From NCBI GenBank assembly GCA_027450005.1, contig DAIDKO010000096.1:24052-88051 (forward strand): 64,000 bases of DNA, written 5' to 3'. Positions 1-64,000 of this stretch are shown one piece after another (positions within the stretch are counted from its first letter, which is position 1; the number at the start of each line of letters is the position of its first letter). The position numbers were made by a program, and so were the translations under genes. The stretch comes from Rhodanobacter sp. (GTDB taxonomy: Bacteria; Pseudomonadota; Gammaproteobacteria; Xanthomonadales; Rhodanobacteraceae). The notes below the pieces were generated by a model that saw nothing but the letters and a program-made list of their open reading frames with translations, had not been told where the DNA came from and did not search any database.

Positions 1-46
1 GGCCACCGCCGATAATCGCCACGTGCGCAGAAGTGCTCGTCATCAT
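1..46 (-). CDS. 5' end of a FAD/NAD-binding oxidoreductase (partial)
   Basis: Reverse complement reads ATG ATG ACG AGC ACT TCT GCG CAC GTG GCG ATT ATC GGC GGT GGC = MMTSTSAHVAIIGGG, a Rossmann-type N-terminus running off the window edge. Confidence 0.45.
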   Translation of the reverse strand, partial: MMTSTSAHVAIIGGG

Positions 47-156
47 CCGCCCATGGTCGCACGCCGCATGGACACCGACGCCAACGATTCCCACCCCCGG
101 GGCGGCGCGACATCGCGTCAGCGATGGCCCACAGCATGGCCGCGGGGATCATGCGC

Positions 157-189
157 AAAAATAAAGGCCCAGCCGGCGCCGGCTGGGCC
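157..189 (-). terminator. Rho-independent terminator for the 238-1318 gene
   Basis: 24-bp palindrome GGCCCAGCCGGCGCCGGCTGGGCC (166-189) followed on the minus strand by TTTATTTTT. Confidence 0.85.
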
Positions 190-237
190 AAGTGGAGTCA
201 GCGTGCGGTGCGTTCTCCTTGCCCCGCACGAAGGGCC

Positions 238-1326
238 TCAGTGCAGGATCACGTGCGTGATCGCACAGGAATTGGTGTCGTTCGACCAGCTTGCCTGCTC
301 GGTGAACGTGCCCGTACCCATCACCACGTTCGCCGCGCCGCCCGGCTGACCCGCCGCGATCCAGGCGCACTCGTCGGAGTTCTCCGCGCCGGTGGAGGGG
401 TTGGTCCAGCCGCCTGCCGGATAAGTATCCGACATCATCTCGTGCCACTCGTGGCCCAGTGTCATCGTCCAGCCGTCTAGGTAACCGGCGGAGCCGGAGT
501 TCACGAAGTTCACGCCGCAGCTCGTACCCAGGTCCATGTTGTACGGCTGGTTGCTATAGGCGATGTCGCCGTACGACGAGGTCGTGTAGTTGTGCCACGC
601 GCAATAGCCCTGGGTCGGGCTCTGGTAGTTGTCCGGGTCGGAACCGTGTGGCGACATGATGATGTAGTACGTGTAGCGGTTCGAGCCCTGCGCCGTGTTG
701 CCGAAGTGCGCCGCCGCCTTGATCGCCTCGTTCGCCAGGTCGGTCGCGGTCGGTGCGCTGGGTGCGGCCGAGTTGTCGTACCAGGAGCCCGCGTACACGC
801 CGCCGGTCTGGTACGGCACGAAGTTCGCGGTCGATGGGCAGCTGGTGGCGCCCCTCGCAACGCCTGCACCATCGCACCACTGGGTCAGGTCGGCCGACCA
901 CAGCTCGTTACCGGTACCGATGCCCTTGAACATCTCCTCCGCTACCGCCGCGGCGCCGTAGGAGTCGTTGGAGAACACATCGTCACCCTTGGCATTGAGG
1001 GTCTGCGTGCCCCAGCCGCTGCCGTAGTACACGACGTAGACCTTTACATGGTTGTCCATCACGCCCACACCACTGGTGCCACCGCCATAGGCGAGCGTGT
1101 TCGAGGCTTTGCGCCTGGCGGTATGCCCAGCCTCGTATCTGTGGATCAACTCCAGTACTGGGAGGGTGGGTATCGCACCATGGCGATAGGCGTGCCCGCT
1201 GGCAGGTGCGTAAGGGTTTAATTCCGACGAATTGCCATTGGCGGACTGGGCCAGCAGCGAGCTCGAGCCAAGGCCGAGCAGGATGGATGCTGCGATGGCT
1301 TTCAACACGATTGACTTCATGTGCAC
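238..1326 (-). CDS. Secreted protein, short paralog of the next gene; candidate HExxE metalloprotease-like
   Basis: Signal peptide MKSIVLKAIAASILLGLGSSSLLA; LGHEWHEMMSDTYPAGGWTN...NSDECAW motif; first M may be a few codons upstream of the true start. Confidence 0.75.
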   Translation of the reverse strand: MHMKSIVLKAIAASILLGLGSSSLLAQSANGNSSELNPYAPASGHAYRHGAIPTLPVLELIHRYEAGHTARRKASNTLAYGGGTSGVGVMDNHVKVYVVYYGSGWGTQTLNAKGDDVFSNDSYGAAAVAEEMFKGIGTGNELWSADLTQWCDGAGVARGATSCPSTANFVPYQTGGVYAGSWYDNSAAPSAPTATDLANEAIKAAAHFGNTAQGSNRYTYYIIMSPHGSDPDNYQSPTQGYCAWHNYTTSSYGDIAYSNQPYNMDLGTSCGVNFVNSGSAGYLDGWTMTLGHEWHEMMSDTYPAGGWTNPSTGAENSDECAWIAAGQPGGAANVVMGTGTFTEQASWSNDTNSCAITHVILH

Positions 1327-1429
1327 TCCCCAAGTGGTGGGTTTGGTTGCGCGACATGCGCCCGCACGCCGCGGATTGCACGTCCCATGTCGAACATCCG
1401 GGGCATAAAGCAGGAATCCGCACCTCGGA

Positions 1430-1460
1430 CGAAAACGGCGCGCATCCCTGCGCGCCGTGT
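1430..1460 (-). terminator. Terminator of the 609-aa ORF gene
   Basis: Minus strand GGCGCGCA-GGGA-TGCGCGCC followed by GTTTTCGT just after the stop codon at 1467. Confidence 0.6.
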
Positions 1461-1466
1461 CTTTCC

Positions 1467-3203
1467 TCAGAACGTCAGGCTCCAGCTGTTGAGCGTGCCG
1501 GTATCGCCGCTGTACCAGGGATCGTTGTCGATCACCTGCAGCTGCCAGGTGCCTGCGGCCGCATTCGCGGAGGCATCCACCGTGTAGGTGGTGTTGATGT
1601 TGCCGTCATTGTTGTAGTCCGGCGACTGCAGGGTGTACGAGGTACCGTCGGGCGCGATCAGATCGATCTCCAGGTCGCCCGACCAGTTATGGGTGATGTT
1701 GACGTTCACCTTCAAGGTGGACGGCGCATTGCCGGAGACTCCGCTCACCACGATGCCGTCCTGGATGGTGGCGTTATCGCCGATCGTCACCGGTGTATCG
1801 GTGCTGCTGAAGGTACCGCCACCGCCGCCGCTGCTTGCGACAGTCACCGAGGCGGTCGTGCTGCTCTTTGCGCCGGTGCTGTCGGTCACGGTCTCGGTCA
1901 CGTTGTAGGTACCCGCCGCCGCATAGGTGTGAGTCGGGCTCGCCGCGGTCGAGGTGCCACCGTCACCGAAAGTCCACGCGTACGAGCTGATCGTTCCACC
2001 CGTGTCGGTCGACGCATCCGTGAAGTTCACCGTCAGCCCGCTCACTGTGTCGGTGAAGTTTGCCACCGGCGTGCTACCGCCGCCGCCGCCGCCACCGCCG
2101 CTGCTGCTTCCGTTGACGATCGGGTGCGAGATTGCGCAGGAATTGGTGTCGTTAGACCAGCTCGCCTGCTCGGTGAACGTGCCCGTGCCCATCGCCACGT
2201 TCGCTGCACCGCCCGGCTGGCCCGCCGCGATCCAGGCGCACTCGTCGGAGTTCTCTGAACCGCTGCTGGTGTTCGTCCAGCCACCTGCCGGGTAGGTGTC
2301 CGACATCATCTCGTGCCATTCGTGGCCCAGCGTCATCGTCCAGCCGTCCAGGTTACCTGCCGAGCCCGAGTTCACGAAGTCCACGCCGCAACTCGAGCCC
2401 ATGTCCATGTTGTACGGCTGGTTGCTGTAGGCGATGTCGCCGTACGACGAGGTCGTGTAGTTGTGCCATGCGCAGTAGCCCTGGGTCGGACTCTGGTAGT
2501 TGTCCGGGTCCGTGCCATGCGGCGACATGATGATGTAGTAGGTGTAGCGGTTCGAGCCTTGCGCCGTGTTGCCGAAGTGCGCCGCTGCCTTGATCGCCTC
2601 GTTCGCCAGGTCGGTCGCGGTCGGTGCGCTGGGCGCCGCTGCCGAGTTGTCATACCAGGAGCCCGCGTACACGCCGCCGGTCTGGTACGGCACGAAGTTC
2701 GCGTTCGACGGGCAACTGGTGGCGCCCGACGCCACGTTCGGACCGTCACACCACTGCGTCAGATCCGCCGACCACAGCTCGTTACCGGTACCGATGCCCT
2801 TGAACATCTCTTCCGCCACCGCTGCGGCGCCGTAGGAGTCGCCGCTGAACACGTCGTCACCGTTGGCGTTGGTGGTTTGCGTCCCCCACTGGCTGCCGTA
2901 GTAAACGATGTAGACCTTCACATGGCCGTCCATCACGCCCACGCCGTCGATGCCACCGTTGTAGGTCAGCGTGTTCGAGCTGGTTGCCGTGGTCGCCGTC
3001 GACGCATGCGTGTCGCGGTAGTGCTTCATCTTCTGGTGCACTTCGCGCGTCGGTATCGCGCCGTGGCGATAGCTGTGGCCGTAGGCAGGCGCATACGGAT
3101 TGAGCTCCGACGGCTTGCCACCATTGTTGTGCGCCAGCGCCGGCCCTGCCGCCAGTCCGATCAGGACCGACGCAACCAGCGTCTTCAAAACGATCTGCTT
3201 CAT
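1467..3203 (-). CDS. Secreted HExxE protein with PKD domain and C-terminal P/proprotein-convertase-like domain
   Basis: Start MKQIVLKTLVASVLIGLAAGPALA; GHEWHEMMSD motif; PKD-like ANFTDTVSGLTVNFTDASTD...WTFGDGGTSTAASPTHTY; C-terminal NVNITHNWSGDLEIDLIAPDGTSYTL...WQLQVIDNDPWYSGDTGTLNSWSLTF. Confidence 0.85.
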   Translation of the reverse strand: MKQIVLKTLVASVLIGLAAGPALAHNNGGKPSELNPYAPAYGHSYRHGAIPTREVHQKMKHYRDTHASTATTATSSNTLTYNGGIDGVGVMDGHVKVYIVYYGSQWGTQTTNANGDDVFSGDSYGAAAVAEEMFKGIGTGNELWSADLTQWCDGPNVASGATSCPSNANFVPYQTGGVYAGSWYDNSAAAPSAPTATDLANEAIKAAAHFGNTAQGSNRYTYYIIMSPHGTDPDNYQSPTQGYCAWHNYTTSSYGDIAYSNQPYNMDMGSSCGVDFVNSGSAGNLDGWTMTLGHEWHEMMSDTYPAGGWTNTSSGSENSDECAWIAAGQPGGAANVAMGTGTFTEQASWSNDTNSCAISHPIVNGSSSGGGGGGGGSTPVANFTDTVSGLTVNFTDASTDTGGTISSYAWTFGDGGTSTAASPTHTYAAAGTYNVTETVTDSTGAKSSTTASVTVASSGGGGGTFSSTDTPVTIGDNATIQDGIVVSGVSGNAPSTLKVNVNITHNWSGDLEIDLIAPDGTSYTLQSPDYNNDGNINTTYTVDASANAAAGTWQLQVIDNDPWYSGDTGTLNSWSLTF

Positions 3204-4635
3204 GCTAGCTCCCCGAATGGTGCTGTTGAGTGTCCGGGTACCTGGCCCCCGCTCAGGCATCGGAATGAGATTGGTCGCACGTCCCATGTCGAACATCCGG
3301 AGGCGCTAAGCAGGATTCACGCCTCTAGCTACAAACGGCACGCATCCTGCGCGCCACATCGCTCGTCAAAACCAGTAATTCATGCCGTCGAGCACCCGGC
3401 CTCATTGCCGTACCAGACGTGCACATGCGAAACGGGAACCAACTCGTCGCTACGGCTGGCGACCACGGCAAGCTGGCTACGCGATTGAAGGGTAGGGTTG
3501 GTGCTATCCGGCCTCACGGGGAAATCCGTGCTCTGGTCGGCATGCCTCCCGGACGAGGCGCGCACGTCATCCACCCGGGTCAGCGCACCCCGATACGTCC
3601 CATCGGCCACCCCGTTCGAGCCGGCACGCGCCGATATAGCGACCCTAAACCGGACAGCAGTGGCATCCGAGACACTTGGAGGAACTTCAGGTCGCACGGA
3701 CGATTCCCCAGTTTTAGGCGCGAGCGAGGCTTACGCGGCCTCGTGGCCCCGTGGCAAAGACGAATGCCGCATACGCATGCGGCGACGGTTTCTACTTGCC
3801 AGACGATTCCCGAGCGTCCATCTGCAGCGACCGTTCCCCTGGGAGAATCCCTCTCACGGCCTGCCCTGGACTTTGCTCGACGACCCCCGCCCCCACGGTT
3901 GCCGCTCGGAACCTGTCGCCACACTCCCCGTGACGAACTCTTGAAACCTACGCAATGGAATTCGCACGCGTCAAGACATGGAAATGGAAACCTCCAGCAA
4001 TAATGCATTTTTCATTCATGTTTCCTTCATATTGCATTTCAACGAAGGCACCCTGGCGCAAGGACGCAATATGTTGCGCATCACCAAGAAACCGGGATCA
4101 ATGCCATCCCGACTGGTGTCGACCCGGCAGACGGCGGCTTCGGAGCTGCACAGGATCCGCCCGAAGGCGACGCTTTCCCTCGAAATCGAAAGTTCTTGAA
4201 ATTGGCGCGCCGCGGAGAATGTTCCGGGGACTTAAATCGAGGCAGGCGTTTCAGGCGAATGAATCGACCAAGGCATCCAGCCGCGGATGAGTCAGGGACG
4301 ACGAAGACCCCGCCGGCCTAGGGAGTCGAATCGGAGCGTGTCGCGCCGCGACCGGCAGGCAGCCACTCAGGCGATCGTGCCGAGCGAGGGGGACGTCCGG
4401 CGGCCATGAGCCCTGATCTCAACCGCTGCGACGGTCGGGTTGCACGATAGGCGCCTCGTGCTATCGGTGAGGCCGTGACTACCCCATCCCCCGCCACCCT
4501 CGAGCGTGCGTACCGCGTGCGGCTGCGGCGGCTGCACCGGCGACGGCAGCTTCAGCCGCCCCACCGTGAGCAGCAACCTGTGCGGCGCGACGAATGCATC
4601 GCGCGCAGGGTGAGCCACGGCGATCCCGGCATGCT

Positions 4636-5391
4636 TCAATCCGCCGCCTTCTTCGGCAGCAGCCAGCGCACCGCCAGGATGCCCAACTCATAGAGCAGGC
4701 ACATCGGTATCGCCAGCAGGACCATCGAAGTGATATCCGGCGGCGTGATCAGCGCGGCGACCGCAAAGGCGGCCACGATGGCGTAACGCCGCACGTTGCG
4801 CAGCTTGGCGATATCCACGATCCCCACCGCGGCAAGGATCACCACCGCCACCGGAACCTCGAAGCACAACCCGAAAGCGAAGAACATCAGCATCACGAAA
4901 TCGAGGTAGTGCGTGATGTCGGTCATCATCTCCACGCCCGCGGGGGTCACCGCAGTAAGGAAGCGGAATGCTGCCGGCAACACCAGGAAGTACGCGAACG
5001 CGCAGCCGCAATAGAACAGCAGCAGGGAAGCGACCAGCAGCGGCCGCGCCAGACGCTTCTCGTGCTTGTACAAACCGGGGCTGATGAAGGCCCAGAGCTG
5101 GTAGAGGATCACCGGCATGCTGATGAACAGCGCGGCATAAAACGCGAGCTTCAGCGGCGTGATGAAGGGGCTGGCAACCTCGGTGGCGATCAGGTGCGCA
5201 CCCTGCGGCAGCCGCGCCACCAGCGGCGCGGCCAGTTCCGAATACAACCGGTTGGCGAACGGCACCAGCGCGACCAGCACGAGCAGCACGCAGGCGACCG
5301 CCTTGAGCAGGCGCGAACGCAGCTCGATCAGGTGCGAAAACAAGCCCTGCTGCAGGTCGTCGCCAAGGTCATCGGGCTCAGTGGTCGCCAC
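4636..5391 (-). CDS. tatC: Sec-independent protein translocase TatC
   Basis: HLIELRSRLLKAVACVL, multi-TM, adjacent to tatB and tatA. Confidence 0.95.
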   Translation of the reverse strand: MATTEPDDLGDDLQQGLFSHLIELRSRLLKAVACVLLVLVALVPFANRLYSELAAPLVARLPQGAHLIATEVASPFITPLKLAFYAALFISMPVILYQLWAFISPGLYKHEKRLARPLLVASLLLFYCGCAFAYFLVLPAAFRFLTAVTPAGVEMMTDITHYLDFVMLMFFAFGLCFEVPVAVVILAAVGIVDIAKLRNVRRYAIVAAFAVAALITPPDITSMVLLAIPMCLLYELGILAVRWLLPKKAAD

Positions 5392-5788
5392 GCGTCGACT
5401 CCTCCGCGTCCCCGGTCGCCGGCGGGTCCGCCAGCGGCAGCGACGGCTGCGCTTCGGGCCGGATTTCCGCGGCGGCTGCCGCCGATGCGCCCGCGGACTT
5501 CAGCGCCTCCGCAGCGTCCTTCATAGGCTCGCGCACCTGCTGCAGGCTTTCCTTGAACTCGTCCTGCGCCGCCTCGGCACGCGCGGCGGCTTCGCGGGCC
5601 GCACGCCGGATCTCCTCCACCTCGAGTTCGCGCTCCACTTCGGCGCGCACACTGTCCCAGCCGCTGCGCACGCGGCGCAGCAAGGCTCCCGCCGTGCGGG
5701 CCGCGCCGGGCAGCTTCTCCGGGCCAAGCACGATCAACGCGATCAGCGCGAGCAGCAGCAGCTTGCCGAAGCTGATCTCGATCATCAC
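5378..5788 (-). CDS. tatB: Sec-independent protein translocase TatB
   Basis: MIEISFGKLLLLALIALIVLGPEKLPGAARTAG. Confidence 0.93.
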   Translation of the reverse strand: MMIEISFGKLLLLALIALIVLGPEKLPGAARTAGALLRRVRSGWDSVRAEVERELEVEEIRRAAREAAARAEAAQDEFKESLQQVREPMKDAAEALKSAGASAAAAAEIRPEAQPSLPLADPPATGDAEESTRGDH

Positions 5789-5806
5789 CCAGACACCGAG
5801 CCGTGC

Positions 5807-6061
5807 TTACTTCGACTCGTGCGAGTCGCGCTGATCCTGCGTGCTGGCGCTCGCCGACGAAGCCGGCGGATCGGCACGCAGTTGCTCCTTCGCCTGCGAC
5901 AAATCTCTCGGCTTCTCGTCCTCGTCGCCGTGCATGGCCTTCTTGAAGCCGCGCACGGCGTTGCCGAGATCCGAGCCGACGTTGCCGAGCTTCTTGGTAC
6001 CGAAGATCAGCAGCACGATGACCAAGAGCAGGAGCCAGTGCCAAATGCTGTCAAAACCCAT
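5807..6061 (-). CDS. tatA: Sec-independent protein translocase TatA
   Basis: [38 protein letters not shown]. Confidence 0.95.
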
Positions 6062-6130
6062 GATGTTCCTCGCGGCGCCCCGGGACGGAAACGGCTCCGC
6101 CCACGAACCGCCGATTTTCGCACAGGGCGG

Positions 6131-6826
6131 TTACCTCGAAGTGTACTCTTCCAGCGCGTCGCGGAACTTCACCACGGACGGTGGCACGTTGCTCACGCCG
6201 CCCTCGAAGATGCGCCGCGGCGTGATGCCGGGACCGTACACAGCTGCATTGGCGTCGTAGTCGATCTTGAGCACTGAGCCGTCCAGCGCCACGCCAGCGA
6301 AAAGCCCGCGCGAGCGCGAGTAGGAATAGATCTCCGCCTTCAGCTGCTGGTCGGTGGCCGCCGCGGCGGTACGCCCCACCGGGCCGGCCGCGGCGCTGGC
6401 GTCGGCGCCGATGGTGAACTTGCCGTTGACGATGGAGTCCACGCCGCGCTGGGTACGGAACACCAGGATCACGTCGGTGGACGACACCCCGATCTGGAAG
6501 CCCACGCTGCCACCGCCGAAGGAGATGAAGCTCGGGTTGGACCAGGTGCCGTCCGGACGCTTCACCGAAATCAGCCCCTCGCCGCGGCGGCCGCCGAACA
6601 CGAAGCCAACCTTCAGCACGTCGGGAATCACCGCGATCGCCTTCGCGTCCCGGAGCAGATCGCTGGGGATGGCCTTGTCCGGCGCCTGCTCGATCTCGTT
6701 GAGCACGCGCACCGCGTTCTGAGCACGCATCTCCGGCGTGCTGTCGTCGGCATGGGCGGCCATCGTTGGCAGCATAAGCGCCGCGCCGAGCAGCAGGAAT
6801 CGATACAGAGATGTCTTCTTCAACAT
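6131..6826 (-). CDS. SYLF/YSC84-type lipid-binding secreted protein
   Basis: Signal peptide MLKKTSLYRFLLLGAALMLPTMAAHA; KAIAVIPDVLKVGFVFGGRRGEGLISVK and FISFGGGSVGFQIGVSSTDVILVF. Confidence 0.85.
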   Translation of the reverse strand: MLKKTSLYRFLLLGAALMLPTMAAHADDSTPEMRAQNAVRVLNEIEQAPDKAIPSDLLRDAKAIAVIPDVLKVGFVFGGRRGEGLISVKRPDGTWSNPSFISFGGGSVGFQIGVSSTDVILVFRTQRGVDSIVNGKFTIGADASAAAGPVGRTAAAATDQQLKAEIYSYSRSRGLFAGVALDGSVLKIDYDANAAVYGPGITPRRIFEGGVSNVPPSVVKFRDALEEYTSR

Positions 6827-6911
6827 GGGCAGCTCCGTCGTTGAGTGGGGGCCATAGGATGGGGAATGGCAGTTATGGCAGACTCGCGGCAGTCTCTCCG
6901 CCAGCACCACG

Positions 6912-7955
6912 ATGCCTAGCCACGACCACTATACCGGCCCCGCAGGCCACCACGATCCCGCCGCCACGGCATCCGTTCAGACAGGGGTATTGCTGGTGAA
7001 CCTCGGCACGCCCGCCGCGCCCACGGCGAGAGCGCTGCGCCCCTGGCTCGCCGAATTCCTGTCCGACCGTCGCGTGATCGACTACCCGCGCTGGCTGTGG
7101 TGGCCGATCCTGCATGGCGTGATCCTGCGCGTGCGTCCGCGACGCTCCGCTCACGCCTATGCGCGCATCTGGGACGAGCAAGGCTCGCCGCTCCGCTGGC
7201 GCAGCGAGTCGCTGACGAAATTGCTGCAGGCCGAACTCGGTCCGGGAGTGCGCGCGGCACTGGCGATGCGCTACGGCGAGCCGACCGTGGCAGAGGTCAT
7301 CGCGCAGCTGCAGCGCGTCGGCGTGCGCCGCCTGCTGGTGTTGCCGCTGTATCCCCAGTACTCCGCCACCTCCACCGGCTCGGTGATCGACGCCGTAGCC
7401 GACGCGATGAAGGTGTTGCGCTGGCCGCCGGAGCTGCGCATCGTCAACGACTATCACGACGAACCGGGCCACATCGATGCGCTGGCCACCAGCATCGAAA
7501 GCTGGTGGGACAGGCATGGCCGTGGCGACAAGCTGCTGCTTTCCTTCCATGGCATACCTGAGCGCTACGTGCGCCTCGGCGATCCGTACGCCGACCAGTG
7601 CCGCGCCACCGCGCGCCTGCTGCGCGAGCGGCTGCGGCTGGACGAATCGCAACTGGTGCTGAGCTTCCAGTCGCGGGTCGGTCGCGAACGCTGGCTGGAA
7701 CCCTATACCGACGCCACCGTGCGCCGCCTGGCCGGCGATGGCGTGAAGCGGCTGGACGTGGCCTGCCCCGGCTTTGCGGTGGATTGCCTGGAAACGCTGG
7801 AAGAAATCGCACTGCAGAACCGTGAGTTCTTCATCGCCGCCGGCGGCGAGGACCTGCGCTACATCCCGGCGCTCAATGACGGCCCCGAACAGGTGCGCAG
7901 CCTAGCCACGCTGGCACGCCGCCAGCTGAGTGGCTGGCCCGGCTTCGACACGTGA
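6912..7955 (+). CDS. hemH: Ferrochelatase
   Basis: GVLLVNLGTPAAPTARALRPWLAEFLSD; LLLSFHGIPERYV; SFQSRVGRERWLEPYTD. Confidence 0.95.
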   Translation: MPSHDHYTGPAGHHDPAATASVQTGVLLVNLGTPAAPTARALRPWLAEFLSDRRVIDYPRWLWWPILHGVILRVRPRRSAHAYARIWDEQGSPLRWRSESLTKLLQAELGPGVRAALAMRYGEPTVAEVIAQLQRVGVRRLLVLPLYPQYSATSTGSVIDAVADAMKVLRWPPELRIVNDYHDEPGHIDALATSIESWWDRHGRGDKLLLSFHGIPERYVRLGDPYADQCRATARLLRERLRLDESQLVLSFQSRVGRERWLEPYTDATVRRLAGDGVKRLDVACPGFAVDCLETLEEIALQNREFFIAAGGEDLRYIPALNDGPEQVRSLATLARRQLSGWPGFDT

Positions 7956-8803
7956 GCGGTCCACGCATACGGCACCTCTCGCTGCCACAACTTACGCTCG
8001 CCGCGCTGGAATGGGGCGAGCCGGACGCCCCGCCGCTGCTCGCGCTGCACGGCTGGCTGGACAACGCCGCCAGTTTCGCCACGCTGGCCCCGCTGCTCGC
8101 TCGGCAGAGCCGAGTGATCGCGCTGGACCTGCCCGGGCACGGCCACTCAAACCACCTGCCGGCCGGCGCCAATTATCACCCCATCGAACAGGCACGCACC
8201 GTGCTGGCCGCGCTCGATACGCTGGAACTGCCGCGCTGCCGCATGCTGGGCCATTCGCTGGGCGCCGGCATTGCGTCGCTGGTCGCGGCGGCCGCGCCAG
8301 CGCGCATCGAGCACCTGCATCTGATCGAAGGGCTGGGCCCGCTGGGCGACGATGGCACGCACACGCTGCAGCGCTATCGCGATGCGCTGGCCGCGCCGCC
8401 GGCCAGCGGCAAGACGCTGCGCGTTTTCCGCAGCATCGACCAAGCTGCCAGTGCCCGGGCCATCGCCAGCGGCCTCCCCGCCGAGCTCGCGCGCCCGATC
8501 ATCGAACGCGGTCTGTGCAAAACCGATGGCGGCTGGCAATGGCGCAGCGACCCCCGCCTCGTACGCCCCACCGCGGTGCGGTTGGCCGAAACGCAGATCC
8601 GCGCCCTGCTGGCAGGCATCGAAGCACCGACCTCCCTGCTGCTTTCGCAACCCGCCACGCCCTACCTGCCCACGCCGCAGATGCAGGCACGTGCCACCTG
8701 CGTGCCTCGCATCACCGTCGAGCACCTGGCCGGTGGCCACCACCTGCAGCTCGAGCATCCGCAGGCGGTGGCGCAATGGATGCTGCGCCACGCAGCGGGC
8801 TGA
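7952..8803 (+). CDS. Alpha/beta hydrolase
   Basis: PPLLALHGWLDNAASFATLAPLL; GHSLGAGIASLV; 4-nt overlap with hemH. Confidence 0.88.
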   Translation: MSGPRIRHLSLPQLTLAALEWGEPDAPPLLALHGWLDNAASFATLAPLLARQSRVIALDLPGHGHSNHLPAGANYHPIEQARTVLAALDTLELPRCRMLGHSLGAGIASLVAAAAPARIEHLHLIEGLGPLGDDGTHTLQRYRDALAAPPASGKTLRVFRSIDQAASARAIASGLPAELARPIIERGLCKTDGGWQWRSDPRLVRPTAVRLAETQIRALLAGIEAPTSLLLSQPATPYLPTPQMQARATCVPRITVEHLAGGHHLQLEHPQAVAQWMLRHAAG

Positions 8804-8827
8804 CCTTGCCGCGCCGGCAGGTCAGCC
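8798..8827. terminator. Putative bidirectional hairpin between convergent genes
   Basis: GGCTGACC(T)TGCCG-CGC-CGGCAGGTCAGCC; both stop codons lie in the stem; no U-tract. Confidence 0.5.
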
Positions 8828-10027
8828 GGAAATCGCCAGCCGCTCCGAGCGGTACATCTGCACCGTGACGCCGATCGCGACCGCTGCCGCCGACAGCGTG
8901 CCAGCGAGGCACAGCCCAAGCTGCGCGGCGCCGACGCCGTCGCCGCGCAGCTGCCGCATGATGCCGAGGTTCTGGCCCAGCAGTGGCACCGCATACATCC
9001 AGGCCCGCGCCTTGATCGGCAGGAAGGCCAGCAAGGCGCTCGGGATCAGCGGCACCATCATCAGCAGCGAAACGTAGGTCTGCGCCTCACGGTAGCTCTT
9101 GGCGAACGCCGCGACCAGGGTCTGCAGCGAAGCCAGCAGCAGCACCAGCGGCAGCATCAGCAAGAGGACGATGCCAGCGAAGCGCCAGCCCAGGTCCAGC
9201 TCCATGCCCAGCTTCTCGGCAGGAATCAGGTGCCCCACCACCGCGAATGCGAGCAGGGTGATCGCGAGGCTGGCCAGCGAGAACAGGCAGATCGCCGCGA
9301 GCTTGCCGAACAGGATCTTCCATCGCGCCACCGGGTTGGCGAACAGCGGCTCCAGCGACTGCCGCTCGCGCTCGCCGGCGGTGAGGTCGATGGCGAGGTA
9401 CATGCCGCCCATGAAGAGGGTGATCACGAAGAAGTACGGCAGGATCGCAAACAGCAGTGCCGCGCGCGACTGCGGAGTAGCCTGATCTCGCTTGGCCACC
9501 TGCACCGGCCAGGCCGTACCCGGCGACAGGCCGCGCGCCACCAGCCGCATCGCGCCCTGCTGCCGGGCGTAGGCCTCCACCAGCTTCTGCACGCGCTCCA
9601 CCGCGCTGCTGGTGTCTTGCCGCGAGGAGTCGTAGAACATCTCCACCTGCACCGGCTCGCCCTGGCGCCAGGCCTTGCCGTAGCCGGCGCCGATGCGCAG
9701 CACCACGTCGGCATCCTGCTTGCGCACTGCCGTGCCGGGGTCGGCCACCGGCGCGTCAGGCACGATGCCTCCTTCCTCCAGCGCATCGAGCAGATGGGGT
9801 GCATACTGCGCGCCGATTACCGGTACGTGCAATGGCTTGTCGGCCTTGTCTAACTGCTGGTTGATCTGCACGTTGACCAGCATGACGAACAGCAGCGGCC
9901 CCAGCAGCGGACCGGTAAAGAATGCGCTTAGCAAGGTGCGGCGGTCACGCAGGTTTTCGCGTACTTCCTTGAGGAACACGGTGAACGCGGCGCTGCGGCG
10001 AAGGTTTTTCGTGATGACGGCGTTCAT
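8822..10027 (-). CDS. ABC transporter permease, NatB/ABC-2 type
   Basis: KEVRENLRDRRTLLSAFFTGPLLGPLLFV; DLTAGERERQSLEPLFANPVARWKILFGK. Confidence 0.85.
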   Translation of the reverse strand: MNAVITKNLRRSAAFTVFLKEVRENLRDRRTLLSAFFTGPLLGPLLFVMLVNVQINQQLDKADKPLHVPVIGAQYAPHLLDALEEGGIVPDAPVADPGTAVRKQDADVVLRIGAGYGKAWRQGEPVQVEMFYDSSRQDTSSAVERVQKLVEAYARQQGAMRLVARGLSPGTAWPVQVAKRDQATPQSRAALLFAILPYFFVITLFMGGMYLAIDLTAGERERQSLEPLFANPVARWKILFGKLAAICLFSLASLAITLLAFAVVGHLIPAEKLGMELDLGWRFAGIVLLLMLPLVLLLASLQTLVAAFAKSYREAQTYVSLLMMVPLIPSALLAFLPIKARAWMYAVPLLGQNLGIMRQLRGDGVGAAQLGLCLAGTLSAAAVAIGVTVQMYRSERLAISG

Positions 10028-10758
10028 GCGGCAAGTCCCTCGTCGGTTCCGATGACTTTCACGAACGCCTCCTCCAGGTTGGCCTCGCCGGTTTGCACGC
10101 GCAGCGCGTCGGGTGTTGCGTCGGCCACCACGCGGCCGTGTGCGATCACCACGATGCGGTCACACAGCGCCGCCACCTCCTGCATGATGTGGCTGGAGAA
10201 CAGCACGCAGCGACCCTCCGCCTTCAACTGTTGCATGAAGCGCCGCAGGCCACGCGTAGCCATCACGTCGAGTCCGTTGGTGGGCTCGTCCAGGATCACG
10301 TTGCGCGGATCGTGGATCAGCGCGCGGGCGATGGCGGTCTTCACGCGCTGGCCCTGCGAGAAACCTTCGGTCCGGCGATCGAGGATGTCGCGCATCTCCA
10401 GCGCATCGACCAGCGCGTCGTGCCGGGCCCACAGCATGGCTTCGTCGAGGCCATGCAGGCGCGCGAAGTATTCGATGTTCTCGCGCGCGGTGAGCCGCTT
10501 GTATAGGCCGCGCGCGTCCGGCAGTACCCCCAGCGCACGACGGACGCTGAGCGGATCGGTGGCGGCATCCACGCCATCCACCAGCACTTGGCCGCAGTCG
10601 GGTTTCATCAAGGTGTAGAGCATGCGCAGCGTGGTGGTCTTACCTGCCCCGTTGGGACCGAGCAGGCCGGTGATTTCGCCGTCGCGCGCGCTGAAACCGA
10701 CGCCGTCCACCGCCTTCACTGCGCCGAAGGCCTTATGCAGGTTCCTGACTTCGATCAC
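10024..10758 (-). CDS. ABC transporter ATPase, NatA type
   Basis: GLLGPNGAGKTTTLRML; GFSQGQRVKTAIARALIHDPRNVILDEPTNGLD; GTG start overlapping upstream TGA. Confidence 0.9.
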   Translation of the reverse strand: MIEVRNLHKAFGAVKAVDGVGFSARDGEITGLLGPNGAGKTTTLRMLYTLMKPDCGQVLVDGVDAATDPLSVRRALGVLPDARGLYKRLTARENIEYFARLHGLDEAMLWARHDALVDALEMRDILDRRTEGFSQGQRVKTAIARALIHDPRNVILDEPTNGLDVMATRGLRRFMQQLKAEGRCVLFSSHIMQEVAALCDRIVVIAHGRVVADATPDALRVQTGEANLEEAFVKVIGTDEGLAA

Positions 10759-10928
10759 GGCAGGCCACTCCAGTTGAGGCACATCCCATGGCCGACTACG
10801 CACATCGACAACATGGCCAGCAGCACCAGCACAATCACGGCGAGCACGTGCGGCGGCGCGGGCGCGGCCGCCGCAAGCAGCACGGCTGCCCATGGCATCG
10901 GCTTTGCCAGCAGGTAAGGCCTGTTCAT
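10755..10928 (-). CDS. 57-aa hydrophobic protein
   Basis: MNRPYLLAKPMPWAAVLLAAAAPAPPHVLAVIVLVLLAMLSMCVVGHGMCLNWSGLP; 4-nt overlap at both ends. Confidence 0.6.
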   Translation of the reverse strand: MNRPYLLAKPMPWAAVLLAAAAPAPPHVLAVIVLVLLAMLSMCVVGHGMCLNWSGLP

Positions 10929-12496
10929 GGCGTGGCTCCGTTGAAGTCGATGAAGAAGGGCGTGTCGTGGAGGCGGTCGAGGCAGCTCGCATCCATGGTT
11001 TTCGGGTCGAGCTTTTCGACGAAGTGCTGCACCAGTTGCGGCCCGCATCCTGCCGATAGCACGCCGTGGCCCTGGCCCTTGAACACCAGCACCCGCGCGT
11101 CCGGCAGGTATTTCGCCACTTCCTCGGCATAGCGCGGGGGCGTGACCGGATCGTACTGGCCGGCCAGCAAAAGCACGGGCTTGTCGATCTTCAGCGGCTG
11201 ACGGAAGTCCGCGGGACGGGTACCCTTCGGCCATGCGGAACAGATCGCCTTGTAAGCGTCGATCATGTGCGTGCCGAGCAGGGTACCGGCGTCCTGCGGG
11301 CGCGCGGTAAGCAGGTCGGCGTCCTCGCTGCAGATCACCGAATAGGACATGCCACTGCCGGCAAGGTCGGCCATGTCCACGGTGAGCAGCTTCGCCTGCC
11401 CGAGCAACGGTCCGACGTCGCCATGCGCAGCCGCGTCGATGGACAGCGGCAGCAGGGCGGCCGTGACCGGCGAATAGGCGAACATCCGCACCACGCCGAC
11501 CAGCGAATCTTCGCTGAGCACGCGCTGCACCGTGCGGTAGCTTTGCGGGTCGCGGAAGCTGACCGGATGCGGGTTCGCGCGCAACGCATCGCGCAGCTGG
11601 ATCAAGGTCTGGTACGGATTGCCGAAGCGCTGCTTGCAGGCCGCATCGGCGTCGCAACGCGCGAACTGGGCTTTCAGCGCATCATCGAGGTTCTGCGCGA
11701 AGTCCTCGCCCAGTACGACGTCGTTCGGCACCGTGCTGTCCAGCACGATGCTGCGTACCGCGTCGGGGTAGCGCATCGCGTATTGCTGTGCCACGCGCGT
11801 GCCGTAGGAGACGCCGACCAGGTCGAACTGCGGCACGCCCAGCGCCTTACGTACGTCGTCCAGGTCCTGCACCGCGTCGGTGGTGGTGTAGTAGCGCGGA
11901 TCAGCATGCGACTGCACCTGCTTCAGGCAGTCGGCGGCCGCGGCGCGCAGCTTGGCCGGGTCGAAGCCGGTGTCATCGTCCGCCGAGGCCTTACCCCCGG
12001 CCTTGCAGTCCAGCGCATTCGACCCACCAACACCGCGCTGGTCGACCAGCAGGATGTCGCGATGGGCGCGCAGCGGCGCCAGCATGGCGCCGATCTGGCC
12101 GGCATACTCAGTGGCCGCCTGCCCCGGGCCGCCGGCGAGGAAGGCGAGCATGTCCGGCCTGGCCACCTGCGCGCCGGAACGCAGTACCGCGAGCTTCAAC
12201 GGGATCTTGCGGCCCTGCGGATCGGCGCGGTTCTCCGGCACGGTCAACGAGCCGCACCACGCCGCCGTGCTCAGGCCGCTATTCGGCTGGCCAAGTTCGC
12301 AGGCGGTGAGCGTTAGCCTACCCAGCCGCCAGGTGCGCGCAGGCGCGGGCTTCACACGGACCGGTGCGGAGGCCCCGCTTCGCGCCGGCGCCGTTGGCTG
12401 GTGACGAGGCGACGGCCGCCCTGCGAGGGTCGCTGCGATGACCGCTGCGGTCAGCGCAACGATCATGCCCATGCGCTTCCTCCGTTTCATGCTCAT
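10925..12496 (-). CDS. Secreted alpha/beta hydrolase, S33/TAP-like peptidase
   Basis: Signal-like N-terminus; LAFLAGGPGQAATEY; LVGVSYGTR; LLLAGQYDPVTPPRYAEEV; FKGQGHGV. Confidence 0.88.
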   Translation of the reverse strand: MSMKRRKRMGMIVALTAAVIAATLAGRPSPRHQPTAPARSGASAPVRVKPAPARTWRLGRLTLTACELGQPNSGLSTAAWCGSLTVPENRADPQGRKIPLKLAVLRSGAQVARPDMLAFLAGGPGQAATEYAGQIGAMLAPLRAHRDILLVDQRGVGGSNALDCKAGGKASADDDTGFDPAKLRAAAADCLKQVQSHADPRYYTTTDAVQDLDDVRKALGVPQFDLVGVSYGTRVAQQYAMRYPDAVRSIVLDSTVPNDVVLGEDFAQNLDDALKAQFARCDADAACKQRFGNPYQTLIQLRDALRANPHPVSFRDPQSYRTVQRVLSEDSLVGVVRMFAYSPVTAALLPLSIDAAAHGDVGPLLGQAKLLTVDMADLAGSGMSYSVICSEDADLLTARPQDAGTLLGTHMIDAYKAICSAWPKGTRPADFRQPLKIDKPVLLLAGQYDPVTPPRYAEEVAKYLPDARVLVFKGQGHGVLSAGCGPQLVQHFVEKLDPKTMDASCLDRLHDTPFFIDFNGATP

Positions 12497-12693
12497 GCAT
12501 CGCCTCCTGGTTCGAAGATGGATTCGATCGGACGTCCAAACAACTTGGCGATCTTGAAGGCCAGCGGCAGGCTGGGGTCGTACTTGCCGGTCTCGATGGC
12601 GTTAATCGTCTGCCGCGACACCTCGAGCCGCTCGGCGAGGTCTGCCTGTGACCAACCCTGCCTGCTACGCAGTTCGCGCACGTGGTTGTTCAT
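12493..12693 (-). CDS. Small XRE-family HTH regulator
   Basis: VRELRSRQGWSQADLAERLEVSRQTINAIETGKYDPSLPLAFKIAKLFG. Confidence 0.95.
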   Translation of the reverse strand: MNNHVRELRSRQGWSQADLAERLEVSRQTINAIETGKYDPSLPLAFKIAKLFGRPIESIFEPGGDA

Positions 12694-12709
12694 GCGTTGC
12701 GCCAGCCAC

Positions 12710-13312
12710 TCACGTCGCGTTCCCCGACCTGCGTCGATGAAGGATCGTCATCAGCACGGCGCCGACCGCCAGCGATGTCGTGAGGCCGATGAGCAGACCG
12801 CGCTGCCAGTCGCTCAACACGTGCCAGCCCAGCAGCAGAATCAACCCGAATACCGCAGCGGCGATACCTATCTGCCAGCGACGCGACAAGCCATCGTCGC
12901 AGGCCGCGATCCAATCGCCGCCGTAACGCCGAGCCGCCCAACCGCGGCCCAGCGCATGCAGCACCACCATCATCGGCCAGACGCCGAGGAGCACCGAGCC
13001 ATCCAGTCGGATCACTTTGGCAGCCACCAGGAAGCCGCCGACCAGGCACAGCGTACCCACCACCGTGCCAGCGAGGGCCAGGCCGATCAGGTTCGTGCGC
13101 TGCTCCAGTTCATAGCTGCCCATCACCAGCCGGAACATCGCGCGGGTTACCAGCAGCACCGGCGCGACCGGCAACAGGGCCAGTGCGGCACGCGCCCACA
13201 TGCTCTGCATATGCCCAACCATTGGCCAGACCAGCAGCATGATCAGGATGCAGGCCAGCATCGGCGGCCAGAACTCGCGCGCATAGCGACGCTGGTTTGC
13301 GTTCATCGACAT
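12710..13312 (-). CDS. Integral membrane protein
   Basis: Several hydrophobic helices; ATG at 13312 (MSMNANQRR) preceded by GGGAGAAGG. Confidence 0.75.
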   Translation of the reverse strand: MSMNANQRRYAREFWPPMLACILIMLLVWPMVGHMQSMWARAALALLPVAPVLLVTRAMFRLVMGSYELEQRTNLIGLALAGTVVGTLCLVGGFLVAAKVIRLDGSVLLGVWPMMVVLHALGRGWAARRYGGDWIAACDDGLSRRWQIGIAAAVFGLILLLGWHVLSDWQRGLLIGLTTSLAVGAVLMTILHRRRSGNAT

Positions 13313-13329
13313 GAGTGCCTTCTCCCGAT

Positions 13330-13347
13330 TGTAAAGCAAACTTTACA
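13330..13347. promoter_or_regulatory. Palindromic operator candidate 1
   Basis: TGTAAAG-CAAA-CTTTACA between the promoter region and the 209-aa ORF. Confidence 0.65.
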
Positions 13348-13375
13348 TTGGAGGCTAAAACCGGAGCCCCTGGAA

Positions 13376-13393
13376 TGTCAAGTACACTTGACA
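13376..13393. promoter_or_regulatory. Palindromic operator candidate 2 containing TTGACA
   Basis: TGTCAAGT-AC-ACTTGACA, 14 of 18 positions identical to the 13330 site. Confidence 0.65.
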
Positions 13394-13878
13394 AACGGAC
13401 TAACCGATACGGGTAAAGCCACGTCAAAGTTGTGACGGTAGGTCATTTTTCGACGCTACAGGGCAGCTAACGCGTCCCGTAGGCACCTCCAGCGGCCATT
13501 TGGCGGGACTTTGACCATGTAATAACGAGTGTCTCGACCGACGGGTGCACAGGTGCTGTCGACGCTATCGACAATGTACTATATTCATGTAAATTATAGT
13601 TTTAAGATGCAAATCAACAAAAATACATTCAATATGACCCGTAAGTAGCGCCGTAATTGCAATCCATTGGTCGTCGAACATCTGACGCCAAGTCGAAAAG
13701 TCCGCATCATCGCCGGTTGCAACGAGACCTGGAGCACGTCTTGGCCTGTTAGTTGCTTGGCGCTGCCTCGAACGGCTCGCCGCGTCGCCTGATGGACGGC
13801 TAATGCGCGGATTCGCGAAGGAACACCAGCAAGCCGTGCTCGCTTACATCACTGTCCCGGAAGTCCAAAGGAAAGATC

Positions 13879-14412
13879 ATGAAAAAGACTTTGCTCTCCG
13901 CTGCCCTCGTCGCCACTCTTGGCGCGTTGTCCTTCTTGCCGGCGGCGTCCGCAGCAACCGCTCCTACGAACACTGGCACCATCCAATTCAACGGCAAGGT
14001 GTTGGCAGATACCTGCACGGTAAGCATCAACGGTTCGGGCACCACCGTGACGCTGACGCCGGTGATGGCCACCAGCCTGGCTACTGCAGGCGCGACTGCT
14101 GGTGCGACTCCCTTCACCCTGGACCTGACCAACTGCGACACGAATGCCGCTCAGGCGACGTTGAGTTTTGCGAGCGGTTCGCACAACGCCACCGACGGCA
14201 ACCTCACGAATACCGGTACTGCCGGCAACGTCGAGGTTGAATTGCTCTCGGGCAGCACCCCCATCAATGTCACCACGGCAAACGGGGGGCCTGTCGTTCA
14301 GCTTAGTAACGGCGCAGGTAGCACGAGTATGACCGCGGAGTACTACGCCACGGGTGCAGCGACACCGGGCCTGGTCAGCACCAGCGCCAGCGTTACCTTC
14401 ACCTATCAGTAA
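13879..14412 (+). CDS. Fimbrial major subunit
   Basis: Signal peptide; GTIQFNGKVLADTCTVSI...FTLDLTNCDTN...VSTSASVTFTYQ. Confidence 0.9.
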   Translation: MKKTLLSAALVATLGALSFLPAASAATAPTNTGTIQFNGKVLADTCTVSINGSGTTVTLTPVMATSLATAGATAGATPFTLDLTNCDTNAAQATLSFASGSHNATDGNLTNTGTAGNVEVELLSGSTPINVTTANGGPVVQLSNGAGSTSMTAEYYATGAATPGLVSTSASVTFTYQ

Positions 14413-14499
14413 GCAATACCGCGTGCCGTGGCGGCCCAGGGGTCGCTGCGGCACGCCACCGCGCGCCCTGGGGCGTCCCGTCCGGCGGGGATATTTCCG

Positions 14500-15246
14500 A
14501 TGAAAAATTTCCTCTGCACCTTCGGCGGCGCTTTGGCAGTGCTGGTCGTCGGCATCGGCATGGCGCGCGCCAGCGTGGTGGTCGGTGGCACTCGGGTGGT
14601 ACTGCCTGCCCAGCAGGGAGAGGTTACCGTGCGCCTGTCCAACGAAGGCAACCATCCGGCGCTGGTCGAGGCATGGATCGACAGCGGCAACCTGAATTCG
14701 ACGCCAGACACCGCACATTCGCCCTTTCTGATCACGCCGCCGCTGTTCCGCATGGAGCCGCAGAAGGACCAGAGCCTGCGAATCATTTACACCCAAGGCG
14801 CCCAGCCGCTGCCGACCGACCGCGAATCGCTGTTTTGGCTAAACGTGTTGGAAATTCCGCCCAAGCCCAGCGGGCCACAAACCGCCAGCCGCAACTACCT
14901 GCAGTTCGCGATACGCTCCCGGCTGAAGCTGTTCTATCGCCCGGGCAGCCTGCCCGGTGAAGCCATCACGGCACCCGACAAGCTGGTTTTCAAGGCTAGT
15001 CAGGGGGCGCCTGCGGCATTGATCGTTCACAATCCCACGCCGTACTACATCACCATCAGCAAGCTTGCGCTCGGCACCGATGGGAAGCAGGTTGACGGCG
15101 CCCGCGGCATGGTGGCGCCCTTCGGTGAGCTGCGCCTTCCACTCAGCCGCATGGCGCAGCCGCCCGCGGCCGGCACCCCGCTCGGCTTCACCACCATTGA
15201 CGACTACGGCGCGGCAGACGCGCACAAGGGCACCGTGGCGCAATGA
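14500..15246 (+). CDS. Periplasmic fimbrial chaperone
   Basis: ASVVVGGTRVVLPAQQGEVTVRLSNEGNHPALVEAWID; FLITPPLFRMEPQKDQSLRIIYT; FWLNVLEIPPK. Confidence 0.93.
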   Translation: MKNFLCTFGGALAVLVVGIGMARASVVVGGTRVVLPAQQGEVTVRLSNEGNHPALVEAWIDSGNLNSTPDTAHSPFLITPPLFRMEPQKDQSLRIIYTQGAQPLPTDRESLFWLNVLEIPPKPSGPQTASRNYLQFAIRSRLKLFYRPGSLPGEAITAPDKLVFKASQGAPAALIVHNPTPYYITISKLALGTDGKQVDGARGMVAPFGELRLPLSRMAQPPAAGTPLGFTTIDDYGAADAHKGTVAQ

Positions 15247-18002
15247 CGCGGCTGCGCGACAGGCTCGGGCAGCTGACCGGGCGCCGCGTGGCGCTTGGGA
15301 TGGCGTGTGGCTTGGCCGCGAGCGCCGCCATGGGCTGCCCGCGCACCGCCTGGGCCGATGGCGAGGCCGCATCAGCCGGCGCAAGCGCGGAAGGTAGCTT
15401 CGCCAACTTCGACCGCAGCATGCTGGCCGGCGCCGGACATGGGACAGCGGACCTTTCGCGGTTCGAGCATGGTAACCCCGTGCTGCCAGGGATCTACAAC
15501 CTCGACATCTACCTAAATAAGCATTGGGTGGGTCGCATGGACGTGCGCTTTGCCGCGCCCGCTGCCAATACCAACGCGGTTCCCTGCGTCGACAGCCGCT
15601 TGCTCGACCGCATGGGCGTCGCTCCCGCCAAGACCGCCACCGCGGCAGCAGCGGCCGCAAAATTGGCATCGTCAGCCTGCATCGGCTTGGGCGACCTCAT
15701 CCCGGGCGCCACGTTGACGGTCGACATGTCCAGTCTGCGCGTCAACGCCAGCATACCGCAGGCCTTCATGAACCAACGGCCGCGGGGGTGGGTGAACCCC
15801 GCTTCGTGGGACGCCGGCGTAACGTCGTTCCTTCTCAACTACAACATCAACAGTTACCGGACTACGACCAGCGGGCGATACCTGGACAGCGCGTACCTCG
15901 GTCTGCGTGCCGGCTTCAACCTCGGCTTGTGGCAATTCCGCCAGGACAGTACCGCCTCGCAGGAATCGGGTACGAACCAGACCAGTCGGCGCCACTGGCA
16001 CAACATCGACGCGTACGTGCAGCGGGCGCTTCCCGGGATACGCGCCGTACTGAGCCTGGGCGATAGCTACACCGACGGCGCGGTTTTCGACAGTTACGGT
16101 CTGCGCGGCGCGCAACTGGCCACCGACGACCGAATGCTTCCCCAGTCACTGCGCGGCTATGCACCCGTGGTGCATGGCATCGCCTACACCAACGCCAAGG
16201 TCACGGTCACCCAGAACGGCGTGCAGATCTACCAGACGACGGTCGCGCCCGGTCCGTTCGTGATCAATGATCTTTACCCCACCGGCTACGGCGGTGATCT
16301 GGCGGTGAACGTGACGGAGGCCGATGGTCGCAAGCATAGTTTCACCGTGCCCTACGCTTCGTTGGCGCAACTGATGCGCCCTGGCGTCACCCGTTTCGAC
16401 ATCGCCGTCGGCCAACTGCGCGACAGCTTTCCTCAGAGCCGTCCCGACGTAATCCAGGCCTCGTTGCAGCATGGCTTCAGCAACCGCATCAGCGGCTATG
16501 CCGGAGTGCAGGGTTCGGCGGGATACGGCGCGGCGCTGGTCGGCGCTGCACTCAACACACCATACGGGGCGCTGGCGCTGGACATCACGCAGGCCCATGC
16601 CAGCATACCGCGCTATGGAAGTTACAACGGACAAAGCTACCGAGTCAGCTACAACAGGGTCCTTCCCGAAAGCGGTACCTCGCTGACCGTGGCTGCCGAC
16701 CGCTACTCCACCAGCGGCTTCCTGAGCCTGAGTGACGCTGAAACCGCGCGCGATTTCGCCCGGCAAGGCATGAATGCCCTTCAGTATCAGCCCGCGAGCG
16801 TACTGACGATCGATGGGTTACCCGTCCAGAGCCTGCTCACGCCTGCCCAGCTTGCTGCACTGACCGGAACGGTCTACAACAGTGGTGGTCTTTACACCGC
16901 GCGCGGCCTGCTGCAACAGCGCAACCGCTTCACTCTGACGCTCAACCAGCGCTTGGGAAGCGACGGTGGCTCGCTGTACGCCAACGCCTCGGTCAGCGAC
17001 TACTGGAACCATCCCGGCAATGACACACAGTTTCAAGTCGGCTACGACAACCACCTCGGGCGACTGGCTTACAGCATCTCCGCCAGCCGCGGACGCATCG
17101 CCCTGGGCGGCTACGACAATCAGGTGTCCCTCAACGCCAGCCTGCCGCTGGGTGACACGGCACACGCTCCGAGTATCTCCTTCAACCTTGGCCACGATAG
17201 CAACAGCGGCAACCAAGCGGAGAGCACCCTCAATGGCGCGCTTGGCGAATGGAACCAGTTCAACTATGGCGCCACGGCCTCGCACACCGGCAACGGCACC
17301 GGCAATGCCTACGACGTGAACGTCGGCTACAACAGCCGCTATGCCGTATTTGACGCCAGTGCCGGCGGCGGCCGTGGCTACTCGCAGGCATCCGTCGGTG
17401 CCAGCGGTGCGGTGGTCGCCCATCCCGGCGGCATCACTTTCGGTCAGCCGACCGGTGACACCGTCGCCATCGTGCACATGCCCGGCGCTACGGGCGCCCA
17501 CATCCTCAATGCCCCCGGCCTGAGCGTGGACCGCCACGGCTATGCGCTGGTGCCTTACTTGACGCCCTACCAGCGCGATACCATCGAGGTCGACCCGCAA
17601 GGCCTGCCGCTGGGCGTGCAGTTGGCAGCCACCAGCGCCGACGTCGCGCCCTATGCCGGTGCGACAGTGATGGTGAACTTCAAGAGTACGTCAGGTCGGG
17701 CCGTGATCGTACGCATCCGCCTTGCGGACGGCCAGCCCCCTCCTTTCGGCGCGCAGGTGTTCGACGCAAAATACCGGCCGCTCGGCGTGGTCGGCCAGGG
17801 CGGCCTGTCACTGCTGCGGGGCGTTGGGGCCAACGGGAAGCTCAGCGTCCAGTGGGACGATGACCGCGGCGCGGCGCATACCTGCGGATTCACCTATGCT
17901 TTGCCGGCAATCGGTCGATCTTCTGCGGCGTATCAGCAGATGCAGGCGACATGCGCTCACGAAAGCGCCGCGTCGCCGTCACAGAAGGAAAACCGCACAT
18001 GA
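15243..18002 (+). CDS. Outer membrane fimbrial usher
   Basis: GIYNLDIYLNKHWVGRMDVRF; GPFVINDLYPTGYGGDLAVNVTEADG; PFGAQVFD. Confidence 0.95.
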   Translation: MTRLRDRLGQLTGRRVALGMACGLAASAAMGCPRTAWADGEAASAGASAEGSFANFDRSMLAGAGHGTADLSRFEHGNPVLPGIYNLDIYLNKHWVGRMDVRFAAPAANTNAVPCVDSRLLDRMGVAPAKTATAAAAAAKLASSACIGLGDLIPGATLTVDMSSLRVNASIPQAFMNQRPRGWVNPASWDAGVTSFLLNYNINSYRTTTSGRYLDSAYLGLRAGFNLGLWQFRQDSTASQESGTNQTSRRHWHNIDAYVQRALPGIRAVLSLGDSYTDGAVFDSYGLRGAQLATDDRMLPQSLRGYAPVVHGIAYTNAKVTVTQNGVQIYQTTVAPGPFVINDLYPTGYGGDLAVNVTEADGRKHSFTVPYASLAQLMRPGVTRFDIAVGQLRDSFPQSRPDVIQASLQHGFSNRISGYAGVQGSAGYGAALVGAALNTPYGALALDITQAHASIPRYGSYNGQSYRVSYNRVLPESGTSLTVAADRYSTSGFLSLSDAETARDFARQGMNALQYQPASVLTIDGLPVQSLLTPAQLAALTGTVYNSGGLYTARGLLQQRNRFTLTLNQRLGSDGGSLYANASVSDYWNHPGNDTQFQVGYDNHLGRLAYSISASRGRIALGGYDNQVSLNASLPLGDTAHAPSISFNLGHDSNSGNQAESTLNGALGEWNQFNYGATASHTGNGTGNAYDVNVGYNSRYAVFDASAGGGRGYSQASVGASGAVVAHPGGITFGQPTGDTVAIVHMPGATGAHILNAPGLSVDRHGYALVPYLTPYQRDTIEVDPQGLPLGVQLAATSADVAPYAGATVMVNFKSTSGRAVIVRIRLADGQPPPFGAQVFDAKYRPLGVVGQGGLSLLRGVGANGKLSVQWDDDRGAAHTCGFTYALPAIGRSSAAYQQMQATCAHESAASPSQKENRT

Positions 18003-19141
18003 CCTGTCACGCTGCGATACACCTGTGGCGGCCAACCATGAAGATCATCCAGGCGCTGCAGCTGCTGGCAATCCTGCTGCTGTTCGCGATCGTGCGACCC
18101 GCCATGGCCGCCCAGTCGCCAGCCTGTGTCCCTTCGGCGTCCACCGCAAGCATCACGCTGCCCGCAACCGGCATTTCCCCCGGGCAGAGCAATGGTCTGA
18201 TCGGTTCACCCGGGACGGCAACGATCACGTTCAATTGCTCGACACCGTTTCTAAACGACACGAACTTTGAAGACGACTTCGCCCTGATGACCGGCAATCT
18301 TGCGTCGATGGATACGATGACGGTCCCGCCCGGTGGCTCCGGCGGCATCATGTTCACCACCAACTTGCCGGGCATCGAAGTTCAACTCACCGCCGCCCAA
18401 GTGCAAGCCAGCGGTGGCAACAATGGCCCGAATGGCGGGCCCGGCTGGAACATGGGAGCCATCGACTGCATCAGCTTCACCCAGACCTCCCGCAACTGGT
18501 ACTGCACCCCCGCTAATACGTTGACCGTGGCGTTCACAGCGCAACTCGTCAAGACTGGCTCGGTCACTCCCGGTCTCGGCACAGTGAACAGTATCAACCT
18601 ACTCAACTTCTTCGATCAGGACACCTATACCCTCTACACGTGCATTAAAAAAAAGTGCTCTGTCTCCAGCCCGCAGACCGACTCACCAACGAATATTGGC
18701 ACCCTCACCCTCAACGCGGTGACGGTCTCCGTGACCGCGTGCTCGGTTGCGATCGACCCAACTGTGGTGACCTTGCCGACAATAGCGACCGCCGCGCTCA
18801 CCGGTACCGGTGCGACGACCGGCAAGCAACCGTTTAGCGTGCAACTTAACTGCCCCGCGGGCGCCAACCTCTCCATTACGCTTGCCACGTCAAACCCTCA
18901 GGCCGGGGTCACGGGCGTGATTGCACCGACCACGGGCAGCGGCTATGCGCAGAACGTGGGGGTACAGTTGCTCAGGTCCGACGGCACGACTCCCGTGCCT
19001 TTCGGCACAGCCATCTCGGAAGGCACGACGACTGGCGGCATCATCAGCCTGCCGTTTTACGCTCAGTACTTCCAGACCGGTACATCGGCGAGTGCTGGAA
19101 ATGTGACCGCGACGGCCACCTACACGCTTACTTACCAGTAG
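17999..19141 (+). CDS. Fimbrial tip/adhesin-like subunit
   Basis: ATGA overlap with usher; signal peptide; repeated Cys; C-terminal GNVTATATYTLTYQ donor-strand-like end. Confidence 0.8.
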   Translation: MTCHAAIHLWRPTMKIIQALQLLAILLLFAIVRPAMAAQSPACVPSASTASITLPATGISPGQSNGLIGSPGTATITFNCSTPFLNDTNFEDDFALMTGNLASMDTMTVPPGGSGGIMFTTNLPGIEVQLTAAQVQASGGNNGPNGGPGWNMGAIDCISFTQTSRNWYCTPANTLTVAFTAQLVKTGSVTPGLGTVNSINLLNFFDQDTYTLYTCIKKKCSVSSPQTDSPTNIGTLTLNAVTVSVTACSVAIDPTVVTLPTIATAALTGTGATTGKQPFSVQLNCPAGANLSITLATSNPQAGVTGVIAPTTGSGYAQNVGVQLLRSDGTTPVPFGTAISEGTTTGGIISLPFYAQYFQTGTSASAGNVTATATYTLTYQ

Positions 19142-19221
19142 CTTTACCCGCTTCACGGCCTCGCGATGCGAACGATCGACCCACCCCGTGAGCCGCCCCA
19201 AGGACTACCTCCGGCTATCCG

Positions 19222-19566
19222 TCAATCGTAGGTGTTCACGATTACGCCCGTTGCCGGCCTGCCTTTGGGTCCGAAAGTCGCGTAGCTGTTGAAGTAGGCC
19301 AGCAGGCGATCGTTGGCGATCGCGGTGGCACTGAGGCTGACGACGCTGCGGGAGTAGCTCCGACCGACGTCGGCTGCATCGTGCCCGCAGGTGCGGTGGA
19401 TCGGCGCTTGGCCGATCGACGCAGCGGTCGACTGGGATGTGTTGATGACGCAGGTGGGCTCCAGTACGGCACCGCTGAAATTGATACGTCCGCCCTCAGC
19501 CCATGCGCCCTGGGCCACCAGCGCCATCAGCAAACCGAAGAACCAGCGGTCTCGACCGAGCATCAC
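19222..19566 (-). CDS. Fimbrial-like secreted protein
   Basis: Signal peptide then GGRINFSGAVLEPTCVI, as at fimbrial subunit N-termini; second Cys downstream. Confidence 0.65.
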   Translation of the reverse strand: MMLGRDRWFFGLLMALVAQGAWAEGGRINFSGAVLEPTCVINTSQSTAASIGQAPIHRTCGHDAADVGRSYSRSVVSLSATAIANDRLLAYFNSYATFGPKGRPATGVIVNTYD

Positions 19567-19786
19567 GCCTCTCCCGACACGCAGGGGTTTACGTGCCTTG
19601 GAATAGCTGTCGGCGCCTTTGGAGGGAACTTAACGGCGAGCGGAGGCCCAGTCCGTCAAACTGTGATTGTCGTCACTATTTGTCCACCGGGTAACTTCTT
19701 GGGGCCGAGGCAGGACGACACACGTGCCACCGGCAAAGAGGATATCGGCATCACAACAGCCTTCTGAAGAGCGCTGCGGCCGATCC

Positions 19787-20686
19787 TCATACCACCCGAC
19801 GGAATGCCAGACCCTGATGCAAAGGCTCGGCGAGCCAATGATCGGCCAGCAGGAATGCGAACAATGCCATGAGGTAGATGATCGAGTACCTGAACACGCG
19901 CATCGCGAAGAACTCGTCCGGCGGATTCAATAGCCGAATGGCGTAATAGAGAAACCCAACGCCAAGCACTGCCGCCCCCCCCAGGTACAGCCAGCCGCAG
20001 TGCCCGGTGATCGCCGGCAGCAGGCTGACCACTACCAGCAGCACGGTATAGAACAGCACCTGCCAGCGCGTATACGCCACGCCGTGGGTCACCGGCAGCA
20101 TCGGCACACCGGCGCGCGCATAGTCCTCCCGGCGGAAGATCGCTAGTGCCCAGAAATGCGGCGGCGTCCACACAAAGATGATCAGGCAAAGCTGCAGCGC
20201 GAACGGGTGCAGCGCGCCGGTCACCGCGGTCCAGCCCAGCACCGGGGGGATCGCCCCGGCAAGGCCGCCGATCACAATGTTTTGCGGCGTGGCCCGCTTC
20301 AGGTAGGCGGTGTAGACCAGCGCGTAGCCGATCAGGCCGCCAAAGGTAAGCCAGGCGGTGAGCCCGTTCACCTCCAATGCCAACACCAGCATCGAGGCAA
20401 TACCGATGACGATGGCGAACACCAGCACCTGCCACGGCTGCAGATGCCCGGTGGCCAGCGGACGCCGTGCGGTGCGCGCCATCAGCTTGTCAATGCGCTG
20501 GTCGATCAGGTGGTTGAACGCCGCCGCCGAAGCGGAGGCCAACCAGATGCCCAGCGTGCCCCATACCAGTGCGCGCCACGGCGGGATGCCCGGCACCGCG
20601 AGGAACATGCCGATCACGGCGCAGAACACCAACAACGCAACCACGCGCGGCTTGGTCAGCTGCAGGTATTCGCCCAGCACGCTCAT
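19787..20686 (-). CDS. ctaB: Protoheme IX farnesyltransferase (heme O synthase)
   Basis: [47 protein letters not shown]. Confidence 0.95.
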
Positions 20687-21846
20687 GCCGCCGCCCCTGC
20701 CGCGCCCAGCCTACGTTGCGTGCGCGCCAGCGCAGCCACCAAGGTGAACAGCAGCAGCGCCGCCATGCCGTTGTGCGCGGTCGCCACCGGCAAGGGCAGG
20801 CCGAAATGCACGTTGCTGATACCCAGCAGCACCTGGCAGACCAGGGCCACGGCCACCGCAATGCCGAACGGGCGCAGGCCGCACCGCACCAGTCGGTGGG
20901 ACAGCCAGCCGAGATAGCAGAACACCACGAGGGCGCCGATGCGGTGCGTCATCTGGATCGCGGTGCGTGCGGCCCCGTCGAGGATGCCACCCTCGTAGTC
21001 CACCCCGACGCCACGCCACAGGATAAAGCCCTGGTGGAAATCGGCGACAGGCCACCACTGGCCCGAACACTTGGGAAAGGCCGCATCGCCGAAGCCACAG
21101 GCCAGCGCGGCATAGTTCGAGGACGTCCAGCCGCCCAGCGCGATCTGGCAGGCCAGCAGCACGATGCCGACGACCACCAGGCGGCGCAGCCCCACCAAGG
21201 CGTCGTCGGCCGCCCCCACGCCAGCCAGACGCAGCGCCGCGTAACCGAGCAGCGCGAACGTGGTCATGCCACCTAGCAGGTGCCCGGTGACCACGATGGG
21301 CTTCAGGAGCAGGGTCACGGTCCACATGCCCAGCATGGCCTGGAAGATGATCACCGCCAACGCCAGCACGACGATCCGATTGGCGCCGTCGCTGCGCAAT
21401 CGCCAAGCGCCCTGCATCGGCAACAGGATCGCCATGACGGACAGCGCCGACGAAACCACGTGTTCGCCGCGCATGTACATCGTCACGCCGACCGCCGCGC
21501 ACAGGGCGCCAACGATCACTTTCACGCGCGTTCTGTAGTCGCGCCACGCAGCGATCAGCGCCATCGCCAGCACCAGCATGCCCAGCGTGCCGGCCAGCAT
21601 GCGATGCACCTGCTCACGCCAGGCCTTGGGTGCCTCGTAAGGCCGATCGGGAAATTCAGCGTCGGCCTTCGCCACCGCCGCTGCATGGTGCGGCCAGGTC
21701 GCCTGCCCGTAGCAGGTGGGCCAGTCCGGGCAGGACAGCCCGGCGTTGGATAGGCGCACGAAGGCGCCGAACATCACCAGCCCGAATGCAAACACGGTGG
21801 CCAGCAGCGCCAACCAGCGCAGGATTCTTCGCACTCGAAACGACAT
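20683..21846 (-). CDS. ctaA: Heme A synthase
   Basis: [43 protein letters not shown]. Confidence 0.93.
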
Positions 21847-22418
21847 TACTTGATGACCCTCTTCAGATCCCGGAGCAGCCCGGAGGCATCGAAACCGGCA
21901 GGATAGCTCGCCAGTGCCGTGCCATCGGATTCCACCAGCAGCGCGCCCACGCTATCGGCCTGCCGCGGGCGCCACTGTGCCAGCTTTCCGTCCGCGTCCT
22001 GGCCGACCTGCCAATAGTTCGCCATGCCGGCGCGCCGCCGCGGGTCGGCTGGCGGCGTGCCCACGTACAGCAGGCGCAAGCGCGACTGGTTGCCATTGAG
22101 CATCACGCGGCTCTTGGCCATCGCGGTCAGCCCCGCGTAGCAGCGCGCGGCGCAGTCCGGCCCAGGCAACGCGACCAGGGTGAGCCGCGGCCTGCTGTCG
22201 CGCCACGCCCACAGGCCACCATCGGCCATGCGCACCGGCAGCTGCTCATGCGCGAAATTGCGCTGTGGCGTGATCGGCAGGCCGTTGCCTTTCGCTGCAG
22301 GTTGCCAACCGGCCAGCACGAGCACCATCGCCACCACGAACGGCGCGGCAAACACCGAGGCGACCAGCAGCAGTTTCAGGCGGCTCTTGCGCTGCATGGC
22401 GGGGTCGACAGCTTTCAT
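21846..22418 (-). CDS. Membrane-anchored Sco/thioredoxin-like protein in the oxidase assembly cluster
   Basis: One N-terminal TM; LTLVALPGPDCAARCYAGL; LLVESDGTALASYPAGFDASGLLRDLKRVI. Confidence 0.65.
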   Translation of the reverse strand: MKAVDPAMQRKSRLKLLLVASVFAAPFVVAMVLVLAGWQPAAKGNGLPITPQRNFAHEQLPVRMADGGLWAWRDSRPRLTLVALPGPDCAARCYAGLTAMAKSRVMLNGNQSRLRLLYVGTPPADPRRRAGMANYWQVGQDADGKLAQWRPRQADSVGALLVESDGTALASYPAGFDASGLLRDLKRVIK

Positions 22419-22431
22419 CGTCAGTCCAAGA

Positions 22432-23166
22432 TCAGGAACGGCGCGAACCGGGCTTGCGGTTCAGCACCAGCAGGATCACCACCACGGCGATGGCGAAGGA
22501 AAACCACTGGAACGCGTAGGCTCGATGCCGCGCCGGCGGCATGTCACCGAAATCCAGCACGTGCTCGCGCACGTAGATCGAGGACGGGTCGGCATCCAGC
22601 GCCAGCACACGCGGGTAGAGCTTTTGGCCGAGGTCGGCGGACACCTGGCCGAGATCGAGGTAGATGGTTTTCTTCGGCCACGCCGTCTGGCGCGCCAGCG
22701 CGTTGCCGCCCATCTCGAAGCCGTGTCCTGGCGGGGGCTCGTAGAGGCCACGCAAGCCCTGCTCGCCATCCGGCAACGGCGGCAACTGCGGTGTCTGGTC
22801 GGTGCCGTCGCCGGGCAGGAAGCCAAGATCGACCAGCAACAGGCGATCCCCGCCCTGGGGCCGGAACGGGACATAGACCTCTACCCCACCGCGGTCATCG
22901 TGTTTCGGGTTGTCCAGCAGGTAGATACGTCCGGATACGTAGCGACCCTGCACCATCACGCGCGGATAGGCGTCCTGCGGCGGGTGCAGCGCCACGGGAA
23001 TAAAATCCTGCGGAGTCGCGACGGCGGCCGCGGCATAGCGTCGCAGCAGATCGTCCTTGTAGGCGGCGCGATGCAGCTGCCAGAAGCCCAAACGCACGAA
23101 AAGCACGGCGGCGCAGGCTGTTAGCAGGATCGCCCACCAGGGCGGCCGACGGAATCCGCCTAGCAC
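22432..23166 (-). CDS. SURF1 family protein
   Basis: LGFWQLHRAAYKDDLLRRYAAA; VQGRYVSGRIYLLDN; HRAYAFQWFSFAIAVVVILLVLN. Confidence 0.9.
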   Translation of the reverse strand: MLGGFRRPPWWAILLTACAAVLFVRLGFWQLHRAAYKDDLLRRYAAAAVATPQDFIPVALHPPQDAYPRVMVQGRYVSGRIYLLDNPKHDDRGGVEVYVPFRPQGGDRLLLVDLGFLPGDGTDQTPQLPPLPDGEQGLRGLYEPPPGHGFEMGGNALARQTAWPKKTIYLDLGQVSADLGQKLYPRVLALDADPSSIYVREHVLDFGDMPPARHRAYAFQWFSFAIAVVVILLVLNRKPGSRRS

Positions 23167-23222
23167 GATGCGTGCACCCCGGTCGCTATACTCAAGACAA
23201 CAAAATCAACCGGATCGATCAC

Positions 23223-23438
23223 GTGGGCCCCATCTACAAATACGCGGTGGTGGTGGTGCTGCTGGTGGTGATTTTCAGCCTCGGCCAGGCGCTCTACTAC
23301 ATGATGACCGACAAGGACAACGACAAACGCATGGCCTGGGCATTGACCCGCCGCATCGGGCTGTCGCTGCTGCTGATCGGCATGGTCGCATTCGGCATCT
23401 GGATGGGCTGGCTGCAACCGCATGGCGTCGGCCAGTGA
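23223..23438 (+). CDS. Twin-transmembrane protein, DUF2909-like
   Basis: GTG start VGPIYKYAVVVVLLVVIFSLGQALYYMMTDKDNDKRMAWALTRRIGLSLLLIGMV. Confidence 0.75.
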   Translation: MGPIYKYAVVVVLLVVIFSLGQALYYMMTDKDNDKRMAWALTRRIGLSLLLIGMVAFGIWMGWLQPHGVGQ

Positions 23439-23479
23439 TTGTAGCCTCCCTGGATCTGAATGTTCCCCCTGGATACGAA

Positions 23480-23510
23480 GAAGCCCGCCGGTTGGCGGGC
23501 TTCTCGTTGT
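23480..23510 (+). terminator. Rho-independent terminator
   Basis: GAAGCCCGCC-GGTT-GGCGGGCTTC followed by TCGTTGTTT. Confidence 0.75.
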
Positions 23511-23608
23511 TTCCGGGAGCTCGGCTCGAAGCGCCGCCTCCTTGAAGAGTCCGGCCAAGGATGGCCGGTTCTTGGTCTTGGCTCTCCGCGACAGGACGTC
23601 GCGTAAAG

Positions 23609-24496
23609 TCAAAGTATGTAGACGAACAGGAACAGGCACAGCCACACCACGTCGACGAAGTGCCAGTACCACGCCACCGCCTCGAAGCCGAAGTGGTGGT
23701 CCTTATTGAAATGCCCTTTCAGCACGCGGAACCAGATCACCGCCAGCATGATGGTGCCCAGCGTCACGTGTAGACCGTGGAATCCGGTGAGCATGAAGAA
23801 GGTGGAGCCGTACACGCCACTGTGCAGGGTGAGGTTCAGCTCCTTGTAGGCCTCCATGTACTCGTGCGCCTGGCAGTACAGGAAGGTCGCACCCAGCAGC
23901 ACGGTGAGGCCGAGGAACACCAGGATCTTGCCGCGATGGCCCGCGCGCAGCGCGTGGTGCGCGATGGTCACGGTGACACTGGAGGTGAGCAGAATCAGCG
24001 TGTTCAGCAGCGGCAGGCCCCATGGCACCACGGTGCTGAAGGCGCCACCCACATGCATCGGCCCATTGCCGCCCTCGGCACCCCACGAAGCACTGTAGTT
24101 GTCGTAGAGGAACCGGTGGGTGAGCACGCCATGGCCAGCCCCGCCGAGCCACGGAATCGAGAAGTTGCGGATGTAGAACAACGCGCCGAAGAACGCGCCG
24201 AAGAACATCACTTCCGAGAAGATGAACCACATCATGCCCATGCGGAACGAGGTGTCCACCTGGGGGTTGTACATGCCTGCCAGCGATTCCTTGATCACCG
24301 AATGGAACCAGCCGAAGAACATGCCGATGATGCCGATCGCGCCGACCGTGATTACCGTCTTGCCAAAACCGGACTCACCGGGCTCCGCATTGAGCCAGTG
24401 CGCCGCGCCGAACACGGTGAGGAACATCACCACCGCGGCCACGATGGGCCACTGGCTCTTGCTCGGAACGTAGTAGGTGTCGTGCTGCTGGGACAT
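23609..24496 (-). CDS. ctaE: Cytochrome c oxidase subunit III
   Basis: MSQQHDTYYVPSKSQWPI; MWFIFSEVMFFGAFFGALFY; GFHGLHVTLG; YWHFVDVVWLCLF. Confidence 0.95.
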   Translation of the reverse strand: MSQQHDTYYVPSKSQWPIVAAVVMFLTVFGAAHWLNAEPGESGFGKTVITVGAIGIIGMFFGWFHSVIKESLAGMYNPQVDTSFRMGMMWFIFSEVMFFGAFFGALFYIRNFSIPWLGGAGHGVLTHRFLYDNYSASWGAEGGNGPMHVGGAFSTVVPWGLPLLNTLILLTSSVTVTIAHHALRAGHRGKILVFLGLTVLLGATFLYCQAHEYMEAYKELNLTLHSGVYGSTFFMLTGFHGLHVTLGTIMLAVIWFRVLKGHFNKDHHFGFEAVAWYWHFVDVVWLCLFLFVYIL

Positions 24497-24574
24497 GCTG
24501 AGACTCCGTGGAGTTTCCCCGTGGGCGAAGGATGCCGTGACCGCCTTACCAAACGGCGACGGCAACCACCGCGA

Positions 24575-24709
24575 CTACTTCATCAACAGAATTTGCGCGA
24601 ATGACAACAGGTAGAACCCACCGACCACGACGGCCAGCACCCTCAAGGTCCGACGTACACCAAGGCGCCGCCTCCGTTCGAATTCCTCATCCGCATGCAG
24701 ACTGGCCAT
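24575..24709 (-). CDS. 44-aa single-TM protein between coxI and coxIII
   Basis: Manual translation MASLHADEEFERRRRLGVRRTLRVLAVVVGGFYLLSFAQILLMK*; below the ORF-track size cutoff. Confidence 0.7.
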   Translation of the reverse strand: MASLHADEEFERRRRLGVRRTLRVLAVVVGGFYLLSFAQILLMK

Positions 24710-24728
24710 GCTTGCGCTCCCGTACCGA

Positions 24729-26342
24729 TCAATCGTTCACGTGGCCGTGCGCGAGCTCCTCGTCGTGCACCACCGGAGGGACTTCGAAGGTGTGGTGCGG
24801 CGCCGGCGAAGGCACCGTCCACTCCAGGCCCTTGGCGCTTTCCCACACGCGGTCGGCGGCCTTCTTCTTCGAGAAGAACACGCAATGCACGATCACGCCG
24901 AGGAAGATCAGCTGCGACGCGCCGAACAGGAAGCCGCCGATCGAACTGATCATGTTGAAGTTGGCGAACGCCACGTTGTAGTCAGGGATGCGCCGCGGCA
25001 TGCCGGCCAGCCCCAGGAAGTGCTGCGGGAAGAACAGCACGTTGACGAACACCACGCTGCACCAGAAGTGCACCTTGCCCCAGAACTCGCTGTACATGTG
25101 TCCGGTCCACTTCGGCAGCCAGTAGTACGTGGCTGCCATGATCGCGAACGCCGCGCCGGTCACCAGCACGTAGTGGAAGTGCGCGACCACGAAGTAGGTG
25201 TCGTGGTACTGGAAGTCCGCCGGCACCAGCGCCAGCATCAGGCCGGAGAAGCCGCCGATGGTGAACAGGATGATGAAGGCGATCGCGAACAGCATCGGCG
25301 TCTCGAACGTCATCGAGCCGCCCCACATCGTGGCCACCCAGTTGAACACCTTCACGCCGGTCGGCACCGCGATCAGCATCGTCGCGTACATGAAGAAGAT
25401 GTCCGCGCCCAGCGGCAGACCCACCGCGAACATGTGGTGCGCCCACACGATGAACGACAGGAAGGCGATGCTGGCGATCGCATACACCATCGCCTTGTAG
25501 CCAAAGATCGGCTTGCGCGCGAAGGTCGGCACGATCTCCGAGATGATCCCGAACGCCGGCAGGATCATGATGTAGACCTCGGGGTGGCCGAAGAACCAGA
25601 ACACGTGCTGGTACAGCACGGGGTCGCCGCCGCCGTGCGGATTGAAGAAGCTGGTGCCGAAGTACTTGTCGGTGAGCAGCATGGTCACCGCGCCAGCCAG
25701 CACCGGCATCACCGCGATCAGCAGGAACGCCGTGATCAGCCAACTCCACACGAACACCGGCATCTTCAGCAGGTCCATGCCGGGTGCGCGCATGTTGAGG
25801 ATGGTGGCGATGATGTTGATCGCGCCCATGATCGAGCTGATGCCCATCAGGTGTATCGCGAACACCACGTAGGCCAGCGAATCGCTCTGCAGCGACAGCG
25901 GCGGATACATCGTCCAGCCGCCTGCCGGGCCACCACCCGGCAGGAACAGCGTGGACAGCAATAGCGTGAAGGCGAACGGCAGGATCCAGAACGAGAGGTT
26001 GTTCATGCGCGGCAGCGCCATGTCCGGCGCGCCGATCATCAGCGGGATCATCCAGTTACCGAGGCCGACGAAGGCCGGCATGATCGCGCCGAAGATCATC
26101 ACCAGCGCATGCATGGTGGTCATCTCGTTGAAGAACGCCGGCTGCACCAGCTGGAGGCCCGGCTTGAACAGCTCGGCGCGTATCACCATCGCGAAGCTGC
26201 CGCCGACGAAGAACATCGTCAGCGAGAAGATCAGGTAGAGCGTGCCGATGTCCTTGTGGTTGGTGGACATCACCCAGCGCTGGAAGAACCCCTGCGGTGC
26301 GTGGTGGTGGTCGTGGTGATCGTGGGTGGCTTCGTGGGCCAT
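24729..26342 (-). CDS. ctaD: Cytochrome c oxidase subunit I
   Basis: [60 protein letters not shown]; start [12 protein letters not shown]. Confidence 0.97.
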
Positions 26343-26433
26343 GGCCTTGCACCTCTGCCTCAAGTCTGACGATGGCGCGGCCGGATGTGGCCGCTCCCGG
26401 AAATCCGTGGTTGCCGCGCGAGGCGGCGCCGGT

Positions 26434-27426
26434 TCAGCCGTTGCCGCCCTGTACCGAAGCCACCGCGACAGGCGCCGCGGCGCTGGAGGCTGCGGCCGGT
26501 GGCGCGGCGGGTGCCGGCGCGGACGCCTGCTCCTGCTTCGCCAGCCACTTCGCGAAGTCCGCACGCGAAACGGCCTTTACCACGATCGGCATGAAGCCGT
26601 GGTCCTGGCCGCACAGTTCGGCGCACTGGCCGCGGTAGGTACCCGGCACGTTGATGTTGGTCCACGCCGTGTTGACGATGCCGGGGATGGCGTCCATCTT
26701 CCAGCCGAACGCCGGCACGAACCACGAGTGGATCACGTCGTCGCTGGTGATCACAAAGCGGACCTTGGTGTGGATCGGCAGTACCAGCGGCTTGTCCACG
26801 TTCAGCAGGTAGGTGTTCTCGTTGCCGGTCTTCACGGCGTACGGGTCCAGCCCCGAGCCCAACTGGCGCGTCTTGTCGGAGAGCGCGTCGAGCTTGGACA
26901 TAAAGCCGACCTTGCTGATCGGCTTGCCCTGGTAATCGACGTAGTCGTAGCGCCACTTCCACTGGTAGCCAGTGACCTTCACCGTCATCTGCGCGCCGGT
27001 GGTGTTCGCGAACGACACCAGGCCGCGGGTGGCCAGGTAGGCCAGCACCATCAGGATGATCACCGGAATCGTGGTCCAGACGATTTCCACCGTGGTGTTG
27101 TGCGACCACTTCTCGGGTACCGCGCCGCGCGATTTGCGGAAGCGGAACATGGCGATGAACATCGCGCCGAACACCAGCACGCCGATCACCACGCACACGC
27201 CGAACGCGACGTTGTTTAGGAAGTAAGGCTCGCCGGACCAGGTGGTCACGCCCCGTGTGAGGTTGAGTTGCCACGGGTGGGGATCGGCCTGCGCAATACC
27301 GGCGCCCAGCGCCAGCACGATGGCCATCGACGCCACCAAGGCACGCCTGATGCCGGTGATCCTGCCGCGGCTGGATCGGCCTCGCCCCGGCCGGGCCCCG
27401 TCAGTCCTGATGCTGCCAGATGTCAT
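26434..27426 (-). CDS. ctaC: Cytochrome c oxidase subunit II
   Basis: [50 protein letters not shown]. Confidence 0.95.
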
Positions 27427-27446
27427 GCTCTCGCCCTTTGTTGAAC

Positions 27447-27935
27447 CTATCCGCGCCGCCGGCCATTGACCTGATCCAGCAGCAGCTCGAGTTTCCGCAA
27501 CAGCTCCACACGTTCCCGTTCGGCAAGGAACCGGCCGATTTCCAACTCGCGCCCGTGCGACGACAGCAGCAGGCGGCGACATCCGTTACCCCCTTCGTGC
27601 AACCGCACCCGCACCCAGCCAGGCTGGAAACTGGTGCGCTGTCGGCCCGGCAGCGATTGCACCACCAGCGACGCGTCGTCGAGGGTGATGCGCTCGCTGC
27701 GGTCGCCGGCACGCCAGGCCACGCAAAGGGCGATGGCCACGGCAGACGATTCGACCAGGGCGAACAGCGGAGCGAATACATTCCCCACCCACGCGCCCAG
27801 AGCGGCGGTCGTCAGCGCCAGCGACGCCAGAAGCATGATGAGCCGGCCTAAGCCGCGGCGGCTTAGCGTGCGATTGGGCCTGAGCCAAATCGACACGCTG
27901 GGCAAGCCGGCAGCGGCTGGTCGTAGCACGATCAT
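27447..27935 (-). CDS. DUF2244-like membrane protein
   Basis: Start MIVLRPAAAGLPSVS; two TM helices; HGRELEIGRFLAERERVELLRKLELLL. Confidence 0.75.
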   Translation of the reverse strand: MIVLRPAAAGLPSVSIWLRPNRTLSRRGLGRLIMLLASLALTTAALGAWVGNVFAPLFALVESSAVAIALCVAWRAGDRSERITLDDASLVVQSLPGRQRTSFQPGWVRVRLHEGGNGCRRLLLSSHGRELEIGRFLAERERVELLRKLELLLDQVNGRRRG

Positions 27936-28087
27936 GGAGATCCGGCGTGCCAAGAGCGGTTCGATAATAGGTCGCAAGTTGGCAAGGGGCAAGAATGTCG
28001 CAGGGGCCCGCGCAAGGTCGACCCGGAAGCGGCGGCCCGGCGGCGCACGGCGTACAATCCGGCGTTCCCTTCTGCTCCCGTCCTGCC

Positions 28088-31000
28088 GTGACCCAGCCCA
28101 TTCTCAGCCCCGAACTCCCCACCGGCGCCGAGCCGGCCCGTGCGCGCATCACCGCCGCCTGGCTGCGCGACGAAACCGAAGCGGTCAACGACCTGCTCGC
28201 CCAGGCCACCCTGCCGCCAGCCGAGCGCGAGCAGGTGATCGACGTCGCCGCCGGCCTGGTCACCCGCGTGCGCGCCCGCGCCACGGACCAGAGCGCAGTG
28301 GAATCCTTCATGCGCCAGTACGATCTGTCCAGCGAGGAGGGCGTGCTGCTGATGTGCGTGGCCGAGGCGCTGCTGCGCATCCCGGACAAGGCCACCGCCG
28401 ACAAGCTGATCCGCGACAAGCTGGGCGATGCCGACTGGAAGAAGCACCTCGGCCAGAGCGAATCGCTGTTCGTCAACGCCAGCACTTGGGGTCTGATGCT
28501 CACCGGCCGCTTGGTGAACCTGGCCGAGGAGACCCGCCGCGACTTCACCGGCGCGCTGAAGCGCCTGGCCGGTCGCGCCGGCGAGCCGGCGATCCGTCTC
28601 GCGGTGCGCCAGGCGATGCGCATCATGGGCCACCAGTTCGTGATGGGGCAGACCATCGACGAGGCCCTGGACCGCTGCGCCAGGAAGGAATACGCGGTTT
28701 ACCGCTACTCCTACGACATGCTGGGCGAATCCGCGCTCACCGCGGAGACCGCCGAGCGTTACCAAGAGGACTACCGCCGCGCGATTGCCCGCATCGGCGC
28801 GCGCGGTCCGTTCGCCAACCACACCGACGCGCCGTCAATCTCGGTGAAGCTGTCCGCGCTGCACCCGCGCTACGAGGTAGCCAAGCGCGCCATCGCCCGC
28901 CGCGACCTCACCGCCAAGCTGCTGGAGCTGTCGCAACTGGCGATGAAGGAGGGCATCGCACTCTCCGTGGATGCCGAGGAGGCCGACCGCCTCGAGCTCT
29001 CGCTGGACATCATCGGCGACGTGTTCGCGCACCCCTCGCTGGCCGGCTGGAACGGCCTCGGCATCGTGGTGCAGGCCTACTCCAAGCGCACCCCGTTCGT
29101 GATCGACTGGCTGATCGAAACCGCACGTGCGGCAAATCGTCGCTGGTACGTGCGCCTGGTGAAGGGCGCCTATTGGGACGCCGAGATCAAGCGCGCGCAG
29201 GAACAAGGCCTGGCCGGCTACCCGCTTTACACGCGCAAGCCGAACACCGACGTCTCCTACCTGGCCTGTGCACGCAAGTTGTTCGACGCCGGCAGCGAGC
29301 TGATCTACCCGCAGTTCGCCACCCACAACGCGCACAGCATCGCCGCCGTGCACCACATCGCGCGCGGCCGCCCGTTCGAGTTCCAGCGCCTGCACGGCAT
29401 GGGCACCGACCTCTACGCCGAGGTGATCGGCACGCAGAACCTCAACGTGCCCTGCCGCGTGTACGCGCCGGTGGGCACGCACGAGGACCTGCTGCCCTAC
29501 CTGGTGCGTCGCCTGCTCGAGAACGGCGCCAACACCAGCTTCGTCAACCGCGTGGTGGACGAGACCCTGCCGGTGCGCGAGCTCGTGGCCGATCCCTGCG
29601 AAACGGTGCGCCGCTTCGCCTCCATTCCCCACCCGCGCATCCCCCTGCCGGTCAACCTCTTTGGCGAACTGCGGAAGAATTCCATGGGCATCAACTTCTC
29701 CAACGACAACGAACTGAAGGCCACCGCCGAGGCCGTCAACGCCAAGTCCGGCCCGTGGAACGCCGCGCCGCTGGTGCCGGGCGGCCAGGGCAACGGCCCC
29801 GCCGTGCAGGTGACCAACCCGGCCGACCGCCGCCAGGTCGTGGGCAGCTACGTCAGCGCCGACGCCGCGCTGGTGGACAAGGCGTTGGCCAATGCCGTCG
29901 CCGCCCAGCCCGACTGGGACCGCCTGCCCGCCGCCAGCCGCGCCGCCATCCTGGAGCATGCGGCCGAACAGCTCGAGGCGCGCCGCGCCGAATTCATCGC
30001 GCTGTGCGTCCGCGAAGCCGGCAAGAGCCTGCCCGATGCCATCGCCGAGATCCGCGAGGCCGCCGATTTCCTGCGCTATTACGCCACGATGGCGCGCCGC
30101 CTGTTCGGCCAGCCCGAGCAGCTGCCCGGCCCCACCGGCGAGAGCAACCAGCTGTTCCTCAATGGCCGCGGCGTGTTCGTCTGCATCAGCCCGTGGAACT
30201 TCCCGCTGGCGATCTTCCTAGGCCAGGTCAGCGCCGCGCTCGCGGCCGGCAACAGCGTGATCGCCAAGCCTGCCGAGCAGACCAGCCTGATCGGCCACGC
30301 CGCGGTGAAGCTGCTGCACGACGCCGGCGTGCCGGAGGCCGTGCTGCAGTACCTGCCCGGCGACGGTGCCGTGGTCGGCGCCGCGCTGACCCGCGACCCG
30401 CGCGTGGCCGGCGTGGCCTTCACCGGCTCCACCGAAACCGCCTGGGCGATCAACCGTGCGCTGGCCGCGCGCAACGCGCCGATCGCCGCCCTGGTGGCCG
30501 AGACGGGCGGCCAGAACGCAATGATCGCCGACTCCTCCGCCCTGCCCGAGCAGATCGTCAAGGACGTGATCGCCTCGGCGTTCCAGTCCGCCGGCCAGCG
30601 CTGCTCGGCCGCGCGCGTGCTTTTCGTGCAGGAGGACATCGCCGACAAGGTGATCGGCATGCTCGCCGGCGCGATGGCTGAGCTGAAGGTGGGCGACCCC
30701 GGCCAGCTCTCGACCGATGTGGGCCCGGTGATCGACGAGGACGCGAAGAAGATCCTGGTCGACCATGCCGCGCGCATGGACAAAGAGGCGAAGAAGATCG
30801 CCGAAGTGGCGCTCGACCCGGCCGCGACCGCACACGGCACCTTCTTCGCGCCGCGCGCCTACGAGATTCCGGCACTGTCCACGCTCACCCGCGAGGTGTT
30901 CGGCCCGGTGCTGCACGTGCTGCGCTGGAAGGGCAGCGAGTTGAAGCAGGTGGTCGAACAAATCAACGCCACCGGCTACGGCCTCACCCTCGGCGTGCAC

Positions 31001-31243
31001 AGCCGCATCGACGACACCGTGGAATACATCCGCAGCCACGCCCGCGTCGGCAACTGCTACGTCAACCGCAACCAGATCGGCGCGGTGGTCGGCGTGCAGC
31101 CATTCGGCGGCGAAAGCCTCTCGGGCACCGGCCCGAAGGCCGGCGGCCCGCACTACCTGTTGCGCTTCGCCGGCGAACGCACGCTCACTATCAACACCAC
31201 CGCCGCTGGCGGCAATGCTTCACTGCTGACGATCGGCGAGTGA
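28088..31243 (+). CDS. putA: Bifunctional proline dehydrogenase / L-glutamate gamma-semialdehyde dehydrogenase (short PutA)
   Basis: VKLSALHPRYEVAKR; RLVKGAYWDAEIKRAQEQG; TGSTETAWAINRALA; SAGQRCSAARVLFVQ; GTGPKAGGPHYLLRF; GTG start; no N-terminal RHH domain visible. Confidence 0.95.
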   Translation: MTQPILSPELPTGAEPARARITAAWLRDETEAVNDLLAQATLPPAEREQVIDVAAGLVTRVRARATDQSAVESFMRQYDLSSEEGVLLMCVAEALLRIPDKATADKLIRDKLGDADWKKHLGQSESLFVNASTWGLMLTGRLVNLAEETRRDFTGALKRLAGRAGEPAIRLAVRQAMRIMGHQFVMGQTIDEALDRCARKEYAVYRYSYDMLGESALTAETAERYQEDYRRAIARIGARGPFANHTDAPSISVKLSALHPRYEVAKRAIARRDLTAKLLELSQLAMKEGIALSVDAEEADRLELSLDIIGDVFAHPSLAGWNGLGIVVQAYSKRTPFVIDWLIETARAANRRWYVRLVKGAYWDAEIKRAQEQGLAGYPLYTRKPNTDVSYLACARKLFDAGSELIYPQFATHNAHSIAAVHHIARGRPFEFQRLHGMGTDLYAEVIGTQNLNVPCRVYAPVGTHEDLLPYLVRRLLENGANTSFVNRVVDETLPVRELVADPCETVRRFASIPHPRIPLPVNLFGELRKNSMGINFSNDNELKATAEAVNAKSGPWNAAPLVPGGQGNGPAVQVTNPADRRQVVGSYVSADAALVDKALANAVAAQPDWDRLPAASRAAILEHAAEQLEARRAEFIALCVREAGKSLPDAIAEIREAADFLRYYATMARRLFGQPEQLPGPTGESNQLFLNGRGVFVCISPWNFPLAIFLGQVSAALAAGNSVIAKPAEQTSLIGHAAVKLLHDAGVPEAVLQYLPGDGAVVGAALTRDPRVAGVAFTGSTETAWAINRALAARNAPIAALVAETGGQNAMIADSSALPEQIVKDVIASAFQSAGQRCSAARVLFVQEDIADKVIGMLAGAMAELKVGDPGQLSTDVGPVIDEDAKKILVDHAARMDKEAKKIAEVALDPAATAHGTFFAPRAYEIPALSTLTREVFGPVLHVLRWKGSELKQVVEQINATGYGLTLGVHSRIDDTVEYIRSHARVGNCYVNRNQIGAVVGVQPFGGESLSGTGPKAGGPHYLLRFAGERTLTINTTAAGGNASLLTIGE

Positions 31244-31254
31244 GCCATCGCCGC

Positions 31255-31286
31255 GCCCACGCTCCCAATCCGTTGGGAGCGTGGGC
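31255..31286 (+). terminator. Strong hairpin downstream of putA
   Basis: GCCCACGCTCCCAA-TCCG-TTGGGAGCGTGGGC, perfect 14-bp stem, no U-tract. Confidence 0.6.
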
Positions 31287-31369
31287 TGAGGCGAAGGGGA
31301 AATGCTTTTCGGCATTGGCGTGATGCCGACGCAGCGAGTCGCTTCGCGCCATGGCTCAGGAGCGCCTGC

Positions 31370-32251
31370 ATGGCAAGACAACAGCGGAGAGGGCAAGCCG
31401 AAGTCACCCGCTGGATGGGGCCGTTGCTCGACTGCTTGCGCGCACTCGGTGGTTCGGCCAAGCCGCAGGAAGTATCACGGTGGATCGCGCACGAACAGCA
31501 TCTGTCTCGCGAAATTACCGAAGCCACTCTCAAATCCGGCGCCAATCGTTTCCATAACCAGGTGCAATGGGCACGCCAGTACTTGGTGTGGGAAGGCTTG
31601 CTGGATGACAGCCGCCGCGGTATCTGGACGCTGACTCCATTGGGTTGGAAAACCCATCTCGACGAGGATGCGTCGCACGGTCTCTTTCTCAATCGAGCGA
31701 AGACCAATCAGGCCGAACGCAAGCAGCACGCGGAAACAGCACCGCACGCCGAACCCGAACTGGCCGAGACCCAGCCACCCGGAGAAGCCCGCGATCTGGA
31801 CCTGCTCGACATCCTCAAGTCCCTGCCGCCGCACGGCTTCGAGCTGATCTGCGGTCGCCTCCTGCGCGAGCACGGATTCGAGGACGTGGAAGTCACCCAG
31901 CGCTCGCGCGACGGAGGCATCGACGGCTATGGCCTGCTACGTCTCAGCCCCTTCGTGAGCCTGCGTGTCGCGTTCCAGGCCAAACGCTACAAGGATGTCG
32001 TCGCACGAAGCGCCGTAGGCGAATTCCGCAATGCACTGCTGGGCCGAGCCGAGAAGGGGGTGTTCATCACCACTGGACGGTTCACGCAAGACGCTGAATC
32101 CGAAGCGACGCGCGATGGCGTGGTGCCAATCGAGCTCATCGACGGCGAGCAACTGGTGGAACTGTTCCAGGACAAGCTCATCGGCGTAAAGCCCAGGACG
32201 ATCTTTGAGATCGACCACGCATTCTTCAACGAATTCCGCCGCGAAGCCTGA
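31370..32251 (+). CDS. Mrr-like restriction endonuclease
   Basis: N-terminal winged-helix-like region; C-terminal LPPHGFELICGRLLREHGFEDVEVTQRSRDGGIDGYG...RVAFQAKRYKDVVARSAVGEFRNALLGRAEKGVFITTGRFT. Confidence 0.88.
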   Translation: MARQQRRGQAEVTRWMGPLLDCLRALGGSAKPQEVSRWIAHEQHLSREITEATLKSGANRFHNQVQWARQYLVWEGLLDDSRRGIWTLTPLGWKTHLDEDASHGLFLNRAKTNQAERKQHAETAPHAEPELAETQPPGEARDLDLLDILKSLPPHGFELICGRLLREHGFEDVEVTQRSRDGGIDGYGLLRLSPFVSLRVAFQAKRYKDVVARSAVGEFRNALLGRAEKGVFITTGRFTQDAESEATRDGVVPIELIDGEQLVELFQDKLIGVKPRTIFEIDHAFFNEFRREA

Positions 32252-32310
32252 GGCAAGACGGCGCACCCACGTACGCGCCATGCTGGCAAGAGTAATTAAC
32301 TGATGCTTGA

Positions 32311-32568
32311 TATGTGCTCATACCTATCTATAAATACTCACGATGAGCAATCAATATCGGATAAGCGAATTCGCCCAACGTATCGGTCGAGCGACGAGCA
32401 CGATTCGTCGCTGGGAACGAGAGGGCAAACTGACCGCCAAGCACCTTCCATCCGGCCAGCGTTATTTTGACGAATCGGGAAGAGCGTCAAGAGGCTTCAG
32501 TTGGGCGGCGAAAGCCGCGTCAACGAAGTGCGGATAAATCCTATGAGCAACTTTGCTCAAGTGTATAG
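32311..32568 (+). mobile_element. IS607-type insertion sequence, internally deleted remnant
   Basis: tnpA 5' end (MerR-like HTH) joined to a tnpB-like 3' tail and subterminal inverted repeats; boundaries approximate. Confidence 0.6.
32343..32537 (+). pseudogene. IS607-type serine recombinase TnpA fragment
   Basis: MSNQYRISEFAQRIGRATSTIRRWEREGKLTAKHLPSGQRYFDES then unrelated sequence; catalytic domain missing. Confidence 0.75.
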
Positions 32569-33003
32569 GAACAGCACTACCGCAAGCAGTTCGACGTCAA
32601 CGTACTGGGGCTGCTGCTGACCACCCAGGCGGCAGCGAAACATCTGGGCCAGGGCGGTAGCATCATCAACATCGGCTCGCTGGTCAGCCGCATCACCCCG
32701 CCGGCTTCGGCGGTGTACACGGCCACCAAGTCGGCGGTGGAAGGCATCACCGGCGCGCTGGCACGTGAACTGGGCCCGCGCGGCATAAGCGTCAACGCGC
32801 TGTACCCGGGCCTGGTCGAAACGGAAGGCACGCACAGCGCCGGCTTTATCGGCTCCGACTTCCACACCCAAGCCGCGTCGGAGACGCCGCTGGGCCGTAT
32901 TGGCCAGCCGCAGGACATTGCCTCCATCGCGGTCTTCCTCGCATCCGACGACGCCGGCTGGCTCACCGGCGAAAAGCTCTACGCCAGCGGAGGCCTGCGC
33001 TGA
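32569..33003 (+). pseudogene. 5'-truncated short-chain dehydrogenase/reductase
   Basis: EQHYRKQFDVNVLGLLLTTQAAAKHLGQGGSIINIGSLVSRITPPASAVYTATKSAVEGITGALARELGPRGISVNALYPG...GYxxxK-type core present, nucleotide-binding N-terminus absent; in-frame TAG at 32566. Confidence 0.8.
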
Positions 33004-33218
33004 CCGCCATCGGCGGCAACGTACTGGGGGCGTCGGCGACGTGACCTGTGACCGCCCGCTTGCGCAATACGCGAGCGGGCGGTCGCGTCGACGCACCGCG
33101 AATCCGCGGCATAGGCAGGCGCTCGGTTGCGTTGGCGTTTCGTCGCCGGATCGCCGCCCCGCGCCGGCATCACGCCACCGGGCATGTGGAGCGTTGAACT
33201 TCGCGTAAGATTCCCACC

Positions 33219-34619
33219 ATGACAGATCTCGACCATAGCCTGAGCCGCCTGCGCGAGGCGCAGGCGCGCGAACCGTTGCCGGCCTGGGCGCCACGTGTCG
33301 AACGCCTTCGCGCGCTGGAACGCCTGCTGCTGGCGCACCGCGCGGAGATCGCCGCGGCAATCCACGCCGACTTCGGCAACCGCCCGATGGAGGAAACCGA
33401 GCTCCTGGAGGTCTTCCCCAGCCTCTCGGCGGTGCGCCACGCATTGCGCCATGGCAAGCGCTGGATGCGGCCGAAGCGGCGTTTCGCCGACCTGCTGTTC
33501 CTGCCCGCGCATATCGAACTGCGTCCGCAGCCGCTGGGCGTGGTCGGCATCATCGTGCCGTGGAACTACCCGCTCTACCTCGCCGTGGGGCCGCTGGTCG
33601 ACGCGCTGGCGGCAGGCAACCGCGCGATGCTGAAAATGAGCGAATACACGCCGGGTTTCTCCGCGCTGTTCGCCGAACTCGTGGCCAAATACTTTCGCAA
33701 CGACGAAGTGTGGGTGGTGAATGGCGATGCCGCCGTGGGCCAAGCGTTCGCCGCGCTGCCGTTCGACCACCTGCTGTTCACCGGCTCCACCGCGGTGGGC
33801 CATCACGTGATGCGCGCCGCCTCGGCCAACCTGACCCCGGTAACGCTGGAGTTGGGCGGCAAGTCGCCGGCGCTGATCGGCCCCGGGGCGCGACTTGAGC
33901 ACGCGGCCGAGCGCATCGTGTTCGGCAAACTGATCAACGCCGGACAGACCTGCATAGCTCCCGACTACGTGCTGCTGCCGCGCGCGCGCGTGGCGGAATT
34001 CACCGCCGCCGCGCGGGCCGCGGCGGCGCGCCTGTACCCTGATCTGGCGCGCAATGCGCAATACGCCAGCATCGCCACCGAGCGCCACTACGCGCGGCTG
34101 TCCACGCTACGCGACGAGGCGAAGGCCGCCGGCGCCATCGTCGAGCCGCTGTCCGACGCCGCGCCCGACGCTGGGCGCCGCCTGCTGCCGCCCGTCATGC
34201 TGGCTGACGTGCGCGACGACATGACGGTGATGCAGGAGGAAATCTTCGGCCCGTTGCTGCCGTTGGTGCCCTATGACACGTTGGACGAGGCGATCGCCTT
34301 CGTCCGCGCGCGCCCGCATCCGCTTGCGCTGTACCTGTTCGAGACCGAACAGAAGCTGATCGACCGCGTGCTCGCAGGCACCCACGCCGGCGGCGTCACC
34401 GTCAACGACACGCTCTACCACATCGCCCAGCACGGCCTGCCGTTCGGCGGCGTCGGCGCTTCCGGCATGGGGGGTTACCACGGCGAAGCGGGCTTCCGCA
34501 CCTTCTCGCACCTGAAGCCCGTGTTCCGCCAAGCGCGCTGGAACGGCGTGGGGCTACTCAACCCGCCTTATGGAGTGCGTTTCAAGCGCATGCTGGCGCT
34601 GATGCTTAAGCGCGGTTGA
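33219..34619 (+). CDS. Aldehyde dehydrogenase, coniferyl aldehyde dehydrogenase-like
   Basis: PLGVVGIIVPWNYPLYLAVGPLVDALAAGNRAMLKMSE; FTGSTAVGHHVM; LELGGKSPALI; NAGQTCIAPDY. Confidence 0.9.
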   Translation: MTDLDHSLSRLREAQAREPLPAWAPRVERLRALERLLLAHRAEIAAAIHADFGNRPMEETELLEVFPSLSAVRHALRHGKRWMRPKRRFADLLFLPAHIELRPQPLGVVGIIVPWNYPLYLAVGPLVDALAAGNRAMLKMSEYTPGFSALFAELVAKYFRNDEVWVVNGDAAVGQAFAALPFDHLLFTGSTAVGHHVMRAASANLTPVTLELGGKSPALIGPGARLEHAAERIVFGKLINAGQTCIAPDYVLLPRARVAEFTAAARAAAARLYPDLARNAQYASIATERHYARLSTLRDEAKAAGAIVEPLSDAAPDAGRRLLPPVMLADVRDDMTVMQEEIFGPLLPLVPYDTLDEAIAFVRARPHPLALYLFETEQKLIDRVLAGTHAGGVTVNDTLYHIAQHGLPFGGVGASGMGGYHGEAGFRTFSHLKPVFRQARWNGVGLLNPPYGVRFKRMLALMLKRG

Positions 34620-34635
34620 AGCCAGCAGGCCTACG

Positions 34636-34675
34636 AAAAGGCCTCCCCGAGAACTTACGGAGAGGCCTTTTCAAA
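34636..34675. terminator. Rho-independent terminator, bidirectional
   Basis: AAAAGGCCTC...GAGGCCTTTT stem, A-tract/T-tract on both sides. Confidence 0.85.
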
Positions 34676-34850
34676 TCAAATGCAGAAACGCCTGTCTGAG
34701 GGCGGAAAAGTGCTGTCATTCACTTTCCTGACTCGTCGAATCCGGACCGCGCCGACCTCGGCTCCGCGGGTTGGTCGCTGACGCGCTCGGCACACGAGCG
34801 ATCCATCCTTGGATCGCGCTTTCAGGCCGTCTTGCGCCGGCCGGAAGTCA

Positions 34851-36377
34851 TCAGAACTTGTACTGCGCGGACAGGCTGAGCAGGTTGCCGTAGTCGTTGA
34901 AGCTGCCGGTGAGCACGTCGCCGGTGGCGCTGACGGCGCCGTCCACACCCGCATGGCTCACGAAGATGTGGGCGTACGAGGCGTTGATCTCGAAGTTCTT
35001 GCTGGCCTTGTACCCGATACCGAACGCGAGCATGCGGCGGGCGCCGTCGGGCACGCGCGGGTCACGGTTGCTGGCCGTCATCGGAGCCTGGTCGACCGAG
35101 ACGCCGGCGCGCAGGGTCAGCCGGCTGGTCGCGTAGTACTCGCCGCCCACCGCGATGTAATAGGTGTCGCGCCAGTTGAACGGCAACACGGTGGCAGGCT
35201 GCCCCGCATTGGCGTAGTTCAGCGTGAGGCTGCGCATCACGCTCCACTGCGTCCACGACACGTCGGCGCCGAGGCCGAACTTGTCTTCCTGATGCCAGTA
35301 GCTCAACGTGGCGACGGCCGGATTGGTGAGGCGCGCGGTGCCCTCGGTGTGCTGGAACGGCGGAATGCTGCCGGAAAGCTGCGGGTTCGCCAGCAACAGG
35401 TCGTAGCCGGCCGTGGTGGTGAAGTTGGCGGTGCCATGGATGTCATGGCTGATGCGCGAGCGATAATTCAGGCCCACGCGATCGTTGGCGGTCGGCTTCC
35501 AGTACGTGCCCACCTGCCAGCCCCAGGCCCACTTGTGGCCCTTGACGGCGGCGTAGCCGTCCACTCCGGGCGGAGTCAACGCGGCCACGCCTGCCGCAGC
35601 GGCACCCGCCTGCTGCTGGGCCTGCGCCGAGATCATCGCGATCTGCGCCTGGGCCGCTGCCGGCGTCATTACGCCAGCCGCTACCGCGGCCTGGATCTGT
35701 GCAACCGCCGCCGCCACCTGCGTGGCCGCGTTGGTGGCGATACCTTGCTGGATGCCCAAGCCAACGGCATTGAAGTTGATCGCGTTGGTCAGGTCGGCAT
35801 CGGTGCGCTCGGCGATGGCACTGGCGCCGACGCTCCACTCGTCGTTGACCTTGAACGAAGCCGACAGAGTGGCGTCGGAGGACCTCAGCGAGGTCTTGAT
35901 GGCGTCGTAGCGGCCCATCCAATTGTTGTTGTACTCGGTCTGGAAGCCGAACGGCACGCCGAGCGCGAAGCCGAGGTTGACCCGATCGCTGACCTTGGTG
36001 GCGATGGCCAGCGCCGGCACCGGCAGCGTGGTGCCGGCATCGCCACCGTTGCCGCCACTGATCGGCTGGCCGGTCACGTCGTGCGCACTGCCGCTGAACC
36101 TGGCGCTGAAGTTGATTGCGGTGATGTCGGCCTGCATATGGGTGCCGTTGAGGTCGCTCATCGCCGCCGGATTGTTCTCCACCACCGATACGTCACCGCC
36201 GGCCGTGGTGGAGCCCGCATAGGCGCGCCCCATGCCCTGAGCACTGTTCTCATGCAGTTGGAAGGCGCTGGCGTGGGCCATGCCCGGCGCAACCAGAGCG
36301 CCCGCAACGGCCGCGCTGAGCGCAGCGAGCGCCAATGGACGGGAGCCGTTCGGGAGGAAACGATTGGACTTGTGCAT
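34851..36377 (-). CDS. FadL/OmpP1-family outer membrane transporter
   Basis: Signal peptide; ASAFQLHENSAQGMGRAYAGSTTAGGDVSVVENNPAAMSDL; C-terminal F. Confidence 0.93.
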   Translation of the reverse strand: MHKSNRFLPNGSRPLALAALSAAVAGALVAPGMAHASAFQLHENSAQGMGRAYAGSTTAGGDVSVVENNPAAMSDLNGTHMQADITAINFSARFSGSAHDVTGQPISGGNGGDAGTTLPVPALAIATKVSDRVNLGFALGVPFGFQTEYNNNWMGRYDAIKTSLRSSDATLSASFKVNDEWSVGASAIAERTDADLTNAINFNAVGLGIQQGIATNAATQVAAAVAQIQAAVAAGVMTPAAAQAQIAMISAQAQQQAGAAAAGVAALTPPGVDGYAAVKGHKWAWGWQVGTYWKPTANDRVGLNYRSRISHDIHGTANFTTTAGYDLLLANPQLSGSIPPFQHTEGTARLTNPAVATLSYWHQEDKFGLGADVSWTQWSVMRSLTLNYANAGQPATVLPFNWRDTYYIAVGGEYYATSRLTLRAGVSVDQAPMTASNRDPRVPDGARRMLAFGIGYKASKNFEINASYAHIFVSHAGVDGAVSATGDVLTGSFNDYGNLLSLSAQYKF

Positions 36378-36562
36378 GACGCACTCCTGCAGCTCAGGCA
36401 AATGGGCTAGTGTGGGTGGGTCGCATAAAATTCAAACGACTGTTTAACATTCGCGACCGCACTGTGCCTGCCTGTTCCGAGGTTTGCAAGGGCCGGCGCA
36501 GCAAACGGCGCGGCCGTTGCGGGGATAATGCGCGCCGACGCAAACGCTGCCGGGGACCCATC

Positions 36563-36856
36563 ATGCAATGCTACGTCTACGCCAGCTGCCGCAAGCCGGA
36601 TGCCTATCTGTGGCTGGCCAAACGCGACGGTTTCGACGTGCTGCCCGAGTCTTTGCGCGAGGCGCTTGGCAAGCTGCGCTTCGCACTCGAGCTGCAACTG
36701 GATGTGCGGCGTCGCCTGCCCCGCGAAGACACCGCACAGGTGCTGGCGCACCTGCGCGAGCGGGGCTGGCACCTGCAGCTGCCACCGGAAGGCGCGCTCG
36801 CCGGCGCGAACCATCCCGCCTACGGCGCCGCCCTGCATGATGCGCCGGGCGATTGA
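36563..36856 (+). CDS. YcgL-domain protein
   Basis: MQCYVYASCRKPDAYLWLAKRDGFDVLPESLREALG. Confidence 0.88.
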   Translation: MQCYVYASCRKPDAYLWLAKRDGFDVLPESLREALGKLRFALELQLDVRRRLPREDTAQVLAHLRERGWHLQLPPEGALAGANHPAYGAALHDAPGD

Positions 36857-36915
36857 TCAAGCCGCGTTAACGTGAGGTTACCGTCTGGCATCCTCACGCT
36901 TCCTATACTGTCTGG

Positions 36916-39900
36916 ATGACCCAAACCCATTCGCGCCGACGCCCCACGTTCCTGCAGGCACTCGCCTGGTTCATTCCCGGTCTGCTCGCCGTGGCGCTGG
37001 CCGGCCTGGTGGCCCACCCGCTGACCCTGATCCCGTTGCTGCTGGCAAACGCGCTGACCATGGCCGCTGTGTGCCACGCGATCGGCTTCGAGCCCGAGCC
37101 CAGCTTCTCGCGCACCGTCCTGCGTCGCGGCGCTGCGCATCTGGTGATGCTCACCGGCTACGCGGTGATCGTGTTCGCGCTGGTGGCATGGCCGATGCTC
37201 TCGCTGTCGCAATCGCACAGCCTGTCCGCCACGCTGGCGCTGGTCGCCACCCTGGTGCTGGCGCTGGCCGTCCTGTGGCGCCCATGGCCCGCCTTCGGCC
37301 TGGTGTTCGTGTGGGACGACGCGTACCCGGCCCGCCACGACGGCTCGTGGATTTTCACCGCCACGCTGCGCAGCCTGATGTTCGGCCGCCATCTCGCGCG
37401 CGAGGAGCGCTTCTTCAGCCACTTCCTGCCCGCCTCGCTGGCCTTGCTGGCGATGACCTGGTGCGCCATCGCGCTGAGCGGCCTGTACGGCATGCTGCCG
37501 CCGGAAATCCGGACCGCCGCGCTCGCGCTGTATGGCGTGCTGGTGTTGCCGCTGGGTTGCCTGGTGCTGGCCAACCGCACCTTGCGCGCCTTGCTGTGCG
37601 CGCAGCATGACCGCCATCGTCGGCGGGTCGAGCACGCCGCTGAGATGGCTGCCACCCCAGTCGAAGTCACGCTACTGACCGAGCGGGAACGCACTGCCGG
37701 CGCGCCCGAACAGGCTGCTGCGCTGCTCGCCGCCACCCGCGACGGCGACATCGAGCGTGCGCTGGCACTGGTCGAAGCCGGTGCCGATCCAGCGACCGCG
37801 CCGCCCGCCGGCGACCGCGACCAGCGTCCGGTGCTGATGCTCGCCGCGCTGCTGCCGGACACCCGGCTACTACGTACGCTGATCGCCAAGGGCGCCGACG
37901 TCAACCACGCCACGGGCGGGCTCACGCCGCTGCTGGCCGCCACCCGCGACAGCGTGCATGGCCGCGCCGAAGCGGTGATGACACTACTGGCCAACGGCGC
38001 CGATCCGCTCGCCGCCGATGCCGAAGGCCGCACCGCCCTGCACGGCGCGGTGCTGTGCGAGGAGCCGATGGTGGCGGCGATGCTGCTGGATGCCGGCGCA
38101 CCGGTCAACGCGCTGGACCAGGCCGGCGCCAGTCCGCTCGCGGTGGCCTGCCGCGCCGCCAACTGGCCGCTAGCGAAATTCCTGCTGGAGCACGGCGCAA
38201 AGCCCGCACCGGCCAACGGCGAGCCTGCGCTGGTCGCTGCCGCCGGTATCGCCGACGATGATCCCGCCGGGGTGAAGCTTCTGCTCAAGCACCGTGCTGC
38301 CGTGAACGCGGTGGACGCACTTCGCCGCAGTGCATTGATCGCCGCCGCCGCCGAAGGCCACGAACAGATCGCCCGCGCGCTGTGCGCCGCCGGTGCCGAT
38401 GTCATGCTGGCCGACCATCGCGGCAGCACCGCACTAATGGAAGCCGCGCGTGCCGGCGCGGTGGGCATCGTGCAGCGATTGGCCGAGGCGCAGCCCGATG
38501 CTCGCGTGCGCGACAGCCATGGCCGCGACGCGCTCACCCTTGCCTGCCAGTCGCCGCGCGCGCATGCCGATACCGTGCGCGCCCTGCTCGCACTGGGCGC
38601 CGAGCCGAAAACGCCCGGCAACGATGGCCGCAGCGCGCTCGACCATGCCGCCGCTGCCGGTCGCTGGGACCTGGTCGCCCTGCTCGATCCGGAAACCCCG
38701 CTGCCGGCCAGCCTCGGCCGGGCGGCGCTGTCCAGCGGCTCCGATACGCCGTCGCACCTGCTCGATGCGCTGCGATTCGGACACTGGGCCATCGTTTCCG
38801 GCTTCGCCGCGCGCGTGCGCGAGTGGCCGCAGGCGCAGCTTGCCCAGCTTTATCTCGACCTGGCCCAGCCCGGCCTAGGCCAGGCGCGACGCTGGTTGCT
38901 GGATCACGGCCTGGCCGCCGAGGCACGCCTGGCCGCGCAACAGCCCGACGACGAACAGGGTGACGAAGTGGCCGACGACGGCGAGCGCGCCGCGCTGCCG
39001 CCGCTGGGGCGCCGACTGTTCGATGCCTTGCTGCTACAGCTTCCTGCTTCCACCGAAGCCGTCGAGGACCTGCTGCAGGCCGGTGCCACGCCCGCTGGCG
39101 CCGGCCTGCTCGCGCAGGCGCTGCAACGCCTCGGTGGCTCTGCGCAGGGTGCGGCCTTGCTGCTGACGCTGCTGGAGCGCGGCGCCGATCCGTTCGGCCC
39201 CGATGCGCGCGAGCGCACGCCGCTGCACCTTGCCGCGGCGAACGGGCAAACGGAGGTACTGCAGGTGCTGCTGGCACGCGGCTGCAATCCGAACGCCTGC
39301 GATCGCGACGGCCGCACGCCGCTGTTCGCCGCTCTGGAGCACGGCGAAGCCTCGCTGCCGCTGGTGCGCGCGCTGATCGCCCACGGCGCTGATGCCGAGT
39401 CCAGCGACGCCAACGGCGAGACTCCGCTGGGCCTGGCGCTGGAGCATCCGGCTGTCGAGCGCTGGCTGAACTGGGACCGCTGGCCGCGCCCACGCCGTCC
39501 ATTGCGCGCCGACGACCTGCCCGCGGCAGCGCAGGCCGGTGCGCTGGTCGCCGTGCAGCGATTGCTGGAACTGGGTTTTGCCGTCGACACCGTCGACGCG
39601 CACGGCGCCAGCGCACTGTTGCACGCCTGCGGCGCGGGCCACCGCGAAATCGCCGCCTGCCTGCTCGAAGCCGGTGCCGATACCGCGCTGGCTGCTGCCA
39701 ACGGCATCACCCCGCTAGCCGCCGCGGTGACCGGCGGTCGCGAGAGCACGGTAACGCTGCTCCTGCAGCACAAGGCCGAGATCGACCAGCGCCTGCCGAA
39801 CCAGAGCACCGCGTTGATGGTGGCCGCCGCGATGGGTCGCCCCGAACTGGTCGAGGCGCTGCTGGCTGCCGGCGCCGCGGTCGATGCCGTGGATGCGCAC

Positions 39901-40383
39901 GGCCACAGTGCGCTGCATGCGGCCGCGCAGTTCGGCTTCGAGCATAACGACAGTCTGCGCGCACGCCGCCTGCTCGACGCGCTGCTCCGGCACGGCGCCG
40001 CCGTGAACCGCGCCGACGGCGAAGGCAAGACCGCGCTGCTGTTGCTGCTCGGCGGATCGCAACGCCCCGGCAGCGAATGCGACGCCACCCACCTCGGCGC
40101 ACTGGTTCCCGTGCTGCTGGAAGCCGGCGCCGACGTGGCGCACGCTGACCAGCGCGGTGTCACCGCGCTGCACGCCTGCGCCATGCATGCCCTCCTTGCA
40201 CCCGCACGCGTGTTGCTGTCGCGCGGTGCCGACCGCGCTGCCAGCGATGCCTTCGGTCGCACCGCCGCCGACGTGGCCCGCCAGCTCGGCTACGTGGACA
40301 TCGCCCACGAACTAGCCGTGCGCAGCAGCGCCATCCCCAGCGTACGGCAGACCCTGCGGCAACCGGCGCAACCGGCGGAGTGA
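36916..40383 (+). CDS. Large membrane-anchored ankyrin-repeat protein
   Basis: Hydrophobic N-terminal third then many ankyrin repeats such as GRTALHGAVLCEEPMVAAMLLDAGAPVNALDQAG. Confidence 0.92.
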   Translation: MTQTHSRRRPTFLQALAWFIPGLLAVALAGLVAHPLTLIPLLLANALTMAAVCHAIGFEPEPSFSRTVLRRGAAHLVMLTGYAVIVFALVAWPMLSLSQSHSLSATLALVATLVLALAVLWRPWPAFGLVFVWDDAYPARHDGSWIFTATLRSLMFGRHLAREERFFSHFLPASLALLAMTWCAIALSGLYGMLPPEIRTAALALYGVLVLPLGCLVLANRTLRALLCAQHDRHRRRVEHAAEMAATPVEVTLLTERERTAGAPEQAAALLAATRDGDIERALALVEAGADPATAPPAGDRDQRPVLMLAALLPDTRLLRTLIAKGADVNHATGGLTPLLAATRDSVHGRAEAVMTLLANGADPLAADAEGRTALHGAVLCEEPMVAAMLLDAGAPVNALDQAGASPLAVACRAANWPLAKFLLEHGAKPAPANGEPALVAAAGIADDDPAGVKLLLKHRAAVNAVDALRRSALIAAAAEGHEQIARALCAAGADVMLADHRGSTALMEAARAGAVGIVQRLAEAQPDARVRDSHGRDALTLACQSPRAHADTVRALLALGAEPKTPGNDGRSALDHAAAAGRWDLVALLDPETPLPASLGRAALSSGSDTPSHLLDALRFGHWAIVSGFAARVREWPQAQLAQLYLDLAQPGLGQARRWLLDHGLAAEARLAAQQPDDEQGDEVADDGERAALPPLGRRLFDALLLQLPASTEAVEDLLQAGATPAGAGLLAQALQRLGGSAQGAALLLTLLERGADPFGPDARERTPLHLAAANGQTEVLQVLLARGCNPNACDRDGRTPLFAALEHGEASLPLVRALIAHGADAESSDANGETPLGLALEHPAVERWLNWDRWPRPRRPLRADDLPAAAQAGALVAVQRLLELGFAVDTVDAHGASALLHACGAGHREIAACLLEAGADTALAAANGITPLAAAVTGGRESTVTLLLQHKAEIDQRLPNQSTALMVAAAMGRPELVEALLAAGAAVDAVDAHGHSALHAAAQFGFEHNDSLRARRLLDALLRHGAAVNRADGEGKTALLLLLGGSQRPGSECDATHLGALVPVLLEAGADVAHADQRGVTALHACAMHALLAPARVLLSRGADRAASDAFGRTAADVARQLGYVDIAHELAVRSSAIPSVRQTLRQPAQPAE

Positions 40384-40475
40384 GCGCCGTGGTTCGCTGA
40401 ACCGCCCGTCACACCGGCGCAGGCCGGATCGGCGGAGCGGCAAGCCGGCTCATGGTTGTTCCGACACGGGCGCGC

Positions 40476-42302
40476 TCACTTCTCCTCGGCCAGCGGCTTG
40501 TCCGCATCCCGCTCGCGCGCCCGTGGCTCGCTGTCCGCCTCGAACAACTTTTCGAGTTCGGCCAGCGCCTCCTTGGTGGTCTGCACCAACTTGGCCTCGT
40601 CGTCGTAGACCAAGTATTGCGCCTTGATCAGCTCGGCGTCCTGGCGACGGAAGCGCTCCACGCGGTCGGTAGCGCGCTCCGGCGTCATGCCCAGCGCAAC
40701 CAGCGCCTGCTTGCTCATCTTGAGGCTGGAATAGAGCGTCTCGCGGACCGGCTCGTCCACGCCGAGGTCCATCAGTCGCCAGACGTGCTGGCGGTTGCGC
40801 GCACGCGCCACGATCTTGAGGTGGGGATACATGCGCTTCACCACGCGCGCCACGTGCAGGCTGGATTCGGGATCGTCGCTGGCCAGCACGAATACCTCGG
40901 CCTTGTCCGCCTGCGCCGCTCGCAGCAGCTCGGGCCGTGCGGGGTCGCCGTAGAAGATGTCGTTCCAGCCGCCGAAGCGACGCACCAGATCCATCTGCTC
41001 GACCGAGTGGTCGAGCGCCACGAACGGGATGCCTTCGGTGCGCAGGATGCGCGCCACGATCTGCCCCATGCGGCCATAGCCGGCGAGGATGACGCGCGGC
41101 GAGTGCGCCACGATGGTGTCGAAATCGCGCGCCGGTTTGCGCACCTTGCGCGCGCCCAAAACCTTGGCCAGGGCCGCCACTAGCAGCGGCGTCAACGCCA
41201 TCGACAGGGTGATCGCCAGCACCAGCAGGTTGTGCTGGCGCGCACTGATGAGTCCCTTTTCATCGGCCAACTTGAGCACCACGAAGGCGAACTCGCCGCC
41301 GCAGGCCAGCAGTGCCGCAAGGCGCAGCGCGTCGCCGCGCTCCAGCGCGCCGACGATGCGCCCCAGCGGCCACAGCAACGCACCCTTCAGCAGCAGCAGC
41401 GCAGCCACCAGCTCCAGTACCAGCCAGGGCTCGCGCAGCAACAGCGAGACATCCATGGCCATGCCCACGCTGATGAAGAACAGGCCAAGCAGCAACCCCT
41501 TGAACGGCTCGATGTTGGATTCGAGCTCGTGGCGGTATTCCGAATCGGCCAGCAGCACGCCGGCCAGGAAGGCGCCCAGCGTCACCGACAGACCGGTCAC
41601 CTCCATCAGCAGCGCCACGCCCATCACCACTAGCAGCGCGGTGGCGGTGGACACCTCCACGGCGTCCGCCTTCGCCACGAAGCGGAACACCGGCCGCAGT
41701 AGATAACGGCCGCCCACGATCACCGCCACGATCACGCCCACCGCACGCAACGCGCCGCGCAGGTCGAAGCCGTGGCTGCCCGTACTGGCGAGGAACGGTA
41801 CCGCCGCGATCAGCGGGATCGCCGCGAGATCCTGGAACAGCAGGATCGCGAACGCCTGCCGCCCGTAGGCCGCGCCGGTTTCCTTGCGCTCGCCCAGGAT
41901 CTGCAAACCGAACGCGGTGGACGACAGGGCGAGGCTGCCGCCCACGACCAGGGCCGCACCTGGCGTGAAGCCCAGCAGCGACCACACGATCGTGCCGATC
42001 ACCGCACTGGTCGCCAGCACCTGTAGCAAGCCAGTGCCGAACACCGGGCGCCGCATCACCCACAGGCGCTGCGGCGAGAGCTCCAAACCGATCACGAACA
42101 GCATCAGCACGACGCCGAATTCGGAGATCGCCGCGATGCCGCCGTTGTCGGCCACCAGGCGCAGCGCCTGCGGCCCGATCGCGACGCCGGCCAGCAGGTA
42201 GCCGAGCACCGCGCCCAGCTTGAAGCGCTTGGTCAACGGCACAGCAATCACCGTGGCCAGCAGGAACACCACGGCCACCTGCAGGAAATGATGGCTGTCC
42301 AC
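40476..42302 (-). CDS. Monovalent cation:proton antiporter-2 (KefB/C-like) with RCK/TrkA-N domain
   Basis: LGAVLGYLLAGVAIGPQALRL; LALSSTAFGLQIL; PRVILAGYGRMGQIVARIL. Confidence 0.92.
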   Translation of the reverse strand: MDSHHFLQVAVVFLLATVIAVPLTKRFKLGAVLGYLLAGVAIGPQALRLVADNGGIAAISEFGVVLMLFVIGLELSPQRLWVMRRPVFGTGLLQVLATSAVIGTIVWSLLGFTPGAALVVGGSLALSSTAFGLQILGERKETGAAYGRQAFAILLFQDLAAIPLIAAVPFLASTGSHGFDLRGALRAVGVIVAVIVGGRYLLRPVFRFVAKADAVEVSTATALLVVMGVALLMEVTGLSVTLGAFLAGVLLADSEYRHELESNIEPFKGLLLGLFFISVGMAMDVSLLLREPWLVLELVAALLLLKGALLWPLGRIVGALERGDALRLAALLACGGEFAFVVLKLADEKGLISARQHNLLVLAITLSMALTPLLVAALAKVLGARKVRKPARDFDTIVAHSPRVILAGYGRMGQIVARILRTEGIPFVALDHSVEQMDLVRRFGGWNDIFYGDPARPELLRAAQADKAEVFVLASDDPESSLHVARVVKRMYPHLKIVARARNRQHVWRLMDLGVDEPVRETLYSSLKMSKQALVALGMTPERATDRVERFRRQDAELIKAQYLVYDDEAKLVQTTKEALAELEKLFEADSEPRARERDADKPLAEEK

Positions 42303-42400
42303 GAGCGCTCTCGATCCGTTGGCGAGACCCGATTATTCCACGCAACCTCGTTCACCGGCGGTGCTGCCACGGCAGGCCGCGGCATGGGATCATCCCGGCC

Positions 42401-43183
42401 ATGAAAACCCTCGCCGCCATCGCTGCGCTCGCCATCACCCTTGTCGCCCCGTTGCACGCGCAAGGCAACATCCCCGTCTACGGCTACCGCGTGGTGCACA
42501 GTTACCCGCACGATACCCACGCCTTCACCGAAGGCCTGCTTTACCTGCACGGCTACCTATACGAAAGCACCGGGCAGGTCGGCAGCTCCACCGTGCGCAA
42601 GGTCGATCTGCGCACCGGCAAGGTTTTGCAGTCCGCGCCCACGCCGTGGCCGGACTACGGCGAAGGCATCGTGGTATGGAAGGACAAGCTGATCCAGCTC
42701 AGCTGGCGGAACCACGAGGGCTTCGTCTACGACCTCGCCACGCTGAGACCGCAGGCACGCTTTCCCTATCCTGGCGAAGGCTGGGCGCTCACCACGGATG
42801 GCAAGCGGCTCTACATGAGCGACGGCACGCCGACCATCCGCATCCTCGATCCGGACTCGCTCAAGCAGGTGGGCAGCATCAACGTGACCGCCGACGGCAA
42901 ACCGCTCGCGAACATCAACGAACTGGAATGGGTGAAGGGCCAGATCTACGCCAACGTGTGGCTCACCACGCGCATCGCGCGCATCGATCCGGCTAGCGGC
43001 AAGGTGGTGGGCTGGATCGACCTCGCCGGCCTCGTGCCGCCGGCCGACACGTTGGCCGACCCCGTCAACGACGTGCTCAACGGCATCGCCTACGACGCCA
43101 GGCACGACCGCCTGTTCGTCACCGGCAAGTGCTGGCCGAAGCTTTACGAGATCAAGCTGATGGCGCCGAAGCCCGCTCGCTGA
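42401..43183 (+). CDS. Glutaminyl-peptide cyclotransferase
   Basis: HDTHAFTEGLLYLHGYLYESTGQVGSSTVRKVDL; NELEWVKGQIYANVWLTTRIARIDPASGKVVGWIDL; LNGIAYD. Confidence 0.92.
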   Translation: MKTLAAIAALAITLVAPLHAQGNIPVYGYRVVHSYPHDTHAFTEGLLYLHGYLYESTGQVGSSTVRKVDLRTGKVLQSAPTPWPDYGEGIVVWKDKLIQLSWRNHEGFVYDLATLRPQARFPYPGEGWALTTDGKRLYMSDGTPTIRILDPDSLKQVGSINVTADGKPLANINELEWVKGQIYANVWLTTRIARIDPASGKVVGWIDLAGLVPPADTLADPVNDVLNGIAYDARHDRLFVTGKCWPKLYEIKLMAPKPAR

Positions 43184-43700
43184 GAGCGCCCTGCGGGACC
43201 GCTGCATCTCGGTGCGGCAGCAGGCCGATCGTCCGCATCCACAGGTCCGACAGATCGGTCCAGTGTGTGATCGGCCGATTCGTGTGCCACAGGCCAGAGG
43301 CGTGGCCGCCGCGCGCGTACGGGCGCAGCTCCGCCGGCACGCCTCCCTTGGCCAGCGCGGCGTAGTAGACCAGCGACTGGTGCGCGCCGTCCGTGTAGTC
43401 GTCCTCGGCCTGCACCAGGGAGGTCGTCGTGGTCTCGCTGGAAACCGGCACGTTGGGATTCAGCCGGCCGCCGTCGAGCGCGATATGCCCGGGGTAGATG
43501 GCCATGGCGAAGTCCGGCCAGTCGCTCTACCTGTCCGCTGCATCCACCGGCCGGTACAGCTGGCGCGCGAAATCCGTGCTGGTTTCGGCGATCAGGAAGC
43601 CGTCCGCGGAGAAGCCGATCACACCGATGCGGTGTGGATCGACATGCCACTGCGCCGCGCGGGCATCGCCTCGGCCGGTTTGCGGGAAATTTCCGGACCG
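43152..43700 (-). pseudogene. Decayed alpha/beta hydrolase (esterase/lipase family)
   Basis: Frame reads ARAAQWHVDPHRIGVIGFSADGFLIAETSTDFARQLYRPVDAADR*SDWPDFAMAIYPGHIALDGG...HQSLVYYAALAKGGVPAELRPYARGGHASGL; in-frame TAG; N-terminal half missing. Confidence 0.8.
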
Positions 43701-43709
43701 GCGCTACGG

Positions 43710-44711
<1,002 letters not shown>

Positions 44712-44871
44712 TCATAAGGGCAGCCGCGCGATTTTAGCGCCGCCCCGCCCATCGCACCGCCGAAATGGGCGTTTTGCCGCAAGCGCCGGTGCAACATACG
44801 TGCGCAGATAGTGGACGCGCACCCGCGCGGCGTTGCACCCTACGCGTTTTCGCGACTGCCGAGCGAGACCG

Positions 44872-45885
44872 ATGTCCCACGGAACCACCGCCACCCTGCT
44901 TGCCGATCTGGGCGGCACCAATGTGCGTTTTGCTCTGGCCGGCGAAAGCGCCGAAGCGCCGCTGCGCATGGGCAGCATCCGGCGGTACCGGGTGAAGGAC
45001 TTCGAATCGCTGGCCGACGCCGCGCGCCAGTACTTCGCCGACACCGGCTGCACCGCGTCGCGCGCAGTGATCGCGGCGGCTGGTCGTATCGCCGACGGCG
45101 AGACGGTAAAGGTCACCAACAACCCTTGGGCGATTTCCGCGCCGGCGCTGCGGGCCAAGCTGGACATGGATGCCGTGCGGCTGGTCAACGATTTCGCTGC
45201 GCAGGCCATGGCCGTACCGCTGCTGAAGACCGACGCGCTGGCGCCGGTGGGCAAGCTGGGCCCGGCCACGCTGGACAGCGCGCTGCCGCAGACCTTCGTG
45301 GTGATGGGCCCCGGCACTGGCCTGGGCGTGGCTGGCCTGCTGTGGCGCGAAGGCCAGTGGGTGGTGCTGGAAACCGAAGGCGGGCACGCTGGTTTCGCCG
45401 CTCACACCACCGAGGACGTGGAGATCCTACACCGGCTCAACGCGCGCTTCGGCCGCGTCTCCAACGAGCGCATGATCTGCGGCAACGGCCTGGTGAACCT
45501 CTACCTGGCAATCGCGGACATCGCCGGCGGAGCAGCCGAGGAGTACACGCCTGAGGACATCACCGCGCGCGCCGAGGCCGGCAGCGATCCGCTGTGCGTG
45601 CGGACAATGGAGACCCTGGCGGGCATCTTTGGCAGCGTGGCCGGCGACTTGGTACTCAGCCTCGGCGGCTGGGAGGGGGTCTACCTTACCGGTGGCGTGC
45701 TGCCCTTCCTGCTGCCATGGCTACATCGCGGCGGCTTCCGCGAGCGCTTTGAAGCCAAGGGTCGCTTCCGCGAGACGATGGAGCGCGTGCCCACCTCGGC
45801 AATCACCCACCCCGAACCCGGCCTGCTCGGCGCCGCGGCCATCGCGCTGCGCGCCGCGGGACTGGCGCTGCACCCGCAACACTGA
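44872..45885 (+). CDS. glk: Glucokinase
   Basis: ATLLADLGGTNVRFAL; VVMGPGTGLGVAGLL; ETEGGHAGFAAH; YLTGGVLPFLLPWLHRGGFRERFEAKGRFR. Confidence 0.94.
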   Translation: MSHGTTATLLADLGGTNVRFALAGESAEAPLRMGSIRRYRVKDFESLADAARQYFADTGCTASRAVIAAAGRIADGETVKVTNNPWAISAPALRAKLDMDAVRLVNDFAAQAMAVPLLKTDALAPVGKLGPATLDSALPQTFVVMGPGTGLGVAGLLWREGQWVVLETEGGHAGFAAHTTEDVEILHRLNARFGRVSNERMICGNGLVNLYLAIADIAGGAAEEYTPEDITARAEAGSDPLCVRTMETLAGIFGSVAGDLVLSLGGWEGVYLTGGVLPFLLPWLHRGGFRERFEAKGRFRETMERVPTSAITHPEPGLLGAAAIALRAAGLALHPQH

Positions 45886-45899
45886 TCGACGGACGCGCC

Positions 45900-46583
45900 A
45901 TGCCACGCCGAGATACCGCCTTCCTGTTCGACCTCGACGGTACCCTCGTGGACAGCGTCTACCAGCACGTACTGGCATGGAGGGAAGCGCTGGACTCTGA
46001 AGGCATCAATCTCTCGGTGTGGCGTATCCACCGCCGTATCGGCATGAGCGGCGGCTTGTTCACTCGCGTGCTGCTGCGCGAGACCGGGCTGGACATCGCG
46101 GAAGAACGCCGCCTTCGTTTGTACGACGCGCATGCCGATGCATTCAACCGGCTGCATGCACAAGGCGCGGTGAAACCGCTGCCGGGAGCGCGGGAACTGC
46201 TCGACTACCTCACCGGACAGGAAATCCCCTGGGCCATCGCGACCAGCGGCCAACTGCGCACTGCGCGGAACAACCTCGAGGCACTGGGCATCGATCCGGC
46301 CAGGGTGCCGGTAGTGACGCGCGACCAGGTGCGCCATGCCAAGCCCGATCCGGACCTGTTCCTCGCCGCTGCCGAACGGCTGGGCGTAGACATTGATCGC
46401 TCGATCGTCGTCGGCGACAGCGTATGGGACATGCTCGCCGCGCAGCGTGCTCGCGCGCTGGGGGTGGGCCTGCTTAGCGGCGGTTACGGCGAGGACGAGC
46501 TCGCCCGGGCGGGTGCCTTGCGCGTTTATGAGGATCCGGCCGACATGTTGAAGCGCATCGACGAGGTGGCGGCGCGGAGCTGA
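45900..46583 (+). CDS. HAD-superfamily hydrolase
   Basis: AFLFDLDGTLVDSVYQHVLAW; AIATSGQLRTARNNLE; VVGDSVWDMLAAQRARALGVGLLSGGYGEDEL. Confidence 0.92.
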   Translation: MPRRDTAFLFDLDGTLVDSVYQHVLAWREALDSEGINLSVWRIHRRIGMSGGLFTRVLLRETGLDIAEERRLRLYDAHADAFNRLHAQGAVKPLPGARELLDYLTGQEIPWAIATSGQLRTARNNLEALGIDPARVPVVTRDQVRHAKPDPDLFLAAAERLGVDIDRSIVVGDSVWDMLAAQRARALGVGLLSGGYGEDELARAGALRVYEDPADMLKRIDEVAARS

Positions 46584-46776
46584 CTGACCGACCATCGCCC
46601 CTCGCGAAGCTGCGACACGTGAACCGGACAGTCGACGTAGCAAAAGTCGGCGGCTTTGGTGGGAGCGGATTTGGTCGAGGCGTGGTCGGTTCTCATCAAT
46701 CACCACGTCGTGGATGATGGCGAGATCGCAGCGGTGCGCGATGGTGTCTCCCAATCGCCTGACTGCCTACTCGGAT

Positions 46777-49700
46777 TTATCGATCTTGCGCCAGCATCCC
46801 GAAGCGGATCACTTGATCAGCCAGCCATTGCAGAAGTGCGTCACTTGCCACTTTACGTTCATTGCGTTCGGCATTGCTGTGCAACACGCCATGCCAGTGG
46901 AAGACTCTCGTCTCCGTCACCCCCTCGGCGCGAAGGAAATGTAGCAACGGGCAATGGGCGAGGTCCTGTAAAACCGCTTTTTGACCCCCTTTTGATGACG
47001 CCCAAAGATAAGCAAGCGCGCCGGCCCACGTGTGCAGCTCCGCGCTCCGGATGGGCGGCGCATCCATTCGACCTCGCAACCACGCCGGGAAGGCCTCCGC
47101 TGGCATCGGACGTGCCAAGCCAAAGCCCTGACCGAGTGGCGCTCGGATCCACTGCGCAGCTTCGACCGCACCCTCATCCTCCAGGCCTTCGACGACGGTG
47201 TTGTGCGCAAAGTCCTTGCCGATGCTCAACAGCGCAGACAGTAATCGCACAGTCCGAATCGGGTCACTTGAGAGTTTGCGAACCAGCGCTTGGTCGATCT
47301 TGACCGTGTCAAACGGCAAGTCGGCCAATCGCGACAAACTGTTGTAGCCCGAGCCCAAGTCATCGAGGCTGAGTCGCACACCCATGGTGTTCAAGGCATG
47401 AATCGCCTCCCCACTGCGCAAAGCATCCAGCGCTTCGCTTTCGAGAATCTCCAAGCTGAGACGATGCGAGGCGACCTGCGCGCTGCACAACGCCTGCTCG
47501 ACCCAGAGCGGGCAATCCGGGTGAAGCAGCGTCGACGGCGGAAGATTCACTGCAATGTCAACCTCTATCCCCTGCGTATGCCACTCGCTGACGAGTTCAA
47601 GCGCCTGATGTAGCCCACGACGGAACAGCACATTCAGGTCGTGGGAACCCAATTCGTTGAGAAACTGCCCCGGAACCAATACGGTGCCGTCGTCCAAGTG
47701 CAAGCGCGCTAGCGCCTCTACCTTGGGAATCGCGCCGTTACGCAGGTCGACAATGGGCTGGACCCACATGCGCAGACCTTTGCCGTAGAGGCTTTCCCGG
47801 ACGGTACGCGCGTACGCGAGATCCGGCGTGCCGTCACCGCGAATTTGCGAACTCAGGATTGCCTCGAACCGAGTACGCAAGAGATCCAGCCACGAATGGA
47901 CCCAGTCCGACGAGAACTGGTTGGGGTAGGCGCCGGTAAGTAGCAGGACGCTGTCGACCTCTTGGAGATTTGCAAGCGGCAACGCCACTGCGCATCGCCA
48001 GCCGAGTTCGCGCGCTAGCTCGCGCCAGTGTTCGTGCGGGGGATCGGATTGATCGGCTTCGACGACGTGGATCTCGCGGCTGAACCAGGCCTTCGATAAA
48101 GGGCCGCATCCCAAGCCAAGTTGCGGATCAAGTCTCAGATAGGGCGCGTCAAGATCGATTGCCTGTTGCAGACGTTCGGAATCAACACCTGCCAAAGCCT
48201 CGATGCGCAACCTACCATCGTGATCCGGGCGGAACAGTCCCGCGTGACGGATACCGGGAAGTCCAACCAGTGAGCTGAGCTCATGCAATATCGCCTCTGG
48301 CCAGCCGACATGTTCGACGGCGGGCGTACGTAATACAGCAAAGTACGCACCAGTGGTCTTGCTTATCGCACCCATCTGGGTCTGCACGTCCAGCCGTAAT
48401 CTGGCAGCGGCGACCCGCATCATTTCATAACGCTTGCTCGAGAAAAGCGGTGTCGCCTCCAGGTGTTGACGCAGCAGGTCTTCGAACAGCGCATACATAC
48501 GTTCCAGGTCTTCAAGCGGCAGCCCGACCAGTGCGTGGATCCGGCCAAGATGGAGCGCCCGCTCCTCGATAGATGCCCGACTACGCTGGGGGTTAAGCAA
48601 GTCCAGGAGGTGGCTAGTAAGAGACTGGCGAAGACGCTGCAATTTCTGGGCGGAAAGACCCCGAATAATCCGCTCAAGATGCGGCTGCCGGCGCAAGTTG
48701 TCGTCGAAAGCTGCGTCAAAGTGGTCGGCAACGCCCTTTAAACGGTCCTCTTCAATGGATCGCAATAGTTCTGCTGCCTTTACGCTATAAGGATCGAAAA
48801 GGCTCTCGGCAGGGGCAGGCAACTCCATGGGTTGCGCCTCCACGCCCCACCACTCCGATCGCTGGTTCTTGTGTGCTTTGACCTGATAGAGCGCTGCATC
48901 GGCCAAACGCATCAAGACATCGGGTTCCTTCGCATCACGGGGATACAGTGCCAAACCCATGCTCATCTCTATCTTGGCAATGCGTCCTTCGCCAAGATCG
49001 AACGCCGTCTCTACCGTGGTATGCACCCGCCTCAAGGCGATGACCAGCTGATCCATTATCCGATCGGGGTCGAGGAACTCCAGCAAAAGGACGAATTCAT
49101 CGCCGCCCAAACGCGCCAGAAAATCGGCACCCCGGAGCTGCCCTCGCAAGCGCCTAGTGAACTGTTGCAACAGCAGGTCGCCCGCGGGATGACCGAAGGT
49201 GTCATTGACCGGCTTGAAATCGTCCAGATCGATGATGCCAAGCGCGAACGCACTCTGTTGCCTGTGCGCACGAGCGATTGCGCCAGGCAAAACCTCGTCC
49301 AGTGCCCTTCGGTTGGGGAGACTCGTCAGCTCGTCGGTTCGAGCCCGTTGGCTCTCCAGGGCCTGCAAGGTGTGCAGAGCTTCCTTGCGGTCAAGCGCGT
49401 CCAAGCCCTGACCAAGCAAGGCAGCAACGCGCTCGCATAGCTTGACGCTTGCGTCATGGAACACATCACGCTCGGGCGCCGCCATCACGAGCACGGCCCA
49501 CGGTTGCCCGCTGCGCTTGATCACGGTCGCGAGTGCCGCCATCCAGCGATGCCGGAGTGCCGCTTCCTGCAAGGTTCCCTCACCAACGTGCGCGCAATAG
49601 TCATTTTTATAAACCGTGTGCCCTGCGCGCCACGCTTCCGCCATAAGGGAGCGCTCGTGGTTGAGTGGTACTGGAACGGAGTCCACCCACGTCACCCCTT

Positions 49701-52119
49701 CGCCTGCCTTGGCCAGTATTTGGAACACACCGTTGGCGGCAGGCTTGCCGATCCAGGAAGCGTGAAACAGCGTACCCTCGGCCAACTGCGCGCAGGTCTC
49801 AAAGAGCATCGCCGCTTCGTTGTCTGTGCGTAAAACTACGTCGGCTGTCTGGAGCAGGGCGTGGTAAAGACCCTGCAGGTCGCGATAGGCGCGCCTCTGC
49901 TGGACCAGAACCGTCACATCTCGTTGCACTCCGATGTAATGGGTGATTTGCCCGCGCGCATCACGCACGGCATCCAGGTGCAGTTGATTCCAGAAGGGAG
50001 AGCCGTCCTTTTTCGTGTTGAGGATTTCGCCGTCAAAGCGCTCCCCCTTGACCAGCGCCTCGCGAATACGATCCACGGTCCTAACATCGGTGCGGCCGTC
50101 TTGGATGAAGTTACAGTTTCGACCCAGTACCTCTTCGGCGGGATACCCCGTCATAGCCGAAAACGCGGGATTCACATAGGTCAGCCTGCGTCCTGCATCG
50201 GCAATGGTCAGCCCCTCGGAAAGGGCGCTGACGCTGCGTTCGAGCAACTTCAGTCGCTGCCGGCTGGCCAGAAGATCCAGACCGCGGGATACATCGAAGC
50301 TGAGCTCGATCAGGAGCTCCTGGAGTTCGTACTCGAGGACTTCACCTTGCGATGCATAGAGGACGAACTCTCCCCACATCCGGCCTCCATGCAATATGGG
50401 GAGGACGGCCGCCATCTCGATGTGCTCATCCGGCACATTGGCGCTCCCCGGTGGATCGGCAACACCCTGACTGTGCGCTCCGAGGCTGAAAAGGGGTGAC
50501 TGCTCACGCCAGACCCGCCCCACGGGTCCCTGCCCCTCAGGAATCGACGCATCGATGGAGAAATCGATGCTCGCCAAATAATCGTTCGTGTCGCCTGCGC
50601 TGGCCAGCACCTCAAAGCGGCCGCTCGCGTCCGGACAGCCGATCCACGCCAGTTGGACCCTGGGAATCCGAACGGCTAGGTCGCAAATTGCCTTCAATAC
50701 GGCGTGTTCGTCATCGGCAAGCGCCAGCGTTTGATTGATCTGGGCCAGGATCTGGTTCGAGATCAGAAGCTGAGCGTTGTGCCGGGAAAGTCGCTGCTTC
50801 TCGGTGATGTCGGTGCCGATGGTGACGAGGTAAGCCGGTTGCCCGCTTTCGTCTTCCATGACGCTGTTGATCCAGTTGAAAAGCCGCCGCTGGCCTGACC
50901 GCGAGACCCAATGATTGGTAGCCTCGTGCGGAAGCGCGCGTTCGCGCATCGCTTTGAAAATGTCTTGGACCTCGGGACGCTCTTCCTCAGGAATGAAGCG
51001 AGTCCAGAAGTAAGGCTTGCCTCGAACTTCGGCCGTCGTATAGCCAACGAATCGCTCAGCTCTCGCGTTCAGGCGCACGATGCAGCCATTGGCATCAAGG
51101 ACCATTGCGACGCCGCCGATGTTGTCAAACAGCGTCTCGCTGAACTGGGTGGCTTCTTGCGCCTCGTGCGCCAAGCGCAAGCTTGCCCTTGCGCTGGCCA
51201 GATGCCGTTCGAGAAGAATGGCTATTCGCCAGCTTGCAAGAAGGAGCAGGAAGAAGCTGACGACTTCGAACACCCAGCGCACAGGGGCGTTTCGCCGATA
51301 TTGGCGACCAGCCAACCCAGCTGGCCAGTAGACGCGGACCTGAAGGGGCAGCCCGGGAACCGCGATGCTCAACCGAGCCGCCTCGGGAAGCGAAGATGGA
51401 AATCGGATATGCCCTTGGTCCCAGACCCCGACAACGCTGCCATCACGCAGGTCCTGCAGGGCAATGGACAAATAGCGTTTTTTCGCCGAACCCGCGGACA
51501 TCCCCAGGAGCTCCTCGATCCGGTAGGGGGATCCGACGAAAAAGCGCGTATGCCCCTGCGACCCTCGCACCCTGTAACGCATGGTCAGGACTGACGCATG
51601 GACCCGAGCAGCCCAGCGGTCTTGCCCGAGGAGAAGGTCCGGCTGGTCAGGCAAAGGGGTGAACTGACCACCCGGCGTAATCGGTTGATCACTTTGATGC
51701 TGCGTTGACCAGAGGATCGCTTTGCCATCGGCCGACTGAATATTGAAGGCGTAAAGGCTTGGATGCAGTGCCATGAAGCGCTGCACTTTCAACACGACAT
51801 CAGGCGCTGGCCGGGATGGATCGGCCTGTGGCCCCAGGAGTGCTAAGGCGATGAATTGCAGTTCCGTGAACTGCATCCGCAGCCGCTTCGCGATCAACGC
51901 CGCGTAGTCCGAAGCAACGACTCGCGCATCTCCCGCGACATTCGCCCTTACTTGGACATATTGCTCGCGTTCTACCCAGCCGGTGCCCAGCAGCAGCATT
52001 GAAACGGGAAGCGCCAAGGCAATGATGCGGATCACGCGTTGTGCGCGAGGGGACTGAAGCAAAGTCCGTAGCCGTAGCACGATCACCTGGAAAGGGCTCC
52101 TCTGACTGGTATCGGTCAC
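46777..52119 (-). CDS. Multidomain c-di-GMP protein: TM sensor, PAS, GAF, PAS, GAF-like, GGDEF, globin-like, GAF-like, EAL
   Basis: LARLGGDEFVLLLE; VEALARLHLDDG; LSLDDLGSGYNSLSRLADLPFDTVKID; PAS NCNFIQDGRTDVRTVDRIREAL...YIGVQRDVT; globin-like HFDAAFDDNLRRQPHLERII...LGRIHALVGLPLEDLERMYALFEDLL. Confidence 0.9.
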   Translation of the reverse strand: MTDTSQRSPFQVIVLRLRTLLQSPRAQRVIRIIALALPVSMLLLGTGWVEREQYVQVRANVAGDARVVASDYAALIAKRLRMQFTELQFIALALLGPQADPSRPAPDVVLKVQRFMALHPSLYAFNIQSADGKAILWSTQHQSDQPITPGGQFTPLPDQPDLLLGQDRWAARVHASVLTMRYRVRGSQGHTRFFVGSPYRIEELLGMSAGSAKKRYLSIALQDLRDGSVVGVWDQGHIRFPSSLPEAARLSIAVPGLPLQVRVYWPAGLAGRQYRRNAPVRWVFEVVSFFLLLLASWRIAILLERHLASARASLRLAHEAQEATQFSETLFDNIGGVAMVLDANGCIVRLNARAERFVGYTTAEVRGKPYFWTRFIPEEERPEVQDIFKAMRERALPHEATNHWVSRSGQRRLFNWINSVMEDESGQPAYLVTIGTDITEKQRLSRHNAQLLISNQILAQINQTLALADDEHAVLKAICDLAVRIPRVQLAWIGCPDASGRFEVLASAGDTNDYLASIDFSIDASIPEGQGPVGRVWREQSPLFSLGAHSQGVADPPGSANVPDEHIEMAAVLPILHGGRMWGEFVLYASQGEVLEYELQELLIELSFDVSRGLDLLASRQRLKLLERSVSALSEGLTIADAGRRLTYVNPAFSAMTGYPAEEVLGRNCNFIQDGRTDVRTVDRIREALVKGERFDGEILNTKKDGSPFWNQLHLDAVRDARGQITHYIGVQRDVTVLVQQRRAYRDLQGLYHALLQTADVVLRTDNEAAMLFETCAQLAEGTLFHASWIGKPAANGVFQILAKAGEGVTWVDSVPVPLNHERSLMAEAWRAGHTVYKNDYCAHVGEGTLQEAALRHRWMAALATVIKRSGQPWAVLVMAAPERDVFHDASVKLCERVAALLGQGLDALDRKEALHTLQALESQRARTDELTSLPNRRALDEVLPGAIARAHRQQSAFALGIIDLDDFKPVNDTFGHPAGDLLLQQFTRRLRGQLRGADFLARLGGDEFVLLLEFLDPDRIMDQLVIALRRVHTTVETAFDLGEGRIAKIEMSMGLALYPRDAKEPDVLMRLADAALYQVKAHKNQRSEWWGVEAQPMELPAPAESLFDPYSVKAAELLRSIEEDRLKGVADHFDAAFDDNLRRQPHLERIIRGLSAQKLQRLRQSLTSHLLDLLNPQRSRASIEERALHLGRIHALVGLPLEDLERMYALFEDLLRQHLEATPLFSSKRYEMMRVAAARLRLDVQTQMGAISKTTGAYFAVLRTPAVEHVGWPEAILHELSSLVGLPGIRHAGLFRPDHDGRLRIEALAGVDSERLQQAIDLDAPYLRLDPQLGLGCGPLSKAWFSREIHVVEADQSDPPHEHWRELARELGWRCAVALPLANLQEVDSVLLLTGAYPNQFSSDWVHSWLDLLRTRFEAILSSQIRGDGTPDLAYARTVRESLYGKGLRMWVQPIVDLRNGAIPKVEALARLHLDDGTVLVPGQFLNELGSHDLNVLFRRGLHQALELVSEWHTQGIEVDIAVNLPPSTLLHPDCPLWVEQALCSAQVASHRLSLEILESEALDALRSGEAIHALNTMGVRLSLDDLGSGYNSLSRLADLPFDTVKIDQALVRKLSSDPIRTVRLLSALLSIGKDFAHNTVVEGLEDEGAVEAAQWIRAPLGQGFGLARPMPAEAFPAWLRGRMDAPPIRSAELHTWAGALAYLWASSKGGQKAVLQDLAHCPLLHFLRAEGVTETRVFHWHGVLHSNAERNERKVASDALLQWLADQVIRFGMLAQDR

Positions 52120-52354
52120 GAGTTATCGGCACATTGGGCGATTTGCTGAACCGGAGGCGGCCGGCTAGGTCACTGAAATCTTTCGGTATGACGGGTTGGC
52201 CAGCGTGCATTGCACTCGCGACTAACTCTGGCGTACTCAGCGACAGGCTACGCGTTCTCTCGCCGTGCGCGCGGGGCGCTGGTCTTCACGCTCTATCCAA
52301 TCCGGTGGCGATTTCCCCGGGCACCATCGCACCAGATTACCGAGATCGACCACC

Positions 52355-55384
<3,030 letters not shown>

Positions 55385-55447
55385 AACTCCGAGCTTAGCA
55401 GGCTCACGCCGTAGTTCGCGTGCCGCCGCGGGCGAACTTTCGGCGCT

Positions 55448-56473
55448 TCAGGCGTTACCGAACAGGCCGTGCGGGTACTCGGGCTTCTGCTCGCGCGCCA
55501 TCAGCATCTTCAGGCCCTCGGCGGGCGTGACTTCGCCGTGCAGCACGGCGCGCACGCTTGCGCTGATCGGCAAGTCCAGCGCGTGCTGGTCAGCCAGCCG
55601 AGCCACTTCGTCGGCGGCAAGCACACTCTCCACCACCTGGCCGATCTGCCGCACCGCCTCGTCGATGGCGACACCCTTGCCCAGTGCCAGGCCCAGGCGG
55701 CGGTTGCGCGACAAGTCGCCGGTGCAGGTAAGCACCAGGTCGCCGAGGCCCGACAGGCCGATCAGCGTTTCGGGACGCGCGCCCAGTGCCACGCCAAGGC
55801 GCAGCATCTCGTTCATGCCACGGGTGATCAGGCCGGCGCGGGCATTGAGGCCCAACGCCATGCCGTCGGCGATGCCAGTGGCCACCGCCAGCACGTTCTT
55901 CATCGCGCCGCCGAGCTCCGCGCCCAACATGTCGCCGCCGGTATAGGCGCGCAGGTTGGGCGCGTGCAGCAGGTTGGCCACGCGCTGCGCGCAGGCGGCG
56001 TCCTCGGAATGCACGGTGACCGCGCTGGGCAGGCCGGCGGCGACTTCCTTGGCGAACGAGGGACCGGTGATGACCGCCGCCGGATGGCCCGGCAGGCGCT
56101 GCGCCACCAGCTCGTGCAGGAAGCGCCCGGTGCCCGGCTCGAAGCCCTTGGTGGCCCAGGCCAGCGTGGCGCCCGGCGCCAGCAGCGGTGCCACGTCGTC
56201 CAGCATCGCGGCGAAGGCATGGCTGGGCACCACCAGCAGCACCACCTCCGCGTCGCGCACGGCGTCGGCCAGGTTCGGTTGGTAAGCCAACGCTTCCGGC
56301 AACACGATGCCCGGCAGGTAGCGCTGGTTGCAACGCGCCGCGGCGATTGCCTCGAGCGCCTCCGGGTCGCGCCCCCACAGGCGCGTGGGCACGCCGTTGC
56401 GCGCCGTCAGCGCGGCCAGCGCGGTACCCCAGGAACCGGCACCGAGTACCGCCAGGGTGGGCTGTTGCGTCAT
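55448..56473 (-). CDS. gpsA: NAD(P)H-dependent glycerol-3-phosphate dehydrogenase
   Basis: [81 protein letters not shown]. Confidence 0.96.
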
Positions 56474-56481
56474 GCGCGGGC

Positions 56482-56994
56482 TCAGCTGTTGAGCTGGGCC
56501 GGTGCGTCGCCGCCTGCCGCCATGCGGCGCATCTGCTCGGCGTACAGAGCGTCGAAGTTGATCGGCTGCAGCAGGAACGGCGGGAAGCCGCCCTCCAGCA
56601 CCATCGAGGAGATCACCTGGCGCGCATACGGGAACAGCAGGTTCGGACAGTAGCTGCCGATCACGCCGGCCAGCTCGTCCGCGCCGAAGCCAGCGATGCC
56701 GAACAGGCCGGCCTGCTCCACCTCGGCAAGGTAAGCCGTGCGCTCGCCCAGCGTGCAGGTCAGGGTGATGCTGAGCACGACCTCGTAGAGGTCGTTGCCC
56801 AGGTCCATGGCCTTGTGGCCGAGGTTCAGCTGCACCTGCGGAGCGGCCTGGTCGGACTCGCCGCTGAATTCCTGGAAGATCTGCGGTGCACCCGGCACCT
56901 CGAAGGAGACGTCCTTCACGTAGATCTTCTGCAACACCAGCTGCGGCGGGTTGCCCTGCGCGCTGGCCTGGCCGTTGGTGGCGACTTCTGCCAT
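56482..56994 (-). CDS. secB: Protein-export chaperone SecB
   Basis: [59 protein letters not shown]. Confidence 0.95.
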
Positions 56995-57274
56995 GGGAAT
57001 CCTCGATCGGTCTGGCGTCAAAAGAGGCTGATTGTTTCATACCTGCCGGCCGCATGCACCCGCAGTCCGCGCGGCGGATTGCGCACGGGCCTGCTTTTGC
57101 TGGATAATGCGCGGCTCGTTACCGCCGACCCGACTGGTTCGGGGAGTCCGCCTCGCGATGCGGACCTCGCGGCAAGGCAAGCGCAACACCCTCCAGCATC
57201 GCGTGGCGCTCGGCGCCGCTGGGCCGATGTCGCCCTGGCCAACGGGCGGTCAACAGAACATTACGGAGCCCGTC

Positions 57275-57511
57275 ATGGCCCGCATTTGCCAAGTCACCAA
57301 GAAGGGTGTGCAGACCGGCAACAACGTCTCGCACGCGAACAACAAGACCCGCCGCCGCTGGCTGCCGAACCTGCACGAGCGTCGCTTCTGGGTCGCCAGC
57401 GAGAACCGCTGGGTCAAGCTGCGCGTTTCCAACCACGCGCTGCGCACCATCGACAAGAAGGGCATCGAGGCCGTGATCGCCGAGCTGCGTGCCCGCGGTG
57501 AGAAGGTCTAA
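57275..57511 (+). CDS. rpmB: 50S ribosomal protein L28
   Basis: [40 protein letters not shown]. Confidence 0.97.
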
Positions 57512-57522
57512 GGAGAACAGTC

Positions 57523-57690
57523 ATGGCTAAGGGTGCAAACGACAAGATCCGCCTGATTTCTTCGGCCGGTACCGGCCACTTCTACACAACGCAGAAGAAC
57601 AAGAAGAACACGCCGGAAAAGTTCGAGTTCAAGAAGTACGATCCGGTCGTGCGCAAGCACGTGATCTACAAGGAAGGCAAGATCAAGTGA
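57523..57690 (+). CDS. rpmG: 50S ribosomal protein L33
   Basis: Manual translation [55 protein letters not shown]; below ORF-track size cutoff. Confidence 0.97.
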
Positions 57691-57697
57691 GGTACCC

Positions 57698-57724
57698 AAA
57701 ACCCGCCGCAAGGCGGGTTTTTTC
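57698..57724 (+). terminator. Terminator of rpmB-rpmG
   Basis: AAACCCGCC-GCAA-GGCGGGTTTTTT. Confidence 0.9.
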
Positions 57725-58038
57725 TTGCCCCACCCAGATGATCCTTACGCCTTCCACGCCGCCTGCTCGGCCGACTCGCCGGCTCATCGCGGCTGGCTGA
57801 AAATCGAACGGGTCGCCTGAACCCGGATGCCCGGACATCGTCTTCGACGGCCTCCACGCGCAATGCGATCGCCGGGCAGATTTCCTCCCCCACGGCCGTC
57901 CCCGGCTGCCGACCCTACAGGGGCGGCCCGGACACACCTCGTTATTGCGTGCGGACCACAAAGCCGGGTGCACCACCGGGCTGCCACGGCGTTATCGTGG
58001 AAGTCCGGGCGACATCGCCCTCGCCGGAGGAACCCGCC

Positions 58039-58560
58039 ATGAACCGCCGTACCGTCCTGCATGCGCTATTTGCCGCGCTGGCCCTTCTGACCCTGCCCGC
58101 GATGGCCGGGAAGACGACACCCGGCAACGTCAGCGTCCGCTACGACCATCCCGAGCATTTCACCGAAACGCGCAAGATACGTGCGCTGGCGCCGATGCGC
58201 GCCGACGAGGATTACCTGAAGGTACTGAAGGCTTACATCGAGCAACGCGCCAGCAAGATGCTCCCGCCGGGTGAACATCTGGCCATTGTGGTCACCGACA
58301 TTGACCGTGCGGGCAATTTCGAGCCATGGCGTCCCTACCCGATGAGCGAGGTACGCATCATCAAGGACATCTACCCGCCACGCATCGACCTGCGCTTCCA
58401 GTTGTTCGACGCCAGCGGCAAGGTGATCCGCGAAGGCACACGCAAGTTGCGTGACCCGGCATTCATGTCCGACAGCATCGCCACCTCGTCCAGCGGCAAC
58501 CTGCGCTACGAGAAGGCCTTGCTGGACCGCTGGCTGCGCAAGGGACCCGACCACCTCTGA
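58039..58560 (+). CDS. DUF3016-like secreted protein
   Basis: Signal peptide; VRYDHPEHFTETRKIR; VVTDIDRAGNFEPWR; IKDIYPPRIDLRFQLFDASGKVIREGTRKLRD. Confidence 0.8.
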   Translation: MNRRTVLHALFAALALLTLPAMAGKTTPGNVSVRYDHPEHFTETRKIRALAPMRADEDYLKVLKAYIEQRASKMLPPGEHLAIVVTDIDRAGNFEPWRPYPMSEVRIIKDIYPPRIDLRFQLFDASGKVIREGTRKLRDPAFMSDSIATSSSGNLRYEKALLDRWLRKGPDHL

Positions 58561-58580
58561 ATGCCCTGCGCCGCACGCAG

Positions 58581-58616
58581 AAACGCAAAGCCCGCCAAAT
58601 GGCGGGCTTTGCGTTT
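58581..58616. terminator. Bidirectional terminator
   Basis: AAACGCAAAGCCCGCC-AAAT-GGCGGGCTTTGCGTTT perfect 16-bp stem between convergent genes. Confidence 0.85.
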
Positions 58617-58634
58617 GCGAGCCGTCGTGACGGA

Positions 58635-59825
58635 TCAGGCGGCGACCGCGTAGCCCTTGAGCCGTGCGGCGAACTCCTGCAGCGCACGGATGCCACTCTG
58701 CTCGGCCTCGACGATCCACTGCTGCAGGCCCTTGAGCGCCTGGTCGGCGCCACGCTGGTCCATCAGGGCGGCGAGGCGGCTGCGAAAGTCACACACCGTG
58801 CGCAAGGTTGGGCGCTTGGCCAGCACGGCCTGCAGCTTGCTGCTGCCGTCGCTGTCCAGCCAGCGGCCGCCGTCAGCCAAGGCGCGGCGCAGGCGACGCG
58901 GCACCGACTTGATGTTCTCGCCGGCATGCTGCGCCTCGTCACGCAGGGTGGGCACGATCACGTTGCGGTAGTAGTCAGTCATCGCCTGGAAGCGATGGGT
59001 GAGCAAAGCCTTCAGCGTCTCGGTGTCGGGCAGCGGCACGTTGGGGCGAACGTCCAGCGTGGGCGCCACGCGCAGCACCTTGGCCAAGCCCACGGCGCGC
59101 AGGCCACAGATCACCGCCCAACCGATGTCGAACTCCCACTTGCGCAACGCGAACTTGGCCGAGCTGGGGAAGGCATGGTGGTTGTTGTGCAGCTCCTCGC
59201 CGCCGATCCAGAAGCCCCATGGCACTAGGTTGCGCGAGGTGTCGGCACTCTCGAAGTTGCGGTAGCCGGCCCAGTGGCCGATGCCATTGACGAAGCCAGC
59301 AGCCCAGAACGGGATCCACATCATCTGCACAGCCCAGATCGCCGCGCCGATCACGCCGAACAGCGCAAGATCGATGATCAGCATCAGCGCCGGGCCGGAA
59401 TACGGATGCGCGCCGTAAACCTTGTGCTCAATCCAGTCGTCCGGCGTGCCGCGGCCGTACTGCTGCATGTCTTCCTTGGAGTGGCAGGCGTCGCGGTACA
59501 GCGACACGCCGTCCCAGAACACCTTCTTGATGCCGTAGATCACCGGGCTGTGCGGATCTTCCTCCGTTTCCACCTTGGCGTGGTGCTTGCGGTGCACCGC
59601 CACCCACTCGCGGGTGACCATGCCGGTGCTGAGCCAGCCCCAGAAGCGGAAGAAGTGCGCGAGCACCGGGTGGAAATCCACGCCCCGGTGGGTCTGGCTG
59701 CGGTGCAGGTACAGCGTCACCGTGAAGATGGTGAGCTGGGTGGCCACCAGCAGGTAGACCAGCATGCCGACCCAGCCGGCATGGGTGAGGCCGCTGGACA
59801 GGAAGTTCAGCACGGTATCGAACAT
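58635..59825 (-). CDS. Fatty acid desaturase (acyl-CoA desaturase type)
   Basis: LYLHRSQTHRGVDFHP; WVAVHRKHHAKVETEEDPHSP; GGEELHNNHHAFPSSAKFAL. Confidence 0.93.
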   Translation of the reverse strand: MFDTVLNFLSSGLTHAGWVGMLVYLLVATQLTIFTVTLYLHRSQTHRGVDFHPVLAHFFRFWGWLSTGMVTREWVAVHRKHHAKVETEEDPHSPVIYGIKKVFWDGVSLYRDACHSKEDMQQYGRGTPDDWIEHKVYGAHPYSGPALMLIIDLALFGVIGAAIWAVQMMWIPFWAAGFVNGIGHWAGYRNFESADTSRNLVPWGFWIGGEELHNNHHAFPSSAKFALRKWEFDIGWAVICGLRAVGLAKVLRVAPTLDVRPNVPLPDTETLKALLTHRFQAMTDYYRNVIVPTLRDEAQHAGENIKSVPRRLRRALADGGRWLDSDGSSKLQAVLAKRPTLRTVCDFRSRLAALMDQRGADQALKGLQQWIVEAEQSGIRALQEFAARLKGYAVAA

Positions 59826-59976
59826 CGGAGGGGACTCGGGTGGTTGTGGCGGCAGTCTAGAAGGGGTTTGCCATACCCGCCAGCATGTTACGTGGACGTG
59901 GCTTGCACTTTCGTTAAAGCGGTTCCGTGACGGCCACAGGTTGTCTTAGAGATGGGGGCGCATCGACAATCGCCCA

Positions 59977-60738
59977 ATGACCAACGTCAACTCCGCTCTC
60001 TCGCCCCTGCTGCAACTGGAACGGGTCGCCCGCCGGCGCGCCGGGCGCGCGGCCGTGCAGGACCTGAACCTGGAACTGGCACCCGGCCAGGTGCTGGGCC
60101 TGCTCGGTGTTAACGGCGCGGGCAAGTCCACTACGCTGGCGATGATCGCCGGTGCTTTGCGGCCGGACAGTGGCGCGATCCGCCTGAGCGGCGAGGATTT
60201 CCTGGAACGGCCGGAACGGGCGCGCCGCCTGATCGGCTGGTTGCCCGAGCGCGCGCCGGCATGGCCGGAGCTGACCGTAGCCGAACACCTTGACGCCCAC
60301 GGCCGCCTGCGCGGCCTACGCGCGCCCGAAATGCGCGCTGCCCGCGCGACCATCGTCGAACGGCTGGACCTGCAGCCGCTGGCGCGCCGCCTGGCGGGCA
60401 CGCTTTCTCAGGGCCAGCGCCAGCGGCTGGGGCTGGCCTGCGCGCTGCTGCATAGCCCGGCACTGCTGGTACTGGACGAACCGGCCAACGCGCTCGATCC
60501 GGTGCAGGTCGGCTCGCTGCGCAAGCTGATCCGCGAGCAGGCTGCCGCGGGTACCGCGGTGATCCTGTCCACGCACGTCTTGGTCGAAGTCACCGCGGTA
60601 TGCGACCGCGTGGCGATCCTGCACGAGGGCCAGTTACGCCACGACGGCCCGGTCCGGGCCGACGACCATGCCGCGCTGGAACGCCGCTTTTTCGAGATCG
60701 CCATGCAAGGCGCCACCCCAGCGGCGCGCGCTGCATGA
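59977..60738 (+). CDS. ABC transporter ATPase (GldA-like)
   Basis: GLLGVNGAGKSTTLAMIAG; TLSQGQRQRLGLACALLHSPALLVLDEPANALDP. Confidence 0.9.
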   Translation: MTNVNSALSPLLQLERVARRRAGRAAVQDLNLELAPGQVLGLLGVNGAGKSTTLAMIAGALRPDSGAIRLSGEDFLERPERARRLIGWLPERAPAWPELTVAEHLDAHGRLRGLRAPEMRAARATIVERLDLQPLARRLAGTLSQGQRQRLGLACALLHSPALLVLDEPANALDPVQVGSLRKLIREQAAAGTAVILSTHVLVEVTAVCDRVAILHEGQLRHDGPVRADDHAALERRFFEIAMQGATPAARAA

Positions 60739-61490
60739 CGCTGCTCGCCATGTTCCGCCTCGAGGTGCGTCGCCTGCGCGTGCAACCGCTGGCCTGGGTG
60801 CTGCTGGCGTTGAGCCTGGCCTGGCTGGGCTGGTGCTTCACCCGCCTGCTGGGCGACTTTCTAGCCAACGAGATCAAGCTCGCCGCGCTGCCGGACGGCC
60901 CCGGTTACGTGGACCTGGTGGCGGTGCCGCTGCTGGGCCAGATGGCGCAGCTCGCCTTCCTGGTGGTTCCGCTGCTTGCCATGTCCACGCTGGCTGGCGA
61001 ACGGCGCCATGGCACGCTGCCGCTGCTGTTAGCCGCCGGCGCGCCGGCGTCGCGCATCGTGCTGGGCAAATACGCCGCCCTGCTGCTGTGGCTGCTACTG
61101 TGGCTGCTGCTGGTGCTGGCCATGCCGCTCTCGCTGGCGCACGCCACCACGCCAGACTGGGGCAAGCTGGCCGCTGCCACGCTGGGCATCGTCCTGATGC
61201 TGGCCGCATTGGCGGCACTGACCCTGGCCGCGTCGGCCTTCACCGCGCACCCGGCCATCGCCGCCGTGCTGGGCCTGCTGATCGGCCTGGGATTGTGGAC
61301 GGTGAACCTCGGCGCGCAGATGGCCGGCCTCGACGGCGGCGCCATCAACTGGCTGGCGATGAGCACGCACGAGCAGAACCTGCTGCGCGGCCTGGTCTCC
61401 ACCACGGACATCGCCTGGTTCGTCCTGCTGATCGCGGTATGCCTCGCCCTGGCCACGCGCCGTGTGGCGGCCGACAGGGAGCGCGGCTGA
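60735..61490 (+). CDS. ABC transporter permease (GldF-like)
   Basis: ATGA overlap with ATPase gene; multi-TM; LAMSTLAGERRHGTLPLLLAAGAPASRIVLGK. Confidence 0.88.
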   Translation: MTLLAMFRLEVRRLRVQPLAWVLLALSLAWLGWCFTRLLGDFLANEIKLAALPDGPGYVDLVAVPLLGQMAQLAFLVVPLLAMSTLAGERRHGTLPLLLAAGAPASRIVLGKYAALLLWLLLWLLLVLAMPLSLAHATTPDWGKLAAATLGIVLMLAALAALTLAASAFTAHPAIAAVLGLLIGLGLWTVNLGAQMAGLDGGAINWLAMSTHEQNLLRGLVSTTDIAWFVLLIAVCLALATRRVAADRERG

Positions 61491-61491
61491 G

Positions 61492-62844
61492 ATGAGACTT
61501 TCCCGACGTCTGGATGGTTGGTTGTTCGCCGTGCTCCTGCTGGCGGGTGCCGGCGCCCTCGGCTTCTTCAGCACGCGTTACGCGCACGTTTCCGACTGGA
61601 CGGCAAACGGCCGCCTCAGCCTGTCGCCGCGCAGTCGGGCCGTGCTGGCCCAGTTGCACGGTCCGGTGGACATCGTCAGCTACGCCAGCCCGCAGGGCGA
61701 CCTGCGCGCCCAGGTCGCCGGCTTCCTGCAGCGCTACCGGCAAGCCAAGCCCGACCTCACCCTGCGCTTCGTCGATCCGCAACAGGACCCGGCCAGGATG
61801 CGCCAGCTCGGCATCTCCGTGGACGGCGAGCTGATCCTGCATTACCACGGCCACCAGCAGCAGCTGACGGAGCTTTCCGAGGACAGCGTGACCAATGCAC
61901 TGCAACGCCTGATCCGCGGCCGTGACCGCATCGTCGCCTTCGTCACCGGCGATGGCGAGCGGCTGCCCTCGGGCCGGGGCGGCGCGGACATGGGCATGCT
62001 GATGGGCCAGCTCGCGCAGAGCGGCCTGCGCTCGGTGCCGCTGAGCTTTGCTCAGGCGAGCGCCGTGCCGCAGGGTACCGACCTGGTGGTGCTGGCCAGC
62101 CCCACTTCCGACTTGCCCGCCGGCGCGACGCAGGCGCTGGTGAACTACGTGCAGGATGGCGGCAACCTGCTGTGGCTGCGCGACCCCGCCAACGACGACC
62201 TCGGCCTCAAGCCGCTGGCTAACGCCCTCGGCGTGCAGGTGCTGCCCGGCGTGCTGGTGGACGGCGCGGGCAGTGCGCTGGGACTGGGCGACCCGCGCCT
62301 GCTGGCGGTGGCGCAGTATCCGCCCAACCCGATCACGCTGGGCTTCCAACTCGCCACGCGTTTCCCGCAGGTTGCCGCGCTGGCGCGTACCGGCGCGGGG
62401 GGCTGGACGGTGACGCCACTGCTGCGCTCCAGCGCGCAGAGCTGGACCGAATTCCATCCCATCGACAACGCACACCCCTCGGCCATCCACTACGACGCGG
62501 CGGCAGGCGAGTTCAAGGGTCCGTTGGACTTCGGTTTCGCGCTGGCGCGGCTCTCGCCCAGCCCCGGCAAGCGCGAGCAGCGGGCGGTGGTGATCGGCGA
62601 CGGCGACTTCCTCTCCAACGCCTACCTCGGCCAGGGCGGCAACCGCGCGCTGGGCGAGCGCATCTTCAACTGGCTGCTGGGCGACGATGCGCTGGTCGAC
62701 CTGCCACGCGAAGGCGTGCCCGACCGCGTGCTGCGCATCGGCCAGGGTGAGCTCAACGCCACCACCATCGGCTTCATGGTGGTGCTGCCGCTGCTGCTGC
62801 TGCTGGCCGGCGGCCTGTTGGCCTGGCGCCGTCGCCGCGCATGA
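61492..62844 (+). CDS. GldG-like ABC auxiliary protein
   Basis: N- and C-terminal [66 protein letters not shown]. Confidence 0.85.
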
Positions 62845-63326
62845 AGCGCGCCGCACGCACGCGCCTCTTCATGCTGCTCGGCGTGGCCGTGCTGGTCGCG
62901 GCGGCGGTGTGGCAACGGCAGCGCGACGATCGCAACCTGCCGGGCAAGCTGACCACGCTCGATCCGGGCACGATCACGCAACTGGCGCTGCAGCTCGGCG
63001 ACACGCCGGTCGTGCGCTATTCAAAGCGCGGCGGCCATTGGTGGCGCGCCGATGGCCAGCGTGCCGACGACCGCTACCTGGCCACGCTCGCCGAGACCGC
63101 CGCCGCGCCCGTGCTGCAATGGCGCGCCATCGGCGACTTCGACGCCGCGAAGATCGGCCTTGCCCCGCCGCAGGCCGTGCTCACGCTGGATGGCCAACGC
63201 CTGGCGTTCGGCGCGATGTCCGCCACCGGCCCGCAGTGCTACGTGCAAGTGGGAGCCCGCGTGGCACTGGTATCGCTGCGCTTCATGCCGCAGCCGGCGC
63301 CGCAGAAGCGGATCGGCTTGCACTGA
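62841..63326 (+). CDS. DUF4340-like membrane-anchored protein of the ABC locus
   Basis: ATGA overlap; one [28 protein letters not shown]. Confidence 0.6.
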
Positions 63327-64000
63327 TGCCGGAACTGCCGGAAGTCGAGACCACTCGCCGCGGGATCGCGCCGCACCTGGTCGGCCGGCGCGTGACGGCG
63401 GTGACGCTGCGCCGCCCCGACCTGCGCTGGCCGATCCCGCGCGAGGTCGTCGAGCTGCTGCCTGGCCAGCGCATCGAAGCGGTGGAACGCCGGGCGAAAT
63501 ACCTGCTGCTGCATACGCAGGCCGGCAGCGCACTGCTGCATCTGGGCATGAGCGGCATGCTGCGCGTGCTGCCGCCCGATGCGCCGCTCGGCCCGCACGA
63601 CCACGTCGACATCGCCGTGGATCGCGGTACCCATACAGGCCCACGCGTACTGCGCTTCACCGACCCGCGCCGCTTCGGCTGCCTGCTGTGGCAGGCGCCC
63701 GGCAGCACACACGAGCTGCTGGCGAAGCTTGGCCCAGAGCCGCTCACCGACGCCTTCGACGGCGAGCTGTTGTGGCATCTTTCGCGCGGCCGCACCGCCG
63801 CAGTGAAACTGTTCCTGATGGACAATGCCGTGGTGGTGGGCGTGGGCAACATCTACGCTAGCGAGGCGCTGTTCGCGGCCGGCATCGATCCGCGCCGTGA
63901 AGCCGGCAGCGTGTCGCGCGCACGCTACGCGCGGCTCGCCGCCGAGGTGAAGCGGATCCTCGCCTATGCGATCGAACGCGGCGGCACCACGCTGCGTGAC
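63326..64000 (+). CDS. mutM: Formamidopyrimidine-DNA glycosylase (partial, runs off the end)
   Basis: [50 protein letters not shown]. Confidence 0.96.

What the first reader, a model, noticed from the sequence alone, without database searches (positions are those of the whole stretch)
13330..13393. Two related 18-bp palindromes upstream of the XRE operon, one holding a consensus -35
TGTAAAGCAAACTTTACA (13330-13347) and TGTCAAGTACACTTGACA (13376-13393) are both dyad-symmetric, match at 14 of 18 positions and lie 46 bp centre to centre. Read on the minus strand, the distal one carries TTGACA pointing into the operon. Arrangement fits autoregulation by the 66-aa XRE protein (inference).
Basis: partly seen in the sequence, partly recalled or inferred. 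Interest (0 to 1): 0.62.

Follow-up and report, generated by a model that had tools for sequence, protein, structure and literature searches.

The report
Twin operators of a CylR2-like repressor
Two matching DNA palindromes flank the promoter of an operon that encodes a membrane protein and a tiny repressor; the same paired signal recurs with relatives of this repressor in very different microbes, including some archaea, so it is very likely the switch by which the repressor turns down its own operon.

Summary
The palindromes are where stated, match at 14 of 18 positions, and are the only perfect matches in the genome. The autoregulation idea is strongly supported computationally, with no binding data. 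Read on the minus strand, the right half of 13376-13393 is the -35 (TTGACA), a -10-like TAGCCT lies at 13357-13352, and 13330-13347 covers the expected +1: two operators clamping one promoter. The promoter reads a 6-TM membrane protein, a 66-aa XRE protein (closest named structure CylR2) and a TAP-like hydrolase. The pair is kept upstream of this operon across the family: 168 of 234 genomes exactly, reversed-pattern control 0, never without the XRE gene. Its geometry is fixed (TTGACA, 17-18 bp, TAnnnT). In distant relatives the operator changes with the recognition helix: SRQT/SRQS proteins go with TGTMAAG, SRQA proteins with TGTCAGG, 19 of 19 within-genome comparisons, although this reflects only one or two evolutionary switches. 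Similar pairs precede XRE/membrane pairs in Streptomyces, Bacillota and haloarchaea. Extra pairs precede an exported hydrolase and a Sel1-like gene elsewhere, so regulons can exceed one operon. The biology is a known kind (autoregulated XRE repressor with membrane partner); the breadth of the shared operator is the interesting part.

The parts
13376..13393 (-). distal operator TGTCAAGTGTACTTGACA (minus strand); its downstream half is the -35 hexamer TTGACA (13381-13376)
   Evidence: in 66 aligned family pairs position 15 of this site is always G, as a -35 needs, against 53 G / 13 T in the proximal site
13352..13357 (-). -10-like hexamer TAGCCT, 18 bp from the TTGACA
   Evidence: TAnnnT occurs 31 times at a 17-bp and 24 times at an 18-bp spacer in 66 family promoters, and 0-2 times at each other spacer
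13330..13347 (-). proximal operator TGTAAAGTTTGCTTTACA, covering the expected transcription start (about 13345, inferred)
13318..13326 (-). ribosome-binding site GGGAGAAGG of the membrane gene
   Evidence: sequence
12710..13312 (-). 200-aa membrane protein with six hydrophobic segments; the family has a DELEQR loop motif (YELEQR here); possible sensor or anti-repressor (inferred)
   Evidence: no Pfam family
12493..12693 (-). 66-aa XRE/HTH_3 regulator, CylR2-like; recognition helix VSRQTIN
   Evidence: HTH_3, 1.2e-17; 9k3w 2e-22; CylR2 1utx 1e-13
10925..12496 (-). 523-aa TAP-like alpha/beta hydrolase, start overlaps the XRE stop by 4 bp; third gene of the operon
   Evidence: order operators-membrane-XRE-TAP in 57 of 71 relatives, plus 11 with an extra exported hydrolase first

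Best explanation
The two palindromes are a pair of operators for the XRE protein of the same operon. A dimer on the distal site covers the -35 and a dimer on the proximal site covers the start point, so RNA polymerase is kept off and the operon (membrane protein, XRE, TAP-like hydrolase) holds itself at a low level. The membrane protein probably senses something at the membrane and relieves repression, as CylR1 is thought to do for CylR2. Shown here: sequence, promoter geometry, conservation, gene order, co-occurrence and co-variation. Inferred: binding, repression rather than activation, and the role of the membrane protein (about 0.5 on that last step). The confidence given is for the core claim, operators of the operon's own XRE protein.
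For: Pair in 168 of 234 family genomes, reversed-pattern control 0. No genome has the pair without the XRE gene; of 28 XRE genomes without an exact pair, 20 were inspected and 18 have a relaxed pair. 70 of 71 named relatives keep the pair with the operon. Arms are near-invariant (about 2 bits per base, except the free positions) while centres mostly are not (about 0.3-0.5 bits; one distal centre position 1.1), and TTGACA-17/18-TAnnnT lies inside and between the sites. The operator variant follows the XRE clade: G at position 6 in at least 2 of 4 half-sites in 29 of 34 SRQA loci against 2 of 86 SRQT/S loci, 19 of 19 within-genome comparisons. Pairs precede XRE/membrane pairs in other phyla and in two haloarchaea, in both gene orders. 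Extra pairs at other genes in genomes that have the XRE. The XRE has no sensor domain and its closest named structure is the repressor CylR2.
Against: No binding or expression data. Operator and XRE gene are neighbours, so joint loss from a genome proves little. Co-variation rests on one or two evolutionary switches. Spacing varies 43-47 bp in the family and 17-47 elsewhere, so no fixed cooperative contact is implied. Five of 18 plasmid loci (two Deinococcus, Arthrobacter, Halostagnicola, Pseudoalteromonas) lack a clear pair. The -10 here matches only 3 of 6 consensus bases.
Confidence: 0.87

Rival explanations
1. The palindromes bind a different dimeric regulator encoded elsewhere, and the XRE gene is merely one of its targets.
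For: No binding data exist; extra pairs at an exported hydrolase and a Sel1-like gene show that such sites also occur away from the XRE gene.
Against: Similar pairs follow this XRE family across phyla and into archaea, where other regulators would differ; the operator variant differs between XRE paralogue clades within single genomes; no family genome searched has the pair without the XRE gene.
Confidence: 0.07
2. The XRE protein binds both sites but activates the promoter, or one site represses and the other activates.
For: XRE proteins can activate (general knowledge); the direction of control was not tested.
Against: One site overlaps the -35 and the other the start point, positions expected for repression; the -35 is full consensus; CylR2, the closest named relative, is a repressor (PMC3709268).
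Confidence: 0.08
3. The repeats work as RNA or DNA hairpins, such as a terminator or attenuator.
For: Both are perfect 7-bp inverted repeats; the proximal one would lie at the 5' end of the mRNA.
Against: The distal site lies upstream of the expected start and is not transcribed; no terminator-like site was found there; base identity of the arms, not only pairing, is conserved, and the -35 constraint is kept.
Confidence: 0.02
4. Chance palindromes with no function.
For: 18 palindromes of this shape occur in the window against 9.4 in shuffles, so single ones are common.
Against: Conservation across the family with control 0; 0 of 200 shuffles give such a pair.
Confidence: 0.005

Closest known systems
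CylR1/CylR2 of the Enterococcus faecalis cytolysin operon (PMC3709268; structures 1utx, 2xiu)
   Same: 66-aa stand-alone XRE protein with a nearly identical recognition helix, encoded beside a small membrane protein; CylR2 is a promoter-binding repressor and CylR1 is needed for induction
   Different: Here the regulator lies inside the operon it is thought to control, with a 6-TM partner (CylR1 has 3 predicted TM) and a hydrolase instead of a lantibiotic; the published CylR2 operator could not be read here, so the operators were not compared
XRE palindromic motifs catalogued by Wang et al. 2025 (PMC12565409)
   Same: Autoregulated XRE proteins with palindromic operators upstream, 9 of 10 tested confirmed by EMSA
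   Different: They took 200 bp upstream of the XRE ORF, which would miss operators lying about 640 bp or more upstream of it as here; their motif table is in a supplement I could not open, so this motif may be listed there
PDB 9k3w, 'Transcriptional regulator, PbsX family'
   Same: Closest solved structure by sequence (2e-22)
   Different: Organism and operator unknown to me; no paper was found
XRE/DUF2178 gene pairs in haloarchaea and Streptomyces (annotation)
   Same: Adjacent XRE and membrane genes with a similar operator pair (Haladaptatus, Halalkalicoccus, Streptomyces melanogenes)
   Different: Membrane partner is shorter and carries another family name; spacing 17-33 bp; annotated only

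Membership tests
XRE / HTH_3 regulators | HTH_3 domain above the curated cut-off | tested here: met
   PF01381, 64.1 bits against cut-off 23
CylR2-like stand-alone regulators | about 66 aa, no extra sensor domain, sequence relative of CylR2 | tested here: met
   66 aa; CylR2 1utx E 1e-13 over residues 3-61
CylR2-like stand-alone regulators | encoded next to a membrane protein | tested here: met
CylR1/CylR2 system | membrane partner homologous to CylR1 | not tested
   CylR1 sequence was not fetched; the partner here has 6 hydrophobic segments and no Pfam family
Autoregulated XRE repressor | palindromic operators overlapping the core promoter of its own operon | tested here: met
Autoregulated XRE repressor | protein binds the operators and represses | not testable with these tools
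   needs EMSA and reporter assays
Type II toxin-antitoxin (HipB/Y4mF-like antitoxin) | curated antitoxin model above cut-off and a toxin partner | tested here: not met
   couple_hipB 47.3 bits, cut-off 71.65; partners are a membrane protein and a hydrolase

The most novel reading that the evidence does not exclude
One nearly constant operator code, paired TGTMAAG-N4-CTTKACA, serves a family of CylR2-like regulators paired with membrane proteins across several bacterial phyla and haloarchaea. If so, this is a widespread, little-noticed signalling module (membrane sensor plus minimal repressor without phosphorelay) whose targets can be read directly from genome sequence.
Probability: 0.6. Interest if true: 0.68.

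Novelty: new member of a known kind. Interest (0 to 1): 0.55.

Why it matters
It gives an experimentally ready operator and a genome-readable code for a large group of small XRE proteins annotated only as 'helix-turn-helix transcriptional regulator'. It also makes a standing question testable: how a membrane protein without phosphorelay (CylR1 type) releases a minimal repressor, in ordinary soil bacteria instead of a toxin operon.

Tried and rejected
A genome-wide regulon: rejected for this genome; its two sites are the only perfect matches to TGTMAAG-N4-CTTKACA, and only three further places have 2 mismatches, fewer than the 8 of the reversed control; the assembly is 88% complete. Naming the membrane protein: Pfam, NCBIfam and a Foldseek search of the PDB gave nothing credible, best E 0.3. 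Strict independence of the helix/operator co-variation: the tree shows only one or two residue switches, so the Fisher value 2e-20 must not be read as independent events. A rhodopsin/HTH paper as precedent: that regulator is ArsR-type, not XRE. The CylR2 DNA-binding paper (PMC517608) is not held. Hairpin/terminator reading: no terminator-like site at the palindromes.

Full report
Observation. Both palindromes are at the stated coordinates with 7-bp arms and a 4-bp centre, 46 bp apart, 14 of 18 positions equal. In the own genome (2.9 Mb, 88% complete) they are the only perfect matches to TGTMAAG-N4-CTTKACA. In the window they are the only pair of similar palindromes within 80 bp, and 0 of 200 shuffles made one.

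Surroundings. On the minus strand the order is: distal palindrome with TTGACA, 18 bp, TAGCCT, proximal palindrome, GGGAGAAGG, ATG 13312. The genes are a 200-aa membrane protein with six hydrophobic segments (AlphaFold mean pLDDT 85), the 66-aa XRE protein and a 523-aa TAP-like alpha/beta hydrolase whose start overlaps the XRE stop by 4 bp. In the other direction a FimA-like fimbrial gene starts at 13879.

Conservation in the family. The membrane protein has relatives in 181 of 234 family genomes, the XRE protein at E <= 1e-18 in 196, and the exact operator pair in 168, with 0 for the reversed pattern. Crossing the tables by hand: 168 genomes with both XRE and pair, 28 with XRE only, 38 with neither, 0 with the pair only. 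Twenty of the 28 were looked at (plus L018 and L024): 18 have a pair with one or a few mismatches or a 28-bp spacing, one is cut by a contig end and one shows a single site. In 71 named loci, mostly Rhodanobacter, Dyella, Frateuria and relatives, 70 carry the pair, and the other is cut by the contig end 4 bases upstream of the gene match. Gene order is operators-membrane-XRE-TAP in 57 and operators-exported hydrolase-membrane-XRE-TAP in 11. Because operator and gene are neighbours, joint absence is weak evidence; joint retention with a fixed design is the stronger part.

Promoter design. In 66 family pairs with 43-47 bp spacing the arms are near-invariant and the four centre bases are mostly not. 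These sites were picked by resemblance to the motif, so the invariance of the arms is partly by construction; the free positions and the spacer are not. TAnnnT lies 17 or 18 bp after the distal site in 55 of 66 and almost never elsewhere. Position 15, G in a -35 and left free (G or T) in the motif, is G in 66 of 66 distal sites but G/T 53/13 in proximal sites (Fisher 1e-4, relatedness not corrected). The distal site is therefore constrained both as operator and as -35, and the proximal one only as operator. This is the anatomy of promoter occlusion.

Targets beyond the operon. Three genomes of one genus have a second pair upstream of an exported Sel1-like gene (L036, L038, L039). In two others a pair precedes an exported alpha/beta hydrolase (L086, L088), related to the gene that sits inside the operon in some relatives. 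L088 ends at the contig edge, so an XRE gene may lie beyond it.

Who binds. More distant XRE relatives were collected and the best site pair upstream was found with positions 4 and 6 left free. With T or S after SRQ, position 6 of the half-site is A (158 of 164 and 170 of 180). With A after SRQ it is mostly G (82 of 136). By locus, 29 of 34 SRQA against 2 of 86 SRQT/S have at least two G half-sites; in 19 genomes holding both classes the SRQA copy always has more G. The tree needs only about two residue changes, so this shows that each XRE clade keeps its own operator variant, not many independent co-changes. Spacing differs too (mostly 40 against 31-34 bp). This points to the XRE protein as the binder.

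Breadth. Plasmid relatives from other groups were checked with a fixed test, the best pair within 200 bp upstream of the XRE/membrane unit: 13 of 18 have a pair scoring 23-28 of 28 that none of 500 shuffles reached, among them Pseudomonas, Azospirillum, Eleftheria, two Streptomyces, Pusillibacter, Sporosarcina, Lactiplantibacillus, Listeria innocua, Staphylococcus xylosus and the haloarchaea Haladaptatus and Halalkalicoccus. Bacillus subtilis, also counted, has one clear and one poor site. Deinococcus (two), Arthrobacter, Halostagnicola and Pseudoalteromonas have no clear pair. These are simple shuffles and a hand-picked set, so the breadth is a lead, not a census. Several membrane partners share a DE-x(2,5)-R loop motif (11 of 16 against 0.4 expected; 40 of 41 in the family set).

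Comparison. The closest named system is CylR1/CylR2: a 66-aa repressor with a membrane partner needed for induction by an unknown route (PMC3709268). The protein resembles CylR2; homology of the membrane partners was not tested. A 2025 survey catalogued palindromic XRE motifs in the 200 bp upstream of XRE ORFs and confirmed 9 of 10 by EMSA (PMC12565409); the operators here lie much further upstream, and its motif table could not be opened, so partial prior knowledge of the motif is possible.

Verdict. Operators of the cognate XRE protein: very likely (0.87). Repression by promoter occlusion: likely. Membrane protein as signal input: about even. The kind is known; the operator shared across phyla and two domains deserves a specialist's look.

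Noticed in passing
L036 1501-1561, L038 1501-1561, L039 1501-1560: Second operator pair upstream of an exported Sel1-like protein of about 280 aa in three genomes of one genus: a likely trans target of the regulator.
   Followed up: partly
L086 2076-2140, L088 1501-1562: Operator pair upstream of an exported alpha/beta hydrolase that in 11 of 71 relatives is the first gene of the operon itself.
   Followed up: partly
L068 1727-1772, L069 2342-2387, L070 638-683: Three genomes of the window's own genus have the two palindromes only 28 bp apart, with a different promoter geometry.
   Followed up: no
L307 and L317, upstream of the XRE/membrane genes: Haloarchaeal plasmids carry a similar operator pair, without the bacterial -35 constraint.
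   Followed up: partly
window 13879-19141: FimA-like pilin, a likely chaperone, a 919-aa usher-like protein and a tip-like protein: apparently a chaperone-usher fimbrial cluster reading away from the operon.
   Followed up: no
membrane partners (window 12710-13312 and L304-L321), loop between hydrophobic segments 2 and 3: DE-x(2,5)-R motif shared by membrane partners that otherwise look unrelated (DELEQR, DEMARR, DELQRR, DERDKALERR); a candidate contact site for the XRE protein.
   Followed up: partly
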